From positions 1-47,089 of the forward strand of contig JADLER010000214.1 in the NCBI GenBank assembly GCA_020846025.1: a DNA stretch of 47,089 bases. The letters are read 5' to 3'. The translations under genes and the position numbers were made by a program. The notes below the pieces were generated by a model, which saw only the letters and a program-made list of their open reading frames with translations, did not search any database and was not told the origin of the DNA. This DNA comes from Bacteroidia bacterium (GTDB taxonomy: Bacteria; Bacteroidota; Bacteroidia; B-17B0; Aurantibacillaceae). Positions 1-47,089 of the stretch are shown piece by piece (the first letter of the stretch is position 1; each line of letters starts with the position of its first letter).

Positions 1-2565
1 AACTTAGTTGATGAATTAATTGTAGTAGGCGAATATGCTTATTCATTAAATGACCAAATTTCTGTTTCGGCTATACATCTTAAAAGTGGTAAGTATTTTG
101 ATGATAACATCAAAGCTTTAGATAACGAAAATCAGGCATTCGCATTATATCAAACTCAAAAAAAAGACATTTTAGTTGGTCGAACAAATGGATTATATAA
201 ATATGTAGATGGTAGCCAAGTAAAAATTGACATTGGAAAAACAATAAATGTATATGCTATTACAGAAGATAGTCAGGGATATTTATACATTGGAAGTGAT
301 AATGCCATTTATATACTTAATAATTATAAAATTATTAAAACGATTCAAGTAAAACCCAAAAAAGTAAGTAGTTTTTTCGCATTTAATAACACAGCGCATG
401 TAAGTAATATTGTTATTGATAAGTACCAACGCATTTGGTTTACCAATACGCCCGACGATAATCTTTATCTAATTGAAAATAACATCACCTATGATGCTTT
501 TGATTTATTAGGAATTGACAAAGTCCTTATTAATTGCATTTATAAAGATACCGATAATCACATTTGGATTGGTACATTTAATGATGGAGTTTATTTTATT
601 CAAAATCCTCAATTTCAAAATTTCTCATTCACCACCGAACGACGTATGTTGCCAGTAAGTAGCGCCTCATTTATTGACAATAGCATGATAGTGGGTACTA
701 ACAATGGTTTATTTATTTTTGATAAAACCAATAATAACACACAAACAGTAATTGCCCCCGATGAATTATTTAATGAATCGGTTTATGGTATATTTAATAT
801 AAGCAATAACATTGTCTATTCAAAAACAAACTCTGCTAATAATTTAAAACGTCCGTTTCTCATAAATGGGAAATCTTATTCTTTCACACCCCTTGCCTCT
901 CGATTATTTAGTATTTCGAATAAAGAAAAAAACACAGCTTATTTAGCCGATAATACTGCCAGTCTTTATCTAATTAAAGATTACATCAACGAAAAATATA
1001 ATGTAATTGACACTTTAATATCATTCGATGATTACAGAACAAAAATAACATCGGTTTTAGAACATCAAAACGATTTATTAGTGGGCACATCAGATGGATT
1101 AACAATATACAATTATAATTCAAAAACATATAAGAATTTATCGCACCCTCATTTTAAATTTGGCATCAATCATTTATCTCAATTTCAAAACAAAACATAT
1201 ATAGCACACGAGAATGGTTTAACTGTATTTGAAGACACAACTTTAATACAACAAATAGGTGAGCATCAACTAACCTCTGTTAAAAAAATCAAATTCTATC
1301 AAAACCGGATATGGATTGCTACATTGGATGGACTTTACATTTGCGATACACAATTTAATCCTATTGTAATTTATAATAAAACAAATGGATTACTCTCAAA
1401 TACCATTAATGATATTGTATTTAAAGACAACAACTGTTGTATTTGTACTGATAAAGGTATTACAACTTGCGCAATTGATGATTTACTAAAATTACCAAGA
1501 GTTCCGAATAAATTATTTATAACTAGTATTGATGCAGAAGGTGAATTTTTAGAACTAGAGAATAATACCATCTATCTTAAAAGCAATCAAACTGATATTA
1601 TGATTAGTTTCTCTAGCCCGTTATATGTAAAACCAAACAAACAGTATTATCGCTACAAATACGACAAAGGAAATTTTAGTATTGAGAATCGTCAAGTACA
1701 TCTTACTTCCATAGAAGGTGGGAAACACCATTTAGAAATTATTTGCTCTTATGATGGTATAAATTGGAGTGAACCAATTACCATAACCATAATAAAAGAA
1801 ATTCCATTCAAACAAACTATTTGGTTTATCTTATTAATAATAGCTTGTGTTATTACTTTATTTTTAATTATTACATTAATTACAATTAAACAGATTAAAT
1901 TAAAAGCCTCGAAACGAGTTCAGGACGAAAGGCAAGTAAATCTTTTAAAACATCAAGCCATGAATTCATTAATGAGTCCACATTTTATTTTTAACTCATT
2001 AACTTCTATTCAAAACTACATTAATAGTAATGATTCTTTAAAAGCAAGTGAGTATCTAGCAAAATTCTCGCGTCTAATTCGTATGATTATTGAAAAAGCA
2101 TCACAAAGTGAAATTTCATTAAATGAAGAATTAACACGCTTGAATTACTATTTAGATTTAGAAAGAGAACGTTTTAAAGGTAAATTTGATTTTTTTATAG
2201 AAGTTGATGAGAATATTCATACAAATGATTTAAAAATACCGAATATGATTATACAACCTTATGCCGAAAACTCTATTATACATGGTATTTTACCAAAACA
2301 CGAACATGGTAATCTTTATATTCGATTTAAACAAGTAAACGAACAAACACTTCAAATTATCATAGAAGATGATGGCATAGGTTATAATAAAGCCAAAGAA
2401 CACGCTAAAGCAGGACATAAATCGTTAGGCACTAAAACCATTAACAAAATACTTGAACTCAACACCAAACTAACTAATAAAAAACAAAGCGTTGAAATTA
2501 TAGATAAATCAGATTTTTCGGCTACTGAGCAAGGAACAAAAATTATCATTTCATTACAAATCTAA
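1..2565 (+). CDS. Beta-propeller sensor histidine kinase, LytS type (5' end outside window)
   Basis: Frame 1 is open from base 1 through the stop at 2563-2565, and the repeat pattern is already present at base 1, so the gene begins upstream of the window; the ATG at 646 is internal. The visible 854 residues start with two-component-regulator propeller blades (recurring 'xxIWIGTxxG' patterns such as HIWIGTFNDG and RIWIATLDG). A Y_Y_Y-like domain follows (YRYKYDKGNF ... GGKHHLEI), then one membrane helix (about 1815-1890), then a cytoplasmic His_kinase/HATPase_c module. The phospho-accepting His is in SPHFIFNSL. The N box is QPYAENSIIHG and the G1 box is EDDGIGYN. Family knowledge: such proteins sense periplasmic ligands and usually signal to a LytTR response regulator; none is visible here, so it may lie upstream. 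The product is certain at family level; the signal is unknown. Confidence 0.93.
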   Translation, partial: NLVDELIVVGEYAYSLNDQISVSAIHLKSGKYFDDNIKALDNENQAFALYQTQKKDILVGRTNGLYKYVDGSQVKIDIGKTINVYAITEDSQGYLYIGSDNAIYILNNYKIIKTIQVKPKKVSSFFAFNNTAHVSNIVIDKYQRIWFTNTPDDNLYLIENNITYDAFDLLGIDKVLINCIYKDTDNHIWIGTFNDGVYFIQNPQFQNFSFTTERRMLPVSSASFIDNSMIVGTNNGLFIFDKTNNNTQTVIAPDELFNESVYGIFNISNNIVYSKTNSANNLKRPFLINGKSYSFTPLASRLFSISNKEKNTAYLADNTASLYLIKDYINEKYNVIDTLISFDDYRTKITSVLEHQNDLLVGTSDGLTIYNYNSKTYKNLSHPHFKFGINHLSQFQNKTYIAHENGLTVFEDTTLIQQIGEHQLTSVKKIKFYQNRIWIATLDGLYICDTQFNPIVIYNKTNGLLSNTINDIVFKDNNCCICTDKGITTCAIDDLLKLPRVPNKLFITSIDAEGEFLELENNTIYLKSNQTDIMISFSSPLYVKPNKQYYRYKYDKGNFSIENRQVHLTSIEGGKHHLEIICSYDGINWSEPITITIIKEIPFKQTIWFILLIIACVITLFLIITLITIKQIKLKASKRVQDERQVNLLKHQAMNSLMSPHFIFNSLTSIQNYINSNDSLKASEYLAKFSRLIRMIIEKASQSEISLNEELTRLNYYLDLERERFKGKFDFFIEVDENIHTNDLKIPNMIIQPYAENSIIHGILPKHEHGNLYIRFKQVNEQTLQIIIEDDGIGYNKAKEHAKAGHKSLGTKTINKILELNTKLTNKKQSVEIIDKSDFSATEQGTKIIISLQI

Positions 2566-2568
2566 TCA

Positions 2569-3579
2569 TTGGCATTATTTAAAATAAAATATTTAATAAC
2601 ATTCATTTTCTTAATGGCATGGTTAGTCATTAAAGCTCAAATATTCCCTTTGAGAACCTTAGCAGATACTACAAATATTTGCCAAGGAGATTCAGTTTTA
2701 TTGAAATTTTCGGAGGAATTAATTAGTAAAAATGCAACTTATACTTGGCAAACACCCAATGCCATTATCGTACATGCTAAACAGTTGTATGTAAAACACA
2801 AAGGATTATATATTGTAAGAATTAATGATGGAAAAAAATATTGGTCAGATACCACCTTTGTGAGAATAAATGATAAGCCTAAACATATAAGAATTAGAGA
2901 TACTACAATTTGTGGAAATCAAATTAACATTACCATACCTTCAAAAGAATATAAATACACTTGGAGTAATGGTGATTTTGGAAATAAAACACAAATTGAT
3001 AAAGCTGGTAAATACTGGGTAAAAATTAACCACAAAGGATGTGTTATGGTTGATACTTTTAAGGTATTTACAGCGGGTTCTATAACACCAAATTTTAGTA
3101 AAGAAATTTTAATGTGTGAAACTGATCCTCCAAAAACACTTTCGGTAAAAGCAAGTGCTGATGTGAAATTTTATTGGAACACGGGCAGTACCTCATCAAG
3201 TATTAATGTGGCAAAAGAAGGAGTATATTGGGTAAAAAGTAGTTCAAAAAACTGCGGGACTAGAATAGATTCTGTAATAATTAAATATAAAAACTGTGAT
3301 TGTGATATCTATATCCCTAATAGTTTCTCACCAAATGATGATGATAAAAACGACGAGTTTGCTTTATCGTTTCAATGCGAATACAACTATTTTCTATTAA
3401 CAATTTACGACCGTTGGGGGAATGTAGTATATACTTCAAAAAATTTTAACTCCAAATGGAACGGGAAATTTAAGGGTATTCCCTGTCCAGACGATGTTTA
3501 TATTTACAAAATAGAAGCTATACAAAAAGGAAATGATAAAAAAATTATAAAAAACGGGCATGTATCTTTATTTAGATAA
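2569..3579 (+). CDS. Secreted protein with T9SS type-B (CHU_C) sorting domain
   Basis: 336 aa. The N-terminus has a hydrophobic signal segment (KIKYLITFIFLMAWLVIKA) and is best explained by a TTG start at 2569, 3 nt after the kinase stop. The only nearby ATG (2614) would leave a truncated signal peptide. The middle holds Ig/PKD-like repeats with paired cysteines and a recurrent 'GxYWVKxxxxxC' pattern. The C-terminus carries the gliding-motility-type domain: IYIPNSFSPNDDDKNDEF, then YDRWGNVVY and WNGKFKG, ending close to the stop. This is the classic type-B T9SS targeting domain, so the protein is predicted to be exported and placed on or released from the cell surface. The 3' end overlaps the next gene by 20 nt. 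No catalytic domain is visible; a role in adhesion or as a structural surface protein is an inference. Confidence 0.88.
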   Translation: MALFKIKYLITFIFLMAWLVIKAQIFPLRTLADTTNICQGDSVLLKFSEELISKNATYTWQTPNAIIVHAKQLYVKHKGLYIVRINDGKKYWSDTTFVRINDKPKHIRIRDTTICGNQINITIPSKEYKYTWSNGDFGNKTQIDKAGKYWVKINHKGCVMVDTFKVFTAGSITPNFSKEILMCETDPPKTLSVKASADVKFYWNTGSTSSSINVAKEGVYWVKSSSKNCGTRIDSVIIKYKNCDCDIYIPNSFSPNDDDKNDEFALSFQCEYNYFLLTIYDRWGNVVYTSKNFNSKWNGKFKGIPCPDDVYIYKIEAIQKGNDKKIIKNGHVSLFR

Positions 3580-4783
3580 AATTAAATTTTTACTTCTTTC
3601 ACTACTCGTATTACAATTTGTAACCTTCTTTGCTCAATCCGAACTAACTCAAATTAAACCATTTGGTACAAATCCTGGGAATTTAAAATTAATGTTTTAC
3701 GATCCTGGGAACATTACTAAGAAATCACCATTGGTAGTTGTTTTACATGGTTGTACTCAAACAGCCGAGATGTGCGCCAAACAATCAGGATGGAATAAAT
3801 TAGCATTAATACATCAATTTTATGTTTTATATCCAGAACAAATTTTTGTAAATAATCCTGAAAATTGTTTTAACTGGTTTCGTTCAAACGATCAAGAAAG
3901 AGATAAAGGTGAACCAGGCTCTATTAAACAAATGATTGACTACATGACAAAAACAAAACACATTGATACAACACGTATTTTTATAGTAGGTTTATCTGCA
4001 GGGGCAGCTATGAGTACTATTATGTTATCTGTTTATCCCGAAGTGTTTAGTAAAGGTGGTATTTTAGCTGGTGGCCCATATAAAGCAACCGAATCTGTAA
4101 TAAACTCAGGAAATGCTATGCTAGGATTAATATCAAAGTCTCCTGAAAAATGGGGTGATTTAATCCGAAAACAAAACCCAACATATAAAGGTAATTATCC
4201 AAAAATAGCCGTATTTCATGGCAAAAAAGATATTATAGTAAATCCAAATAACGCTAATCAACTGATTAAACAATGGGTAAACATTCATCAAACTGATTAT
4301 ATCGAAGACGAATATTTTTCTCAATTTAAAAATTATGAAAATATTGAACTTTCAATTTACAAAAATCAAAATCAAGAAGAAATTGTAAGATATTATCAAA
4401 TAAAAGACATAGGTCACACCTTACCTATTGATACAGGTCAATGTCCAACTCAAGGTGGTAAAACAGGAATGTTTGCTAAAGACATTAATTTTCATAGCAC
4501 TTTCTGGATAGCTGATTTTTTTGGAATTTTAACTCCACCATATTTCATTCAAGGAAATACTATCTTAAAGGCAAAATCAATTGATAATTTATTTAGTATT
4601 CCAAAGCACAACAACTCAACTTACCAGTGGAATACACCTGCAGGCATGTGGATTCAAGGAGAAAAACATGGAAATAACATTTCAATTCAAGTTGATGAAA
4701 TTGGAGGTCTGCTTGAGGTTATTGAAACCACCAATGCAGGTTGTATGGAAGTACCTTCTCGTATTTCCATTAAAATAGAATAA
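3560..4783 (+). CDS. Secreted PHB depolymerase / feruloyl-esterase-like alpha/beta hydrolase
   Basis: 407 aa with an N-terminal signal peptide (hydrophobic residues about 8-25, ending FFAQS). The alpha/beta-hydrolase core matches the Esterase_PHB (LpqC) family: LVVVLHGCTQTAE near residue 58 supplies the oxyanion-hole region, GLSAGA places the nucleophile at Ser146, and Asp224 (GKKDIIV) and His286 (IGHTLP) complete a likely triad. NCFNWF near 102 is typical of the family. The last ~70 residues (WNTPAGMWIQG ... GCMEVPS) resemble a PKD-like Bacteroidota C-terminal module rather than part of the hydrolase. There is no obvious T9SS sorting domain. The ATG lies inside the preceding gene (20-nt overlap), which suggests coupled expression. 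The substrate cannot be decided: short-chain polyhydroxyalkanoate or ester-linked plant phenolics are both known for the family. Confidence 0.85.
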   Translation: MYLYLDKIKFLLLSLLVLQFVTFFAQSELTQIKPFGTNPGNLKLMFYDPGNITKKSPLVVVLHGCTQTAEMCAKQSGWNKLALIHQFYVLYPEQIFVNNPENCFNWFRSNDQERDKGEPGSIKQMIDYMTKTKHIDTTRIFIVGLSAGAAMSTIMLSVYPEVFSKGGILAGGPYKATESVINSGNAMLGLISKSPEKWGDLIRKQNPTYKGNYPKIAVFHGKKDIIVNPNNANQLIKQWVNIHQTDYIEDEYFSQFKNYENIELSIYKNQNQEEIVRYYQIKDIGHTLPIDTGQCPTQGGKTGMFAKDINFHSTFWIADFFGILTPPYFIQGNTILKAKSIDNLFSIPKHNNSTYQWNTPAGMWIQGEKHGNNISIQVDEIGGLLEVIETTNAGCMEVPSRISIKIE

Positions 4784-4846
4784 AACTACATTTTTGACTT
4801 TCAAACTATTACATAATTCTTTAACAAATTCAAAAATATTTACAGT

Positions 4847-4870
4847 ATAAAAGTACTTTAATACTTTTAT
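4847..4870. promoter_or_regulatory. Perfect inverted repeat, candidate operator of the NO/Fe-S stress operon
   Basis: Arms ATAAAAGTA (4847-4855) and TACTTTTAT (4862-4870) are exact reverse complements separated by six bases (CTTTAA). The dyad ends 4 bp before a TATATTTG -7 box and covers the position where a -33 element would sit, so a bound repressor would block the promoter. The dyad spacing is reminiscent of Rrf2/NsrR or CRP/FNR-type sites. An Rrf2 regulator is encoded in the same operon, but the link is an inference. Confidence 0.6.
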
Positions 4871-4874
4871 TTAG

Positions 4875-4882
4875 TATATTTG
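4875..4882 (+). promoter_or_regulatory. -7 promoter box (TATATTTG) for the ric/DUF2249 operon
   Basis: Exact match to the Bacteroidota sigma-A -7 consensus TAnnTTTG, 38 bp before the ATG at 4920. No TTTG is found 19-20 bp upstream, where the inverted repeat lies instead, consistent with regulated rather than constitutive transcription. Confidence 0.6.
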
Positions 4883-4919
4883 TGAAACAATAGTAGTTAA
4901 ACATTAAAAAATACATATC

Positions 4920-6365
4920 ATGGAAACAGCAAACGAAATTATCATCAACGTACAAGAACTAGAACCAAGATTAAGACATCAAACTATCTTTGATACTTTT
5001 AATTCATTAATGGAAGGAGAAAGTTTTATTATCCACAATAACCATGATCCAATGCCTGTATATTACCAACTTACAGAAATGCGTGGAAATATTTTTACAT
5101 GGGATTATTTACAGAAAGGTCCAGAATGGTGGGATATTAGAGTTCGCAGAGATGTGCCAATTATCCCAACAGAAGATAAAGATTTTATATTAAATATTCC
5201 CGTAATAGAACCTCAACAAAAACATGCTACAATTTTCCATGTATTTAAAAATACATTACCAGGTAATTCATTTATTATTCACAATAATCATGATCCAAAG
5301 CCTGTATATTTTCAATTACAAAATATGTTTGGCGATACTTTTACCTGGGAATACTTACAGCAAGGGCCACAATGGTGGGATATTAAAGTCGGTATAAAAG
5401 AAACAAAAAAATCAGAGTATCCAAATGACTTAGTTATTAATGTACCTTCATTAGAACCAAAGTTAAAACATCCAACAATTTTTAAAACTTTTGACTCTCT
5501 AAATGCTGGGGATAGTTTCATTATACATAACGATCATGATCCAAAACCAGTTTATTATCAATTATTAAGTGAGAAAGGTGATGTATTTACTTGGGAATAT
5601 TTACAAGAAGGCCCTCAATGGTGGGATATTCGAGTTACAAGAAAAGGGATGGAAAGTAGCGAAACCATAGGCGAAATTGTGGCAAAAGATTTACGAAAAG
5701 CTGAGGTATTTAAAAAATATGGTATAGATTTTTGCTGTGGCGGTAAAAAAACAGTGAGACAGAAATGTTCAGAAAAAGGAATTGATCCTACACAAATTGA
5801 AAAAGAATTGAAACAACCAATACATAATGCAACTCAACAAAGTAATTTAAACTACGACGAGTGGAGTCTTGATTTCCTAGCCGATTATATTGTCAATACT
5901 CATCACAACTACGTTAAAAAATACTTACCTGATATTACAACTTACGCTAATAAGGTAGCAAAAGTACACGGAAATCATCATCCAGAGTTGTCAGAAATTA
6001 AAGAATTAGTTGAACAAATAAATCATGAGTTAACAATTCACATGAAAGAAGAGGAAACAAAACTCTTTCCACTCATTAAGCAATTAGTAAATACTAAAAA
6101 TAATCCTTCAAAAACAGAAGTAGAGGCTTTTAAAAACTTTAATGCGCTTATTAATGAGACAGAAGAAGAACATGATAGTATAGGAAGATTACTAGAAAAA
6201 ATTAGAAGGTTAAATAATAACTATGCCATTCCAGAGGACGCATGTACAAGCTATAAACTATTATATAAGATGTTAGAGGAATTTGAAAATGATTTGTTTA
6301 CACATATTCATTTAGAAAACAATATTCTGTTTACAAAAGCAAGTAGCCTGTGTAAGTTATTATAG
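4920..6365 (+). CDS. ric: Triple DUF2249 - Ric/ScdA/YtfE di-iron repair protein fusion
   Basis: 481 aa, about twice the ~220-240 aa usual for Ric. Three DUF2249 repeats occupy residues ~6-77, 88-157 and 170-241. They have an exact 82-residue period, with the H-D of the (N/D)-H-D-P-x-P motif at 42/43, 124/125 and 206/207, and each ends in a W-(D/E)-Y-L...GPxWWDI block. A DUF542/ScdA N-terminal domain follows (about 245-300) with the diagnostic FCCGG (Cys272-Cys273). A hemerythrin-like four-helix domain (about 315-480) contains likely di-iron ligands in NTHHN, GNHH, INHE, EEEHD and HIHLEN. Family knowledge: Ric/YtfE repairs Fe-S clusters damaged by nitric oxide or oxidants; DUF2249 has no settled biochemical function but is recurrently linked with NO and denitrification genes. 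It is the first gene of the operon and has its own promoter and dyad. Confidence 0.93.
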   Translation: METANEIIINVQELEPRLRHQTIFDTFNSLMEGESFIIHNNHDPMPVYYQLTEMRGNIFTWDYLQKGPEWWDIRVRRDVPIIPTEDKDFILNIPVIEPQQKHATIFHVFKNTLPGNSFIIHNNHDPKPVYFQLQNMFGDTFTWEYLQQGPQWWDIKVGIKETKKSEYPNDLVINVPSLEPKLKHPTIFKTFDSLNAGDSFIIHNDHDPKPVYYQLLSEKGDVFTWEYLQEGPQWWDIRVTRKGMESSETIGEIVAKDLRKAEVFKKYGIDFCCGGKKTVRQKCSEKGIDPTQIEKELKQPIHNATQQSNLNYDEWSLDFLADYIVNTHHNYVKKYLPDITTYANKVAKVHGNHHPELSEIKELVEQINHELTIHMKEEETKLFPLIKQLVNTKNNPSKTEVEAFKNFNALINETEEEHDSIGRLLEKIRRLNNNYAIPEDACTSYKLLYKMLEEFENDLFTHIHLENNILFTKASSLCKLL

Positions 6366-6369
6366 TAAC

Positions 6370-6390
6370 CTTGAGTAATATACACTCAAG
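6370..6390 (+). other. Intercistronic hairpin between ric and the DUF1858 gene
   Basis: CTTGAGT (6370-6376) and ACTCAAG (6384-6390) form a perfect 7-bp stem with a 7-nt loop, 5 nt after the ric stop. There is no T-run, so it is not a standard terminator. It may stabilise or limit transcription of the distal operon, or be a second operator-like dyad. Function is inferred only. Confidence 0.4.
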
Positions 6391-6425
6391 TGAATGAAGT
6401 TATTCAAATAATAAATTAAAACAAA

Positions 6426-7256
6426 ATGTTTATTAACGAACAAACAAAAATAGCGGCACTTCTAAAACATCATCCAGATGCTTTAGAAACTATTATAAGT
6501 TTAAGTCCTGATTTTAAGAAATTAAGAAATCCAATATTAAGAAAATTAATGGCTGGAAGAGCAAGTATTGCTATGGCTTCAAAAATAGGAGGCTGCACAC
6601 CCGAAGATTTTTTTAAAGCTTTAGCACCATTAGGTTTTAAAGTAGATAGTTCGAAACCAAAAGAAAAAGAAAAAATTCAAAACACAACAATGCCTGTTTA
6701 TTTACAATCGGTGAGTCCTGATAAGATAGTAAACTTTGATGTAAGAGCCATGTTAGCAGAAGGTAACGATCCATTAAAAGTCATTCAACAAAAAGTAAAG
6801 GCTTTAAACCAAGGCGAGGTTCTTTTAATCATCAATAATTTTGAACCAGTACCACTTATTAAATTATTAGAAAAACAAGGTTTTGAAGCTTATGTTGAGT
6901 ATGAAAATGCTGATACTATAAAAACTTATTTCTTTAAATCATCAATTAATAATATACAAGTTAATACATCTGACATAGAAGCTGAAGTTAAAACATCGGG
7001 AGACTGGGAGGAGATTTTAAAACATTTCGAAAATCAACTACTTGAAATAGATGTACGCCAATTAGAGATGCCAATGCCTATGATGACAATTTTAGAAACT
7101 TTAGAAACACTCCCCGATCAAAAAGCATTATATGTGCGTCACAAACGAATTCCAGTATTTTTACTAACTGAATTAAAAGAAAGAAATTTTGAATACCGAA
7201 TTAAAGAAATACAGGAAGGAGAAGTATATTTACTGATCTTTAAACAAACATCATAA
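6426..7256 (+). CDS. DUF1858 - double DUF2249 protein
   Basis: 276 aa, cytoplasmic (no signal or membrane segment). Residues 1-65 form a DUF1858 domain: FINEQTKIAALLKHHPDAL, then the SPDFKKLRNPILRKLM core and KIGGC with Cys57. Two DUF2249-like domains follow at about 101-170 (VNFDVRAM ... GEVLLIINNFEPVPL) and 205-273 (LEIDVRQLEMP ... ALYVRHKRIPV). In both, the His-Asp-Pro motif of the canonical repeats is lost (NFEPVP and HKRIPV), so these copies are divergent and may have lost or changed ligand binding. DUF1858 is often found with Ric/hybrid-cluster-type genes; no enzymatic role is established. It lies 60 bp after ric, across a hairpin, and 1 bp before the membrane-protein gene, so it is almost certainly co-transcribed. 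Confidence 0.87.
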   Translation: MFINEQTKIAALLKHHPDALETIISLSPDFKKLRNPILRKLMAGRASIAMASKIGGCTPEDFFKALAPLGFKVDSSKPKEKEKIQNTTMPVYLQSVSPDKIVNFDVRAMLAEGNDPLKVIQQKVKALNQGEVLLIINNFEPVPLIKLLEKQGFEAYVEYENADTIKTYFFKSSINNIQVNTSDIEAEVKTSGDWEEILKHFENQLLEIDVRQLEMPMPMMTILETLETLPDQKALYVRHKRIPVFLLTELKERNFEYRIKEIQEGEVYLLIFKQTS

Positions 7257-7257
7257 C

Positions 7258-8544
7258 ATGATAACACCACTGCCAAGTGGTTTACAAAAAACCACTAATT
7301 ATAAAGTTGTACTTCCATTTTACTTGTACGCATCGATATCTTTTATTGTTGCCACAGCTTTATTATTAGTACATACCAATCTTACGAAAGCTCATCATTT
7401 TAATCCTCACACATTAGCCATTACACACATCTTAGCGCGAGGCTGGGGAACTATGATTATTTTAGGCGCATCGCACCAATTATTACCTGTCTTAGTAGAT
7501 GGTAAATTAATTAGTGATGTATTAGCACATCTCACCTTTATTTTCACAGCTATTGGAATTCCAATTTTAGTATATGCTTTTTATATATTTCAAACGGGAT
7601 GGCTTATGCAAATAGGCGCTGTATGTATCAATGTTGGCATAGTATGTTATGTTTTAAATGTTTTTAGTAGTTCATTTAGCACATCTAAACGAAATGTACA
7701 TGCTTGGTTTATAATTACTGCCTCTATTTGGCTATTTAGTACCGTATTCTTAGGACTACTATTAGTATTTAACTTTACTTATATGTTATTACCTAAAGAT
7801 TCCTTGTCGTATTTGAGTATCCATGCCCATCTAGGAATTGTAGGTTGGTTTTTATTATTAGTTATTGGTGTCGGTTCTCGCTTAATTCCAATGTTTTTAA
7901 TCTCAAAATATACAAATGATAAAAACTTATGGGTTATATTTTGGTTAATAAACCTAGGCTTAATAAGTTTTTTACTAATTAAATTTTTCGGTCTGAATAA
8001 TCATATCTTTTATTTTTCTGTTGCAAGTATTTTAATTGCCGTCTGCCTATTTGGTATTCATTGCAAAAGAGCTTATACGGTAAGAATAAGAAGAAATGTA
8101 GATGAACAAATGAAAACCTCATTAATTTCAATAGCTCAAATGTTGTTGCCAATTATAGCACTAATTATTACGCTATTTTTTTTACCAACAAATAAATTTC
8201 CGAACATGATTTTGCTATATGGATTCTGTATATTCTTTGGTTGGCTTACAGCAATTATTTTAGGAATGACATTTAAAACACTTCCTTTTATTGTTTGGAA
8301 TAAGGTATATCATACCAAAGCACAGAATTCTAAAACACCTGCCCCAAAAGAGTTATTTAGTGAAACAATTTATCAATTTATGTTATATAGTTATTTAATA
8401 GGCTTTATTATCTTCATTATTGGAATTATTAGTTTAATAGACTTAATTCTAAAAATAGGAGCAATTGCCTTATTTACTTCAGCTATATTATATGTATATA
8501 ATACGAGTAAAGTAATTTTTCACAAACCACTAAAAACAATTTAA
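7258..8544 (+). CDS. Polytopic heme-copper oxidase subunit I-like / NnrS-like membrane protein
   Basis: 428 aa with roughly twelve hydrophobic segments and no signal peptide. Histidines cluster at membrane boundaries as in heme-binding proteins: H46, H47, H51 and H57 before the second helix, H73 in ILGASHQLLPVL, H148, and H189/H191 in IHAHLGIVGWF followed by GVGSRLIPMF. The HAHLGxxGW and S-H-Q-L-L-P patterns recall the single-subunit heme-copper oxidase/NO reductase-like and NnrS families. It is too short and lacks the clear HH pair needed to call a complete NorB or CcoN. It starts 1 bp after the DUF1858 gene and ends 1 bp before the DUF59 gene. A role in NO tolerance or heme-dependent electron transfer is inferred from the motifs and from Ric and DUF2249 in the operon. 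The exact family needs a profile search. Confidence 0.72.
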   Translation: MITPLPSGLQKTTNYKVVLPFYLYASISFIVATALLLVHTNLTKAHHFNPHTLAITHILARGWGTMIILGASHQLLPVLVDGKLISDVLAHLTFIFTAIGIPILVYAFYIFQTGWLMQIGAVCINVGIVCYVLNVFSSSFSTSKRNVHAWFIITASIWLFSTVFLGLLLVFNFTYMLLPKDSLSYLSIHAHLGIVGWFLLLVIGVGSRLIPMFLISKYTNDKNLWVIFWLINLGLISFLLIKFFGLNNHIFYFSVASILIAVCLFGIHCKRAYTVRIRRNVDEQMKTSLISIAQMLLPIIALIITLFFLPTNKFPNMILLYGFCIFFGWLTAIILGMTFKTLPFIVWNKVYHTKAQNSKTPAPKELFSETIYQFMLYSYLIGFIIFIIGIISLIDLILKIGAIALFTSAILYVYNTSKVIFHKPLKTI

Positions 8545-8545
8545 T

Positions 8546-8875
8546 ATGGTAAAGAATATTATCACAAACGATATAGCCAAGTGTAATCAAGCACTCATTG
8601 GGCTTTACAATGTTTATGATCCAGAAATTGGTTTAAACGTTATTGACCTTGGCTTGGTATATGAACTTAATTTTGACGATAATACTAAAACAGTAAATTG
8701 TGAGATGACACTTACAACACAGTTCTGCCCAATGGGTGAAGCTATTACTGGAGACACCACACAATCTTTAACAAGTTCATTCCCAAATTGGACAATCAAC
8801 GTAAATCTTACATTTGAACCGCCTTGGGATTACACCAAAATTTCACCAGAAGGTAACGAATTTTTAGGAAGATAA
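8546..8875 (+). CDS. DUF59 / MIP18-family Fe-S cluster assembly protein (SufT/PaaD-like)
   Basis: 109 aa, nearly all one DUF59 domain. The signatures are DPEIGLNVIDLGLVYEL (residues ~24-40), TLTTQFCPMGEAI with the conserved Cys near 60, and the terminal FEPPWDYTKISPEG. Family members (SufT, PaaD, CIAO2) help mature Fe-S proteins. In this operon it most plausibly supports cluster rebuilding alongside Ric repair, which is an inference. Gene spacing is 1 bp upstream and 3 bp downstream. The length is normal for stand-alone members and no residues appear to be missing. Confidence 0.9.
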   Translation: MVKNIITNDIAKCNQALIGLYNVYDPEIGLNVIDLGLVYELNFDDNTKTVNCEMTLTTQFCPMGEAITGDTTQSLTSSFPNWTINVNLTFEPPWDYTKISPEGNEFLGR

Positions 8876-8878
8876 TAT

Positions 8879-9310
8879 ATGATAAGTCATACATGTAAAA
8901 TAGCCATAAAATCGGTAGTCTATCTTTCTTGTAAAAGTAGTCAAGGAGAAAAAGCAGGAATTAAAGAAATTGCCGAACATATTAATGCCAGCGAACACAC
9001 TATTGGAAAGACCTTACAATCATTAGTGAAACAAAAAATAATTAATAGTTTAAAAGGGCCAACGGGTGGTTTTTATTTAACGAATCAACAACAAAACTTG
9101 CCTCTATTTAATATCGTAGAAACCATTGAAGGAAAAGGCACTTTCAAAGAATGTGGATTAGGATTACATAAATGTTCGGAATCTCGTCCCTGCCCTATTC
9201 ATAACGAATACAAGGTAGCAAGAGAGTTAATTGAAAAAATATTTAAAGAGAAAAAAGTAAAAGACCTTTGTGATACCGTAAACAATGGTTTAGCATTTTT
9301 AATAGATTGA
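8879..9310 (+). CDS. Rrf2-family transcriptional regulator (NsrR/IscR-like)
   Basis: 143 aa. The N-terminal winged helix-turn-helix is typical of Rrf2: ISHTCKIAIKSVVYLS, then IKEIAEHINASEHTIGKTLQSL, then the wing KGPTGGFYL. The cluster-binding loop has three cysteines, C92, C99 and C105 (FKECGLGLHKC, then SRPC). The spacing is C-x6-C-x5-C, one residue longer in the first interval than the C-x5-C-x5-C of IscR or Streptomyces NsrR. It is therefore likely to hold an Fe-S cluster and to sense NO, oxygen or cluster status. Its position inside the operon suggests autoregulation, and the dyad at 4847-4870 is the obvious candidate site (inference). Confidence 0.92.
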   Translation: MISHTCKIAIKSVVYLSCKSSQGEKAGIKEIAEHINASEHTIGKTLQSLVKQKIINSLKGPTGGFYLTNQQQNLPLFNIVETIEGKGTFKECGLGLHKCSESRPCPIHNEYKVARELIEKIFKEKKVKDLCDTVNNGLAFLID

Positions 9311-9330
9311 AAACAACAAATTATAAAACA

Positions 9331-10089
9331 ATGATTACTTTAGAAAAAAATCCACAAGGAGAACTCGATGTAAGAGTTTTAGTTCCAATTCAACGTCACG
9401 AATTATTAATTCGATTATTTAAAGAACTACCTGTATCAGAACATTTTATATTTATAAATGATCATGATCCTATACCTCTTTATTATGAATTCCGTTCCAT
9501 TTACGGCGATGTGGTTGGCTGGGAATATTTAAATAAAGGAGGCAGAGAATGGAAAGTAAAAGTAACTCGCACAGAGGAATCCAAGGAACGTCAATTTACA
9601 GATATTTCAACACTTTTAGATTTAAGAAAAATAGACAAAAAAGATTGGAAACAAGTAATATTTCATCGCTATGGCATGATGGAAGAAAATACTACCATGG
9701 AATTGATTGCTAAAGAAGACCCTAGCGAAATACATGGCATTTTCGTTAATAAATTTGAAGGGAAACATACTTGGATTTATAAAACTAAATCACCTGAAGA
9801 ATATGTTATTCATATCACTAAAAAGGATAATAGCGGTCTTGGAGATGATGGCTATTCTGTTGTAAATACATTTGACATTCGCCCTTTTCCTCCTACCGAA
9901 AGACATGAAATGTTTTATAAAGCATTTGCTGACATTAAGCCTGGCGAAGCGTTTGAATTTATAAACGACCATGATCCTAAGCCATTATATTATCAAATGG
10001 AAGCAGAAAGTAAAGAACCTTTTAAGTGGGAGTACATTGAAAAAGGTCCAGAAGATTGGAAGGTGAGAGTAATAAAAGTGAAAGAATAA
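9331..10089 (+). CDS. Triple DUF2249-repeat protein
   Basis: 252 aa from the ATG at 9331. A TTG at 9307 would overlap the Rrf2 gene and adds only eight uninformative residues, so ATG is preferred. Three DUF2249-type units are visible. Unit 1 (about 12-80) has INDHDPIPLYYE with H45-D46 and ends GWEYLNKGGREWKVKV. Unit 2 (about 91-165) is degenerate: it keeps the IHGIF and HTWIYK landmarks but has no H-D-P. Unit 3 (about 178-250) has INDHDPKPLYYQ with H214-D215 and ends WEYIEKGPEDWKVRV. There is no signal peptide or membrane segment. It is a paralogue of the N-terminal half of the ric fusion. Its function is unknown; membership of the operon points to the NO or Fe-S stress response. Confidence 0.87.
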   Translation: MITLEKNPQGELDVRVLVPIQRHELLIRLFKELPVSEHFIFINDHDPIPLYYEFRSIYGDVVGWEYLNKGGREWKVKVTRTEESKERQFTDISTLLDLRKIDKKDWKQVIFHRYGMMEENTTMELIAKEDPSEIHGIFVNKFEGKHTWIYKTKSPEEYVIHITKKDNSGLGDDGYSVVNTFDIRPFPPTERHEMFYKAFADIKPGEAFEFINDHDPKPLYYQMEAESKEPFKWEYIEKGPEDWKVRVIKVKE

Positions 10090-10103
10090 TTAAAATTTAA
10101 TTT

Positions 10104-10499
10104 ATGGAAGTAAAAAGCAACGAGGCAACACCTCAACGACCGCAAGGCGATCGTATTCTTAATTCATCTTTAGTTGAGATGGACTTAACTAAATTTATCG
10201 AACAAATAAAAAACGAGCCTAATTGGAAAAACAACACACATAATACTATTACAATTTTTAAATCTGAGTTGATGCGTGTTGTATTAATTGCTTTACAAAA
10301 AAATGCCTTATTAAAACCTCATGCAACTAATGCTACTATTAGTGTACAAGTTTTAGAAGGAAGAATTAAATTTATAACTGATGAAAAAACAGCTATCTTA
10401 AAAAAATCACAAATGATTGCACTACAACCTAATATAACACATAGTGTAGAAGCAAGTGAAGAAAGTGTATTTTTGTTAACGCTAGCCATAACACAATAA
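10104..10499 (+). CDS. Small cupin-like protein
   Basis: 131 aa, cytoplasmic. Residues ~50-130 give an alternating beta pattern of a single cupin barrel: LMRVVLIALQKNALLKPHA, then VQVLEGRIKFIT, then ALQPNITHSVEA. The usual metal-binding set is reduced: a His in KPHAT and one in NITHSV are present, but the classical HxH is not. It may bind a small ligand or metal weakly. It sits 14 bp after the DUF2249 gene and 5 bp before the last operon gene, so its expression is probably coupled. The substrate is unknown. Confidence 0.78.
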   Translation: MEVKSNEATPQRPQGDRILNSSLVEMDLTKFIEQIKNEPNWKNNTHNTITIFKSELMRVVLIALQKNALLKPHATNATISVQVLEGRIKFITDEKTAILKKSQMIALQPNITHSVEASEESVFLLTLAITQ

Positions 10500-10504
10500 A
10501 ATAC

Positions 10505-10747
10505 ATGAATAAAAAAATAAAACTCATTTGGGAATATAGAGGTGAAGATGGGCATCAAACTGCAGTTCACTTCGTGCATCATTTAGAGGAATATATTGAG
10601 GCGACTCAACTTAAAAACAACATCTTAGGTGTTGAGAAAATTAATGATTTGTATTCTATTGCCTATATGATTATAGAGCAAGACGAACTTAACAAAGTAC
10701 GTGATGCTTTAAAACCAACACGTGCCGAATGGTACGAGGGTAAGTAA
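10505..10747 (+). CDS. Conserved-looking small protein, last gene of the stress operon
   Basis: 80 aa, no membrane segment, no recognised family. It starts KKIKLIWEYRGEDGHQTAVHFVHHLEEYI, rich in acidic residues and histidine (HFVHHLEE), and ends KPTRAEWYEGK. The composition suggests a compact alpha/beta fold. It starts 5 bp after the cupin stop and shares its direction, which supports it as a real gene. There is no good terminator in the 46 bp that separate it from the convergent gene. No function can be assigned. Confidence 0.65.
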   Translation: MNKKIKLIWEYRGEDGHQTAVHFVHHLEEYIEATQLKNNILGVEKINDLYSIAYMIIEQDELNKVRDALKPTRAEWYEGK

Positions 10748-10793
10748 TTTTTACTTTCTAAAACTAAAATATCATAGCCAATATTTTTATGAA

Positions 10794-12059
10794 TTATTTT
10801 GACAAGGCCAAAATTTGTTTGCCATGTTCTTTAGTTTTCACATCTTGAATAATATGTGATATAACTCCTTTTTCGTTTATAACAAACGTAGTGCGAATAA
10901 CACCATCAAACACACGCCCCATAAATTGTTTTTTACCAAACACATCATAATCTTGTATTATTTTTTTATCAGTATCAGCTAATAAAGAAAAAGGTAATTG
11001 AAACTTATCTGAAAATTTTTGATGTGATTTTTCGTCATCAGCACTTACCCCTACTACTACAAAATTTTTCTTATTTAAAAATTGATACTCGTCTCTTAGA
11101 CTACAGGCTTCGAGTGTGCAACCAGGTGTATTATCCTTAGGGTAAAAATATAAAACAACTTGTTTACCCTTTAAACCAGCTAAAGAAACTACTTCCCCAA
11201 ATTGATCTTTTGCTTTAAATGCAGGGGCTTTATCTCCTACTTGTAACGATGTTGCATGAGGTTTAAACTTTGCTTTTTGGGGAGTAGCTGTTATTTTTTT
11301 GATAGCAGTAGCTGACACAACTGGTTTTGCTTTTTTCATTGTAGTTGTTTTGTTCTCCACCACCTTAGTAGTTGTTTTCTTAGTAACCGTTACTTTCTTC
11401 ATCGTTAAATTGATTTTAGATTTTAAGCCATTTTTTTGAAAATACTGACACCATTTGGTTAAAGGACAAACTTCGCACTTTGGAGTGCGAGCCAAGCAAA
11501 TGTAACGTCCATGTAAAATTAACCAATGGTGTGCCGTAGCAATGTATTGCTCGGGTATGTATTTCACTAATTGTGTTTCGCTTTGCAGTGGTGTTTTAGC
11601 CTTGGTTAATCCTATTCGGTTCGATACCCTAAAAACATGTGTATCTACAGCCATAGTCGGTTTATCATATATTACCGAAGCTACTACATTAGCTGTTTTT
11701 CTACCCACTCCAGGTAATTTCACTAAGTCTTCGCGCTCGCTAGGCACTATTCCATTAAAATCTTTTAAAAGCATATTGGCCATATTTACTAAATGTTTGG
11801 CTTTGTTATTGGGATAACTTACGCTTCTAATATATTGGAAAATCGTTTCAGAACTTGCTGAGGCAAGGGCTTCAACAGTTGGATAATCTCGAAATAATTT
11901 TGGTGTTACCTGATTAATACGTTTATCAGTACATTGAGCTGATAAAATTACTGCTACAATTAATTCGTACGGATTGGTATAATGAAGCTCGGTTTCAGCA
12001 ACAGGCACATGGGTTTTAAAATAATCAATTACACCATTATATCGTTCCTTTAAGGTCAT
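10794..12059 (-). CDS. nth: Endonuclease III - thiol peroxiredoxin (BCP) fusion
   Basis: 421 aa in one uninterrupted frame. Residues 1-~212 are endonuclease III: the helix-hairpin-helix LPGVGRKTANVV with catalytic Lys121, catalytic Asp139 in VDTHVFRVSNR, and the 4Fe-4S cysteines 188, 195, 198 and 204 (C-x6-C-x2-C-x5-C). Residues ~213-270 form a Lys/Thr/Ala-rich linker. Residues ~271-421 are a bacterioferritin-comigratory-type peroxiredoxin with peroxidatic Cys314 (TPGCT) and Cys319 in EAC. Nth excises oxidised pyrimidines; BCP reduces peroxides with thioredoxin. An ATG at codon 220 (11402) lies where a separate bcp could start, so a second, shorter product is possible. The gene is 3 bp downstream of the methyltransferase and convergent with the stress operon. 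Confidence 0.92.
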   Translation of the reverse strand: MTLKERYNGVIDYFKTHVPVAETELHYTNPYELIVAVILSAQCTDKRINQVTPKLFRDYPTVEALASASSETIFQYIRSVSYPNNKAKHLVNMANMLLKDFNGIVPSEREDLVKLPGVGRKTANVVASVIYDKPTMAVDTHVFRVSNRIGLTKAKTPLQSETQLVKYIPEQYIATAHHWLILHGRYICLARTPKCEVCPLTKWCQYFQKNGLKSKINLTMKKVTVTKKTTTKVVENKTTTMKKAKPVVSATAIKKITATPQKAKFKPHATSLQVGDKAPAFKAKDQFGEVVSLAGLKGKQVVLYFYPKDNTPGCTLEACSLRDEYQFLNKKNFVVVGVSADDEKSHQKFSDKFQLPFSLLADTDKKIIQDYDVFGKKQFMGRVFDGVIRTTFVINEKGVISHIIQDVKTKEHGKQILALSK

Positions 12060-12062
12060 GCC

Positions 12063-12869
12063 TTATAATTTTTGTGCTTTAACTTTTACATGAAATAACT
12101 TATTGGGCACAGTTGGAAAACTCAACATTTCAGCTGTAATATTTGGATTGGTGGTGTAAATAGCGCACATAGTATTAGATATATGATATAAATATTTGTG
12201 GTGGCTCGATGGTATTCCATCTAATATACCTGCTAATACCTCATGACGAACCGTTTCTGGATAATACGTGTAATCGTGCCATACTATAATAGAGTTCTCA
12301 TGAATTAAATGATTGAACACATTATTCGTATCTGATTTTACACCGTTATAAGTATGATCGCCATCAACAAAAATCAAATCAAATTTTCCGAGTTTAGAAA
12401 AATCGTAGGTTAATGAGTTGTCTTCTATTAAAGTCATATTTTTAATTTCAGACGATAACATATTTGCACTTTTTAATAAACTTGGTTTAAATTTAAACTG
12501 TTTCATTTGTTCGTGCGATAGCGTTAAAGCCGTGCAGTGCTTTGCTACTTTAGCAACATTGTATAATGATTCGCCTCTTAAACTACCAATTTCAAAATAG
12601 CGGCAATCATTTATTCCTCTGGCTAATTCTTTCAATAAGCATAGGTCTAGTACAGTAGATGTGTTTTCTAAAAATGTATAACGTTCTAATTCTGATTCAA
12701 AAGTGCCATTAAAAAGCGTTAATAAATCAATAGTTGGAAGCTGTGTAACAAACTGTTGTTTTTCAATTTGTTTCTTATAATACACATTTCGATTATAATT
12801 CTTAAAAAAACGAACAGGATCGGTGAGCATCCACTTTAACGATTCAAAAACTACTTTTTTAGGTGTCAT
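12063..12869 (-). CDS. Class I SAM-dependent methyltransferase (Methyltransf_24-like)
   Basis: 268 aa, soluble. The SAM-binding glycine-rich loop is FEIGSLRGES (residues ~96-105), and the second conserved block FDLIFVDGDHTYNGVKSD lies near 163-180. The segment IIVWHDY that follows is typical of the Methyltransf_24/cephalosporin-hydroxylase-like group. The N-terminus (KVVFESLKWMLTDPVRFFKNYNR) has no signal peptide. It starts with ATG in the 195-bp divergent region and runs directly into the nth-bcp fusion 3 bp later, which suggests a two-gene operon. The substrate is unknown; relatives often act on sugars or small metabolites. Confidence 0.78.
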   Translation of the reverse strand: MTPKKVVFESLKWMLTDPVRFFKNYNRNVYYKKQIEKQQFVTQLPTIDLLTLFNGTFESELERYTFLENTSTVLDLCLLKELARGINDCRYFEIGSLRGESLYNVAKVAKHCTALTLSHEQMKQFKFKPSLLKSANMLSSEIKNMTLIEDNSLTYDFSKLGKFDLIFVDGDHTYNGVKSDTNNVFNHLIHENSIIVWHDYTYYPETVRHEVLAGILDGIPSSHHKYLYHISNTMCAIYTTNPNITAEMLSFPTVPNKLFHVKVKAQKL

Positions 12870-13008
12870 AACTTAATTATTTTATCTCTGCAAATTAACT
12901 AAAATAAGCTGATTATAAAGGATCTATTTACAAAATATTTAGTTTATTTTTAGTTGCAAACTCACTACTTTTTTATAAATTTAAAACCTTAATTCTTACA
13001 AAATGGTA

Positions 13009-13026
13009 AAATAGTTGAAACTATTT
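13009..13026. promoter_or_regulatory. 18-bp palindrome in the divergent methyltransferase/phosphohexomutase region
   Basis: AAATAGTT (13009-13016) and AACTATTT (13019-13026) are perfect reverse complements with a 2-bp centre, too tight for an RNA hairpin, so a DNA operator is more likely. It lies 38 bp before the phosphohexomutase ATG. The rest of 12870-13064 is AT-rich with no coding signal. Confidence 0.35.
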
Positions 13027-13064
13027 GTTGTAAGTCTAAAAAAGATAGTTAATACAAAAAAGAT

Positions 13065-14471
13065 ATGACAAAAATTAAATTTGGAACAGACGGCTGGAGA
13101 GCAATTATTGCTCAAGATTTTACAGTTGAAAATGTAGCAAGAGTTACTGAAGCAACGGCTACATGGATTAAAAAGAATTTCGAAAAGCCAAGCGCTGTAG
13201 TTGGACACGATTGCAGATTTGCAGGTGAACTATTTGCTGAAACTACTGCTAAAATGTTTATTGCTTGTGGTGTAAAAGTGTATTTAGCCAAGGATTATGT
13301 ATCTACACCGATGATATCATTAGGGGCATTAAAATTAAATACTTCTCTAGGTATCATTATTACAGCTAGTCATAATCCGCCATCATACAATGGTTACAAA
13401 CTAAAAGGGCATTATGGCGGGCCATTAGTTCCCGAAAAAATTCAAGAAATTGAAGATATTATTCCTAATACTGCTAATCCTGCTTATAATTCAGTTGATT
13501 TAAAAGAAGCCGAGAAAAATGGGTTATTAGAATATGTTAATTTAGAAGACTTATATTTAAAACACGTAGAAGCTAATTTTGACATTCAAGCAATTAAAAA
13601 ATCAGGGCTAAAATTAGCTTACGATAGTATGTTTGGTGCAGGTAAACGCATTATGAAACGATTGTTTCCTGAAATTATACATTTACATGATGACGATAAT
13701 CCTGGGTTTCATGGACAAGCTCCAGAACCTATTCATAAAAATTTATTAGAGTTTAGTGAGTTAATTAAAAAAGATGGAAAGATAAATTGTGGTTTATGTA
13801 CCGATGGCGATGCCGATCGTATAGGTTTATATGATAGCAAAGGGAATTTTGTGGATTCACACCACATTATTTTATTATTAGTAAAATACTTAGTTGAAGA
13901 AAAAAAATATGGCGGAAAAATAGTAGCTGCCTTTTCAGTAACACCGCGTATTCATAAACTAGCCACACATTATAATTTACCTATTTTAATTACACAAATT
14001 GGCTTTAAACACATTGCAGGTTATATGATAACCGAAGATGTAATTATGGGTGGTGAAGAAAGTGGCGGTATTGCTATTAAAGGTCATATACCTGAAAGAG
14101 ATGGAATTTGGATGGGATTAACAATTTGGGAATATATGGCTAAATCTGGAAAAACACTCGAACAATTAATTGAGGATTTATATAAATTAACTGGACCATT
14201 TGTATATGAACGTAATGATTTACACCTAACTGAAGATGTAAAACAAAATATCATTGCAAATTGTAAAGCGAATAAGTACAATGCCTTTGGCTCATACAAA
14301 GTAGAAAGATTAGAAACTATTGATGGCTGGAAATACCATTTTGAAAACGAACAATGGCTTATGATTAGAGCAAGTGGAACTGAGCCTGTATTACGCTTAT
14401 ATGGTGAAAGTAACACCCTTGAAAACACTCGAAAATTATTAAAAGCCGCTCAAGAAACCTTACTAGGCTAA
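13065..14471 (+). CDS. Phosphoglucomutase/phosphomannomutase family protein
   Basis: 468 aa, the usual length for bacterial alpha-D-phosphohexomutases. All four signatures are present. The phosphoserine loop TASHNPPSYNGYK has catalytic Ser102. The metal loop DGDADRIG has D247, D249 and D251. The sugar-binding loop is GEESGGIAIKGH. The phosphate-binding loop is RASGTEPVLRLYGES near the C-terminus. The enzyme interconverts hexose 1- and 6-phosphates for cell-wall and glycogen or glycan precursors. Sequence alone does not decide between PGM, PMM and GlmM, though the GEESGG loop favours a PGM/PMM. It is transcribed away from the methyltransferase and followed 70 bp later by apt. Confidence 0.92.
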   Translation: MTKIKFGTDGWRAIIAQDFTVENVARVTEATATWIKKNFEKPSAVVGHDCRFAGELFAETTAKMFIACGVKVYLAKDYVSTPMISLGALKLNTSLGIIITASHNPPSYNGYKLKGHYGGPLVPEKIQEIEDIIPNTANPAYNSVDLKEAEKNGLLEYVNLEDLYLKHVEANFDIQAIKKSGLKLAYDSMFGAGKRIMKRLFPEIIHLHDDDNPGFHGQAPEPIHKNLLEFSELIKKDGKINCGLCTDGDADRIGLYDSKGNFVDSHHIILLLVKYLVEEKKYGGKIVAAFSVTPRIHKLATHYNLPILITQIGFKHIAGYMITEDVIMGGEESGGIAIKGHIPERDGIWMGLTIWEYMAKSGKTLEQLIEDLYKLTGPFVYERNDLHLTEDVKQNIIANCKANKYNAFGSYKVERLETIDGWKYHFENEQWLMIRASGTEPVLRLYGESNTLENTRKLLKAAQETLLG

Positions 14472-14518
14472 TGAGCTGTTAAATTTTTCTAATATCTATG
14501 AAATTTATAAAATTTAGT

Positions 14519-14526
14519 TAAGTTTG
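14519..14526 (+). promoter_or_regulatory. -7 promoter box (TAAGTTTG) for apt
   Basis: Exact TAnnTTTG match ending 15 bp before the apt ATG, which would give a leader of about 10 nt. No perfect -33 TTTG; TATG at 14497-14500 is a weak candidate. Confidence 0.45.
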
Positions 14527-14541
14527 TAAGGTTAAGAAACA

Positions 14542-15069
14542 ATGTCGTTAGAGACTGAAATAAAAGCCGCCATAAGAGATGTGCCCGATTTCCCGAAACC
14601 AGGCATTATGTTTCGTGATATTACCCCTATCTTTCATAATCAAACATTATGTAATAAAATAGTAGATGGCTTTATTTCTAATTTTAAAACAAAACCCGAT
14701 GCCATTGTTGGAATTGAAAGTAGAGGATTTTTATTTGGAATGTTATTAGCAAACAAACTTAACATTCCGTTTGTGTTAGTTAGAAAAGCAGGAAAACTGC
14801 CATTCAAAACCATAAAGCACGAGTACGAACTTGAATACGGAACAGCAACCATAGAAATGCACATTGACAGTTTACAAAAAGGCTGGAACGTGATGATACA
14901 CGATGATTTATTGGCTACTGGAGGAACTGCTGAAGCCGCCGCCGAATTAGTAAAACAACAAGGCGCAAATGTATGCGGTTTTAGTTTTGTAGTAGGATTA
15001 ACTTTTTTAAATGGAATTCAAAAATTAAATAAACACACAAATAATATAACATGTCTAGCGCAGTATTAG
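14542..15069 (+). CDS. apt: Adenine phosphoribosyltransferase
   Basis: 175 aa, normal for Apt. The N-terminal IRDVPDFPKPGIMFRDITP, the IVGIESRGFLFG block and the PRPP-binding motif MIHDDLLATGGTAEAAAEL are diagnostic. It salvages adenine with PRPP to AMP in the cytoplasm. The C-terminal beta strand (FLNGIQKLN ... LAQY) is complete, so the 19-nt overlap with the following acyl-CoA dehydrogenase frame is not due to a truncated Apt. The gene probably has its own promoter (TAAGTTTG box). Confidence 0.95.
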   Translation: MSLETEIKAAIRDVPDFPKPGIMFRDITPIFHNQTLCNKIVDGFISNFKTKPDAIVGIESRGFLFGMLLANKLNIPFVLVRKAGKLPFKTIKHEYELEYGTATIEMHIDSLQKGWNVMIHDDLLATGGTAEAAAELVKQQGANVCGFSFVVGLTFLNGIQKLNKHTNNITCLAQY

Positions 15070-16226
15070 AACCAAACGTAGGAATGAGTTTTCAACTCAA
15101 TGAAAATCAAATTGCAATTGCCGATATGATTCGCAAATTTGGTAAAGAACATATTTATCCTAAATTAATGGAATGGGACGAATCACAAGAGTTCCCAATT
15201 GATGTATTTAAAAGATTAGGTGAATTAGGCTTAATGGGTGTATTGGTACCAGAACAATATGGAGGCTCTGGCTTAAGCTATACCGAATACGTTACAGCCA
15301 TTATTGAATTAGGAAAAATTTGTGGTTCCATCGGTTTATCAATGGCGGCACACAACTCTTTATGTACTGGTCATATTTTACAATTTGGCAATGAAGCACA
15401 AAAAGCTAAATACTTACCAAAATTAGCTACCGCCGAGTGGATTGGTGCTTGGGGCTTAACTGAAACTGGCACAGGCTCTGATGCTGGAGGAATGGCTACT
15501 ACCGCTGTTAAAGATGGCGATTATTATGTATTAAACGGAAGCAAAAACTTTATTACACATGCCATTACTGGAAATGTTGCTGTAGTTATTGCTCGCACAG
15601 GTGCAAAAGGCGATAGCCATGGTATGAGTGCTTTTATTATTGAAAAAGGCACACCTGGTTTTAAATCTGGAAAAAAAGAAAACAAACTTGGAATGCGCGC
15701 AAGTGAAACTGCTGAACTAATTTTTGATAATTGCCGTGTTCATAAAGACCAAATGATGGGGCAAGAAGGTGATGGATTTATTCAAGCCATGAAAGTATTA
15801 GATGGTGGACGTATTTCTATTGCTGCATTAAGCTGTGGTATTGCTCGTGGCGCTTATGAGTGTGCTTTAAAATACTCTAAAGAACGTGAACAGTTTGGTA
15901 AGCCAATCTCAGCTTTCCAAGCTATTGGCTTTAAGTTAGCAGATATGGCTACAGAATGTGAGGCAGCAGAACTACTAACATTTAAAGCCGCTGATTTAAA
16001 AAACCGTCATCAAAAAATGACAAAAGAAGGTGCTTTTGCTAAATATTATGCCTCAGAAGTTGCTGTAAAAAATAGTACTGAAGCTGTTCAAATTTTTGGT
16101 GGCTATGGTTTTACTAAAGATTTTCCAGCCGAAAAATACTACAGAGATAGTAAATTATGTACAATTGGTGAAGGAACTAGCGAAATACAAAAATTAGTGA
16201 TTAGCCGTGAATTATTAAAAGAATAA
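15051..16226 (+). CDS. Acyl-CoA dehydrogenase
   Basis: 391 aa. The FAD and acyl-CoA signatures are present: GAWGLTETGTGSDAGGM, KNFITHAITGNVAVVIA, SKEREQFGKPISAFQAIGFKL, and the catalytic-base segment CTIGEGTSEIQKLVISREL, where the Glu of GEGT is the likely base. It oxidises acyl-CoA to trans-2-enoyl-CoA and passes electrons to ETF; the GEGTSEIQ placement is of the short/medium-chain type. The ATG at 15051 overlaps apt by 19 nt. An in-frame ATG at 15084 (start MSFQLNENQ) is the more typical family start and removes the overlap. A strong terminator follows. Confidence 0.93.
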   Translation: MSSAVLEPNVGMSFQLNENQIAIADMIRKFGKEHIYPKLMEWDESQEFPIDVFKRLGELGLMGVLVPEQYGGSGLSYTEYVTAIIELGKICGSIGLSMAAHNSLCTGHILQFGNEAQKAKYLPKLATAEWIGAWGLTETGTGSDAGGMATTAVKDGDYYVLNGSKNFITHAITGNVAVVIARTGAKGDSHGMSAFIIEKGTPGFKSGKKENKLGMRASETAELIFDNCRVHKDQMMGQEGDGFIQAMKVLDGGRISIAALSCGIARGAYECALKYSKEREQFGKPISAFQAIGFKLADMATECEAAELLTFKAADLKNRHQKMTKEGAFAKYYASEVAVKNSTEAVQIFGGYGFTKDFPAEKYYRDSKLCTIGEGTSEIQKLVISRELLKE

Positions 16227-16245
16227 TCTCCCTATCTGATTTCTT

Positions 16246-16279
16246 AAAAAACGGGAATTAAATTAATTCCCGTTTTTTT
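16246..16279 (+). terminator. Intrinsic terminator after the acyl-CoA dehydrogenase
   Basis: Stem AACGGGAATT ... AATTCCCGTT around a 5-nt loop, preceded by A6 and followed by T7. It is symmetric enough to act in both directions for the convergent minus-strand gene, although it lies about 160 bp beyond that gene's stop. The remaining 16280-16435 holds no convincing gene. Confidence 0.85.
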
Positions 16280-16435
16280 ATTTACATTTTTTAATCCCCC
16301 AATAAATTGAGAAAATGAAAATCCAATAGCATAAGGCTTACCAATACTTAACATTAAAAGAATAATGCATTGTATGATTAATTCCAAAACAGTACCAAAT
16401 TTAAGAAGTTAATTCTAGCAGTTGTGAAATTACAA

Positions 16436-17962
16436 TTACCTTTTATATTTCTTAATACTTGACTTAATAACATTAATATCCAAATACAACAAGGGAATCA
16501 TTAATAAAAAAGGAATAAAAGGAATTTTATATCGCACAATGGCTCCTAATACGGTAGTTGTTAAACCTACTAATATAAAGGAACTCAACACGATAAATAA
16601 ACACATCCATACCAAATTAGTATCTACATTAGTATTTTGACGAAAATAGATAGCAAGTAAAAAAATGAGTACAAACATGAAATTTTCTATAGAAGCCAAG
16701 AGTTCTAAAATAGAATGAGCATCAATAAAGAACGGTCTTAGAAGTACATTGGTAAAAGCAATAGGTATTAATCTTACAAATGAATAAAAAGAATAAGTTA
16801 TACGCGGTACAAATATAGCAGAGCCAGAAGGCGCACAGGAACTAATAAATTGAAATGATGATGTGTCGATATTATCCTTCTCAAAAATAGTATCATTTAA
16901 AGCATGAGGGTTCCAATACATATATTGAGCATGTTGTTTTATCTTATACATTTTTTGTATCGTATCAGACATATAATATTGACTAGTATCACCATACTCA
17001 AAACGAACATATTTTTGGTCATTCAACAAAAATGTACCTCCTCTACTCAAATTAATAAAATCATTTTGACGTACCACAATGGTTTCAATCACATCTTTAT
17101 GAAACACAAATTTTAAAACAAAAAATAAAGAACTACCTACAACAACATACGCTGCTATGTATATAATAAAAATACGTAATCCCGATTTAGTCTTGAAATA
17201 AGAAAGTGAGACAAATAAAATGAATGGTAGTAATATCAATAAGAGTATATAAGGTTTTAGTATTAAAAATAATAATGTTGTTAATAATACACCTATAACA
17301 TACGATAACTTAAATTGAAAATCGCGAAAGAGTTTCATAAAACAATACGTAAACACACCCATAAGTGCAAATGCTAAAGGTTCTTTTAAGACTCCCGATG
17401 TCCAAAATAAAATAGAAGGCGTAATAAAAATTATAAGTGCAAAATAAATCTCTTTATGTTTAAAATACATCTTAAATGCTTTATAGAAAGCTAATTGTCC
17501 GATAAATGAAACAAACAACATAAACAATGCATGTACACTATAATATCCAAAAGAAAAGCATCTAATAACTGCATTTATTCTTATAGGTGTACGATTATCA
17601 TTTAAGAAAAAATTAGAACTAACATCTGCTCTACCCCATTTATCAATATGTTTAAAGTATGGTTCATATAATGGATCTAAATCTGATTCGGAATGTAATC
17701 CGAAAAGCATCTTTAAAAAATCAGTAGGATGATTTTGTAAAGCTCCATACATTACTTCAGCATCTTTTAATGTGGAAACGCTATCCCCATTAAACCCCTT
17801 TGGGTAGTAACAGAAATAAATCCAATAGTAAACAAAGCAAGCAAGCGTTTTACAAATAATAATAAAAAACAAAAAGCGACGTGTAAGTACCTCATCTTTA
17901 AAAAATGAATGTTGGTATATAAACCAGCACATTAAGGCAAAATATATACTTGCTACAATCAA
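16436..17962 (-). CDS. Polytopic membrane protein of unknown function
   Basis: 508 aa, dominated by about ten or more hydrophobic helices. Two long extracytoplasmic loops are visible: residues ~50-130 (FNGDSVSTLKDAE ... NFFLNDNRTP) and ~285-385 (DTSQYYMSDTIQKM). The topology of a large first loop with a charged DxD-like area and many helices resembles GT-C glycosyltransferases or polymerase/ligase-type envelope proteins, but no defining motif is recognised. The TTG start (17962) is used because a stop lies two codons upstream; an ATG at 17932 is the alternative and would shorten the first helix. It begins 19 bp after the TolB-like gene and is probably co-transcribed with it and with the PAP2 gene. 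Confidence 0.75.
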   Translation of the reverse strand: MIVASIYFALMCWFIYQHSFFKDEVLTRRFLFFIIICKTLACFVYYWIYFCYYPKGFNGDSVSTLKDAEVMYGALQNHPTDFLKMLFGLHSESDLDPLYEPYFKHIDKWGRADVSSNFFLNDNRTPIRINAVIRCFSFGYYSVHALFMLFVSFIGQLAFYKAFKMYFKHKEIYFALIIFITPSILFWTSGVLKEPLAFALMGVFTYCFMKLFRDFQFKLSYVIGVLLTTLLFLILKPYILLLILLPFILFVSLSYFKTKSGLRIFIIYIAAYVVVGSSLFFVLKFVFHKDVIETIVVRQNDFINLSRGGTFLLNDQKYVRFEYGDTSQYYMSDTIQKMYKIKQHAQYMYWNPHALNDTIFEKDNIDTSSFQFISSCAPSGSAIFVPRITYSFYSFVRLIPIAFTNVLLRPFFIDAHSILELLASIENFMFVLIFLLAIYFRQNTNVDTNLVWMCLFIVLSSFILVGLTTTVLGAIVRYKIPFIPFLLMIPLLYLDINVIKSSIKKYKR

Positions 17963-17981
17963 TTTTTATTTTCTTTTAGAT

Positions 17982-18836
17982 TTACAGATGACTAACCACT
18001 ACTAATTGTTTGGTTTTAGAGTCAAAATTAAACCTTGTAATCTTTTTAATTCCAAATTCGGAAAACGAAAATAAAACTTCCCAGGTTTGTGTTTTTTCAT
18101 TATAGTGTTTCAAATTTGATACATCTGAAATTACTAAACCAAATTTTGGATGCCACACAAAATCCTCGTAAACTGCATTTGCTACACAATATAATTTACT
18201 TTCTCTTAATATAGGGTTATAGATTCTGAACTCAGTACTTGTTGAATCTTTTATTGCATACATAAATAATGAATAATTTATTTTTTTAAATGCTCTTGTT
18301 GGATTATTACATAACCATTTATCAGTTTGATTCTTTATATCTAAAACTCTTAAACTATGTGGGTTAGTTAGTTTGTAATACAATAACGAATCTGGATTTA
18401 GCCAGGTATAATAGCCAACCGAATCAGTAGCTTCGTCTAATACGGATTGAAAGGTACCATCTAATCCATATTTCCATATACGTTGTGTAGAATCTTTTTC
18501 AACCACTACACAAGTAAAAGCGGTTCCATCAGGGATAATTGTAGGAGAATATTCAGATACTTCCGTTTTTGTGAGAAATTTGGTTTGTTTCTTTGCAATT
18601 TGATATTGTATCACATCGGCTTGGTTTGAAGAATCAATGCTTACATATAAAATAGATTTATCATCACTATTAAATATAGGCTGATTATCATAACCTTTTC
18701 TATGGCTTATGTTTAAAGGATTTTTCAAAACATACACCGTATCTTTTTTTTCAACCCTAAACAAAAATATTTCTGTATCGGGTACTTGGGCAATCGCCAT
18801 TGAAGTAATAAATATACTACAAAGCCAAATCCTCAT
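17982..18836 (-). CDS. Secreted TolB/WD40-like beta-propeller protein
   Basis: 284 aa with a short signal peptide (MRIWLCSIFITSMAIAQ). The body repeats the TolB-like pattern of 'xxPxFxxDxxxIxYVS' strands (YDNQPIFNSDDKSILYVS, EYSPTIIPDGTAFTCVV, DFVWHPKFGLVISD), which suggests a periplasmic or surface beta-propeller that reads like PD40 blades. There is no catalytic site and no sorting domain. The start overlaps the PAP2 3' end by 20 nt, so translation is likely coupled. Its role is unknown; the neighbours suggest envelope lipid or glycan work. Confidence 0.75.
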   Translation of the reverse strand: MRIWLCSIFITSMAIAQVPDTEIFLFRVEKKDTVYVLKNPLNISHRKGYDNQPIFNSDDKSILYVSIDSSNQADVIQYQIAKKQTKFLTKTEVSEYSPTIIPDGTAFTCVVVEKDSTQRIWKYGLDGTFQSVLDEATDSVGYYTWLNPDSLLYYKLTNPHSLRVLDIKNQTDKWLCNNPTRAFKKINYSLFMYAIKDSTSTEFRIYNPILRESKLYCVANAVYEDFVWHPKFGLVISDVSNLKHYNEKTQTWEVLFSFSEFGIKKITRFNFDSKTKQLVVVSHL

Positions 18837-19401
18837 GTAGTTTAGTTTTAAAAATGTAGTTAGCCAGTTTATAGATTAAAAAACCAAATAGCAGTCCTAA
18901 CAAAAATCCCGTAAAAATATCAGATGGATAGTGTACGCCTAAGTAAATCCGCGAATAAGCTACAGTAGCAGCCCAAATAAAAAATTGACTTCTAAATGTT
19001 ATGGAGCGTTTACCAAATACTAAAAATAAAAACATGGCAATACCAAAAGTATTACTTGAATGTCCCGAAAAAAAACCATACTGCCCACCTCTATAATTAT
19101 TAACCGTATGTACTTGCGAGCCAATTTCTATGTTATGAGTTGGACGATAACGCTTAACTGCATGTTTTACTCTATTAGTTGTTTGATCGGTAAATGCAAC
19201 TAAAACACCAATACAAACTAATAATATCAATAATTTCTTTACGCCATATTTTTTAAAAATTAGAAAAATCCAATAAAAAAATAATGGAAAAAACACCCAT
19301 ACTTTTGAAACATTAAACATCACTACATCTAACCAAGGTGTATAATGATTATTTAAGGATAAAAATAATGTTGTATCAAAATCTTTTAAAGTTTCAAACA
19401 T
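18817..19401 (-). CDS. PAP2-family membrane phosphatase
   Basis: 194 aa, five to six membrane helices. The three acid-phosphatase motifs are intact: K79-x6-R86-P87 (KHAVKRYRP), S112-G-H114 (FFSGHSSN) and S150-R151-x5-H157-x3-D161 (SRIYLGVHYPSD). Such proteins dephosphorylate lipid phosphates, for example undecaprenyl pyrophosphate or phosphatidylglycerophosphate, on the outer face of the inner membrane; the substrate cannot be decided here. It is the first gene of the three-gene minus-strand unit, and a TACTTTTG -7 box lies just upstream. Confidence 0.92.
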   Translation of the reverse strand: MFETLKDFDTTLFLSLNNHYTPWLDVVMFNVSKVWVFFPLFFYWIFLIFKKYGVKKLLILLVCIGVLVAFTDQTTNRVKHAVKRYRPTHNIEIGSQVHTVNNYRGGQYGFFSGHSSNTFGIAMFLFLVFGKRSITFRSQFFIWAATVAYSRIYLGVHYPSDIFTGFLLGLLFGFLIYKLANYIFKTKLHEDLAL

Positions 19402-19415
19402 CTTCTAAAATTAAC

Positions 19416-19423
19416 CAAAAGTA
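19416..19423 (-). promoter_or_regulatory. -7 promoter box (TACTTTTG) for the PAP2 operon
   Basis: Reading the minus strand, TACTTTTG matches TAnnTTTG exactly and ends 14 bp before the ATG at 19401, giving a very short leader. No good -33 TTTG was found. Confidence 0.45.
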
Positions 19424-19539
19424 TGTAATCAAGCATAAAAATTGATTGAAAATTCACTTTGTTAAAAACTTGTTATTAAGTGTAAAGCGTTGAATTATCA
19501 ACACTTTTCAACAAATAAGTTATATCCTAATTCAAGCCT

Positions 19540-19547
19540 TATCTTTG
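19540..19547 (+). promoter_or_regulatory. -7 promoter box (TATCTTTG) for purH
   Basis: Exact TAnnTTTG match 17 bp before the purH ATG at 19565. Upstream lies a small dyad, GTTGA-ATTA-TCAAC (19489-19502), overlapped by AAGTGT/ACACTT arms. It could be an operator but is too weak to call. Confidence 0.55.
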
Positions 19548-19564
19548 CAATTTAAGTTGAATTT

Positions 19565-21094
19565 ATGAATCAGTCAAGGAAAATCAATAGTGCATTAATC
19601 TCTGTTTATTACAAAGATAACTTAGAACCCATTATTAAAAAATTAAACGAACTAGATGTTACCATTTATAGTACTGGAGGCACTCAATCTTTTATTGAAA
19701 ATCTTGGAGTAGCGGTAAAATCAGTTGAAGGTTTAACTTCATTTCCAGAAATATTAGGCGGAAGAGTAAAAACATTACACCCAAAAATATTTGGAGGTAT
19801 TCTTGGCCGACGAGAGTTAGATAGTGATGTGGCTCAAATGGAAAAACACGATATTCCAAATATTGATTTAGTGATTGTTGATTTATACCCATTTGAAGAA
19901 ACTTTAGCAAGTGGAGCTTCAGAATCAGAAATTATAGAAAAAATAGATATTGGTGGTATTTCGTTAATTAGAGCGGCTGCCAAAAATTTTAAAGATGTTA
20001 TCATAGTTTCCTCTCGTAACGATTATAGTGCTTTACAAACTTTACTAAATGAAAAAAATGGTTCATCTGATATCAGTGACCGTAAACATTTTGCTGCAAA
20101 AGCATTTGCCATGAGTAGTCATTATGATACAGCCATTTTTAATTATTTTAATCAAACCGAACAAATTCCAGTTTTAAAAAATAGCATTGCACAAGCTAAC
20201 ACGCTTCGTTATGGCGAAAATCCTCATCAGCAAGGTGTTTTTTATGGTAACCTTGAGGCAATGTTTGATAAATTAAACGGAAAAGAATTATCCTATAATA
20301 ATTTATTAGATGTTGATGCAGCTGTAAATTTAATAGCAGACTTTAAAACAGAACCAACATTTGCCATTTTAAAACACAATAACGCTTGCGGTGTTGCAAG
20401 TCGCCCGAAATTAATTGATGCATGGAAAGATGCATTGGCAGGTGACCCAGTTTCGGCATTTGGAGGAATCTTAATTACCAATACAAATATTGATGCAGAA
20501 ACTGCCTCTGAAATTAATAAATTATTTTGCGAAGTAGTGATTGCACCAGGTTACGATTCTATAGCTTTAGAAACTTTAAAATCCAAGCCTAACAGAATTA
20601 TCTTAGTTCAAAAACAAGTGGAGTTACCTAAAAAACAAATTCGCACTTTATTGAATGGAGTTATTGAGCAAGACAAAGATTTAGTAGTTGAAATAGAATC
20701 AAATTTAACACCCGTTACTAAAGAAAAACCAACAGCCTCTCAAATAAATGATTTATTATTTGCCAATAAATTAGTAAAACACACTAAATCCAACACCATT
20801 GTATTAGCTAAAAACAACCAATTATTAGCAAGTGGCACAGGACAAACCTCGCGTGTAGATGCACTTAAACAAGCTATCACCAAAGCATTAAGCTTTGGAT
20901 TTGATTTAAAAGGTGCAGTAATGGCAAGTGATGCCTTTTTCCCTTTTGCCGATTGTGTAGAAATTGCACACAAAGCAGGAATTGATACGGTAATTCAGCC
21001 AGGGGGCTCTATAAAAGACAAAGACAGTATTGAATATTGCGATGCTAATGGCATGAGCATGGTATTTACAGGAACACGACACTTTAAACATTAA
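19565..21094 (+). CDS. purH: Bifunctional AICAR formyltransferase / IMP cyclohydrolase
   Basis: 509 aa, the normal PurH length. The N-terminal MGS-like IMP cyclohydrolase domain contains IYSTGGTQSFIE and FPEILGGRVKTLHPKIFGGIL. The formyltransferase domain contains LRYGENPHQQ, ILKHNNACGVAS with the catalytic Lys-His, GDPVSAFGG and the terminal SDAFFPFADCVE and VIQPGGSIKD. It catalyses the last two steps of de novo IMP synthesis in the cytoplasm. It has its own promoter box and precedes mreB by 51 bp with no terminator, so some read-through into the rod-shape cluster is possible. Confidence 0.97.
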   Translation: MNQSRKINSALISVYYKDNLEPIIKKLNELDVTIYSTGGTQSFIENLGVAVKSVEGLTSFPEILGGRVKTLHPKIFGGILGRRELDSDVAQMEKHDIPNIDLVIVDLYPFEETLASGASESEIIEKIDIGGISLIRAAAKNFKDVIIVSSRNDYSALQTLLNEKNGSSDISDRKHFAAKAFAMSSHYDTAIFNYFNQTEQIPVLKNSIAQANTLRYGENPHQQGVFYGNLEAMFDKLNGKELSYNNLLDVDAAVNLIADFKTEPTFAILKHNNACGVASRPKLIDAWKDALAGDPVSAFGGILITNTNIDAETASEINKLFCEVVIAPGYDSIALETLKSKPNRIILVQKQVELPKKQIRTLLNGVIEQDKDLVVEIESNLTPVTKEKPTASQINDLLFANKLVKHTKSNTIVLAKNNQLLASGTGQTSRVDALKQAITKALSFGFDLKGAVMASDAFFPFADCVEIAHKAGIDTVIQPGGSIKDKDSIEYCDANGMSMVFTGTRHFKH

Positions 21095-21145
21095 CACGAA
21101 GCAAATTATTTTAATAACCATTATAACAAAAATAGAAATTACAAT

Positions 21146-22168
21146 ATGGCAGCATTTGATTTTTTAACACAAGATATTGCAATTGACCTAGGCACTGCTA
21201 ACACTATTATCATTCACAATGGTAAAGTTGTAGTAGATCAACCTAGTATCGTTGCCGTAGATAGAACAACTGGAAAAGTAATTGCCGTGGGTAAACAAGC
21301 GCAAATGATGCATGGTAAAACGCATGAGAATATTAAAACCATACGTCCGTTGCGTGATGGAGTGATTGCCGATTTTCAAGCCGCTGAAGAAATGATTAAA
21401 GGCATGATAAAGATGATTAATACAGGTAATCGTTTTTTCAAGCCATCATTACGTATGGTAGTTTGTATTCCAAGCGGTATAACAGAGGTAGAAAAACGTG
21501 CTGTAAGAGATAGTGCAGAACACGCAGGTGCTAAAGAAGTTTATATGATTCATGAACCAATGGCCGCCGCCATTGGGATGGGCATAGATGTTGAAGCTCC
21601 AATGGGAAATATGATTATTGATATAGGCGGCGGCACATCAGAAATTGCCGTTATTGCACTTGGTGGAATTGTATGTGATAAATCTACCCGTATCGCAGGC
21701 GATGAATTTAACTCAAGTATTGAAGAATACATGCGTCGCCAACATAACATTCTAATTGGTGAACGAAGTGCCGAACAAGTTAAAATAGAAGTTGGAGCAG
21801 CCATGACTGAAATTGACAACCCGCCTGCCGACTTTGCAGTGCAAGGTAGAGATTTAATGAGTGGTATTCCAAAAGAAGTATTTGTAAGCTATGTAGAAAT
21901 TGCACATTGCTTAGATAAATCAATTTCTAAAATTGAAGAGGCTATCTTAAACGCTTTAGAGATGACTCCACCAGAATTAGCAGCCGATATTTATCGCACT
22001 GGTATTTACATGGCAGGTGGTGGTTCGCTACTTCGTGGATTAGACAAACGTATCTCTTTAAAAACAAAACTAACTGTTCATGTTTGTGAAGACCCATTGC
22101 GTGCTGTAGCTAGAGGAACAGGTACCGCATTAGAAAACATTAACAAATTCCCTTTCTTAATAAAATAA
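21146..22168 (+). CDS. mreB: Rod-shape actin homologue MreB
   Basis: 340 aa. Actin-fold nucleotide motifs are present: phosphate 1 IAIDLGTANTIIIH near residue 11, phosphate 2 MIIDIGGGTSEIAVIALGG, and the adenosine motif YMAGGGSLLRGLD. MreB filaments under the inner membrane guide the elongasome formed by MreC, MreD, PBP2 and RodA, all encoded directly downstream. The start at ATG 21146 fits family alignments (AAFDFLTQDIAIDLGT). Confidence 0.97.
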   Translation: MAAFDFLTQDIAIDLGTANTIIIHNGKVVVDQPSIVAVDRTTGKVIAVGKQAQMMHGKTHENIKTIRPLRDGVIADFQAAEEMIKGMIKMINTGNRFFKPSLRMVVCIPSGITEVEKRAVRDSAEHAGAKEVYMIHEPMAAAIGMGIDVEAPMGNMIIDIGGGTSEIAVIALGGIVCDKSTRIAGDEFNSSIEEYMRRQHNILIGERSAEQVKIEVGAAMTEIDNPPADFAVQGRDLMSGIPKEVFVSYVEIAHCLDKSISKIEEAILNALEMTPPELAADIYRTGIYMAGGGSLLRGLDKRISLKTKLTVHVCEDPLRAVARGTGTALENINKFPFLIK

Positions 22169-22199
22169 TAAAAAAACAAGCATCAATTTAAAGAACACC

Positions 22200-22835
22200 A
22201 TGAACAAAGTAAAAATTCTAATAGTAACAAGTGTATTAGCTTTACTAACATTCAAATCAAAAGCACAAGACGGCGCTTACGATAAAGGCACCACGGTAAT
22301 CACTTCTGGGTATGGCATTCCTGAAATTTACAGACTGGGTTTACGTGCTGTATATTCTGGATACAACTCTGTTAGTGTAAGAGGATTTGGTCCTATTCTA
22401 TTAAAAGGCGATTACGGTATTATGAAATTTAACTGGGGACACAAAGTTGGGGCAGGTATTGTTCTGGGTTATAGCGGAACATCTGTTACATATAGTTATT
22501 ATGAAACAAATACTTATGCTTACAATGCATTATATACTGAAAAGAATAAATATAATACATTTCTTATAGGTGCTAGAGGAACTTACCACTACTTCACCAC
22601 AGATAAATTAGATTGTTACGCTAGTATCGGTTTGGGGTTTAACATCAATACATACTCATATACAACTAATAATCCAAGAGGCGTTGCATATAGAAGTGCG
22701 TCCAATCGATCATTTCTCTATAATAGTTTTACTGCAGGTATAAGATATTACTTTACACCAAATATTGGAGTATATGCTGAGGCTGGATGGGACGCATCAG
22801 CTCCATTACAAGGAGGTTTAGCAGTTAAATTTTAA
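22200..22835 (+). CDS. Outer-membrane beta-barrel protein inside the mre cluster
   Basis: 211 aa with a signal peptide (NKVKILIVTSVLALLTFKSKAQ). The mature part alternates aromatic and small residues in barrel-type strands (SVSVRGFGPILLKGDYG, NTFLIGARGTYHYF, YASIGLGFNINTY) and ends with a short strand, GGLAVKF, typical of OmpA/OmpW-like eight-strand barrels. It lies 31 bp after mreB and 27 bp before mreC, in the same direction and with no terminator, so it must be co-transcribed unless an internal promoter exists. It is not part of the canonical mre set. Its function is unknown. Confidence 0.82.
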   Translation: MNKVKILIVTSVLALLTFKSKAQDGAYDKGTTVITSGYGIPEIYRLGLRAVYSGYNSVSVRGFGPILLKGDYGIMKFNWGHKVGAGIVLGYSGTSVTYSYYETNTYAYNALYTEKNKYNTFLIGARGTYHYFTTDKLDCYASIGLGFNINTYSYTTNNPRGVAYRSASNRSFLYNSFTAGIRYYFTPNIGVYAEAGWDASAPLQGGLAVKF

Positions 22836-22862
22836 CAGACAATTCGAGTACGTAATTAATAA

Positions 22863-23702
22863 ATGAGAAACCTATTAATCTTTTTAAGCAGAAATAACTT
22901 CTTTTTCTTATTTCTTTTTCTCGAGATTATTTGTGGATACTTGTTAATTAAGAATAATGGATTTCAAGGTTCTAGTTTATTAAATTCTTCGAATAGGATT
23001 AGCGCTAATATTTATAAAGCTGAGGCAAATGCGAAAGAATACCTTTTATTAAAAGAGGAAAATGAACGTTTAGCCCAAATGAACACATTTCTTCTAAACC
23101 GAATAAAATTGGGATATGGAGCAGTTCCTCTGAAAAATTATACTGTAAAAGATACTTTGTATAGAAAAGAGTATGAATTTATGAATGGGAAAGTAATAAA
23201 TAGTAGCGTAAATAGAAGAAACAACTATTTAACTCTCAACATTGGAGGCAATCAGGGAATTGATAAAGATATGGGTGTAATAACAAGTAATGGAATCATC
23301 GGGGTTATCAAAGATGTATCTCCCAATTTCTCATCGGCTATGTCAATACTACATAAAGATGTTAGGATTAATTGTCAACTCAAAAAAGATGGCACCTATG
23401 GCCCTTTAATGTGGGACGGGTTAGATTATCAATACATGATCCTCACAGATATTCCTACGCATTGCAAGTTAAAAACTGGAGACACAGTTATTACTAGCTC
23501 TTTATCTGGAATTTTTCCTGAAGGAATTATCGTAGGTTTTGTTGAAAGCTACGAACAACGTACTAATGAATCTTTCTACACGGTAAAAGTAAAATTAAGT
23601 GCCGACTTAAAAAAAGTGAATCATGTATCTATTATTAAATACCAATATAAAACTGAAAGAGATACTTTAGAAACTAAATCACAAACCCAGAATGATAAAT
23701 AA
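22863..23702 (+). CDS. mreC: Rod-shape-determining protein MreC
   Basis: 279 aa. It has one N-terminal membrane helix (FFFLFLFLEIICGYLL), then a coiled coil (ANAKEYLLLKEENERLAQMN), then the periplasmic double-barrel MreC domain with GNQGIDKDMGVITSNGIIGVI and GDTVITSSLSGIFPEGIIVG. MreC activates PBP2-RodA in the elongasome. The 3' end overlaps mreD by 11 nt, so translation is coupled. Confidence 0.95.
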   Translation: MRNLLIFLSRNNFFFLFLFLEIICGYLLIKNNGFQGSSLLNSSNRISANIYKAEANAKEYLLLKEENERLAQMNTFLLNRIKLGYGAVPLKNYTVKDTLYRKEYEFMNGKVINSSVNRRNNYLTLNIGGNQGIDKDMGVITSNGIIGVIKDVSPNFSSAMSILHKDVRINCQLKKDGTYGPLMWDGLDYQYMILTDIPTHCKLKTGDTVITSSLSGIFPEGIIVGFVESYEQRTNESFYTVKVKLSADLKKVNHVSIIKYQYKTERDTLETKSQTQNDK

Positions 23703-24210
23703 TATTCTAAAACATAGTTTACATTTTATCATTTTAATACTCTTACAAGTATTAATAGTACGAAATATCTATTTAGGTTCTTTTATCATCTTATTTCCTT
23801 ACATTTTATTCATTTTATTTTTACCTATTGAATTACCAAAACACCTTGTACTTATATTTAGTTTTCTTACTGGAGTGGCGATAGATTTATTTTATGATAC
23901 AGCTGGATTACATTCAGCCTCTTGTACTCTAATTGGCTATTTAAGACATTTTGTATTAAAATTCCTTTCGCCTCGTGAAGGGTATGAAGATGGCAGAACA
24001 CCTAACTCCGACAATATGGGTACAGTATGGTTCATTACATACTCAGGTATCTTAATTTTCATTCATCATTTATGTTTCTTCTATTTAGAAATTTTTAGGA
24101 TTAATGAGTTTTTTACTACATTACTTAGAGTAATACTCAGCTCAATCGGAACTTTTGGTTTTATTTATATATTACAATTTTTATTTTTTAAATCTGGTAA
24201 GCAATCGTAA
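23692..24210 (+). CDS. mreD: Rod-shape-determining membrane protein MreD
   Basis: 172 aa, five or six hydrophobic helices, the usual size for MreD. Family landmarks such as FPYILFILFLPIELPK and GVAIDLFYDTAGLHS, followed by SCTLIGYLRHFVL, are present. It overlaps mreC by 11 nt and its stop overlaps the PBP2 start by 1 nt (TAATG), so the genes are tightly coupled. It stabilises MreC in the elongasome. Confidence 0.92.
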   Translation: MINNILKHSLHFIILILLQVLIVRNIYLGSFIILFPYILFILFLPIELPKHLVLIFSFLTGVAIDLFYDTAGLHSASCTLIGYLRHFVLKFLSPREGYEDGRTPNSDNMGTVWFITYSGILIFIHHLCFFYLEIFRINEFFTTLLRVILSSIGTFGFIYILQFLFFKSGKQS

Positions 24211-26069
24211 TGATAACGAGTTCTCATTTATCTGACAGAAAATATGTAATTAGTATTTTTTTCATACTCGTTGTAATTATTTATATATGTCGATTATTTT
24301 ACTTACAAATAATTGACGAAAAATACAAGTTAGATGCCAGAAACAATACCTTTAGAATTAAAACCGAATACGCATTAAGAGGTTACATTTATGATAGAAA
24401 TGGACGATTATTAGTTCAAAACGCACTTTCTTATGATTTATTAGTTACTCCTAAAATGGTAAAAGATTGTGATACAATGGCACTTTGTGAAATTCTTCAG
24501 ATCACCAAAAAGGAGTTTATTAAAAAAATGCGAAAGGCCTGTCAAGCTCCAAATTCACCTAGAAAGGAAAGTATATTTGAAAAGCAGTTATCCAATAAAA
24601 CATATGCAATTTTACAAGAAAAGTTATATCGTTTCAAAGGCTTTGATGTACAATCTAGAACTGTCAGAAAATACCCACGCCCCATTGCCGCTCACTTATT
24701 GGGTTATGTTGGCGAAGTAAATAAAGATAAAGTTGCTCAAGACCCCTACTATGTTGAAGGCGACTATATTGGAAAAAGCGGCATTGAACGTTCTTATGAA
24801 ACAGAATTGAGAGGGAAGAAAGGTAAACATATTGTGATGGTTGATGTTCATAATAAAACAAAAGGTAGTTTTATGAATGGTTTGTATGATACAGCTGCAA
24901 TCCCTGGAAAACCTTTATTTAGTAGTATTGACATTGAATTACAAGAATATGGCGAAAAACTTCTAAGAGGTAAAAAAGGAGCTATTGTTGCTATTGAACC
25001 TTCAACTGGCGAAATTTTGTGCCTCATTTCTAGCCCTTCCTACGATCCAAACTTACTTGTAGGTGGTAGAGAGCGTTCCAGAAATTTCTCTCGACTTTTT
25101 TATGATTCTATTAATGTTCCATTATTTAATAGAGCGCTCCAAGCCATGTATCCTCCAGGTTCCACCTTTAAATTAATTGATGCACTCATTGCTCAAAAAG
25201 ATGGATTAATAGATAGAAGTACTGTTTTTCCCTGCCATGGTGGTTATCCACCTATGGGAGGAAAGCCTAAGTGTCATCCACATGCCTCTGCCGACCTGCC
25301 TGGTTCAATTGCTACATCATGTAACTCTTATTATAGTTATGTGTTTTGCAAAATAGTTGATCAAAAAAATTTCCCAAATTTTGTTGATGGTTATAATCAT
25401 TGGCGTGACGCTGTTAAATCATTTGGTCCTGGTACTAAATTAGGTACTGACTTACCATTTGATAAACCTGGAAATGTACCATCTGTAGAATACTATAATA
25501 AAATTTTTGGTAAAAACAGGTGGAGAAGCAATACCATCGTTTCCCTAGGAATAGGACAAGCGGAACTAACCCTAGTACCACTTCAAATGGCTAATGTGGT
25601 GGCATCAATAGCTAACAAAGGATTTTATTACACCCCACATTGTATAAAAGGCGTAGGAATTGAGAAAACACTCGATCCAAAATTTAAAGAAAAACATTAT
25701 ACGTATGTACAAGGCGAAACTTATTATCAAAATGTACATGATGGTATGCAAAAATGTTTTGATGCAGGAACTGCTACTGCTTCAAGAATACCAGGCATAG
25801 TTGCCTGTGGAAAGACAGGAACAGCTGAAAACCCTCATGGTAAAGACCATGCTGTTTTTTTAGCATTTGCACCAAGAGATAAACCTCAAATAGCAATGGT
25901 TTGTTTTATTGAAAATGCAGGTTTTGGTGGTACTTGGAGCGCACCTATTGTAAGTTTAATGATAGAAAAATATTTAACAGGAAAAATTACTCGACCTGAA
26001 ATGGAAAAACGAATGATGGAAGCAGATTTAATTAATGGAAAAAATTTATTAGGCAAAAGCCATCACTAA
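24210..26069 (+). CDS. mrdA: Penicillin-binding protein 2 (transpeptidase of the elongasome)
   Basis: 619 aa. An N-terminal membrane helix (ISIFFILVVIIYICRLFYL) is followed by the dimerisation/pedestal region with RGYIYDRNGRLLVQN, and then by the transpeptidase domain. The three active-site motifs are PPGSTFK (Ser318), SCN (370-372) and CGKTGTAENPHG. It cross-links peptidoglycan during lateral growth with RodA. It sits between mreD (1-nt overlap) and rodA (2-bp gap). Confidence 0.97.
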   Translation: MITSSHLSDRKYVISIFFILVVIIYICRLFYLQIIDEKYKLDARNNTFRIKTEYALRGYIYDRNGRLLVQNALSYDLLVTPKMVKDCDTMALCEILQITKKEFIKKMRKACQAPNSPRKESIFEKQLSNKTYAILQEKLYRFKGFDVQSRTVRKYPRPIAAHLLGYVGEVNKDKVAQDPYYVEGDYIGKSGIERSYETELRGKKGKHIVMVDVHNKTKGSFMNGLYDTAAIPGKPLFSSIDIELQEYGEKLLRGKKGAIVAIEPSTGEILCLISSPSYDPNLLVGGRERSRNFSRLFYDSINVPLFNRALQAMYPPGSTFKLIDALIAQKDGLIDRSTVFPCHGGYPPMGGKPKCHPHASADLPGSIATSCNSYYSYVFCKIVDQKNFPNFVDGYNHWRDAVKSFGPGTKLGTDLPFDKPGNVPSVEYYNKIFGKNRWRSNTIVSLGIGQAELTLVPLQMANVVASIANKGFYYTPHCIKGVGIEKTLDPKFKEKHYTYVQGETYYQNVHDGMQKCFDAGTATASRIPGIVACGKTGTAENPHGKDHAVFLAFAPRDKPQIAMVCFIENAGFGGTWSAPIVSLMIEKYLTGKITRPEMEKRMMEADLINGKNLLGKSHH

Positions 26070-26071
26070 GC

Positions 26072-27376
26072 ATGAGGCAAAACGAACATAATTTATTTTA
26101 TGGAGTTGATAAGTTAGTAATACTAATTTATACTGTTTTGGTATTTATGGGATGGCTTAATATTTATGCGGCTGTTTACAATGAGGATCATCAAAACATA
26201 TTTGACCTTTCTCAAAAATATGGTATGCAACTCGTATGGATAGGCAGTGCATTTTTTATTGCATTTTTTATTTTAATTATTGATGCAGGTTTTTATACTG
26301 TATTTGCTTATTTATTTTATTTTATTGTTTTACTGTTATGTATTTTAGTTCCTTACTTAGGAAAAGAAATTAAAGGGAGTCGCTCTTGGTTTAGAATTGG
26401 ATCTTTTGGAATTCAACCTGCTGAGTTTATGAAATTTGCTACTAACCTTGCTCTAGCCAAGTATCTCAGTAACGTGAATATTGAAGTAGTTACTCGGCAA
26501 CGAAGTCGTTTGGGTGATTTAATTAAAAATTACAAAAATACATTAATTGCTGTTTTAATATTAGGTTTACCCTTAGTAATCATAAAAGTATTACAAGATG
26601 AAACAGGATTAGCCATCGTTTTTATTGCCTTTATCATCACATTGTATCGCGAAGGCTTATCAGTAAATTTCCTAATCTTTGGTTTACTTTCCGTGTTATT
26701 ATTTGTTTTATCGCTCGTTATCGCTTCTAAATCATTAATTATTGCTCTAGCTATTATTGCTGTACTTTCATTTGTATTTATAAAACGAAGTAGAAAAAAT
26801 TTACTTATCGTTGCTTTTGTTTTTTTAGCTACAAGCGGGGTTGTATTAGGTACAAATTACGTGTATGAACACTTAGCTCCACATCAAAAAACACGTATTG
26901 ATGTATTATTAGGTAGAGGTGATGTTGATTTGAAAAAAGAGGGTTATAATGTCAATCAAGCAAAAATTGCGATTGGTTCTGGTGGTTTTTGGGGAAAGGG
27001 ATATTTACAAGGCACACAAACAAAATACGATTTTGTACCCGAACAAGACACCGATTTTATTTTTTGTACCGTGGGAGAAGAATGGGGTTTTGTGGGAAGT
27101 AGTTTAGTAATAATTTTAGAATTGTTACTTATACTAAGGGTAATATATATGGCAGAAAGACAACGTTCATCTTTTAGTCGTATTTATGGATATGGCGTTG
27201 CATCTATATTATTTTTTCATTTGGCAATTAATGTAGGAATGACTATTGGACTTATGCCTGTAATTGGAATTCCTTTACCATTTTTTAGTTATGGAGGTTC
27301 TTCATTGTGGTCCTTTACCATTTTACTTTTCATTTTTATAAAATTAGATGCCAATCGTTTATTAATTTTAAGATAA
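26072..27376 (+). CDS. rodA: Peptidoglycan glycosyltransferase RodA (SEDS family)
   Basis: 434 aa, ten helices. The SEDS hallmarks are present: GSRSWFRIGSFGIQPAEFMKFA, QDETGLAIVFIAF, and the conserved C-terminal loops FVPEQDTDFIFCTVGEEWGFVG and PLPFFSYGGSSLW. It polymerises lipid II for the elongasome with PBP2. It is the last gene of the rod cluster; the following HTH gene begins 55 bp later. Confidence 0.96.
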   Translation: MRQNEHNLFYGVDKLVILIYTVLVFMGWLNIYAAVYNEDHQNIFDLSQKYGMQLVWIGSAFFIAFFILIIDAGFYTVFAYLFYFIVLLLCILVPYLGKEIKGSRSWFRIGSFGIQPAEFMKFATNLALAKYLSNVNIEVVTRQRSRLGDLIKNYKNTLIAVLILGLPLVIIKVLQDETGLAIVFIAFIITLYREGLSVNFLIFGLLSVLLFVLSLVIASKSLIIALAIIAVLSFVFIKRSRKNLLIVAFVFLATSGVVLGTNYVYEHLAPHQKTRIDVLLGRGDVDLKKEGYNVNQAKIAIGSGGFWGKGYLQGTQTKYDFVPEQDTDFIFCTVGEEWGFVGSSLVIILELLLILRVIYMAERQRSSFSRIYGYGVASILFFHLAINVGMTIGLMPVIGIPLPFFSYGGSSLWSFTILLFIFIKLDANRLLILR

Positions 27377-27431
27377 AACATTTATCTCGAAAATAATTCG
27401 TATATTAGTGTATCATAAACTATATTGTAAA

Positions 27432-27779
27432 ATGAGTTCACTCAAACAAAAAATAGAAGAAATCCTTAAAAGAGAAAAATATACCTTTGCCCAACTAGCT
27501 GATTATCTTAATATTTCAGAAAAAAAACTTGAAGAAGGCTTAGAAAACAAAACCCTTGAACTTAGACACCTTGAAGAAATTTCTAAAAACTTAAAAGTTC
27601 CATTATATAGTTTCTTTAGAGATGCAAATAGCCAAATTGATTATAGTGAACGTCCTCATTTTATTAATAAATTATGGACTAATCAGGATTCTGAAACACA
27701 AAATCTAAGTTCTGAAATTGAACTATTAAAACAAGTGATTGCTCAAAAGGAAGCCGAGTTAGCTAACAAACTCAAATAA
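27432..27779 (+). CDS. Small HTH (XRE-like) protein with C-terminal coiled coil
   Basis: 115 aa from the ATG at 27432; a GTG at 27408 would add eight residues, of no family value. Residues ~5-65 read as an XRE-type helix-turn-helix (KIEEILKREKYTFAQLADYLNISEKKLEEGLENKT, then LEEISKNLKVPLYSFF). The last third is a heptad-like segment (SSEIELLKQVIAQKEAELANKL), suggesting a dimer. It may be a DNA-binding regulator or a structural adaptor; targets are unknown. It lies between rodA and the CNNM/CBS gene. Confidence 0.75.
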   Translation: MSSLKQKIEEILKREKYTFAQLADYLNISEKKLEEGLENKTLELRHLEEISKNLKVPLYSFFRDANSQIDYSERPHFINKLWTNQDSETQNLSSEIELLKQVIAQKEAELANKLK

Positions 27780-27795
27780 TACCTTGCAATATTAC

Positions 27796-27803
27796 TATAT
27801 TTG
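27796..27803 (+). promoter_or_regulatory. -7 promoter box (TATATTTG) for the CNNM/CBS gene
   Basis: Exact TAnnTTTG match only 9 bp before the ATG at 27813. Transcription starting about 6 bp after the box would give an almost leaderless message. No good -33 TTTG was found. Confidence 0.5.
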
Positions 27804-27812
27804 CTAATTATT

Positions 27813-29111
27813 ATGTTAAACGACCTTATTCTTACCCTTGTTTTAGTACTTATTAACGGTTTTTTTGTAGCTGCTGAATTTGCACTTGTTAAAGTAAGGG
27901 TTTCGCAATTAGATGTAAAAATTCAGAAAGGAAGCAGTAGAGCTAAATTTACCAAAAAATTACTCGACAAACTAGACGCTTATCTCTCTGCTTCACAATT
28001 AGGTATTACATTAGCATCTTTAGCCCTTGGGGCAATTGGTGAAGAAGTCATCTCTAAAATTGTTATTAATATTTTTGAAAAATATAACTTAGGTGTAAGT
28101 GAACTAACTGTTCACAGTATTTCTTTACCTATTGCATTATCTTTGCTTACTTTTTTTCATGTAACAATAGGCGAACAAATTCCTAAAATGATCGGTATAA
28201 AATACTCAATGGCCACTGCCCTATTTGTATCATGGCCTATGCGAATTTTTTATATTATTTTCAGTCCTTTTATTTGGCTGTTAAACGCATCCTCTAATTT
28301 ATGTTTACGAATTATTGGAATTAAGAAAGTAGGAGAAGAAGAGGTACACACTGAAGAAGAGTTAAGAATTATTTTAACTGAAAGTGAAGAAAGTGGAGCT
28401 ATTAAACCAAGCGAAAATGAGTTAATTCAAAATGTATTTGACTTTGATGACCGCATTGTAAAACAAATTATGGTTCCTCAAAATAGAGTAACAGCAATTG
28501 ATCTAGAAACTCTAAATACAGAAGGGATTATTAAAAAAATTTCCGATGAAGGCTTTTCACGTTATCCTATTTTTATTGGAGATATTGATAATATTATTGG
28601 TGTAGTATATGCTAAAGATTTATTTAAAGAAATAATCTCTAAAAAATTCAAAACTATTAAGGATATAATGCGTCCTGCGCATTTTATTCCTGAAACTATG
28701 AAAATTAACGACCTATTACGAGATTTTCAACGTTTACATATACAAATTGCGATAGTTACTAATGAGTTTGGCGCCACAGCCGGTATTGTTACTATGGAAG
28801 ATATTATTGAGGAACTAGTTGGCGAAATACAAGATGAACATGATGAGGAAAAACCAATTGTAGAAAAGAAAAGTGATACAGAATATATTGTTAATGCCCA
28901 AAGTAGCATTAGCGATGTTAACGAATTATTACCGATGTCTTTTCCAGAAGATGAAAAATATGAAACAGTTTCGGGATTAATAAATTTTATTTGGGGAAGA
29001 ATTCCAGGCCTAAATGAGAAAAGAAAATATAACGGCTATGAAATAACTATCTTACAACGAAAAAAACAAACCGTTGAATCTGTGCGCTTAAAAGTTATTG
29101 ACGCAGAATAA
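27813..29111 (+). CDS. CNNM/CBS-domain membrane protein (hemolysin-family transporter)
   Basis: 432 aa from ATG 27813; TTG 27801 would lie inside the promoter box. The N-terminal DUF21/CNNM domain has about four helices, with NGFFVAAEFALVKVR at the start and TFFHVTIGEQIPKMIG. A CBS pair follows (MVPQNRVTAIDLETL ... and IMRPAHFIPETMKINDLL), then a CorC_HlyC domain (TEYIVNAQSSISDVNELL). Bacterial CNNM relatives are implicated in Mg2+/Co2+ export, and CBS pairs bind adenine nucleotides. It is the typical length and is complete. Confidence 0.92.
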   Translation: MLNDLILTLVLVLINGFFVAAEFALVKVRVSQLDVKIQKGSSRAKFTKKLLDKLDAYLSASQLGITLASLALGAIGEEVISKIVINIFEKYNLGVSELTVHSISLPIALSLLTFFHVTIGEQIPKMIGIKYSMATALFVSWPMRIFYIIFSPFIWLLNASSNLCLRIIGIKKVGEEEVHTEEELRIILTESEESGAIKPSENELIQNVFDFDDRIVKQIMVPQNRVTAIDLETLNTEGIIKKISDEGFSRYPIFIGDIDNIIGVVYAKDLFKEIISKKFKTIKDIMRPAHFIPETMKINDLLRDFQRLHIQIAIVTNEFGATAGIVTMEDIIEELVGEIQDEHDEEKPIVEKKSDTEYIVNAQSSISDVNELLPMSFPEDEKYETVSGLINFIWGRIPGLNEKRKYNGYEITILQRKKQTVESVRLKVIDAE

Positions 29112-29146
29112 TTAACACCTTTTTACAAAATCGACATCAACATCCA

Positions 29147-29177
29147 TTTGGAAATATTCACTTATTAATTATTTTTG
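29147..29177 (+). promoter_or_regulatory. Canonical Bacteroidota promoter for the STAS-like gene
   Basis: TTTG at 29147-29150 and TATTTTTG at 29170-29177 are separated by 19 bp, the expected spacing for the -33/-7 pair. The ATG at 29211 follows 33 bp later. One of the two clearest promoters in the window. Confidence 0.75.
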
Positions 29178-29210
29178 TATAAAAAATTAATTAATTTATC
29201 TTAACAATCA

Positions 29211-29597
29211 ATGGATTTATCTAAAACAAAAACATTTGATGATTTTGAAATTGAACTAATAAATGATTGTTATTATAAAATTACCCTTCATGACGATTGT
29301 ATTTTTAGTTACGATGAACTTAACCTATTAATTGAAACCCAAATAGCATGGGGCGAGAAAAAACGACCTGTGATGATTATTTGTGGAGAATACAGTAATA
29401 CGGATACGGAATTCTTAAAACACTTAGGTAAAAATGTAAACGACCCTTATTCAATAGCCGATGCCTTTGTTCTAAAATCTTTGTCTCAGCGTTATTTAGC
29501 AAAATTTTATTTTAAGTTTGTAAAACCAGAACGACCTACTGAATTCTTTAAAAAAGAAGAAGATGCCTTGACTTGGTTACAACAATTTATCCGTTAA
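29211..29597 (+). CDS. Small soluble STAS-like (DUF7793-type) protein
   Basis: 128 aa, no membrane segment. The pattern fits a STAS/SpoIIAA-like fold: strand-rich N-terminus (FEIELINDCYYKITLHDDCIFSYDELN), a central VMIICGEYSNTDTEF segment and a C-terminal helix (FKKEEDALTWLQQFI), as seen in Bacteroidota proteins named for an ADP-binding STAS-like domain. The match is by recall of pattern, not by search. It has its own canonical promoter. A link with the SpoIIE-type phosphatase at 34649 as an anti-anti-sigma partner is a speculation only. Confidence 0.65.
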   Translation: MDLSKTKTFDDFEIELINDCYYKITLHDDCIFSYDELNLLIETQIAWGEKKRPVMIICGEYSNTDTEFLKHLGKNVNDPYSIADAFVLKSLSQRYLAKFYFKFVKPERPTEFFKKEEDALTWLQQFIR

Positions 29598-29602
29598 AAT
29601 TT

Positions 29603-29610
29603 TATCTTTG
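29603..29610 (+). promoter_or_regulatory. -7 promoter box (TATCTTTG) overlapping a false TTG start
   Basis: Exact TAnnTTTG match. Its final TTG (29608-29610) is in frame with the downstream protein but cannot be translated if this is the promoter, so the start is placed at TTG 29629, 19 nt further on. Confidence 0.5.
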
Positions 29611-29628
29611 CTTTCTAATTTTCCAATT

Positions 29629-30285
29629 TTGAAGCAATTTATTCTCATATTTCTGAGCATACCATTCTTTATACAATCACAAGAAAATGATAATAGATTT
29701 AATGTATTAGTTATGGCTGGCGTTTCACCTGCTCAAATTCATGGTGATTCTTATAGCGGATTTAATAAATTAGGTGGCATTGGAGGCATTGGGATTGAAA
29801 CACAGTTTAATCAAAAAACGAGTTTAAATGTTGCTTTTCAATTCATACAAAAAGGGGCACGTAAAAATCAAAATCCGCAAAAAAACGATTACGCCTTTTA
29901 TTATCTTAATTTGAATTATCTGGAGGTGCCCATAAATTTTGCTTACACACAAAAAAAAATTATTGTGGACATTGGAGTATCTGCTGCTTATTTAATTGAC
30001 TATTATGAAGGTTCTGATGTAGGTAACATAACAGGCTTATACCCTTTTAATAAGTTTGATTATTCTGTTAAAATAGGCCTTGGATACAACATAAATCCAA
30101 AGTGGTTTGTGAATGTAAGAAGTAGCAATTCTTTTATGACTATTAGACCCAACAGAGTAAAACAAGCCATATATTATAATAATATAATTGCACGAACTTT
30201 TAATAAAGGCTACTACAACAATATTTTAGAGATAACATTAGGATATCGAATTAAACCTAAAAAAAGTAAAAGTGAATCAAAGTAA
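29629..30285 (+). CDS. Outer-membrane beta-barrel (PorT-like) protein
   Basis: 218 aa from TTG 29629, which gives a clean signal peptide (KQFILIFLSIPFFIQSQ). No ATG exists before the mature part. The mature protein has an Omp_b-brl_2/PorT-like pattern: VLVMAGVSPAQIHGDS, GIGIETQFNQKTSLNVAFQF, YLNLNYLEVPINFAY, VDIGVSAAYLI and a final ILEITLGYRI strand. It is predicted to sit in the outer membrane; PorT-like members can take part in T9SS assembly, but this one has no specific evidence for that. The 3' end overlaps the ubiX remnant by 14 nt. Confidence 0.82.
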   Translation: MKQFILIFLSIPFFIQSQENDNRFNVLVMAGVSPAQIHGDSYSGFNKLGGIGGIGIETQFNQKTSLNVAFQFIQKGARKNQNPQKNDYAFYYLNLNYLEVPINFAYTQKKIIVDIGVSAAYLIDYYEGSDVGNITGLYPFNKFDYSVKIGLGYNINPKWFVNVRSSNSFMTIRPNRVKQAIYYNNIIARTFNKGYYNNILEITLGYRIKPKKSKSESK

Positions 30286-30844
30286 ACATAAAATTATAGT
30301 AGCCATTACTGGAGCCAGTGGAAGTATTTATGCTAAAGTATTACTTGATAAATTATTAAGCCTTAGCTCACGCATTGAAACCGTTGGCATTGTGATGAGC
30401 GATAATGCTAAAACCGTATGGAAACAATAACTAGGAAATGAGGATTTTAATAAATACTCTACGTTTACTTTTTATGAAAAACATAATTTTTTTGCGCCTT
30501 TTGCATCAGGCTCAGCTAAATACGACACAATGATAATTTGCCCTTGTAGCATGGGTACCTTAGCTCGAATTGCTTCGGGTATAAGTAACGATTTAACTAC
30601 AAGAGCCGCCGATGTTATCTTAAAAGAAAGAAGAAAGTTGATATTAATGGTTCGCGAAACCCCTTATAGTTCTATTCATCTTAATAATATGCAAACAATA
30701 ACACATGCTGGGGGAATTATTTGCCCAGCTTCACCTTCTTTTTACTCTAATCCAACTAATTTTGAAGAACTTGCTAGTACTGTGATTGATAGAATTTTAG
30801 ATTTGAGTAACTTACCTGTTCAAACTAAACGTTGGCAAGAATAA
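30272..30844 (+). pseudogene. ubiX: Flavin prenyltransferase UbiX with a premature in-frame stop
   Basis: A GTG at 30272 opens a frame that reads VAITGASGSIYAKVLL, the UbiX FMN-binding start. It stops at TAA 30428-30430 (codon 53), then continues in the same frame to the normal end at 30844 with IICPCSMGTLARIASG, RAADVILKERRKLILMVRETP and IICPASPSFYSNP. The total length (190 codons plus stop) equals that of intact UbiX, so one base change explains everything. The stop stands where relatives tend to have a Glu in '(E/K)-x-E-L-G', consistent with GAA to TAA. UbiX makes prenylated FMN for UbiD-type decarboxylases. Alternatives are a sequencing error or a recent loss; the distal ORF from ATG 30530 (104 aa) lacks the N-terminal FMN-binding strand. 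Confidence 0.85.
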
Positions 30845-30856
30845 AGAGAGCTATCT

Positions 30857-30893
30857 AATTGTTTTTTAACATTTTACAAACAATTTCGTTTTT
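30857..30893 (+). terminator. Weak AT-rich terminator after ubiX
   Basis: AATTGTTT (30857-30864) and AAACAATT (30878-30885) pair around a 13-nt loop and are followed by a T-rich run. The stem is AT-only, so confidence is low. Confidence 0.3.
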
Positions 30894-30894
30894 T

Positions 30895-30926
30895 TTTGTA
30901 AGCAATTGAAAAAAAAACTAATTTTG
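30895..30926 (+). promoter_or_regulatory. Canonical promoter for the 1205-aa secreted protein
   Basis: TTTG at 30895-30898 and TAATTTTG at 30919-30926 with a 20-bp spacer fit the Bacteroidota -33/-7 consensus. The ATG is 27 bp downstream of the -7 box. Confidence 0.75.
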
Positions 30927-30953
30927 GTACACTATTTTTAAATCTAATCTATT

Positions 30954-33900
30954 ATGAAAAGAATTTTATCCCTATTTTTATTTATTCTGTCTAACTACAT
31001 TATTGGGCAAACAATTTCCACGCCATCTTATCAAGCATATAATGTAACCATTTCCAATATTACTACATCGTCTATGAAAATAGACTGGTCTTCTGGTGCT
31101 GGTGCTTATGAAATTGTAATAATTAGACCTGCCTTAAATACAAGGGTGGCACCAGATAATGCGGATATGGGAACTTATTCTGCAAACACAGTTTATGGAA
31201 GTGGAACAAACTTAGGCTCTGCTAATTATGTAGTTTATAAAGGAACAGGTAACTCGGTAACAGTAACTGGCTTAGCTCCAAATGTTAACTACGAGGCTGT
31301 TGTTTATAGCTACAACTATGGATGCATCGTATATGTACTTACTTGCCAAGCTTATGGTTATAAGGTTAACACTGGTTATACTTCATCTAATTATGAGCAA
31401 CATTATACTTTAGATAATTCTCCAAGTGCTTATCCAACAATTAATGTAACTGGCACACCAGGCGCTACAACTGCCACCTTAAGTGTAACTGGCTCAGGAT
31501 TTGACCGCACTTTAATTAGTGTAAGAGAATATACAACTACTGGTTATTCACCTATTGATGGAACATATTATACTCCATCTGCAACATACGGAAGTGGTAG
31601 CCAAGTTGGGGGTTCTGGTACAAACAATTATTGCACATATTTTACTAGTCCAACTGGAACAAACAATTTAACAAATTTAAAGCCTGCAACCACTTATTGG
31701 GCAAGAGCCTACTCGTGTAATGGTCAAGGTTCTTCTACAAATAACAGCTATAATTATTATAGCTACAACGCTATCTCATTCTCTACATACAATACTCCAC
31801 CAACAATCAACTCTATTTCAAATTATACTATTTGTCAGGATGCACCAACCACCTATGTATCATTATCAGGGATTGGAGATGGAAGCGCTGCTGAAACACA
31901 AACATTAACTTTAAATGCCTATTCGAGTAATACTGCATTAATTCCTAACCCAACAACTACATATTCAAGCCCTAATAGTACTGGAACACTTTCCTTTAAA
32001 CCAAATGCTGGACAATCTGGTACAGCTATTATCTCTGTATATGTAAATGATGGAGGGCCAAATAATAATCAAACTATTAAAACCTTTACAGTAACTGTAA
32101 AAGGTATTCCTTACGCTGCTGGAGCTATAAGTACTGCTACCACAACACTTTGTAAAGTAAAGAATGGTGTGGTTTTCTCGGTTCCAACTATTTCAAATAC
32201 AACTACCTATAATTGGACTTTACCGCCAAATGCTACAGTTACAGCAGGTGCAAACACCAACTCAATTACAGTTAACTTTAATACAACAGTTAATTCATAT
32301 TATATTTCAGTATATGGAAGTAACTCCAATGGCTGTGGCAATGGCTCATCTTCTTCTCTTTTACTTAATTTTGACAATGTTCCTACAACCTCAAATGCTG
32401 GACCAAATCAATCAATATGCAACAATATTACCCCTTTAGCAGCTAATACCCCTTCGATTGGAAATGGCGCATGGACTTATTGTTCAACTGGTTTAGGAAA
32501 TTTATCTTCTACAGTTACACCAAATGCTAATTTATCTGTTGCAAATAATCAAACTGTAACCGCTGTATGGACAGTTACAAATGGCGTTTGTCCTGCTAGT
32601 AGTTCAACTGTAGTGGTTACTAATATTTTTGGCGATCCAAGTTGCTCACCTAAGGCTGAATTTGTTGTAAGCAATACCCAACCTTGCGTAGGAACAGCTG
32701 TAACATTTACAAATTCATCTATTCAAGCGCCAGGCCCTAATACTTATACTTGGACTTTTGGCGCAGGAGCTACACCAGCTACTTCTACTTCTACAGCATC
32801 GGCAATTACTGTTACATATTCAACTGCAGGTGCAAAAACTGTTACGTTATCAATGAATGCAGGTGGAGGTGATTTAACAATGATAAAAACAAATTACATT
32901 AATGTTATTACAGCACCTGCATCACCGAGTACAATATTTGGTAATAGTACTATTTGCCAAGGGCAAACAGGTGAGTCTTTCTTTGTAAATACAGTTACTG
33001 ATGCTACAAGTTATAACTGGACATTCCCAAGTGGTGTTTCATTAAATACAGGTAGTAATACCAATGCCATAACTGCTAACTTTTCTACTACCGCAACCAG
33101 TGGAAACATCGGTGTATCGGCTGTAAATGTTTGTGGTAGCAGCGCACCAACTACTAAAAGTGTTACTGTAAATCCATTACCTACACTTGCCTCTGCCATA
33201 ACTGGTAGCTCCACCGTATGCCAAGGACAAAATGCTATTGTATATGTTGCAAACAACTTAAATAATGGTTTATCATATACATGGGCTACTCCAAATGGTT
33301 GTAATATTATAGCAGGATTAAATACACGTACAATCACTGTTAGTTATGATAATTCATCTACATCAGGCACAATGAGTGTTTATGGAACAAATGGATGTGG
33401 AGATGGAGCAATGCGAAGCAAAGCTATTACTGTTAATCCTTTACCTGCTGCTGCTGGAGCTATTTCTGGATCTGCTAACAATGCTCTTTGTCCATTACCT
33501 ACAAATATAAACTATTCTATTTCTCCTGTTAGTAATGCTACTAGTTATACTTGGATTTATCCAAACGGTTATAACGTTGTGAGTGGTTTAAATACTAACT
33601 CTTTATTTTTAGACGCTACTTTAAATGCTAATAGTGGTGGAATAAAAGTAGTAGCTAATAATGCTTGCGGAAGTGGTGATACTTCAAGTGTTCTTATGGT
33701 AAATGTAAATCCGCTTCCTGCTCAACAACTTTGTGTAGTAACAGTAGATACTTCCTCTAATTACAATGAAATATTCTGGCAAAAAGGGGGTGCATCTGAC
33801 GTGGATAGTTTTAGAGTGTATAGAATGTTATCAGCATCTTTAGACACATTAATTGGCACTGTTGATTTTGCTGACCTAGGAAGATTGGTGGATAGCACGG

Positions 33901-34571
33901 CTAACCCAAATGTAACAAGTTATACCTACAAAATTGCGGCTGTAGATAGCTGTGGAAATGAAGGACCAAAAAGTGCCATTCATCAAAGTATCCACCTTCA
34001 AAGTATTTACAGTCCTGTTCCTCAAAAAATGGATTTAAGTTGGAACTTATATGTTGGAGCAACCGTTGATAATTACCGTGTAATGCGAGATACTAACAAT
34101 TCTGGTAATTGGATTGTATTAGCAGCGAATTTAGCACCTAATGCTACCAGTTTCACAGATTATGGAATACCAGCAGGAGCTAACTCAGTTCAATATCGTG
34201 TAGATGTGGTTTGGTTAAATACATGCGACCCAACAGCTAAAGTGGCTCAAAGTATCATCAATACTACCAAATCAAACACAAAAGATTTTGTAATTGGTAC
34301 TCCTACAAGTTTAAGTAAGCAAACTGACTTATTAAATTCAGTAAGTTTATTCCCAAATCCTACGAAAGATTATTTTGAAATTAAATTAAACTCAGGAGTT
34401 GAAAATCTAAACATTGAAATTTTAAACCAACTAGGTAGCATTGTAAAAACTATACCTGCTGGTGCAACAGATCATGTTTCGGTAAATATTAATGATTTAA
34501 GTTCTGGAGTTTATTATATCGTTGTAAAAACACCGTTTGGTTCTGTAACCAAACGTTTAAGTAAAATGTAA
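30954..34571 (+). CDS. Large T9SS type-A secreted protein with Fn3, Ig-like and PKD repeats
   Basis: 1205 aa. A signal peptide (RILSLFLFILSNYIIG) is followed by two fibronectin-III-like units (~20-280, with ISNITTSSMKIDWSSG), an Ig/cadherin-like domain (~285-385, INSISNYTICQDAPTT), then several PKD-like repeats. These repeats share a 'GxSTVCQGQ ... YTWxxPxG ... GLNTxxITVxY ... GTNGCG' design, and one classic PKD unit reads CVGTAVTFTNSS then YTWTFGAG. Two more Fn3-like domains follow (~935-1105), then a C-terminal T9SS type-A domain with SLFPNPTKDYFEIKL, LSSGVYYIVVKT and the final basic KRLSKM. It is predicted to be exported and cell-surface attached, probably as an adhesin or matrix protein (inference). 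It has its own promoter and a strong terminator. Confidence 0.9.
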   Translation: MKRILSLFLFILSNYIIGQTISTPSYQAYNVTISNITTSSMKIDWSSGAGAYEIVIIRPALNTRVAPDNADMGTYSANTVYGSGTNLGSANYVVYKGTGNSVTVTGLAPNVNYEAVVYSYNYGCIVYVLTCQAYGYKVNTGYTSSNYEQHYTLDNSPSAYPTINVTGTPGATTATLSVTGSGFDRTLISVREYTTTGYSPIDGTYYTPSATYGSGSQVGGSGTNNYCTYFTSPTGTNNLTNLKPATTYWARAYSCNGQGSSTNNSYNYYSYNAISFSTYNTPPTINSISNYTICQDAPTTYVSLSGIGDGSAAETQTLTLNAYSSNTALIPNPTTTYSSPNSTGTLSFKPNAGQSGTAIISVYVNDGGPNNNQTIKTFTVTVKGIPYAAGAISTATTTLCKVKNGVVFSVPTISNTTTYNWTLPPNATVTAGANTNSITVNFNTTVNSYYISVYGSNSNGCGNGSSSSLLLNFDNVPTTSNAGPNQSICNNITPLAANTPSIGNGAWTYCSTGLGNLSSTVTPNANLSVANNQTVTAVWTVTNGVCPASSSTVVVTNIFGDPSCSPKAEFVVSNTQPCVGTAVTFTNSSIQAPGPNTYTWTFGAGATPATSTSTASAITVTYSTAGAKTVTLSMNAGGGDLTMIKTNYINVITAPASPSTIFGNSTICQGQTGESFFVNTVTDATSYNWTFPSGVSLNTGSNTNAITANFSTTATSGNIGVSAVNVCGSSAPTTKSVTVNPLPTLASAITGSSTVCQGQNAIVYVANNLNNGLSYTWATPNGCNIIAGLNTRTITVSYDNSSTSGTMSVYGTNGCGDGAMRSKAITVNPLPAAAGAISGSANNALCPLPTNINYSISPVSNATSYTWIYPNGYNVVSGLNTNSLFLDATLNANSGGIKVVANNACGSGDTSSVLMVNVNPLPAQQLCVVTVDTSSNYNEIFWQKGGASDVDSFRVYRMLSASLDTLIGTVDFADLGRLVDSTANPNVTSYTYKIAAVDSCGNEGPKSAIHQSIHLQSIYSPVPQKMDLSWNLYVGATVDNYRVMRDTNNSGNWIVLAANLAPNATSFTDYGIPAGANSVQYRVDVVWLNTCDPTAKVAQSIINTTKSNTKDFVIGTPTSLSKQTDLLNSVSLFPNPTKDYFEIKLNSGVENLNIEILNQLGSIVKTIPAGATDHVSVNINDLSSGVYYIVVKTPFGSVTKRLSKM

Positions 34572-34590
34572 TAAATTACTTTATTCTTAT

Positions 34591-34625
34591 AAAAAAGGCT
34601 GTTCTTGTAGGACAGCCTTTTTTTT
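34591..34625 (+). terminator. Strong intrinsic terminator
   Basis: AAAAAAGGCTGT and ACAGCCTTTTTT form a 12-bp stem that can extend by three pairs (one G-U) to a TGT loop, with a T-run following. It ends the 1205-aa gene unit and separates it from the SpoIIE gene. Confidence 0.92.
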
Positions 34626-34648
34626 ATTACATTTATTCGCCCTTTAAA

Positions 34649-37600
34649 ATGTTAAAAAAATTAAGTTATATATTTTGCTTTATATGCTTTGGAATTCATT
34701 TCACAAAGGCTCAGGATTTTAACTTTAAAAACTATAGTCAAAAACAGGGACTAGTCAATCCCAGTGTAAAATGCATCTTTCAAGATAGCTATGGTTATAT
34801 TTGGTTTGCGACACAAGGTGGAGGCATCAGCAGATTTGATGGCAATACCTTTACAAATTATGATAAACAAGACGGGCTTATAGGCAACGATGTCGTTTGT
34901 ATTACTGAAGATTCTGAAAAAAATATATGGATTGGAACTGTAGATGGTGTTTCTAAATTTAATAGAAAAACATTTACGAATTATTCTACTAAAAATGGAT
35001 TAAAAGAAAATAGGGTATTTCATATCCTATGTGATGGAGCAAAAACATGGATTTCTACTTTTGGTGGAGGTATTGCCATTCTTGAAAATGGAACGTTTAC
35101 ATATTTAACTACTGAAAACGGGCTCAGCTCCGATAAAGTATTTAGTGTTTATAAAGACAAAGGCGGAAAATACTGGATAGGAACTAGTAAAGGTGGAATC
35201 AATATTTATAACGGCAAATCTTTTACCGTTATTAAAGAATCTAAAAACTTTAATTCTGCATCTGCTTTTTGTTTTTTAGAAGCTACCGATGGAAAATTGT
35301 GGATAGGTACCCCTGGAAAAGGTATCTTTTACATCGAAAATAATACATTTAATCAATTTGACATCCCACTTATCAATACCGACTACATCTCTGGAATTAT
35401 TCAAGATAAACAAAAAAACATTTGGTGTGCTACCGAACATGGCGTACTAAAAATTAGTCCTAATAAAAAATATAAATTCTTTAACACAGAAAATGGTTTA
35501 GCTGGAACCGACATTTCCTCTATTATGTGCGACTATGAGGGAGAAGTTTGGTTATCCTGTTTTGGAACAGGCGTGTATAAACTTACCAATGAAGCTCTAT
35601 CTGTTTTTACCAAGCAACATGGTTTAAATGAAAATAGAGTGTTATCACTTTATCAAAAAGGTGAAGGATTTTATTTAAGCACAACCCAAGGTATTAATTA
35701 CTTTAATAACGGAAATATTGAAAGTATTAATCTCCCAGATAAACTACAAGGTAATTTGATAACTTCTATGTTTCAAGAGAACAATACATTATATGTTGGT
35801 ACTGAAAGCAAAGGCTTATTTATTTTATCCATTAAATCCAACAACACATTACAATTAATAAAGCATATTGATAAAATTGACACATTCCCAATAAAAACAA
35901 TAATATCAAATATTCAAAAAGAGAATGACCATATTTGGTTAAGTTTATATGGGGGTGGAATCATAAAATTAAACAATACTACTTTCGAGTTATTTAACAC
36001 CGAAAACAATTTACTTCCAACCAATGATATTTCATGTATTCATTTATTCAACAATAACTTATGGATAGGAACCATTGGTGAAGGTTTACTAAAACTAAAC
36101 ACCCTTACTAAAGAACTTACAAAATATAACTCCAAACAAAATTTTACCAGTAAGAATATTTTTTCAATTAACCATCTCAATCAAGATATTGTTGTAGGTA
36201 CAATAGATGAAGGATTATTCATTCAAAAAGACAACCAGTTTTTAAATTTTAGTAAAAAATCAGGAATACTCAGTAACTCAATTAACTCTATTCAAACACA
36301 AAACAATAATATTATATGGATTGGAACCGACCAAGGAATTAACAAACTCGTACTTAACAAAGATTACTCCATTATGTCGATAAAATCATACACCGATGAA
36401 GATGGACTTAAATCAACAGCAATAGAACAAAATGCAAGCCTTATACATGACGGATTGGTTTATTTTGGAACAAATGAAGGTTTAGTTTCATATAATGCCA
36501 AAGAAGATATTGTATCTAACGAGAAACCAAAAATAGTAATCAGTAGAATCTTATTAAAACATACTGAATTAGATTCTACAAAAGTTAAGTATAATTCCAT
36601 TTCAAAATTAGGTTTACTTATCAATCCAATATTTAATTACAAACAAAATGATTTAACTTTTAAATTCAAAGCACTCTCTACACAAACATATAATTATCAG
36701 TTTTTACTTGATGGTTACGACAAAGATTGGTCGCCTCTACAAACTAATACAGAAGCTATCTTTACAAATCTTTCACCAGGTAAATACATCTTTAAATTAA
36801 AAGCCATTAATAAATACAATATTGAAAGTGATGTATTAGAATACGAATTTGAGATTACGCCTCCATTTTATATGCGGTGGTGGTTTTTTGTTTTATCATT
36901 CATAGTTGTTATTTCATCCATCGTATTATTTATTAAGTATCGTACTCAAAAGCTTTTACACGAAAAACAAATACTTGAAACTAAAGTAGCCGAAAGAACT
37001 TCAGAGCTTAAAAGTGCTAACACCAACTTAAATATTGCAATAGAAGAAATAAAAGATAGCATCAACTATGCCGAACGTATTCAAAGTTCTATCCTTCCAG
37101 ACAAATCTGTAATTAAAAACTATTTGCCAAACCATTTTATTTTGTTTAAACCAAGAGATGTTGTAAGTGGTGATTTTTATTGGTTTAATCAAGTAGAAGA
37201 CAAATTATTTTTTGCCTGCGTAGATTGCACAGGGCACGGTGTCCCTGGTGCATTTATGAGTATGATTGGCAACTCATTATTAAACGAAATTATACTTACT
37301 AAAAAAATAACTAGTCCATCTGCTATTTTATCTAGTTTAAATAGAAGCATTTTTAAGGTTCTAAAACAAAACACCTCTCAATCAAGAGACGGAATGGATA
37401 TGGCATTGTGTATGATTGATAAAAAGAATAATACTTTAACTTATGCAGGAGCCAATAGAGAATTATTACACATTAGAAATCATCAACTAACCGAAATAAA
37501 ACCCACCAAAAATGCTATCGGTGGTTTTACAGACTCCAACACAGTATTCCTAGAAACAGTGATACAACTTGAACCAGACGATTTATTTTATATGTCAACT

Positions 37601-37795
37601 GATGGTTATGCTGATCAGTTTGGAGGCGAGAAAGGTAAAAAACTAATGACCAAAAATTATAAAGATTTCTTAATTCAAATTCATTCGCTTCCAATGGACG
37701 AACAACAAGAAGCATTAGATAACAAAATTTCAAATTGGATGGGAAATGCTTATGCACAAGTAGATGATATCTTAGTAATTGGGATAAAACCTTAA
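34649..37795 (+). CDS. Beta-propeller sensor - SpoIIE-type PP2C phosphatase
   Basis: 1048 aa. A signal peptide (KKLSYIFCFICFGIHFTKAQ) is followed by about twelve propeller blades (DSYGYIWFATQGGG, NIWIGTVDGV, KYWIGTSKGG and others), a Y_Y_Y domain near residue 690 (YQFLLDGYDKDWSP), one membrane helix (WWFFVLSFIVVISSIVLF), a coiled coil (ETKVAERTSELKSANT) and a C-terminal SpoIIE phosphatase. Its metal-binding motifs are RDVVSGDFYWF, VDCTGHGVPGAFMSMIG, RDGMDMALC and MSTDGYADQFGG. It probably converts an extracytoplasmic signal into Ser/Thr dephosphorylation of a partner-switching protein. No partner is encoded next to it. The sensor half resembles that of the kinase at the window start. Confidence 0.93.
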   Translation: MLKKLSYIFCFICFGIHFTKAQDFNFKNYSQKQGLVNPSVKCIFQDSYGYIWFATQGGGISRFDGNTFTNYDKQDGLIGNDVVCITEDSEKNIWIGTVDGVSKFNRKTFTNYSTKNGLKENRVFHILCDGAKTWISTFGGGIAILENGTFTYLTTENGLSSDKVFSVYKDKGGKYWIGTSKGGINIYNGKSFTVIKESKNFNSASAFCFLEATDGKLWIGTPGKGIFYIENNTFNQFDIPLINTDYISGIIQDKQKNIWCATEHGVLKISPNKKYKFFNTENGLAGTDISSIMCDYEGEVWLSCFGTGVYKLTNEALSVFTKQHGLNENRVLSLYQKGEGFYLSTTQGINYFNNGNIESINLPDKLQGNLITSMFQENNTLYVGTESKGLFILSIKSNNTLQLIKHIDKIDTFPIKTIISNIQKENDHIWLSLYGGGIIKLNNTTFELFNTENNLLPTNDISCIHLFNNNLWIGTIGEGLLKLNTLTKELTKYNSKQNFTSKNIFSINHLNQDIVVGTIDEGLFIQKDNQFLNFSKKSGILSNSINSIQTQNNNIIWIGTDQGINKLVLNKDYSIMSIKSYTDEDGLKSTAIEQNASLIHDGLVYFGTNEGLVSYNAKEDIVSNEKPKIVISRILLKHTELDSTKVKYNSISKLGLLINPIFNYKQNDLTFKFKALSTQTYNYQFLLDGYDKDWSPLQTNTEAIFTNLSPGKYIFKLKAINKYNIESDVLEYEFEITPPFYMRWWFFVLSFIVVISSIVLFIKYRTQKLLHEKQILETKVAERTSELKSANTNLNIAIEEIKDSINYAERIQSSILPDKSVIKNYLPNHFILFKPRDVVSGDFYWFNQVEDKLFFACVDCTGHGVPGAFMSMIGNSLLNEIILTKKITSPSAILSSLNRSIFKVLKQNTSQSRDGMDMALCMIDKKNNTLTYAGANRELLHIRNHQLTEIKPTKNAIGGFTDSNTVFLETVIQLEPDDLFYMSTDGYADQFGGEKGKKLMTKNYKDFLIQIHSLPMDEQQEALDNKISNWMGNAYAQVDDILVIGIKP

Positions 37796-37942
37796 ATATT
37801 ACCACCTTTATTATTTGCAATTTTTCTCTATAATCAATAAACCTTTTGTATATTCGTTTCGATTAAATTGAATCTTAAAAAAAGCTAAAAATAAACTAAT
37901 TATTTTTTTGAACCGTTAAATACACGCAACTTCGTTTAATAT

Positions 37943-39658
37943 ATGGGTAATTACATTTTCTTAATATTAGTAATCATTTCGTTTGTAGGTCTCTACAAAA
38001 TTTTTGAAAAAGCTGGCTTACCTTCTTGGAAAGCATTAATCCCAATTTATAATTTCTGGGAACTCGGTTCTATTATTAATCGTCCTAAATGGTGGGGATT
38101 AATTATGATTGTACCCGGCGTAAACCTTATTATGTACGGCGTATATGGCTTTCATTTGGCACGTGCATTTAAAAAACGCATGAATAACGACTTAATTATA
38201 GCGTCTTTAATGCCTTACTTGTACTTTGCATACTTAGGATTTAATAAAGACTTAAAATATTTTGGTGTTGCAGATATTAAAACAGAATCTTCATTTATTA
38301 AAAATTGGGCAGACCCAATCATATTTGCAGTTGTTGCAGCTTCTATTATTCGTGGTTTCTTTTTCGAGGCATTTACTATTCCTACATCTTCTCTCGAAAA
38401 ATCTTTAATGGTAGGCGATTTCTTATTTGTAAATAAAATATGCTATGGCGCTAAGGTACCACAAACCCCCATTGCTTTCCCGTTTGCTCACCATACTTTA
38501 CCTTTTACTACCGAAACGCAATCTTACCTAGAATGGATTAAACTACCATACATGCGTTTACCAGGTTATTCTAAACCTGCAAAAGGAGAAATTATTGTGT
38601 TTAATTATCCTGATGGCGACACTGTAACTACCGGCACCCAACAATATACTAGCTATTATGAGATGGTGCGTCGTTTTGGTTATACCAATATGAATAACCC
38701 AAATTTTATGGTTGACTTAGGTGGAATGAGAATTAAAAATGGAAAAAAAGTTGGGCGACCTGTAGATAAACGCGAACACTACGTAAAACGCTGTGTAGCG
38801 ACTGCTGGAGACAAGTTAGAAATTAAAGATGGGGAAATTTACATCAACGATGTAAAGCAAGATATGCCCGAACATGCCCAACATTTTCATCGTGTTAAGG
38901 TTTTAAACCAAGTCTTACAAATTGATGAAGAATTTTTAGATAAACATGATATTTATGTAACAGAAGCATACCCAATTGCTAATAATGCCGACACGAGTGT
39001 ATATATTTTAAATATGCCTGCTGATGTGGCTACTCAAATGAAAAACACACCTGGCGTAATCGATGTGCAACGTGAAATTGAACCGAAAGGACAATACAGT
39101 TCAAGTATATTTCCTCACAATCCTCGTTACCCTTGGAATAACGATAACTTTGGACCATTGACTTTACCTTCAGCTGGGATGACAGTGAAAATAGATACCA
39201 GTAACTTATGTTTGTATGAAAAGATGCTCACTACTTACGACAATGGTATTCATCAAGTTACTACTTCGGGTGCACAAGTATTGTATGATGGTTTACCAAT
39301 AACTGAATACACCTTTAAACAAGATTATTATTGGATGATGGGAGATAATCGACATAACTCTGCTGATAGTCGCAGTTGGGGTGTAGTACCATTTGACCAT
39401 ATTGTTGGGCGTCCTGTATTTGTATGGTTTAGCATGAAAGATCCTAAAAATAACCCAGTGAGTGGTAATGGCATTATTAGTTCTTTATCTAAAAATTCCA
39501 AAGAAGGGAAATACCGTTGGGAACGTTTTATGTGTTATGTTGGCGAAAAAGGATTAGTATCTTGGAAAATACCCGTTGCTATTCTCGTTATCTTAAGTTT
39601 TGGTTATAACTTCTGGAACAAAAAAAGAAAAGCTAAAACAGCTCCACCCAAAAAATAA
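37943..39658 (+). CDS. lepB: Signal peptidase I (large Bacteroidota form)
   Basis: 571 aa. The N-terminal ~110 residues form a membrane domain (LPSWKALIPIYNFWELG ... PKWWGLIMIVPGVNLIMYG) of the DUF5684 type. The S26 peptidase follows, with the nucleophile at Ser150 in FTIPTSSLEKSLMVGD, the general-base Lys in HYVKRCVATAGDKLEI, and the structural box MMGDNRHNSADSRSWGVVP near the C-terminus, before a final membrane helix (WKIPVAILVILSFGYNF). It cleaves signal peptides of the many exported proteins in this genome. It is much longer than the E. coli enzyme because of the N-terminal domain and an insert between the boxes. TAATG couples it to the next gene. Confidence 0.93.
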   Translation: MGNYIFLILVIISFVGLYKIFEKAGLPSWKALIPIYNFWELGSIINRPKWWGLIMIVPGVNLIMYGVYGFHLARAFKKRMNNDLIIASLMPYLYFAYLGFNKDLKYFGVADIKTESSFIKNWADPIIFAVVAASIIRGFFFEAFTIPTSSLEKSLMVGDFLFVNKICYGAKVPQTPIAFPFAHHTLPFTTETQSYLEWIKLPYMRLPGYSKPAKGEIIVFNYPDGDTVTTGTQQYTSYYEMVRRFGYTNMNNPNFMVDLGGMRIKNGKKVGRPVDKREHYVKRCVATAGDKLEIKDGEIYINDVKQDMPEHAQHFHRVKVLNQVLQIDEEFLDKHDIYVTEAYPIANNADTSVYILNMPADVATQMKNTPGVIDVQREIEPKGQYSSSIFPHNPRYPWNNDNFGPLTLPSAGMTVKIDTSNLCLYEKMLTTYDNGIHQVTTSGAQVLYDGLPITEYTFKQDYYWMMGDNRHNSADSRSWGVVPFDHIVGRPVFVWFSMKDPKNNPVSGNGIISSLSKNSKEGKYRWERFMCYVGEKGLVSWKIPVAILVILSFGYNFWNKKRKAKTAPPKK

Positions 39659-39873
39659 TGTTTAATCCACAATTACTATTTGATTTGGTAAAAACCCCCA
39701 TGCCTTTTGGAAGATATAAAGGTGTAATTATATCAAAACTCCCAGTATCATATTTAGAGTGGTTTAACCGACAAGGTTTCCCAAAAGGCAAACTTGGCGT
39801 TTTATTAGCTACCATGTATGAAATTAAACTCAATGGTTTAGAAGATTTACTTAAACCATTAAACCCAAAATAA
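39658..39873 (+). CDS. DUF3820 family small protein
   Basis: 71 aa. It is one DUF3820-type domain: PMPFGRYKGVIISKLPVSYLEWF followed by GFPKGKLGVLLATMYEIKLNGL. DUF3820-like modules recall the C-terminal 'quorum-sensing-regulator' or exonuclease-X-like accessory domain; no function is established. Its start overlaps the lepB stop by 1 nt (TAATG), a strong sign of translational coupling and of a real gene. Confidence 0.85.
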   Translation: MFNPQLLFDLVKTPMPFGRYKGVIISKLPVSYLEWFNRQGFPKGKLGVLLATMYEIKLNGLEDLLKPLNPK

Positions 39874-39888
39874 ACAAGTATTTTAGTG

Positions 39889-39896
39889 TATCTTTG
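39889..39896 (+). promoter_or_regulatory. -7 promoter box (TATCTTTG) for the DEAD-box helicase
   Basis: Exact TAnnTTTG match 14 bp before the ATG at 39911. A second ATG at 39906 is out of frame. No -33 TTTG was found at the expected distance. Confidence 0.5.
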
Positions 39897-39910
39897 CCAA
39901 AAACAATGGT

Positions 39911-41248
39911 ATGGCAAGTTTTAAGGACTTAAATTTAAGCAAACAATTACTAAATGCCCTAACAGATATTGGATTTGACACTCCTACTCCAATTCAAGAA
40001 AAGGCATTGCCCATTATTTTATCAGGAAAAGACGCAGTAGGTATTGCTCAAACTGGTACAGGTAAAACATTTGCTTATTTATTACCTATTATTCGTCAAC
40101 TAAGCTACTCTGAACAGCGTCATCCTAGAGTGTTAATTGTAGTCCCTACACGAGAATTAGTCATGCAAGTAGTGGAAGAGATTAAAAAATTAACTATCTA
40201 CATGAGTGTACGAACAATAGGAATTTATGGAGGTGGAAATATTAATACCCAAAAACAGCAGGTTTATGATGGAGTTGATATTTTAGTGGCAACACCAGGC
40301 AGAGTAATTGATTTAACACATAGCAGAACATTACAATTTAAAAGTATTCAGAGGCTAGTAATTGATGAAGTTGATGAAATGCTTAACTTAGGATTTAGGG
40401 CTCAACTCACACAATTATTAGATCTACTTCCCGAGAAACGTCAGAACTTAATGTTTTCGGCTACTTTAAATGAAGATGTAGAGGTAATGATAGAAAAACA
40501 TTTTAAAAGCCCTGAATATATTGAACTTATTAGTAGAGGTACTCCTTTAGAAAAAATAATTCAGCAAGCTTACCAAGTTCCTAATTTCTACACTAAAGTA
40601 AATTTACTTGAATATTTATTACAAACAGATAATTCCTTATCAAAGGTCCTACTATTTGTAAAGAACAAGAAAATAGCCGATGAAATATTTGAAGAATTAA
40701 AAGCGGAATTTGAATCAGTAATTGGTGTTATTCACTCAAATAAATCACAACCTCAGCGCTTTAGTGCGGTGAAAAAATTTGATGAAGGCGAACATCGCTT
40801 ATTAATTGCAACTGATATTGTAGCTAGAGGTTTGGATTTGAAAGATGTAACACATGTCATTAATTTTGATATGCCTGCAAAAGAAAGTAGTACATACATT
40901 CATCGAATTGGTAGAACTGGACGCGCTGATAAAACAGGTATAGCCATCAGCTTTATTACCAAGAAAGATGCGCCTATTCAAAAAGAAATTGAAACCTTAA
41001 TGAAAAAGAAAATTCATTTACTGGATTTTCCAAGTGAAGTAGAGATTTCTGAAAACCTAACTAAAGATGAAAAACCAGTTACAAGAGATAAATCTTTAAA
41101 AAAACTACCAAAAATAATTACACCAACAGGTGCTTTTCATGAAAAGAAAGAAAAGAACAAAAAAGTAAATTTAGGCGGCAAACGTCGCCAAGAAAATAAA
41201 CGCCGTATTGCTGAAAAAAGAAATCGTATTAAAAGTAGTGGAAAATAA
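39911..41248 (+). CDS. DEAD-box-family ATP-dependent RNA helicase
   Basis: 445 aa. The helicase motifs appear in order: Q motif (FDTPTPIQEKALP), I (AQTGTGKT, ~46-53), Ia (VPTRELVMQ), Ib (ATPGR), II (DEVD, residues 152-155, instead of DEAD), III (SAT in MFSATL), IV (VLLFVKNKK), V (ATDIVARGLDL) and VI (HRIGRTGR). The C-terminal ~70 residues are highly basic (KKEKNKKVNLGGKRRQENKRR), as in RhlE/CsdA-like RNA-binding tails. It probably works in ribosome assembly or RNA decay. It has its own promoter box and is followed 11 bp later by the DGC gene. Confidence 0.95.
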   Translation: MASFKDLNLSKQLLNALTDIGFDTPTPIQEKALPIILSGKDAVGIAQTGTGKTFAYLLPIIRQLSYSEQRHPRVLIVVPTRELVMQVVEEIKKLTIYMSVRTIGIYGGGNINTQKQQVYDGVDILVATPGRVIDLTHSRTLQFKSIQRLVIDEVDEMLNLGFRAQLTQLLDLLPEKRQNLMFSATLNEDVEVMIEKHFKSPEYIELISRGTPLEKIIQQAYQVPNFYTKVNLLEYLLQTDNSLSKVLLFVKNKKIADEIFEELKAEFESVIGVIHSNKSQPQRFSAVKKFDEGEHRLLIATDIVARGLDLKDVTHVINFDMPAKESSTYIHRIGRTGRADKTGIAISFITKKDAPIQKEIETLMKKKIHLLDFPSEVEISENLTKDEKPVTRDKSLKKLPKIITPTGAFHEKKEKNKKVNLGGKRRQENKRRIAEKRNRIKSSGK

Positions 41249-41259
41249 ATTTAAAAAAT

Positions 41260-41634
41260 ATGCATAAGCATAACAAACACTTACCTATCGTTTATTCCTG
41301 CTCTGGCTGTTCAAGTGCGGCACAAATGGCAAATTATATGGCAATTAACTTAGATAGGAACGAGATTGCAGAAATGTCGTGTATTGCTGGTGTAGGCGGA
41401 AACGTGAAAAATCTTGTGAGAACTGCTAAATCAGGCAGAAAGATAATAGCTTTAGACGGTTGCTCATTAGCTTGCACAAAAGCATGTTTAGAGAATCATG
41501 CTCTAACTCCCGACATTCATATCGATTTATCGAAATATGGCGTAAAAAAACGATTACATGAAGATTTTGAAAAAGAGCAGGCTGATAACTTAATTCAAAT
41601 GCTAAAAAATGACATTTCAAAATTAAATGACTAA
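41260..41634 (+). CDS. DGC-domain putative zinc-binding protein
   Basis: 124 aa. The DGC family landmarks are present: YSCSGCSSAAQMANYMA with Cys14 and Cys17, EMSCIAGVGGNV, and the name-giving DGC in ALDGCSLACTKACLE, which gives four further cysteines counting the C of SCIAG. They likely bind zinc or an Fe-S centre. The family role is unknown, often next to redox or sulfur genes. It is 11 bp downstream of the helicase and overlaps the convergent glycosyltransferase by 4 nt. Confidence 0.88.
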   Translation: MHKHNKHLPIVYSCSGCSSAAQMANYMAINLDRNEIAEMSCIAGVGGNVKNLVRTAKSGRKIIALDGCSLACTKACLENHALTPDIHIDLSKYGVKKRLHEDFEKEQADNLIQMLKNDISKLND

Positions 41635-43583
41635 TTGCCTAATTTAAACTTACATTTCCAAATAATGTATAAATCTTTCTCTATCTTATAATCTTTTGCA
41701 TATTGTAAGTTTATAAGCTTTATTTTATCTGGCTCTAGTTTCTTATTAAACAAAATCGAAGGATACAATACGGATTTTTTAATCTCCGGTAAGGAACGAT
41801 CATTAATTTTACCATAACCAACCCAAGTATAAAAGCCAAACAATACTTTGATAACATTAAAAAAGTAATTAGATTTTTTTTCTTGTAGAAAAAACAAGAA
41901 AGGACTAAGAATAATGGCAAGTATGCTAACCATAATATCTAGTAATCTCTTGTTTCTTCTGTTATTCGATTTAGTGATACTATTAACATCTATGATGTAC
42001 AAATCACCAGCATTTTCAATATGATTACTACCAATTATTGATAAACTCTCGGGAGGAGCAATTTTAAAATCAACACCACTTGAAACTAATAGCAACATAT
42101 TATTGATAATAAATTGAGAACTGATGTCTTTTGCACAATATATAATTTCATTTATTTGATGCACCTTTATAATTTCGTCTATCTGAGTTATTTTACCAAT
42201 GTATGAAGGATTGTGTACACCATTTACTTCGGCACTAACAAAACCAACAAAAGCAGGATTAACTTGTGTTTGCTTTAATAATGCAGATACTCTAGTAAAC
42301 TCATTCTCTTCACCTACTATTGCAATACGCTTAATACGAGTATTAATAAGTGAATAATTTTTAAATTTCAAAACATGAAATAATAAGCGCGTAAACACAA
42401 AACTCACTAATGTTAGTAAAGTTCCTAAAAGAATTAAAGCCCTTGAAAAACGTAGAGTTTCAGGTAACAACGAATAAGCAATTAAAATAACTGCAGTTCC
42501 CATCACAACACCTCTTATTATTCTTCTAAACTTAATAGGAAAATCATAACCTCCATTAAAGTAAACCATGATAATCCAAGTAAGCGAATACAATGGAAAT
42601 GCTACACTTAACAAATCATCTGAATAAATTTCGCCCTCAAATCCAGTATTTTGAGAATAAACAGTCTTTAACTTAAATAATCCTAGAGTAATAATTGCAA
42701 AATCTATAATAGGCACTGTAAATGCCTTTAAAAACCTTGAAATCAAGGCTAATCCTGCTCTTAATACGATAGCCAAATTAATCATGGCATTAAACCAGAA
42801 TGCATTTACACCACTAAAATGCTTCTTAGAAAATATTGCCATGGCTTTATAAAAAATCAGCACGTAATTTAAACTATTACGCTTGGTGCTTTCTCCTTTA
42901 TAATGTATAATTTGTGTTTCTGGAAAATAATAATTTTTATATCCTGCTAAAGTAATACGGTAAGACAAATCAATATCTTCACCATACATGAAAAATGTTT
43001 CATCTAATAAGCCTATTTTATCTAATACCGATTTTCGCATTAGCATAAAAGCACCACTTAATACCTCTATTTCAGAAACTTCATTCTCAGGCAAATAAGT
43101 TAAGTGATACTTTCCAAATCTTTTAGATTTTGGGAATAACTTGGCAAAGCCAAACATTTTATAAAAAGCCACCTTTGGAGTTGGCAAACCTCGCTTTGAT
43201 TCGGGGGCAAAGTTACCTTGACCATCTAACATCTTTACACCTAAACCACCTGCCTTTGGATTTGCATCCATAAAGTCAAGAACTTTAGTAAATGTATCTT
43301 CTTGTACTACAGTATCAGGATTTAAAAGCAGAATATATTCTCCTTGAGCAACCCGAATAGCTTGATTATTAGCAACCGAAAAGCCTGTATTAATTTTATT
43401 TTCGATTAACTTAACTTTAGGAAATCTCTCTTTTATTAATGTAACAGAACCATCAACTGAGTTATTATCTACCACAAAAACTTCACAAGTTATCTGTTCT
43501 GAAGCTTTAAATACAGAAAACAAACACTGTTCGATAAAGTGCTTAACGTTGTAATTTACAATAATAACTGAAAGTTTAATCAC
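41631..43583 (-). CDS. GT2 glycosyltransferase fused to a sugar-transferase-like membrane domain
   Basis: 650 aa, GTG start at 43583. Residues 1-~250 are a WbbL-like GT2 (SVIIVNYN, VVDNNSVDGS, LLNPDTV with N88-P89-D90, and GEDIDLSYR with E202-D203). The next ~150 residues contain several membrane helices (LTWIIMVYF, AVILIAYSLLPETL, LLGTLLTLVSFVF). Residues ~415-520 form a Rossmann-like CoA_binding_3-type domain (RIKRIAIVGEENEFTRVSALL). NKRLLDIMVSILAIILSPFLFFL (545-566) is the start of a polyprenyl-phosphate sugar-transferase (PF02397-like) domain, whose catalytic part is missing or unrecognisable. It is likely to build lipid-linked surface glycan; whether the tail transfers sugar is doubtful. 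Confidence 0.82.
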   Translation of the reverse strand: MIKLSVIIVNYNVKHFIEQCLFSVFKASEQITCEVFVVDNNSVDGSVTLIKERFPKVKLIENKINTGFSVANNQAIRVAQGEYILLLNPDTVVQEDTFTKVLDFMDANPKAGGLGVKMLDGQGNFAPESKRGLPTPKVAFYKMFGFAKLFPKSKRFGKYHLTYLPENEVSEIEVLSGAFMLMRKSVLDKIGLLDETFFMYGEDIDLSYRITLAGYKNYYFPETQIIHYKGESTKRNSLNYVLIFYKAMAIFSKKHFSGVNAFWFNAMINLAIVLRAGLALISRFLKAFTVPIIDFAIITLGLFKLKTVYSQNTGFEGEIYSDDLLSVAFPLYSLTWIIMVYFNGGYDFPIKFRRIIRGVVMGTAVILIAYSLLPETLRFSRALILLGTLLTLVSFVFTRLLFHVLKFKNYSLINTRIKRIAIVGEENEFTRVSALLKQTQVNPAFVGFVSAEVNGVHNPSYIGKITQIDEIIKVHQINEIIYCAKDISSQFIINNMLLLVSSGVDFKIAPPESLSIIGSNHIENAGDLYIIDVNSITKSNNRRNKRLLDIMVSILAIILSPFLFFLQEKKSNYFFNVIKVLFGFYTWVGYGKINDRSLPEIKKSVLYPSILFNKKLEPDKIKLINLQYAKDYKIEKDLYIIWKCKFKLGN

Positions 43584-43726
43584 GTGCTATAAAATGCTAA
43601 AAATAGTAAAATATTGCATGATAGCTGTGTAATTTTAGCGAATAACATTAGGAGAAAAGTTAATCTCTTGCAGACATAATAAACATGTAAATAAAAAAAG
43701 GTAGTTTATTAATTAAAAAAAAGTAT

Positions 43727-43734
43727 TAAATTCG
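43727..43734 (+). promoter_or_regulatory. -7-like box (TAAATTCG) before the tRNA gene
   Basis: One mismatch to TAnnTTTG (C for the third T), 31 bp before the tRNA 5' end. A similar TATATTCG stands at 37849-37856, upstream of lepB. The rest of 43584-43726 is AT-rich with no gene seen. Confidence 0.3.
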
Positions 43735-43765
43735 CAGTCCAATTTATTAGCTAACCTAATTAAAT

Positions 43766-43839
43766 GGTCCCGTAGCTCAGCTGGATAGAGCAACTGCCTT
43801 CTAAGCAGTAGGTCATTGGTTCGAATCCAATCGGGATCA
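43766..43839 (+). tRNA. tRNA-Arg (anticodon UCU)
   Basis: A cloverleaf can be drawn: acceptor GGTCCCG/CGGGATC (one G-U pair), D arm GCTCAGCTGGATAGAGC, anticodon stem ACTGC/GCAGT with loop CTTCTAA giving anticodon TCT, T arm ATTGG-TTCGAAT-CCAAT, and discriminator A at 43839. CCA is not encoded. It reads AGA codons, common in this AT-rich genome. Confidence 0.97.
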
Positions 43840-43848
43840 CAAATACTT

Positions 43849-43883
43849 AAACAGCCCTATGAGATATGGGGCTGTTTTTTTTT
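43849..43883 (+). terminator. Intrinsic terminator after tRNA-Arg
   Basis: AAACAGCCC (43849-43857) and GGGCTGTTT (43869-43877) pair around an 11-nt loop and lead into a T9 run. It may also serve the convergent VOC gene. Confidence 0.88.
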
Positions 43884-43908
43884 AGTAAATTCTTACTTGC
43901 AAAAATTT

Positions 43909-44307
43909 CTAAATCTTAAGTTTCTCGGCAAATGCTATGATATGCCCATCCATATCAGAGAAATAACATACTCTATCATCCCAATCTCTAATCTCTATGT
44001 GGCTTATAGGAATTGCTCCCATTTTTAAAGCATGTTGGTATTCAAATTCAATATCATTTACATAAAAATATAATTCACATCTGGGTATTCCACATCCCAA
44101 ACTTGGATGAGGTGTTTTATCTAAAAGTATTTTAGCTATGCCATGATTAGGCATTAATCCTAATTTACAATTCTCAGCAAGTAAAAATTCAGTCATACCT
44201 GGCACATTCAAGCAAGGTTCTTTGCGAAATAATCTTGTATAAAAATCAGTGCTCACATCCTGATCTTTCACATAAAGTATTGTTTCAATAAATTGTATTT
44301 GTTTCAT
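43909..44307 (-). CDS. VOC superfamily (glyoxalase/bleomycin-resistance-like) protein
   Basis: 132 aa, cytoplasmic. Two beta-alpha-beta-beta-beta halves are visible: IETILYVKDQDVSTDFYTRLF with a following FLLAENCKLGLMP, and CELYFYVNDIEFEYQHALKMG with WDDRVCYFSDMDGHIIAFAEK, where the terminal H and E are likely metal ligands. The substrate is unknown; relatives include glyoxalases, dioxygenases and drug-binding proteins. It stands alone, divergent from lpxK across 172 bp of AT-rich DNA in which nothing else is seen. Confidence 0.85.
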   Translation of the reverse strand: MKQIQFIETILYVKDQDVSTDFYTRLFRKEPCLNVPGMTEFLLAENCKLGLMPNHGIAKILLDKTPHPSLGCGIPRCELYFYVNDIEFEYQHALKMGAIPISHIEIRDWDDRVCYFSDMDGHIIAFAEKLKI

Positions 44308-44479
44308 GTGGCACTACTAATTTTGTATCTCTTTTTAACTTTAAGTAATTGTCTAACAATAAACTTAATATCCTCTAAATTAATAAAAAAAACAGCTAAT
44401 ATAAACTCAAAATAAACCGTTATTTTTATTTTCATTTCTCATAAAAAGCCCCTAAATTCACTACTTTGAAATTATTTAC

Positions 44480-45562
44480 GTGTCTCTTAAAAAAATATTG
44501 CTTTTCCCATTCGCCATTCTTTACGGTATCATCACATCGTTTAGAAATCTATTATATGACTGGAACATTCTAAAAAGCAATCGCGTTCAAGTCCACACCA
44601 TTTGCGTTGGTAATTTAGCAGTAGGAGGCACTGGAAAAACTCCTCATGTAGAATATTTAATTCGCCTCTTAAAAGATCAATATCCTATTGCTGTATTAAG
44701 TAGAGGTTATAAACGAGATACTAAGGGATTTGTTCAGGCTAATAGCACAAGTACCGTTTCTCAAATAGGTGATGAACCTTTGCAGTATAAAACTAAATTT
44801 AATAATATAGAGGTGTGTGTAGATACCAATAGGCATCATGGTATTATTAAAATGCTTGAATTTACTAAACCACCAAAAATTGTTATTCTCGACGATGCTT
44901 TTCAGCATCGAGCATTATACAGTGAGCTAAAAATTGTGGTTAGTGATTTTAACAATTTATATATTAATGACTGTTTGATGCCTGCTGGTTATTTAAGAGA
45001 ATCTAAATCTGGTATCAAACGAGCCGATATTATCATTATTAGCAAAGTACCAGAAAAAACAACAGCTGTAGAAATAAGAAATGTAATGAAGGACATCAGG
45101 CCTTTAGCTCACCAGCATTTATTTTTTTCATGGCTTAAATATGGCGAATTAATAGGCTTCCAAAATCCTAAAGATACCATTGATACCCTCAACGAGCTTT
45201 TTAGGTACAGATTGACAGTAGTTACTGGTATTGGCAACCCTCAACCCATGCTTACTTACTTAAAAGAATACGCCTCCGATGTACAGCATATTGAATTTCC
45301 AGACCATCATCAATACACTTTAGAAGATATAGCGCATATTCAAAATCAATTAAGTAATTTTGAAGGCGGAAATAAACTAATAGTTACAACAGAGAAAGAT
45401 GCCATGAGACTAAAAGAACCTCAATTAGTTGAAATTGCTAATTCGTTACCTATTTATATTTTACCCATAGAAGTAGATTTTAAAGAACAAACACAAGAAT
45501 TTAATGATTTAATAATTAATTATGCTAGAACAAATAAATTTTACCACAAAAAGTATTCTTGA
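44480..45562 (+). CDS. lpxK: Tetraacyldisaccharide 4'-kinase
   Basis: 360 aa from a GTG at 44480; no earlier in-frame ATG fits. An N-terminal membrane anchor (KKILLFPFAILYGIITSFRN) leads to the P-loop GNLAVGGTGKTP (44-55). SRGYKRDTKG, GDEPLQY, ILDDAFQHR and PAGYLRESKSGIKRAD are all LpxK signatures. It adds the 4'-phosphate to the lipid A precursor at the inner membrane. A near-consensus CTACTTTG sits about 12 bp upstream. Its last 41 nt overlap the nucleoside phosphorylase gene. Confidence 0.95.
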   Translation: MSLKKILLFPFAILYGIITSFRNLLYDWNILKSNRVQVHTICVGNLAVGGTGKTPHVEYLIRLLKDQYPIAVLSRGYKRDTKGFVQANSTSTVSQIGDEPLQYKTKFNNIEVCVDTNRHHGIIKMLEFTKPPKIVILDDAFQHRALYSELKIVVSDFNNLYINDCLMPAGYLRESKSGIKRADIIIISKVPEKTTAVEIRNVMKDIRPLAHQHLFFSWLKYGELIGFQNPKDTIDTLNELFRYRLTVVTGIGNPQPMLTYLKEYASDVQHIEFPDHHQYTLEDIAHIQNQLSNFEGGNKLIVTTEKDAMRLKEPQLVEIANSLPIYILPIEVDFKEQTQEFNDLIINYARTNKFYHKKYS

Positions 45563-46337
45563 AAAAACAAACCAATTTAAACCACAAGTAGGCATTATCT
45601 TAGGAACCGGCTTAGGTGGCTTAGTAAAAGAAATTGCTGCTGAATTTGTATTACCTTATCAAGATATTCCTCATTTTCCAGTGAGTACCGTAGAAGGACA
45701 CAGCGGTAAGTTAATTTTTGGAGAATTAGGTGGAAAAAAAGTAATGGCCATGCAAGGTCGCTTTCATTTTTATGAAGGATATAATATGCAAGAAATTACA
45801 TTTCCTGTACGTGTAATGAAAGCCTTAGGTGTTCACACCTTATGCGTATCTAATGCCAGTGGAGGCATGAACCCCACTTTTGAAATTGGTGAAATTATGA
45901 TTATAAATGACCACATTAATTTATTTCCTACCAATCCACTAATTGGAAAAAATTATCCAGAACTTGGCCCTCGTTTTCCAGATATGAGTGAGGCCTATGA
46001 CAAAAAATTAATTGCAAGTGCACTCCAAATTGCCAAAACACATCAAATAAAAGTTAGTCAAGGATGTTATGCTGGATTAACTGGTCCTTGCTTTGAAACT
46101 CCCGCTGAATATCGATACATAAGCCGTATTGGTGCGGATGCCGTTGGTATGAGCACAGTTCCTGAGGTTATAGTAGCAAAACATAGTGGTATGCGTGTTT
46201 TTGGCATTAGTATAATTACTGATTTAGGCGTTGAAGGAAAAATTGTGGAAGTTACTCACGAAGAAGTACAACACATTGCCGCCACAGCAGAACCCAAAAT
46301 GAGTTTAATTGTAAAAGAAGTAATTAAACAGTTATAA
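45522..46337 (+). CDS. Purine-nucleoside phosphorylase (PNP/MTAP family, trimeric type)
   Basis: 271 aa. The signatures are GIILGTGLGGLV, FPVSTVEGHSGKLIFG, MQGRFHFYEGYNM, the ASGGMNP block, GCYAGLTGPCFETPAEYR, and GMSTVPEVIVAKHSGMRVFGISIITDLG. It phosphorolyses guanosine/inosine-type nucleosides. The start at 45522 lies inside lpxK (41-nt overlap), but later Met codons would cut into the conserved N-terminal strand, so the overlap is accepted. Confidence 0.95.
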   Translation: MLEQINFTTKSILEKTNQFKPQVGIILGTGLGGLVKEIAAEFVLPYQDIPHFPVSTVEGHSGKLIFGELGGKKVMAMQGRFHFYEGYNMQEITFPVRVMKALGVHTLCVSNASGGMNPTFEIGEIMIINDHINLFPTNPLIGKNYPELGPRFPDMSEAYDKKLIASALQIAKTHQIKVSQGCYAGLTGPCFETPAEYRYISRIGADAVGMSTVPEVIVAKHSGMRVFGISIITDLGVEGKIVEVTHEEVQHIAATAEPKMSLIVKEVIKQL

Positions 46338-46360
46338 TAAATTTTCTCTACCTAATTAAA

Positions 46361-47089
46361 ATGAAAAAACTAATCTTTTTATTCATATCAATTTTCTCAT
46401 TAACTGTTAACCTTGTAAGAGCAGATGAAGGCATGTGGCTTCCGCAACTAATTAATGCCTTAAACATAAAGGACATGAAGAAGAACGGACTAAAACTAAC
46501 AGCCGAACAGATTTATAGTGTAAACAAATCGAGTCTTAAAGATGCCATTGTTCAATTTGCTGGAGGTTGTACAGCTGAAATTATATCTAACCAAGGTTTA
46601 ATTCTTACCAATCATCATTGTGGTTATTCTGCAATTGCATATCATAGCAGTGTAGAAAAAGATTATTTAACAAATGGATATTGGGCTATGAATAAAAACG
46701 AGGAACTTTACACACCTAATATTACTGCCACAATTATTCAAAGAATAGAAGACGTAACCGATAAGGTTTTAAAAGGAATTACATCTAATACATCTGAAGT
46801 AAAAAAAGATTCTATTATTAAAACTAACAGTAAATGGCTTGAAAAAGAAGCTATAAAGGGCACACATTTCGAGGCATTTATTCGTCCATTTTTTTATGGA
46901 AATGAATATTACCTTTTTGTAGTCGAAAATTTTAAAGATGTAAGAATGGTAGGTGCTCCACCCTCATCAATTGGTAAATTTGGTGGTGATACAGATAACT
47001 GGATGTGGCCAAGACACACTGGCGATTTCTCTGTTTTTAGAATTTATGCGAATAAAAACAATGAACCTGCTGAATACAGCCCAGATAAC
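46361..47089 (+). CDS. S46-family dipeptidyl peptidase (DPP7/DPP11-like), 3' truncated by the window edge
   Basis: 243 codons are visible from the ATG at 46361; the frame is open to the last base. A signal peptide (KKLIFLFISIFSLTVNLVRA) is followed by DEGMWLPQLIN. The catalytic His is in GLILTNHHCGYS (likely His86) and the catalytic Asp probably in WPRHTGDFSVF (Asp222); their 136-residue distance matches DPP7 (His89/Asp225). The catalytic Ser lies beyond the window. These periplasmic enzymes release dipeptides from oligopeptide N-termini and are typical of peptide-using Bacteroidota. Confidence 0.93.
   Translation, partial: MKKLIFLFISIFSLTVNLVRADEGMWLPQLINALNIKDMKKNGLKLTAEQIYSVNKSSLKDAIVQFAGGCTAEIISNQGLILTNHHCGYSAIAYHSSVEKDYLTNGYWAMNKNEELYTPNITATIIQRIEDVTDKVLKGITSNTSEVKKDSIIKTNSKWLEKEAIKGTHFEAFIRPFFYGNEYYLFVVENFKDVRMVGAPPSSIGKFGGDTDNWMWPRHTGDFSVFRIYANKNNEPAEYSPDN

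Follow-up and report, generated by a model that had tools for sequence, protein, structure and literature searches.

The described systems closest to the operon reported here resemble it in its DUF2249 domains, a family which we take to be COG4309, or in its iron-related and membrane components. TusA sulfurtransferases carry sulfur on a cysteine, and the classical heme-copper site consists of six histidines, the ligands of heme b, heme b3 and CuB. DUF2249 has been linked to nitric oxide (NO) reductase and denitrification since 2005 (available part of PMC1274295), and all four DUF2249 genes of Haloferax mediterranei are upregulated in denitrification, with log2 fold changes of 3.24 to 8.65 (available part of PMC11218638). 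In Thermus thermophilus, DrpA is periplasmic and DrpB is cytoplasmic and membrane-associated; when both are missing, NarG is made under anoxia with nitrate yet is poorly active, and drp mutants lose the nitrate control of nar and dnr (available part of PMC6282519). The operon considered below is a gene set conserved among bacteria that accompanies denitrification and probably guards iron enzymes from NO.

The operon and its conserved core

The window, i.e. the whole stretch of 47,089 nucleotides that was analysed, contains eight ORFs at 4920-10747, all on the + strand, preceded by a palindrome:

4848-4869, no strand: putative palindromic operator TAAAAGTA-N6-TACTTTTA, 51 bp 5' of the ATG of A
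4920-6365, +: A, 481 aa, three DUF2249 domains (4944-5150, 5202-5390 and 5436-5642, +) with ScdA_N and hemerythrin, a Ric di-iron fusion
6426-7256, +: B, 276 aa, DrpB homologue, DUF1858 and two degenerate DUF2249 domains (6735-6923 and 7044-7238, +)
7258-8544, +: C, 428 aa, membrane protein of 12 predicted helices with the fold of heme-copper oxidase subunit I, without the classical catalytic ligands
8546-8875, +: D, 109 aa, DUF59 / FeS_assembly_P
8879-9310, +: E, 143 aa, Rrf2 regulator
9331-10089, +: F, 252 aa, three DUF2249 domains (9361-9570, 9616-9822 and 9868-10074, +), the middle one degenerate; the program's ORF list starts F at a TTG at 9307, versus 9331 used here
10104-10499, +: G, 131 aa, cupin-like, optional member
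10505-10747, +: H, 80 aa, no known family, optional member

The co-directional eight-gene cluster with gaps of 1-60 bp that a first-pass annotation had described was borne out by the ORF coordinates, the gaps from A to H being 60, 1, 1, 3, 20, 14 and 5 bp. Its eight DUF2249 copies (three, two and three) were recovered as PF10006 matches, all above the Pfam curated cut-off, and its Ric, DUF59 and Rrf2 assignments agreed with profile matches for A, D and E. Its cupin was retained as a cupin-like protein, the matches of G all being weak and below gathering scores, and its 80-aa protein of unknown type, H, had no NCBIfam match and a single, sub-threshold Pfam match. Scans for promoters (35 promoter-like matches versus 35.4 expected) and terminators (one terminator-like match versus 2.5 expected) were uninformative. 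An Rfam search of the window returned only a tRNA, at 43766.

Across Bacteroidota, the conserved unit was a core of five genes, coding for the DUF2249-Ric protein, the DrpB homologue, the 12-helix membrane protein, DUF59 and Rrf2. Conserved linkage in Bacteroidota, the check that the first-pass annotation had proposed, was confirmed for the order A to E; the full order A to H was found only in the window and one sister genome (G014, loci L039 and L107). A homologue of G was matched in 16 of the 80 named loci and one of H in a single locus, that of the sister genome. The Bacteroidota loci include those of the cultured Segetibacter koreensis and Niastella vici. Multi-copy DUF2249 is optional as well, the homologues of A carrying one to five copies and 31 of 66 A proteins just one. 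The role as a scaffold or small-ligand/metal carrier that the first-pass annotation gave to multi-copy DUF2249 found no support, a high copy number being dispensable. Outside Bacteroidota, a four-gene core (DUF2249, DrpB, C and DUF59) adjoins nar in Thermus and lies between nor and nirK in Sinorhizobium. Ric was missing from the Thermus and Sinorhizobium versions of the module examined, and of the 68 Bacteroidota loci long enough upstream to include A, 6 were without it, so that Ric repair cannot be the whole function. Genes for NosZ or qNor were located near the core in several Bacteroidota; among the marker labels, NirK at L161 and L168 reaches an identity of 32-33% and could belong to other multicopper proteins, NorB at L156 has a weak match of 46.6 bits, and qNor at L154 and L164 is represented by fragments alone, at the edge of the locus. 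Taken together, the comparison of gene neighbourhoods shows that a DUF2249 protein, a protein of the DrpB type, a predicted degenerate oxidase-fold membrane protein and DUF59 form a conserved unit co-occurring with Nir, Nor and Nos.

As to the first two proteins, A passed the cut-off of the NCBIfam Ric equivalog TIGR03652 (243.8 versus 204.7 bits) and retained the ScdA_N Cys-Cys motif and the hemerythrin His/Glu positions, and B was up to 33.8% identical to Thermus proteins over 98%. The DrpB homology of B also fits a signalling module, in which DUF2249 and DrpB proteins would perceive, at the membrane and together with C, the presence of nitrate, nitrite or NO and adjust how the genes for the respiratory reductases are transcribed, the role proposed for DrpA/DrpB in Thermus; Ric and DUF59 would be passengers. 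The loss of nitrate control in the Thermus drp mutants fits such signalling, the placement of DrpA and DrpB on the two sides of the membrane agrees with it, and a heme in C could serve as a ligand sensor. However, the activity of NarG that is already made is altered in these mutants too, which fits maturation or maintenance; DUF59, present in 73 of the 78 loci that had space for it and also in Thermus and Sinorhizobium, fits maturation better; and DUF2249 is fused to Ric in the window. A signalling module is considered rather doubtful.

The oxidase-fold membrane protein and the DUF2249 domains

C itself had no Pfam match, and COX1 (PF00115) was matched by 11 of 17 aligned C homologues. Its predicted model (pLDDT 86.1) contained 12 helices and retrieved CcoN in a Foldseek search (E 2.5e-7, TM 0.71). 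His57 and His189 were the only positions with histidine in all 100 aligned C rows, in which the six-His ligand set was absent; with just two invariant histidines, the classical catalytic centre is absent, and the missing ligands make a role of C as NO reductase unlikely. Comparison of the C profile with NorB and NorB2 of its own genome (E 0.005 and 0.011) gave no support for a relationship. The first-pass annotation had called C heme-copper/NnrS-like, of which the oxidase fold stood and NnrS membership did not, as PF05940 failed on C and was matched by only 1 of 17 aligned homologues (E 0.4), hhalign against one NnrS sequence, without an alignment, gave E 0.16, and Sinorhizobium has NnrS encoded by a gene of its own that neighbours the one for the C homologue.

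The oxidase fold of C and the di-iron protein encoded by A could also be read as a new NO-consuming membrane complex, in which C hands quinol electrons to Ric and the Ric di-iron site reduces NO or nitrite; nitrite-reductase activity has been reported for YtfE and ScdA. Such a complex is quite improbable given the lack of the six-His site in C, the Thermus and Sinorhizobium modules examined that are without Ric, and the Nor genes in the same genome.

In the internal repeat comparison of C, parts 2 and 3 were not significantly alike (0.02), these values being single-pair comparisons of membrane proteins. The 144-aa protein of Thermus matched one C repeat over 87 columns; it was rejected as a four-helix unit, a crude hydropathy scan giving only two clear TM-like windows. 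A tentative possibility is that C constitutes a non-catalytic branch of the heme-copper oxidases, with TM2 and TM6 holding a single heme at the most and a three-fold internal repeat still partly readable in sequence, and that it forms, with TusA-like DUF2249 and DUF59, a platform that supplies electrons, or an NO signal, to the repair of iron centres in the cytoplasm, in denitrifiers from three or more phyla. Under this reading of C, the small Thermus protein would be either a remnant of the repeat or a unit from which it was built. If C binds heme without NO reduction, it would be a repurposed respiratory oxidase serving NO protection.

The genome contained nine DUF2249 copies by PF10006, eight of them in the operon (three in A, two in B and three in F) and the ninth on a 3.2-kb contig. 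These domains look TusA-like. The model of F showed the order beta-alpha-beta-alpha-beta-beta three times, B had a TusA profile match (6.6e-6) under the gathering score, and a Foldseek search with the F model gave TusA-like matches, single-domain ones among them, at E 0.02-0.11 only. MurA, the sole Foldseek match to F at E <= 0.001, had a TM of 0.22 and is probably a repeat artefact. By sequence, the one match of F to solved structures (E 0.015) was judged to be due to chance; the match of B to 2fi0 (5e-05) spanned residues 6-73, where its DUF1858 domain lies, while its other matches were weaker and at chance level. Cysteine was not the majority residue in any column of the 180 better-scoring DUF2249 domains, which have an invariant histidine instead.

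Regulation and the link to denitrification

The operon carries its own predicted Fe-S-type regulator gene and a putative operator. Cys92, Cys99 and Cys105 of E were present in 76 of 76 aligned rows, as was Cys61 of D; the cluster ligands of Streptomyces NsrR are Cys93, Cys99 and Cys105 (available part of PMC9338935). With at least 14 of its 16 fixed positions, the operator was found upstream of A in 61 of 66 other loci, compared with 5 of 267 other upstream regions and 3 of 1320 shuffles at the same threshold, and its exact 20-bp core occurs at one site in its own genome. The presence of the operator tracks the Rrf2 gene; it was missing at the nine relatives' loci scored as being without this gene, so that regulation through it is not universal. 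Away from the operon, G065 and G097 also contain the exact core, as does G066 at two sites, and the reversed control sequence had matches in G007, G063 and G066, which indicates that lone sites can arise by chance. Overall, the comparison shows that the Rrf2 gene of the unit, of the predicted Fe-S type, goes with one palindrome in front in most Bacteroidota loci examined.

Elsewhere in the genome, genes for NirK, a norCBQD-like operon and NosZ were retrieved, while Hcp was not found. The lack of an NO reductase that the first-pass annotation had recorded is therefore true of the window and not of the genome, and the idea of a stand-alone system was abandoned. Its link to nitrogen oxides, by contrast, gained support: NosZ, NirK, cNorB or qNor occurred in 17 of 18 related genomes with C versus 16 of 82 without C (p 2.6e-9) and, with one genome per family, in 10 of 10 versus 9 of 29 (p 1.5e-4). 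Rrf2, DUF59 and Ric are also part of general Fe-S stress responses, the sampled genomes are related, so that the counts are not independent, and in one genome (G026) that has C and the core, the criteria applied recovered no marker enzyme out of the four. These points favour a general Fe-S stress operon that is not NO-specific and that denitrifiers need more often. That explanation is improbable, as the association survives the use of one genome per family and the core is physically linked to nar, nor, nir or nos in Bacteroidota, Thermus and Sinorhizobium.

The preferred reading is that the operon assists growth on nitrogen oxides as an accessory, self-regulated module maintaining Fe and Fe-S centres, a proposal with inferred biochemistry for which the balance is about even. 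NO or Fe-S loss would damage the Rrf2 cluster, resulting in derepression of the operon. C would hold no more than one heme, of the low-spin type, between His57 and His189. Rather than reducing NO, it would serve as an anchor in the membrane, a source of electrons or a heme sensor. The TusA-like DUF2249 domains may be adaptors carrying Ric and DrpB to C, and Ric and DUF59 would repair or mature NO-damaged iron or Fe-S centres during denitrification. No paper joining DUF59, NO and denitrification was found.

Comparison with known systems

The long-known association of DUF2249 with denitrification is now given a conserved partner set. This conserved set (DUF2249, DrpB, the ligand-less oxidase-fold protein and DUF59), with the Bacteroidota regulator and its putative operator, would offer a defined complex that can be expressed, deleted and assayed, and Sinorhizobium and Thermus have homologous modules.

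Like the Ric (YtfE/ScdA) iron-centre repair proteins, A lies above the equivalog cut-off with its motifs kept; unlike them, A and its relatives bear one to five N-terminal DUF2249 domains. In C, the 12-helix fold is that of heme-copper oxidase subunit I (CcoN, NorB), and its TM2 and TM6 regions align with the helix-X region of CcoN, but it differs in having two invariant histidines in place of the six-His set. The DUF2249 domains resemble TusA and TsuB in the order of secondary structure elements in the F model and in weak profile and Foldseek matches, whereas the 180 better-scoring domains have the invariant histidine and no conserved cysteine; judging by its title, 8j4c pairs YeeD (TsuB) with YeeE (TsuA), a membrane protein, which may be a precedent for docking. 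Similarly, E belongs to the Rrf2 family, with three invariant cysteines resembling the NsrR ligands, but it scores 22.7 versus the 182 bits of the NsrR equivalog cut-off and under every cut-off of the named Rrf2 equivalogs, and, unlike NsrR/IscR-type regulators, its gene lies inside its operon, with one exact site in its own genome.

The Drp system of Thermus lies with genes of N-oxide respiration, as does the module of the window. B shows the published architecture of DrpB, namely DUF1858 and two DUF2249 domains, and drpAB was published as a two-gene operon (available part of PMC6282519), whereas the Thermus records contain four further genes after drpB, coding for the 144-aa protein, a protoglobin, the C homologue and DUF59, the genes either overlapping or lying no more than 50 bp apart. 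The single DUF2249 domain of DrpA is of the type present in A and F; in the window, however, this domain is tripled and fused to Ric instead of forming a separate small protein, and an Rrf2 gene is added.

Organization and conservation of the operon

The eight-gene operon that the first-pass annotation had placed at 4847-10747 was found back as eight co-directional genes (A to H; forward strand), separated by gaps of 60, 1, 1, 3, 20, 14, and 5 bp. Similarly, its count of eight DUF2249 domains, distributed as 3 + 2 + 3, was upheld, all copies passing the curated cut-off of PF10006; a PF10006 search of the own genome retrieved nine copies in total, eight of them inside the operon. Family profile searches assigned three DUF2249 domains and a Ric part scoring over the Ric equivalog cut-off to A, DUF1858 and two DUF2249 domains to B, DUF59 to D, Rrf2 to E, and three DUF2249 domains to F. 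The cupin-like matches of G were all under the gathering scores, and no family was found for H. Own-genome contig C50 (3239 bp; L055) carries another DUF2249-Ric gene, whose product has a single DUF2249 domain, next to a gene for a Thioredoxin_9 protein; this may be an additional copy or a contaminant. The next gene of the window (10794-12059, reverse strand) is a 421-aa frame fusing endonuclease III-like and peroxiredoxin (AhpC-TSA) parts; separate shorter frames are present instead in the matching region of the sister locus (L039).

The linkage of these genes was conserved in related genomes. Full-length C, the 12-helix membrane protein, was present in 17 of 100 genomes (own included), and G012 had one more, truncated by a contig end. 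The remaining matches were stretches of about 75-105 residues inside 579-773-aa frames, taken for CcoNO, plus one weak match with stops. Gene neighbourhoods from relatives (16 loci, L039-L054) all contained A, B, and C, and 15 of them also D. A contig scan confirmed at least 550 relatives, the best 80 of which were used; these are named as Bacteroidota taxa, except for one named just 'bacterium', and at least three of the loci apparently duplicate genomes of the related set (G014, G087, and G075). Among these best 80 of at least 550, B ended at most 100 bp from C in 78, D started at most about 100 bp past C in 73 of the 78 loci with room, E lay within 600 bp in 66/75 with room, and A was located upstream within 2.6 kb in 62/68 with room. 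Genes F, G, and H were matched in 14, 16, and 1 of the same 80 loci, respectively; F is a loose companion of the core. The number of DUF2249 domains was counted in 66 A proteins exceeding 300 aa, among them that of the window and two from a single locus, yielding one domain in 31, two in 10, three in 20, four in two, and five in three proteins. Copy number is a variable feature of the system and not its essence.

Other arrangements were encountered too. In Gelidibacter (L147:7260-8111 and L151:7235-7987), a three-DUF2249 F is divergent beside A, not downstream, and in L103, L104, and L105, F is apart from the core genes. Small proteins with a lipoprotein-like start are encoded between A and B (for example, L180:8711-9172 and L157:8663-9154) and share the conserved pattern G-P/A-D/E-H-x-x-L-H-x-W-L; visual inspection places them in roughly 16 of the best 80 loci, and a Pfam scan of one of them gave no match.

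Candidate operator and Rrf2 regulator

Conservation upstream of A revealed one candidate regulatory site:
4848-4869, candidate operator TAAAAGTA-N6-TACTTTTA, upstream of A

With the sister genome excluded, sites agreeing at 14 or more of the 16 fixed positions lie upstream of A in 61 of the 66 other loci; the corresponding counts were 5 for 267 other upstream regions of these loci and 3 for 1320 shuffles. When A was absent (L119 and L140), an operator-type site preceded B. The 20-bp core matched exactly at a single site in the own genome, where its backwards control had no match. Across 18 genomes, the exact core was found in eight, namely at the operon in five (G000, the sister genome G014, G040, G062, and G087) and away from it in G065, G066 (two sites), and G097; the backwards control matched three genomes. 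The site and the regulator gene are paired. Among the 16 relatives' loci, the site was present in six of the seven that have an Rrf2 gene no more than 3 kb from C and in none of the other nine, L054 being counted among the latter as its Rrf2 gene lies just past this limit. For the named loci with room (62), the corresponding figures were 54/56 with and 3/6 without an Rrf2 gene (p 0.005). Cys92, Cys99, and Cys105 of E were kept in 76/76 rows, a few of which are probably same-locus paralogues. G057, with DUF2249 and no full-length C, carried an operator-type site 32 bp before an Rrf2 gene.

Membrane protein C and the DUF2249 domains

An oxidase-type fold is predicted for C. Its model, based on an alignment of 17 homologues, displayed twelve long helices (mean pLDDT 86.1, pTM 0.86), and Foldseek returned CcoN of cbb3 oxidase as top match (E 2.5e-7, TM 0.71 by query) and NorB as one of the further matches. 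The TM2 and TM6 regions each aligned by profile with the helix-X region of CcoN (E 5.7e-6 and 3.4e-4). The three four-helix parts of C are partly alike in sequence (1-2, E 1.9e-6; 1-3, E 6.6e-9; 2-3, E 0.02; reversed controls, E 0.22-0.5). Of the 14 histidines of the window protein, only His57 and His189 were invariant over 100 aligned rows, comprising at least four duplicates, two near-identical Thermus rows, one Sinorhizobium row, and one Aliarcobacter row, after two Bacteroidota loci with a short or split C had been dropped; hence, a classical heme-copper centre is absent from C, which may carry one bis-His heme. That the operon encodes a new NO-consuming complex is quite improbable. The second part of C aligned with a 144-aa protein encoded in the Thermus operon (E 1.7e-7, 87 columns). 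In a Thermus thermophilus plasmid (L194:15795-16229), this protein is encoded between drpB and a protoglobin gene and displays a sub-threshold COX1 match at profile positions 344-405, making it a possible free fragment of an oxidase repeat.

Residue conservation was assessed in 180 DUF2249 domains scoring over 50 bits, leaving out degenerate copies such as those of B and the middle one of F. The first histidine was present in 100%, and the N-D-H-D-P loop was kept at 99% (N), 81% (first D), 100% (H), 98% (second D), and 100% (P); no column had Cys as majority residue. The predicted beta-alpha-beta-alpha-beta-beta topology of the three repeats of F, weak matches of this model to TusA-like structures, and a sub-threshold TusA profile match of B suggest a TusA-like fold.

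Association with N-oxide respiration and possible role

The supposition that the operon lacks an NO reductase and stands alone did not hold for the genome, as this carries a norCBQD-like set on contig C103, plus NosZ and NirK; from the proposed search for norB, nosZ, and hcp, a norB-like gene and NosZ emerged, and Hcp was found in 0/18 genomes with C. NosZ matched on two contigs, the C166 match being Sec-dependent NosZ (923 bits; cut-off 625), and NirK scored 348.8 bits (cut-off 296.3). Consecutive genes on C103 encode a CxxCH cytochrome, then an oxidase-family protein, then an ATPase of the AAA type, and finally a 589-aa protein; in Sinorhizobium, genes in this order are annotated as cytochrome c, NO reductase, AAA ATPase, and NorD. 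The oxidase-family protein contains HLWVE, HH, and HGH, which we take to be the NorB pattern. None of the four proteins was assigned to a Nor equivalog by NCBIfam, so the norCBQD designation is our own assignment. A second, more divergent pair (C183; L091:2120-3854), consisting of an oxidase-family protein with HH and no HxxxE motif and an adjoining CxxCH cytochrome, is a NorCB-like candidate by sequence, with no NCBIfam assignment over cut-off. The own genome contained no qNor over cut-off and no NirS (NirS being present in 1/18 genomes with C); with assembly completeness at 92% and contamination at 6.4%, these absences, like that of Hcp, are soft. The sister genome G014 likewise carries NosZ, NirK, and a norCBQD-like set.

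C is associated with N-oxide respiration. With NosZ, NirK, or qNor over cut-off, or a strong cNorB match (seven matches; weaker qNor-like ones excluded) as markers, a marker enzyme was present in 17/18 genomes with C versus 16/82 without (p 2.6e-9), and in 10/10 versus 9/29 when one genome per family was kept (p 1.5e-4), these p values being guides only because the genomes are related. Without the 20 own-genus genomes, the counts were 13/14 versus 15/66; for DUF2249, they were 22/23 versus 11/77, and for NosZ by itself 13/18 with C versus 14/82 without. G026 was the sole genome with C and no marker enzyme, and the five genomes with DUF2249 and no C all had NosZ. Pfam-confirmed neighbours included NosZ (L041 and L050) and qNor (L047); 13 of the best 80 of at least 550 loci had a NosZ, NorB-type, qNor, or NirK match within 10 kb on each side, several being weak or partial. 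A general Fe-S stress operon is a rather improbable reading of the module.

The module has about an even chance of maintaining or repairing iron and Fe-S centres. E would sense NO, C would bind one heme, the DUF2249 domains would dock, and Ric and DUF59 would repair or mature. According to PMC6282519, Thermus without DrpA and DrpB makes a reductase that is poorly active, which favours maturation or maintenance. The same study describes these mutants as having lost nitrate control, which favours a signalling module, a less probable reading.

A relevance of COG4309, which corresponds to DUF2249, to NO reductase has already been proposed (PMC1274295). No description of C or the four-gene module was found in the literature searched, mostly excluding subscription journals and preprints. 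The Thermus studies PMC6282519 and PMC7694296 treat drpAB as a two-gene operon; 'protoglobin' is absent from the main text of the former, and 'globin' and 'heme-copper' from that of the latter. Comparable gene sets occur in other phyla. Haloarcula has an F-like DUF2249 protein gene adjoining ric, and in Aliarcobacter C and DUF59 occur with a DUF2249-like protein that scores below cut-off. On pSymA of Sinorhizobium meliloti ml56, the order is norD, intron, hemN, pirin, DUF2249, C, DUF2249 protein, DUF59, nnrS, and nirK, the second DUF2249 protein being B-like without DUF1858 (by eye); the DUF59 frame is apparently shortened in strain LMB1. Thermus plasmids carry nar, DUF2249 (DrpA), DrpB, the 144-aa protein, a protoglobin-domain protein, a C homologue, and DUF59, the module genes overlapping or being at most 50 bp apart.
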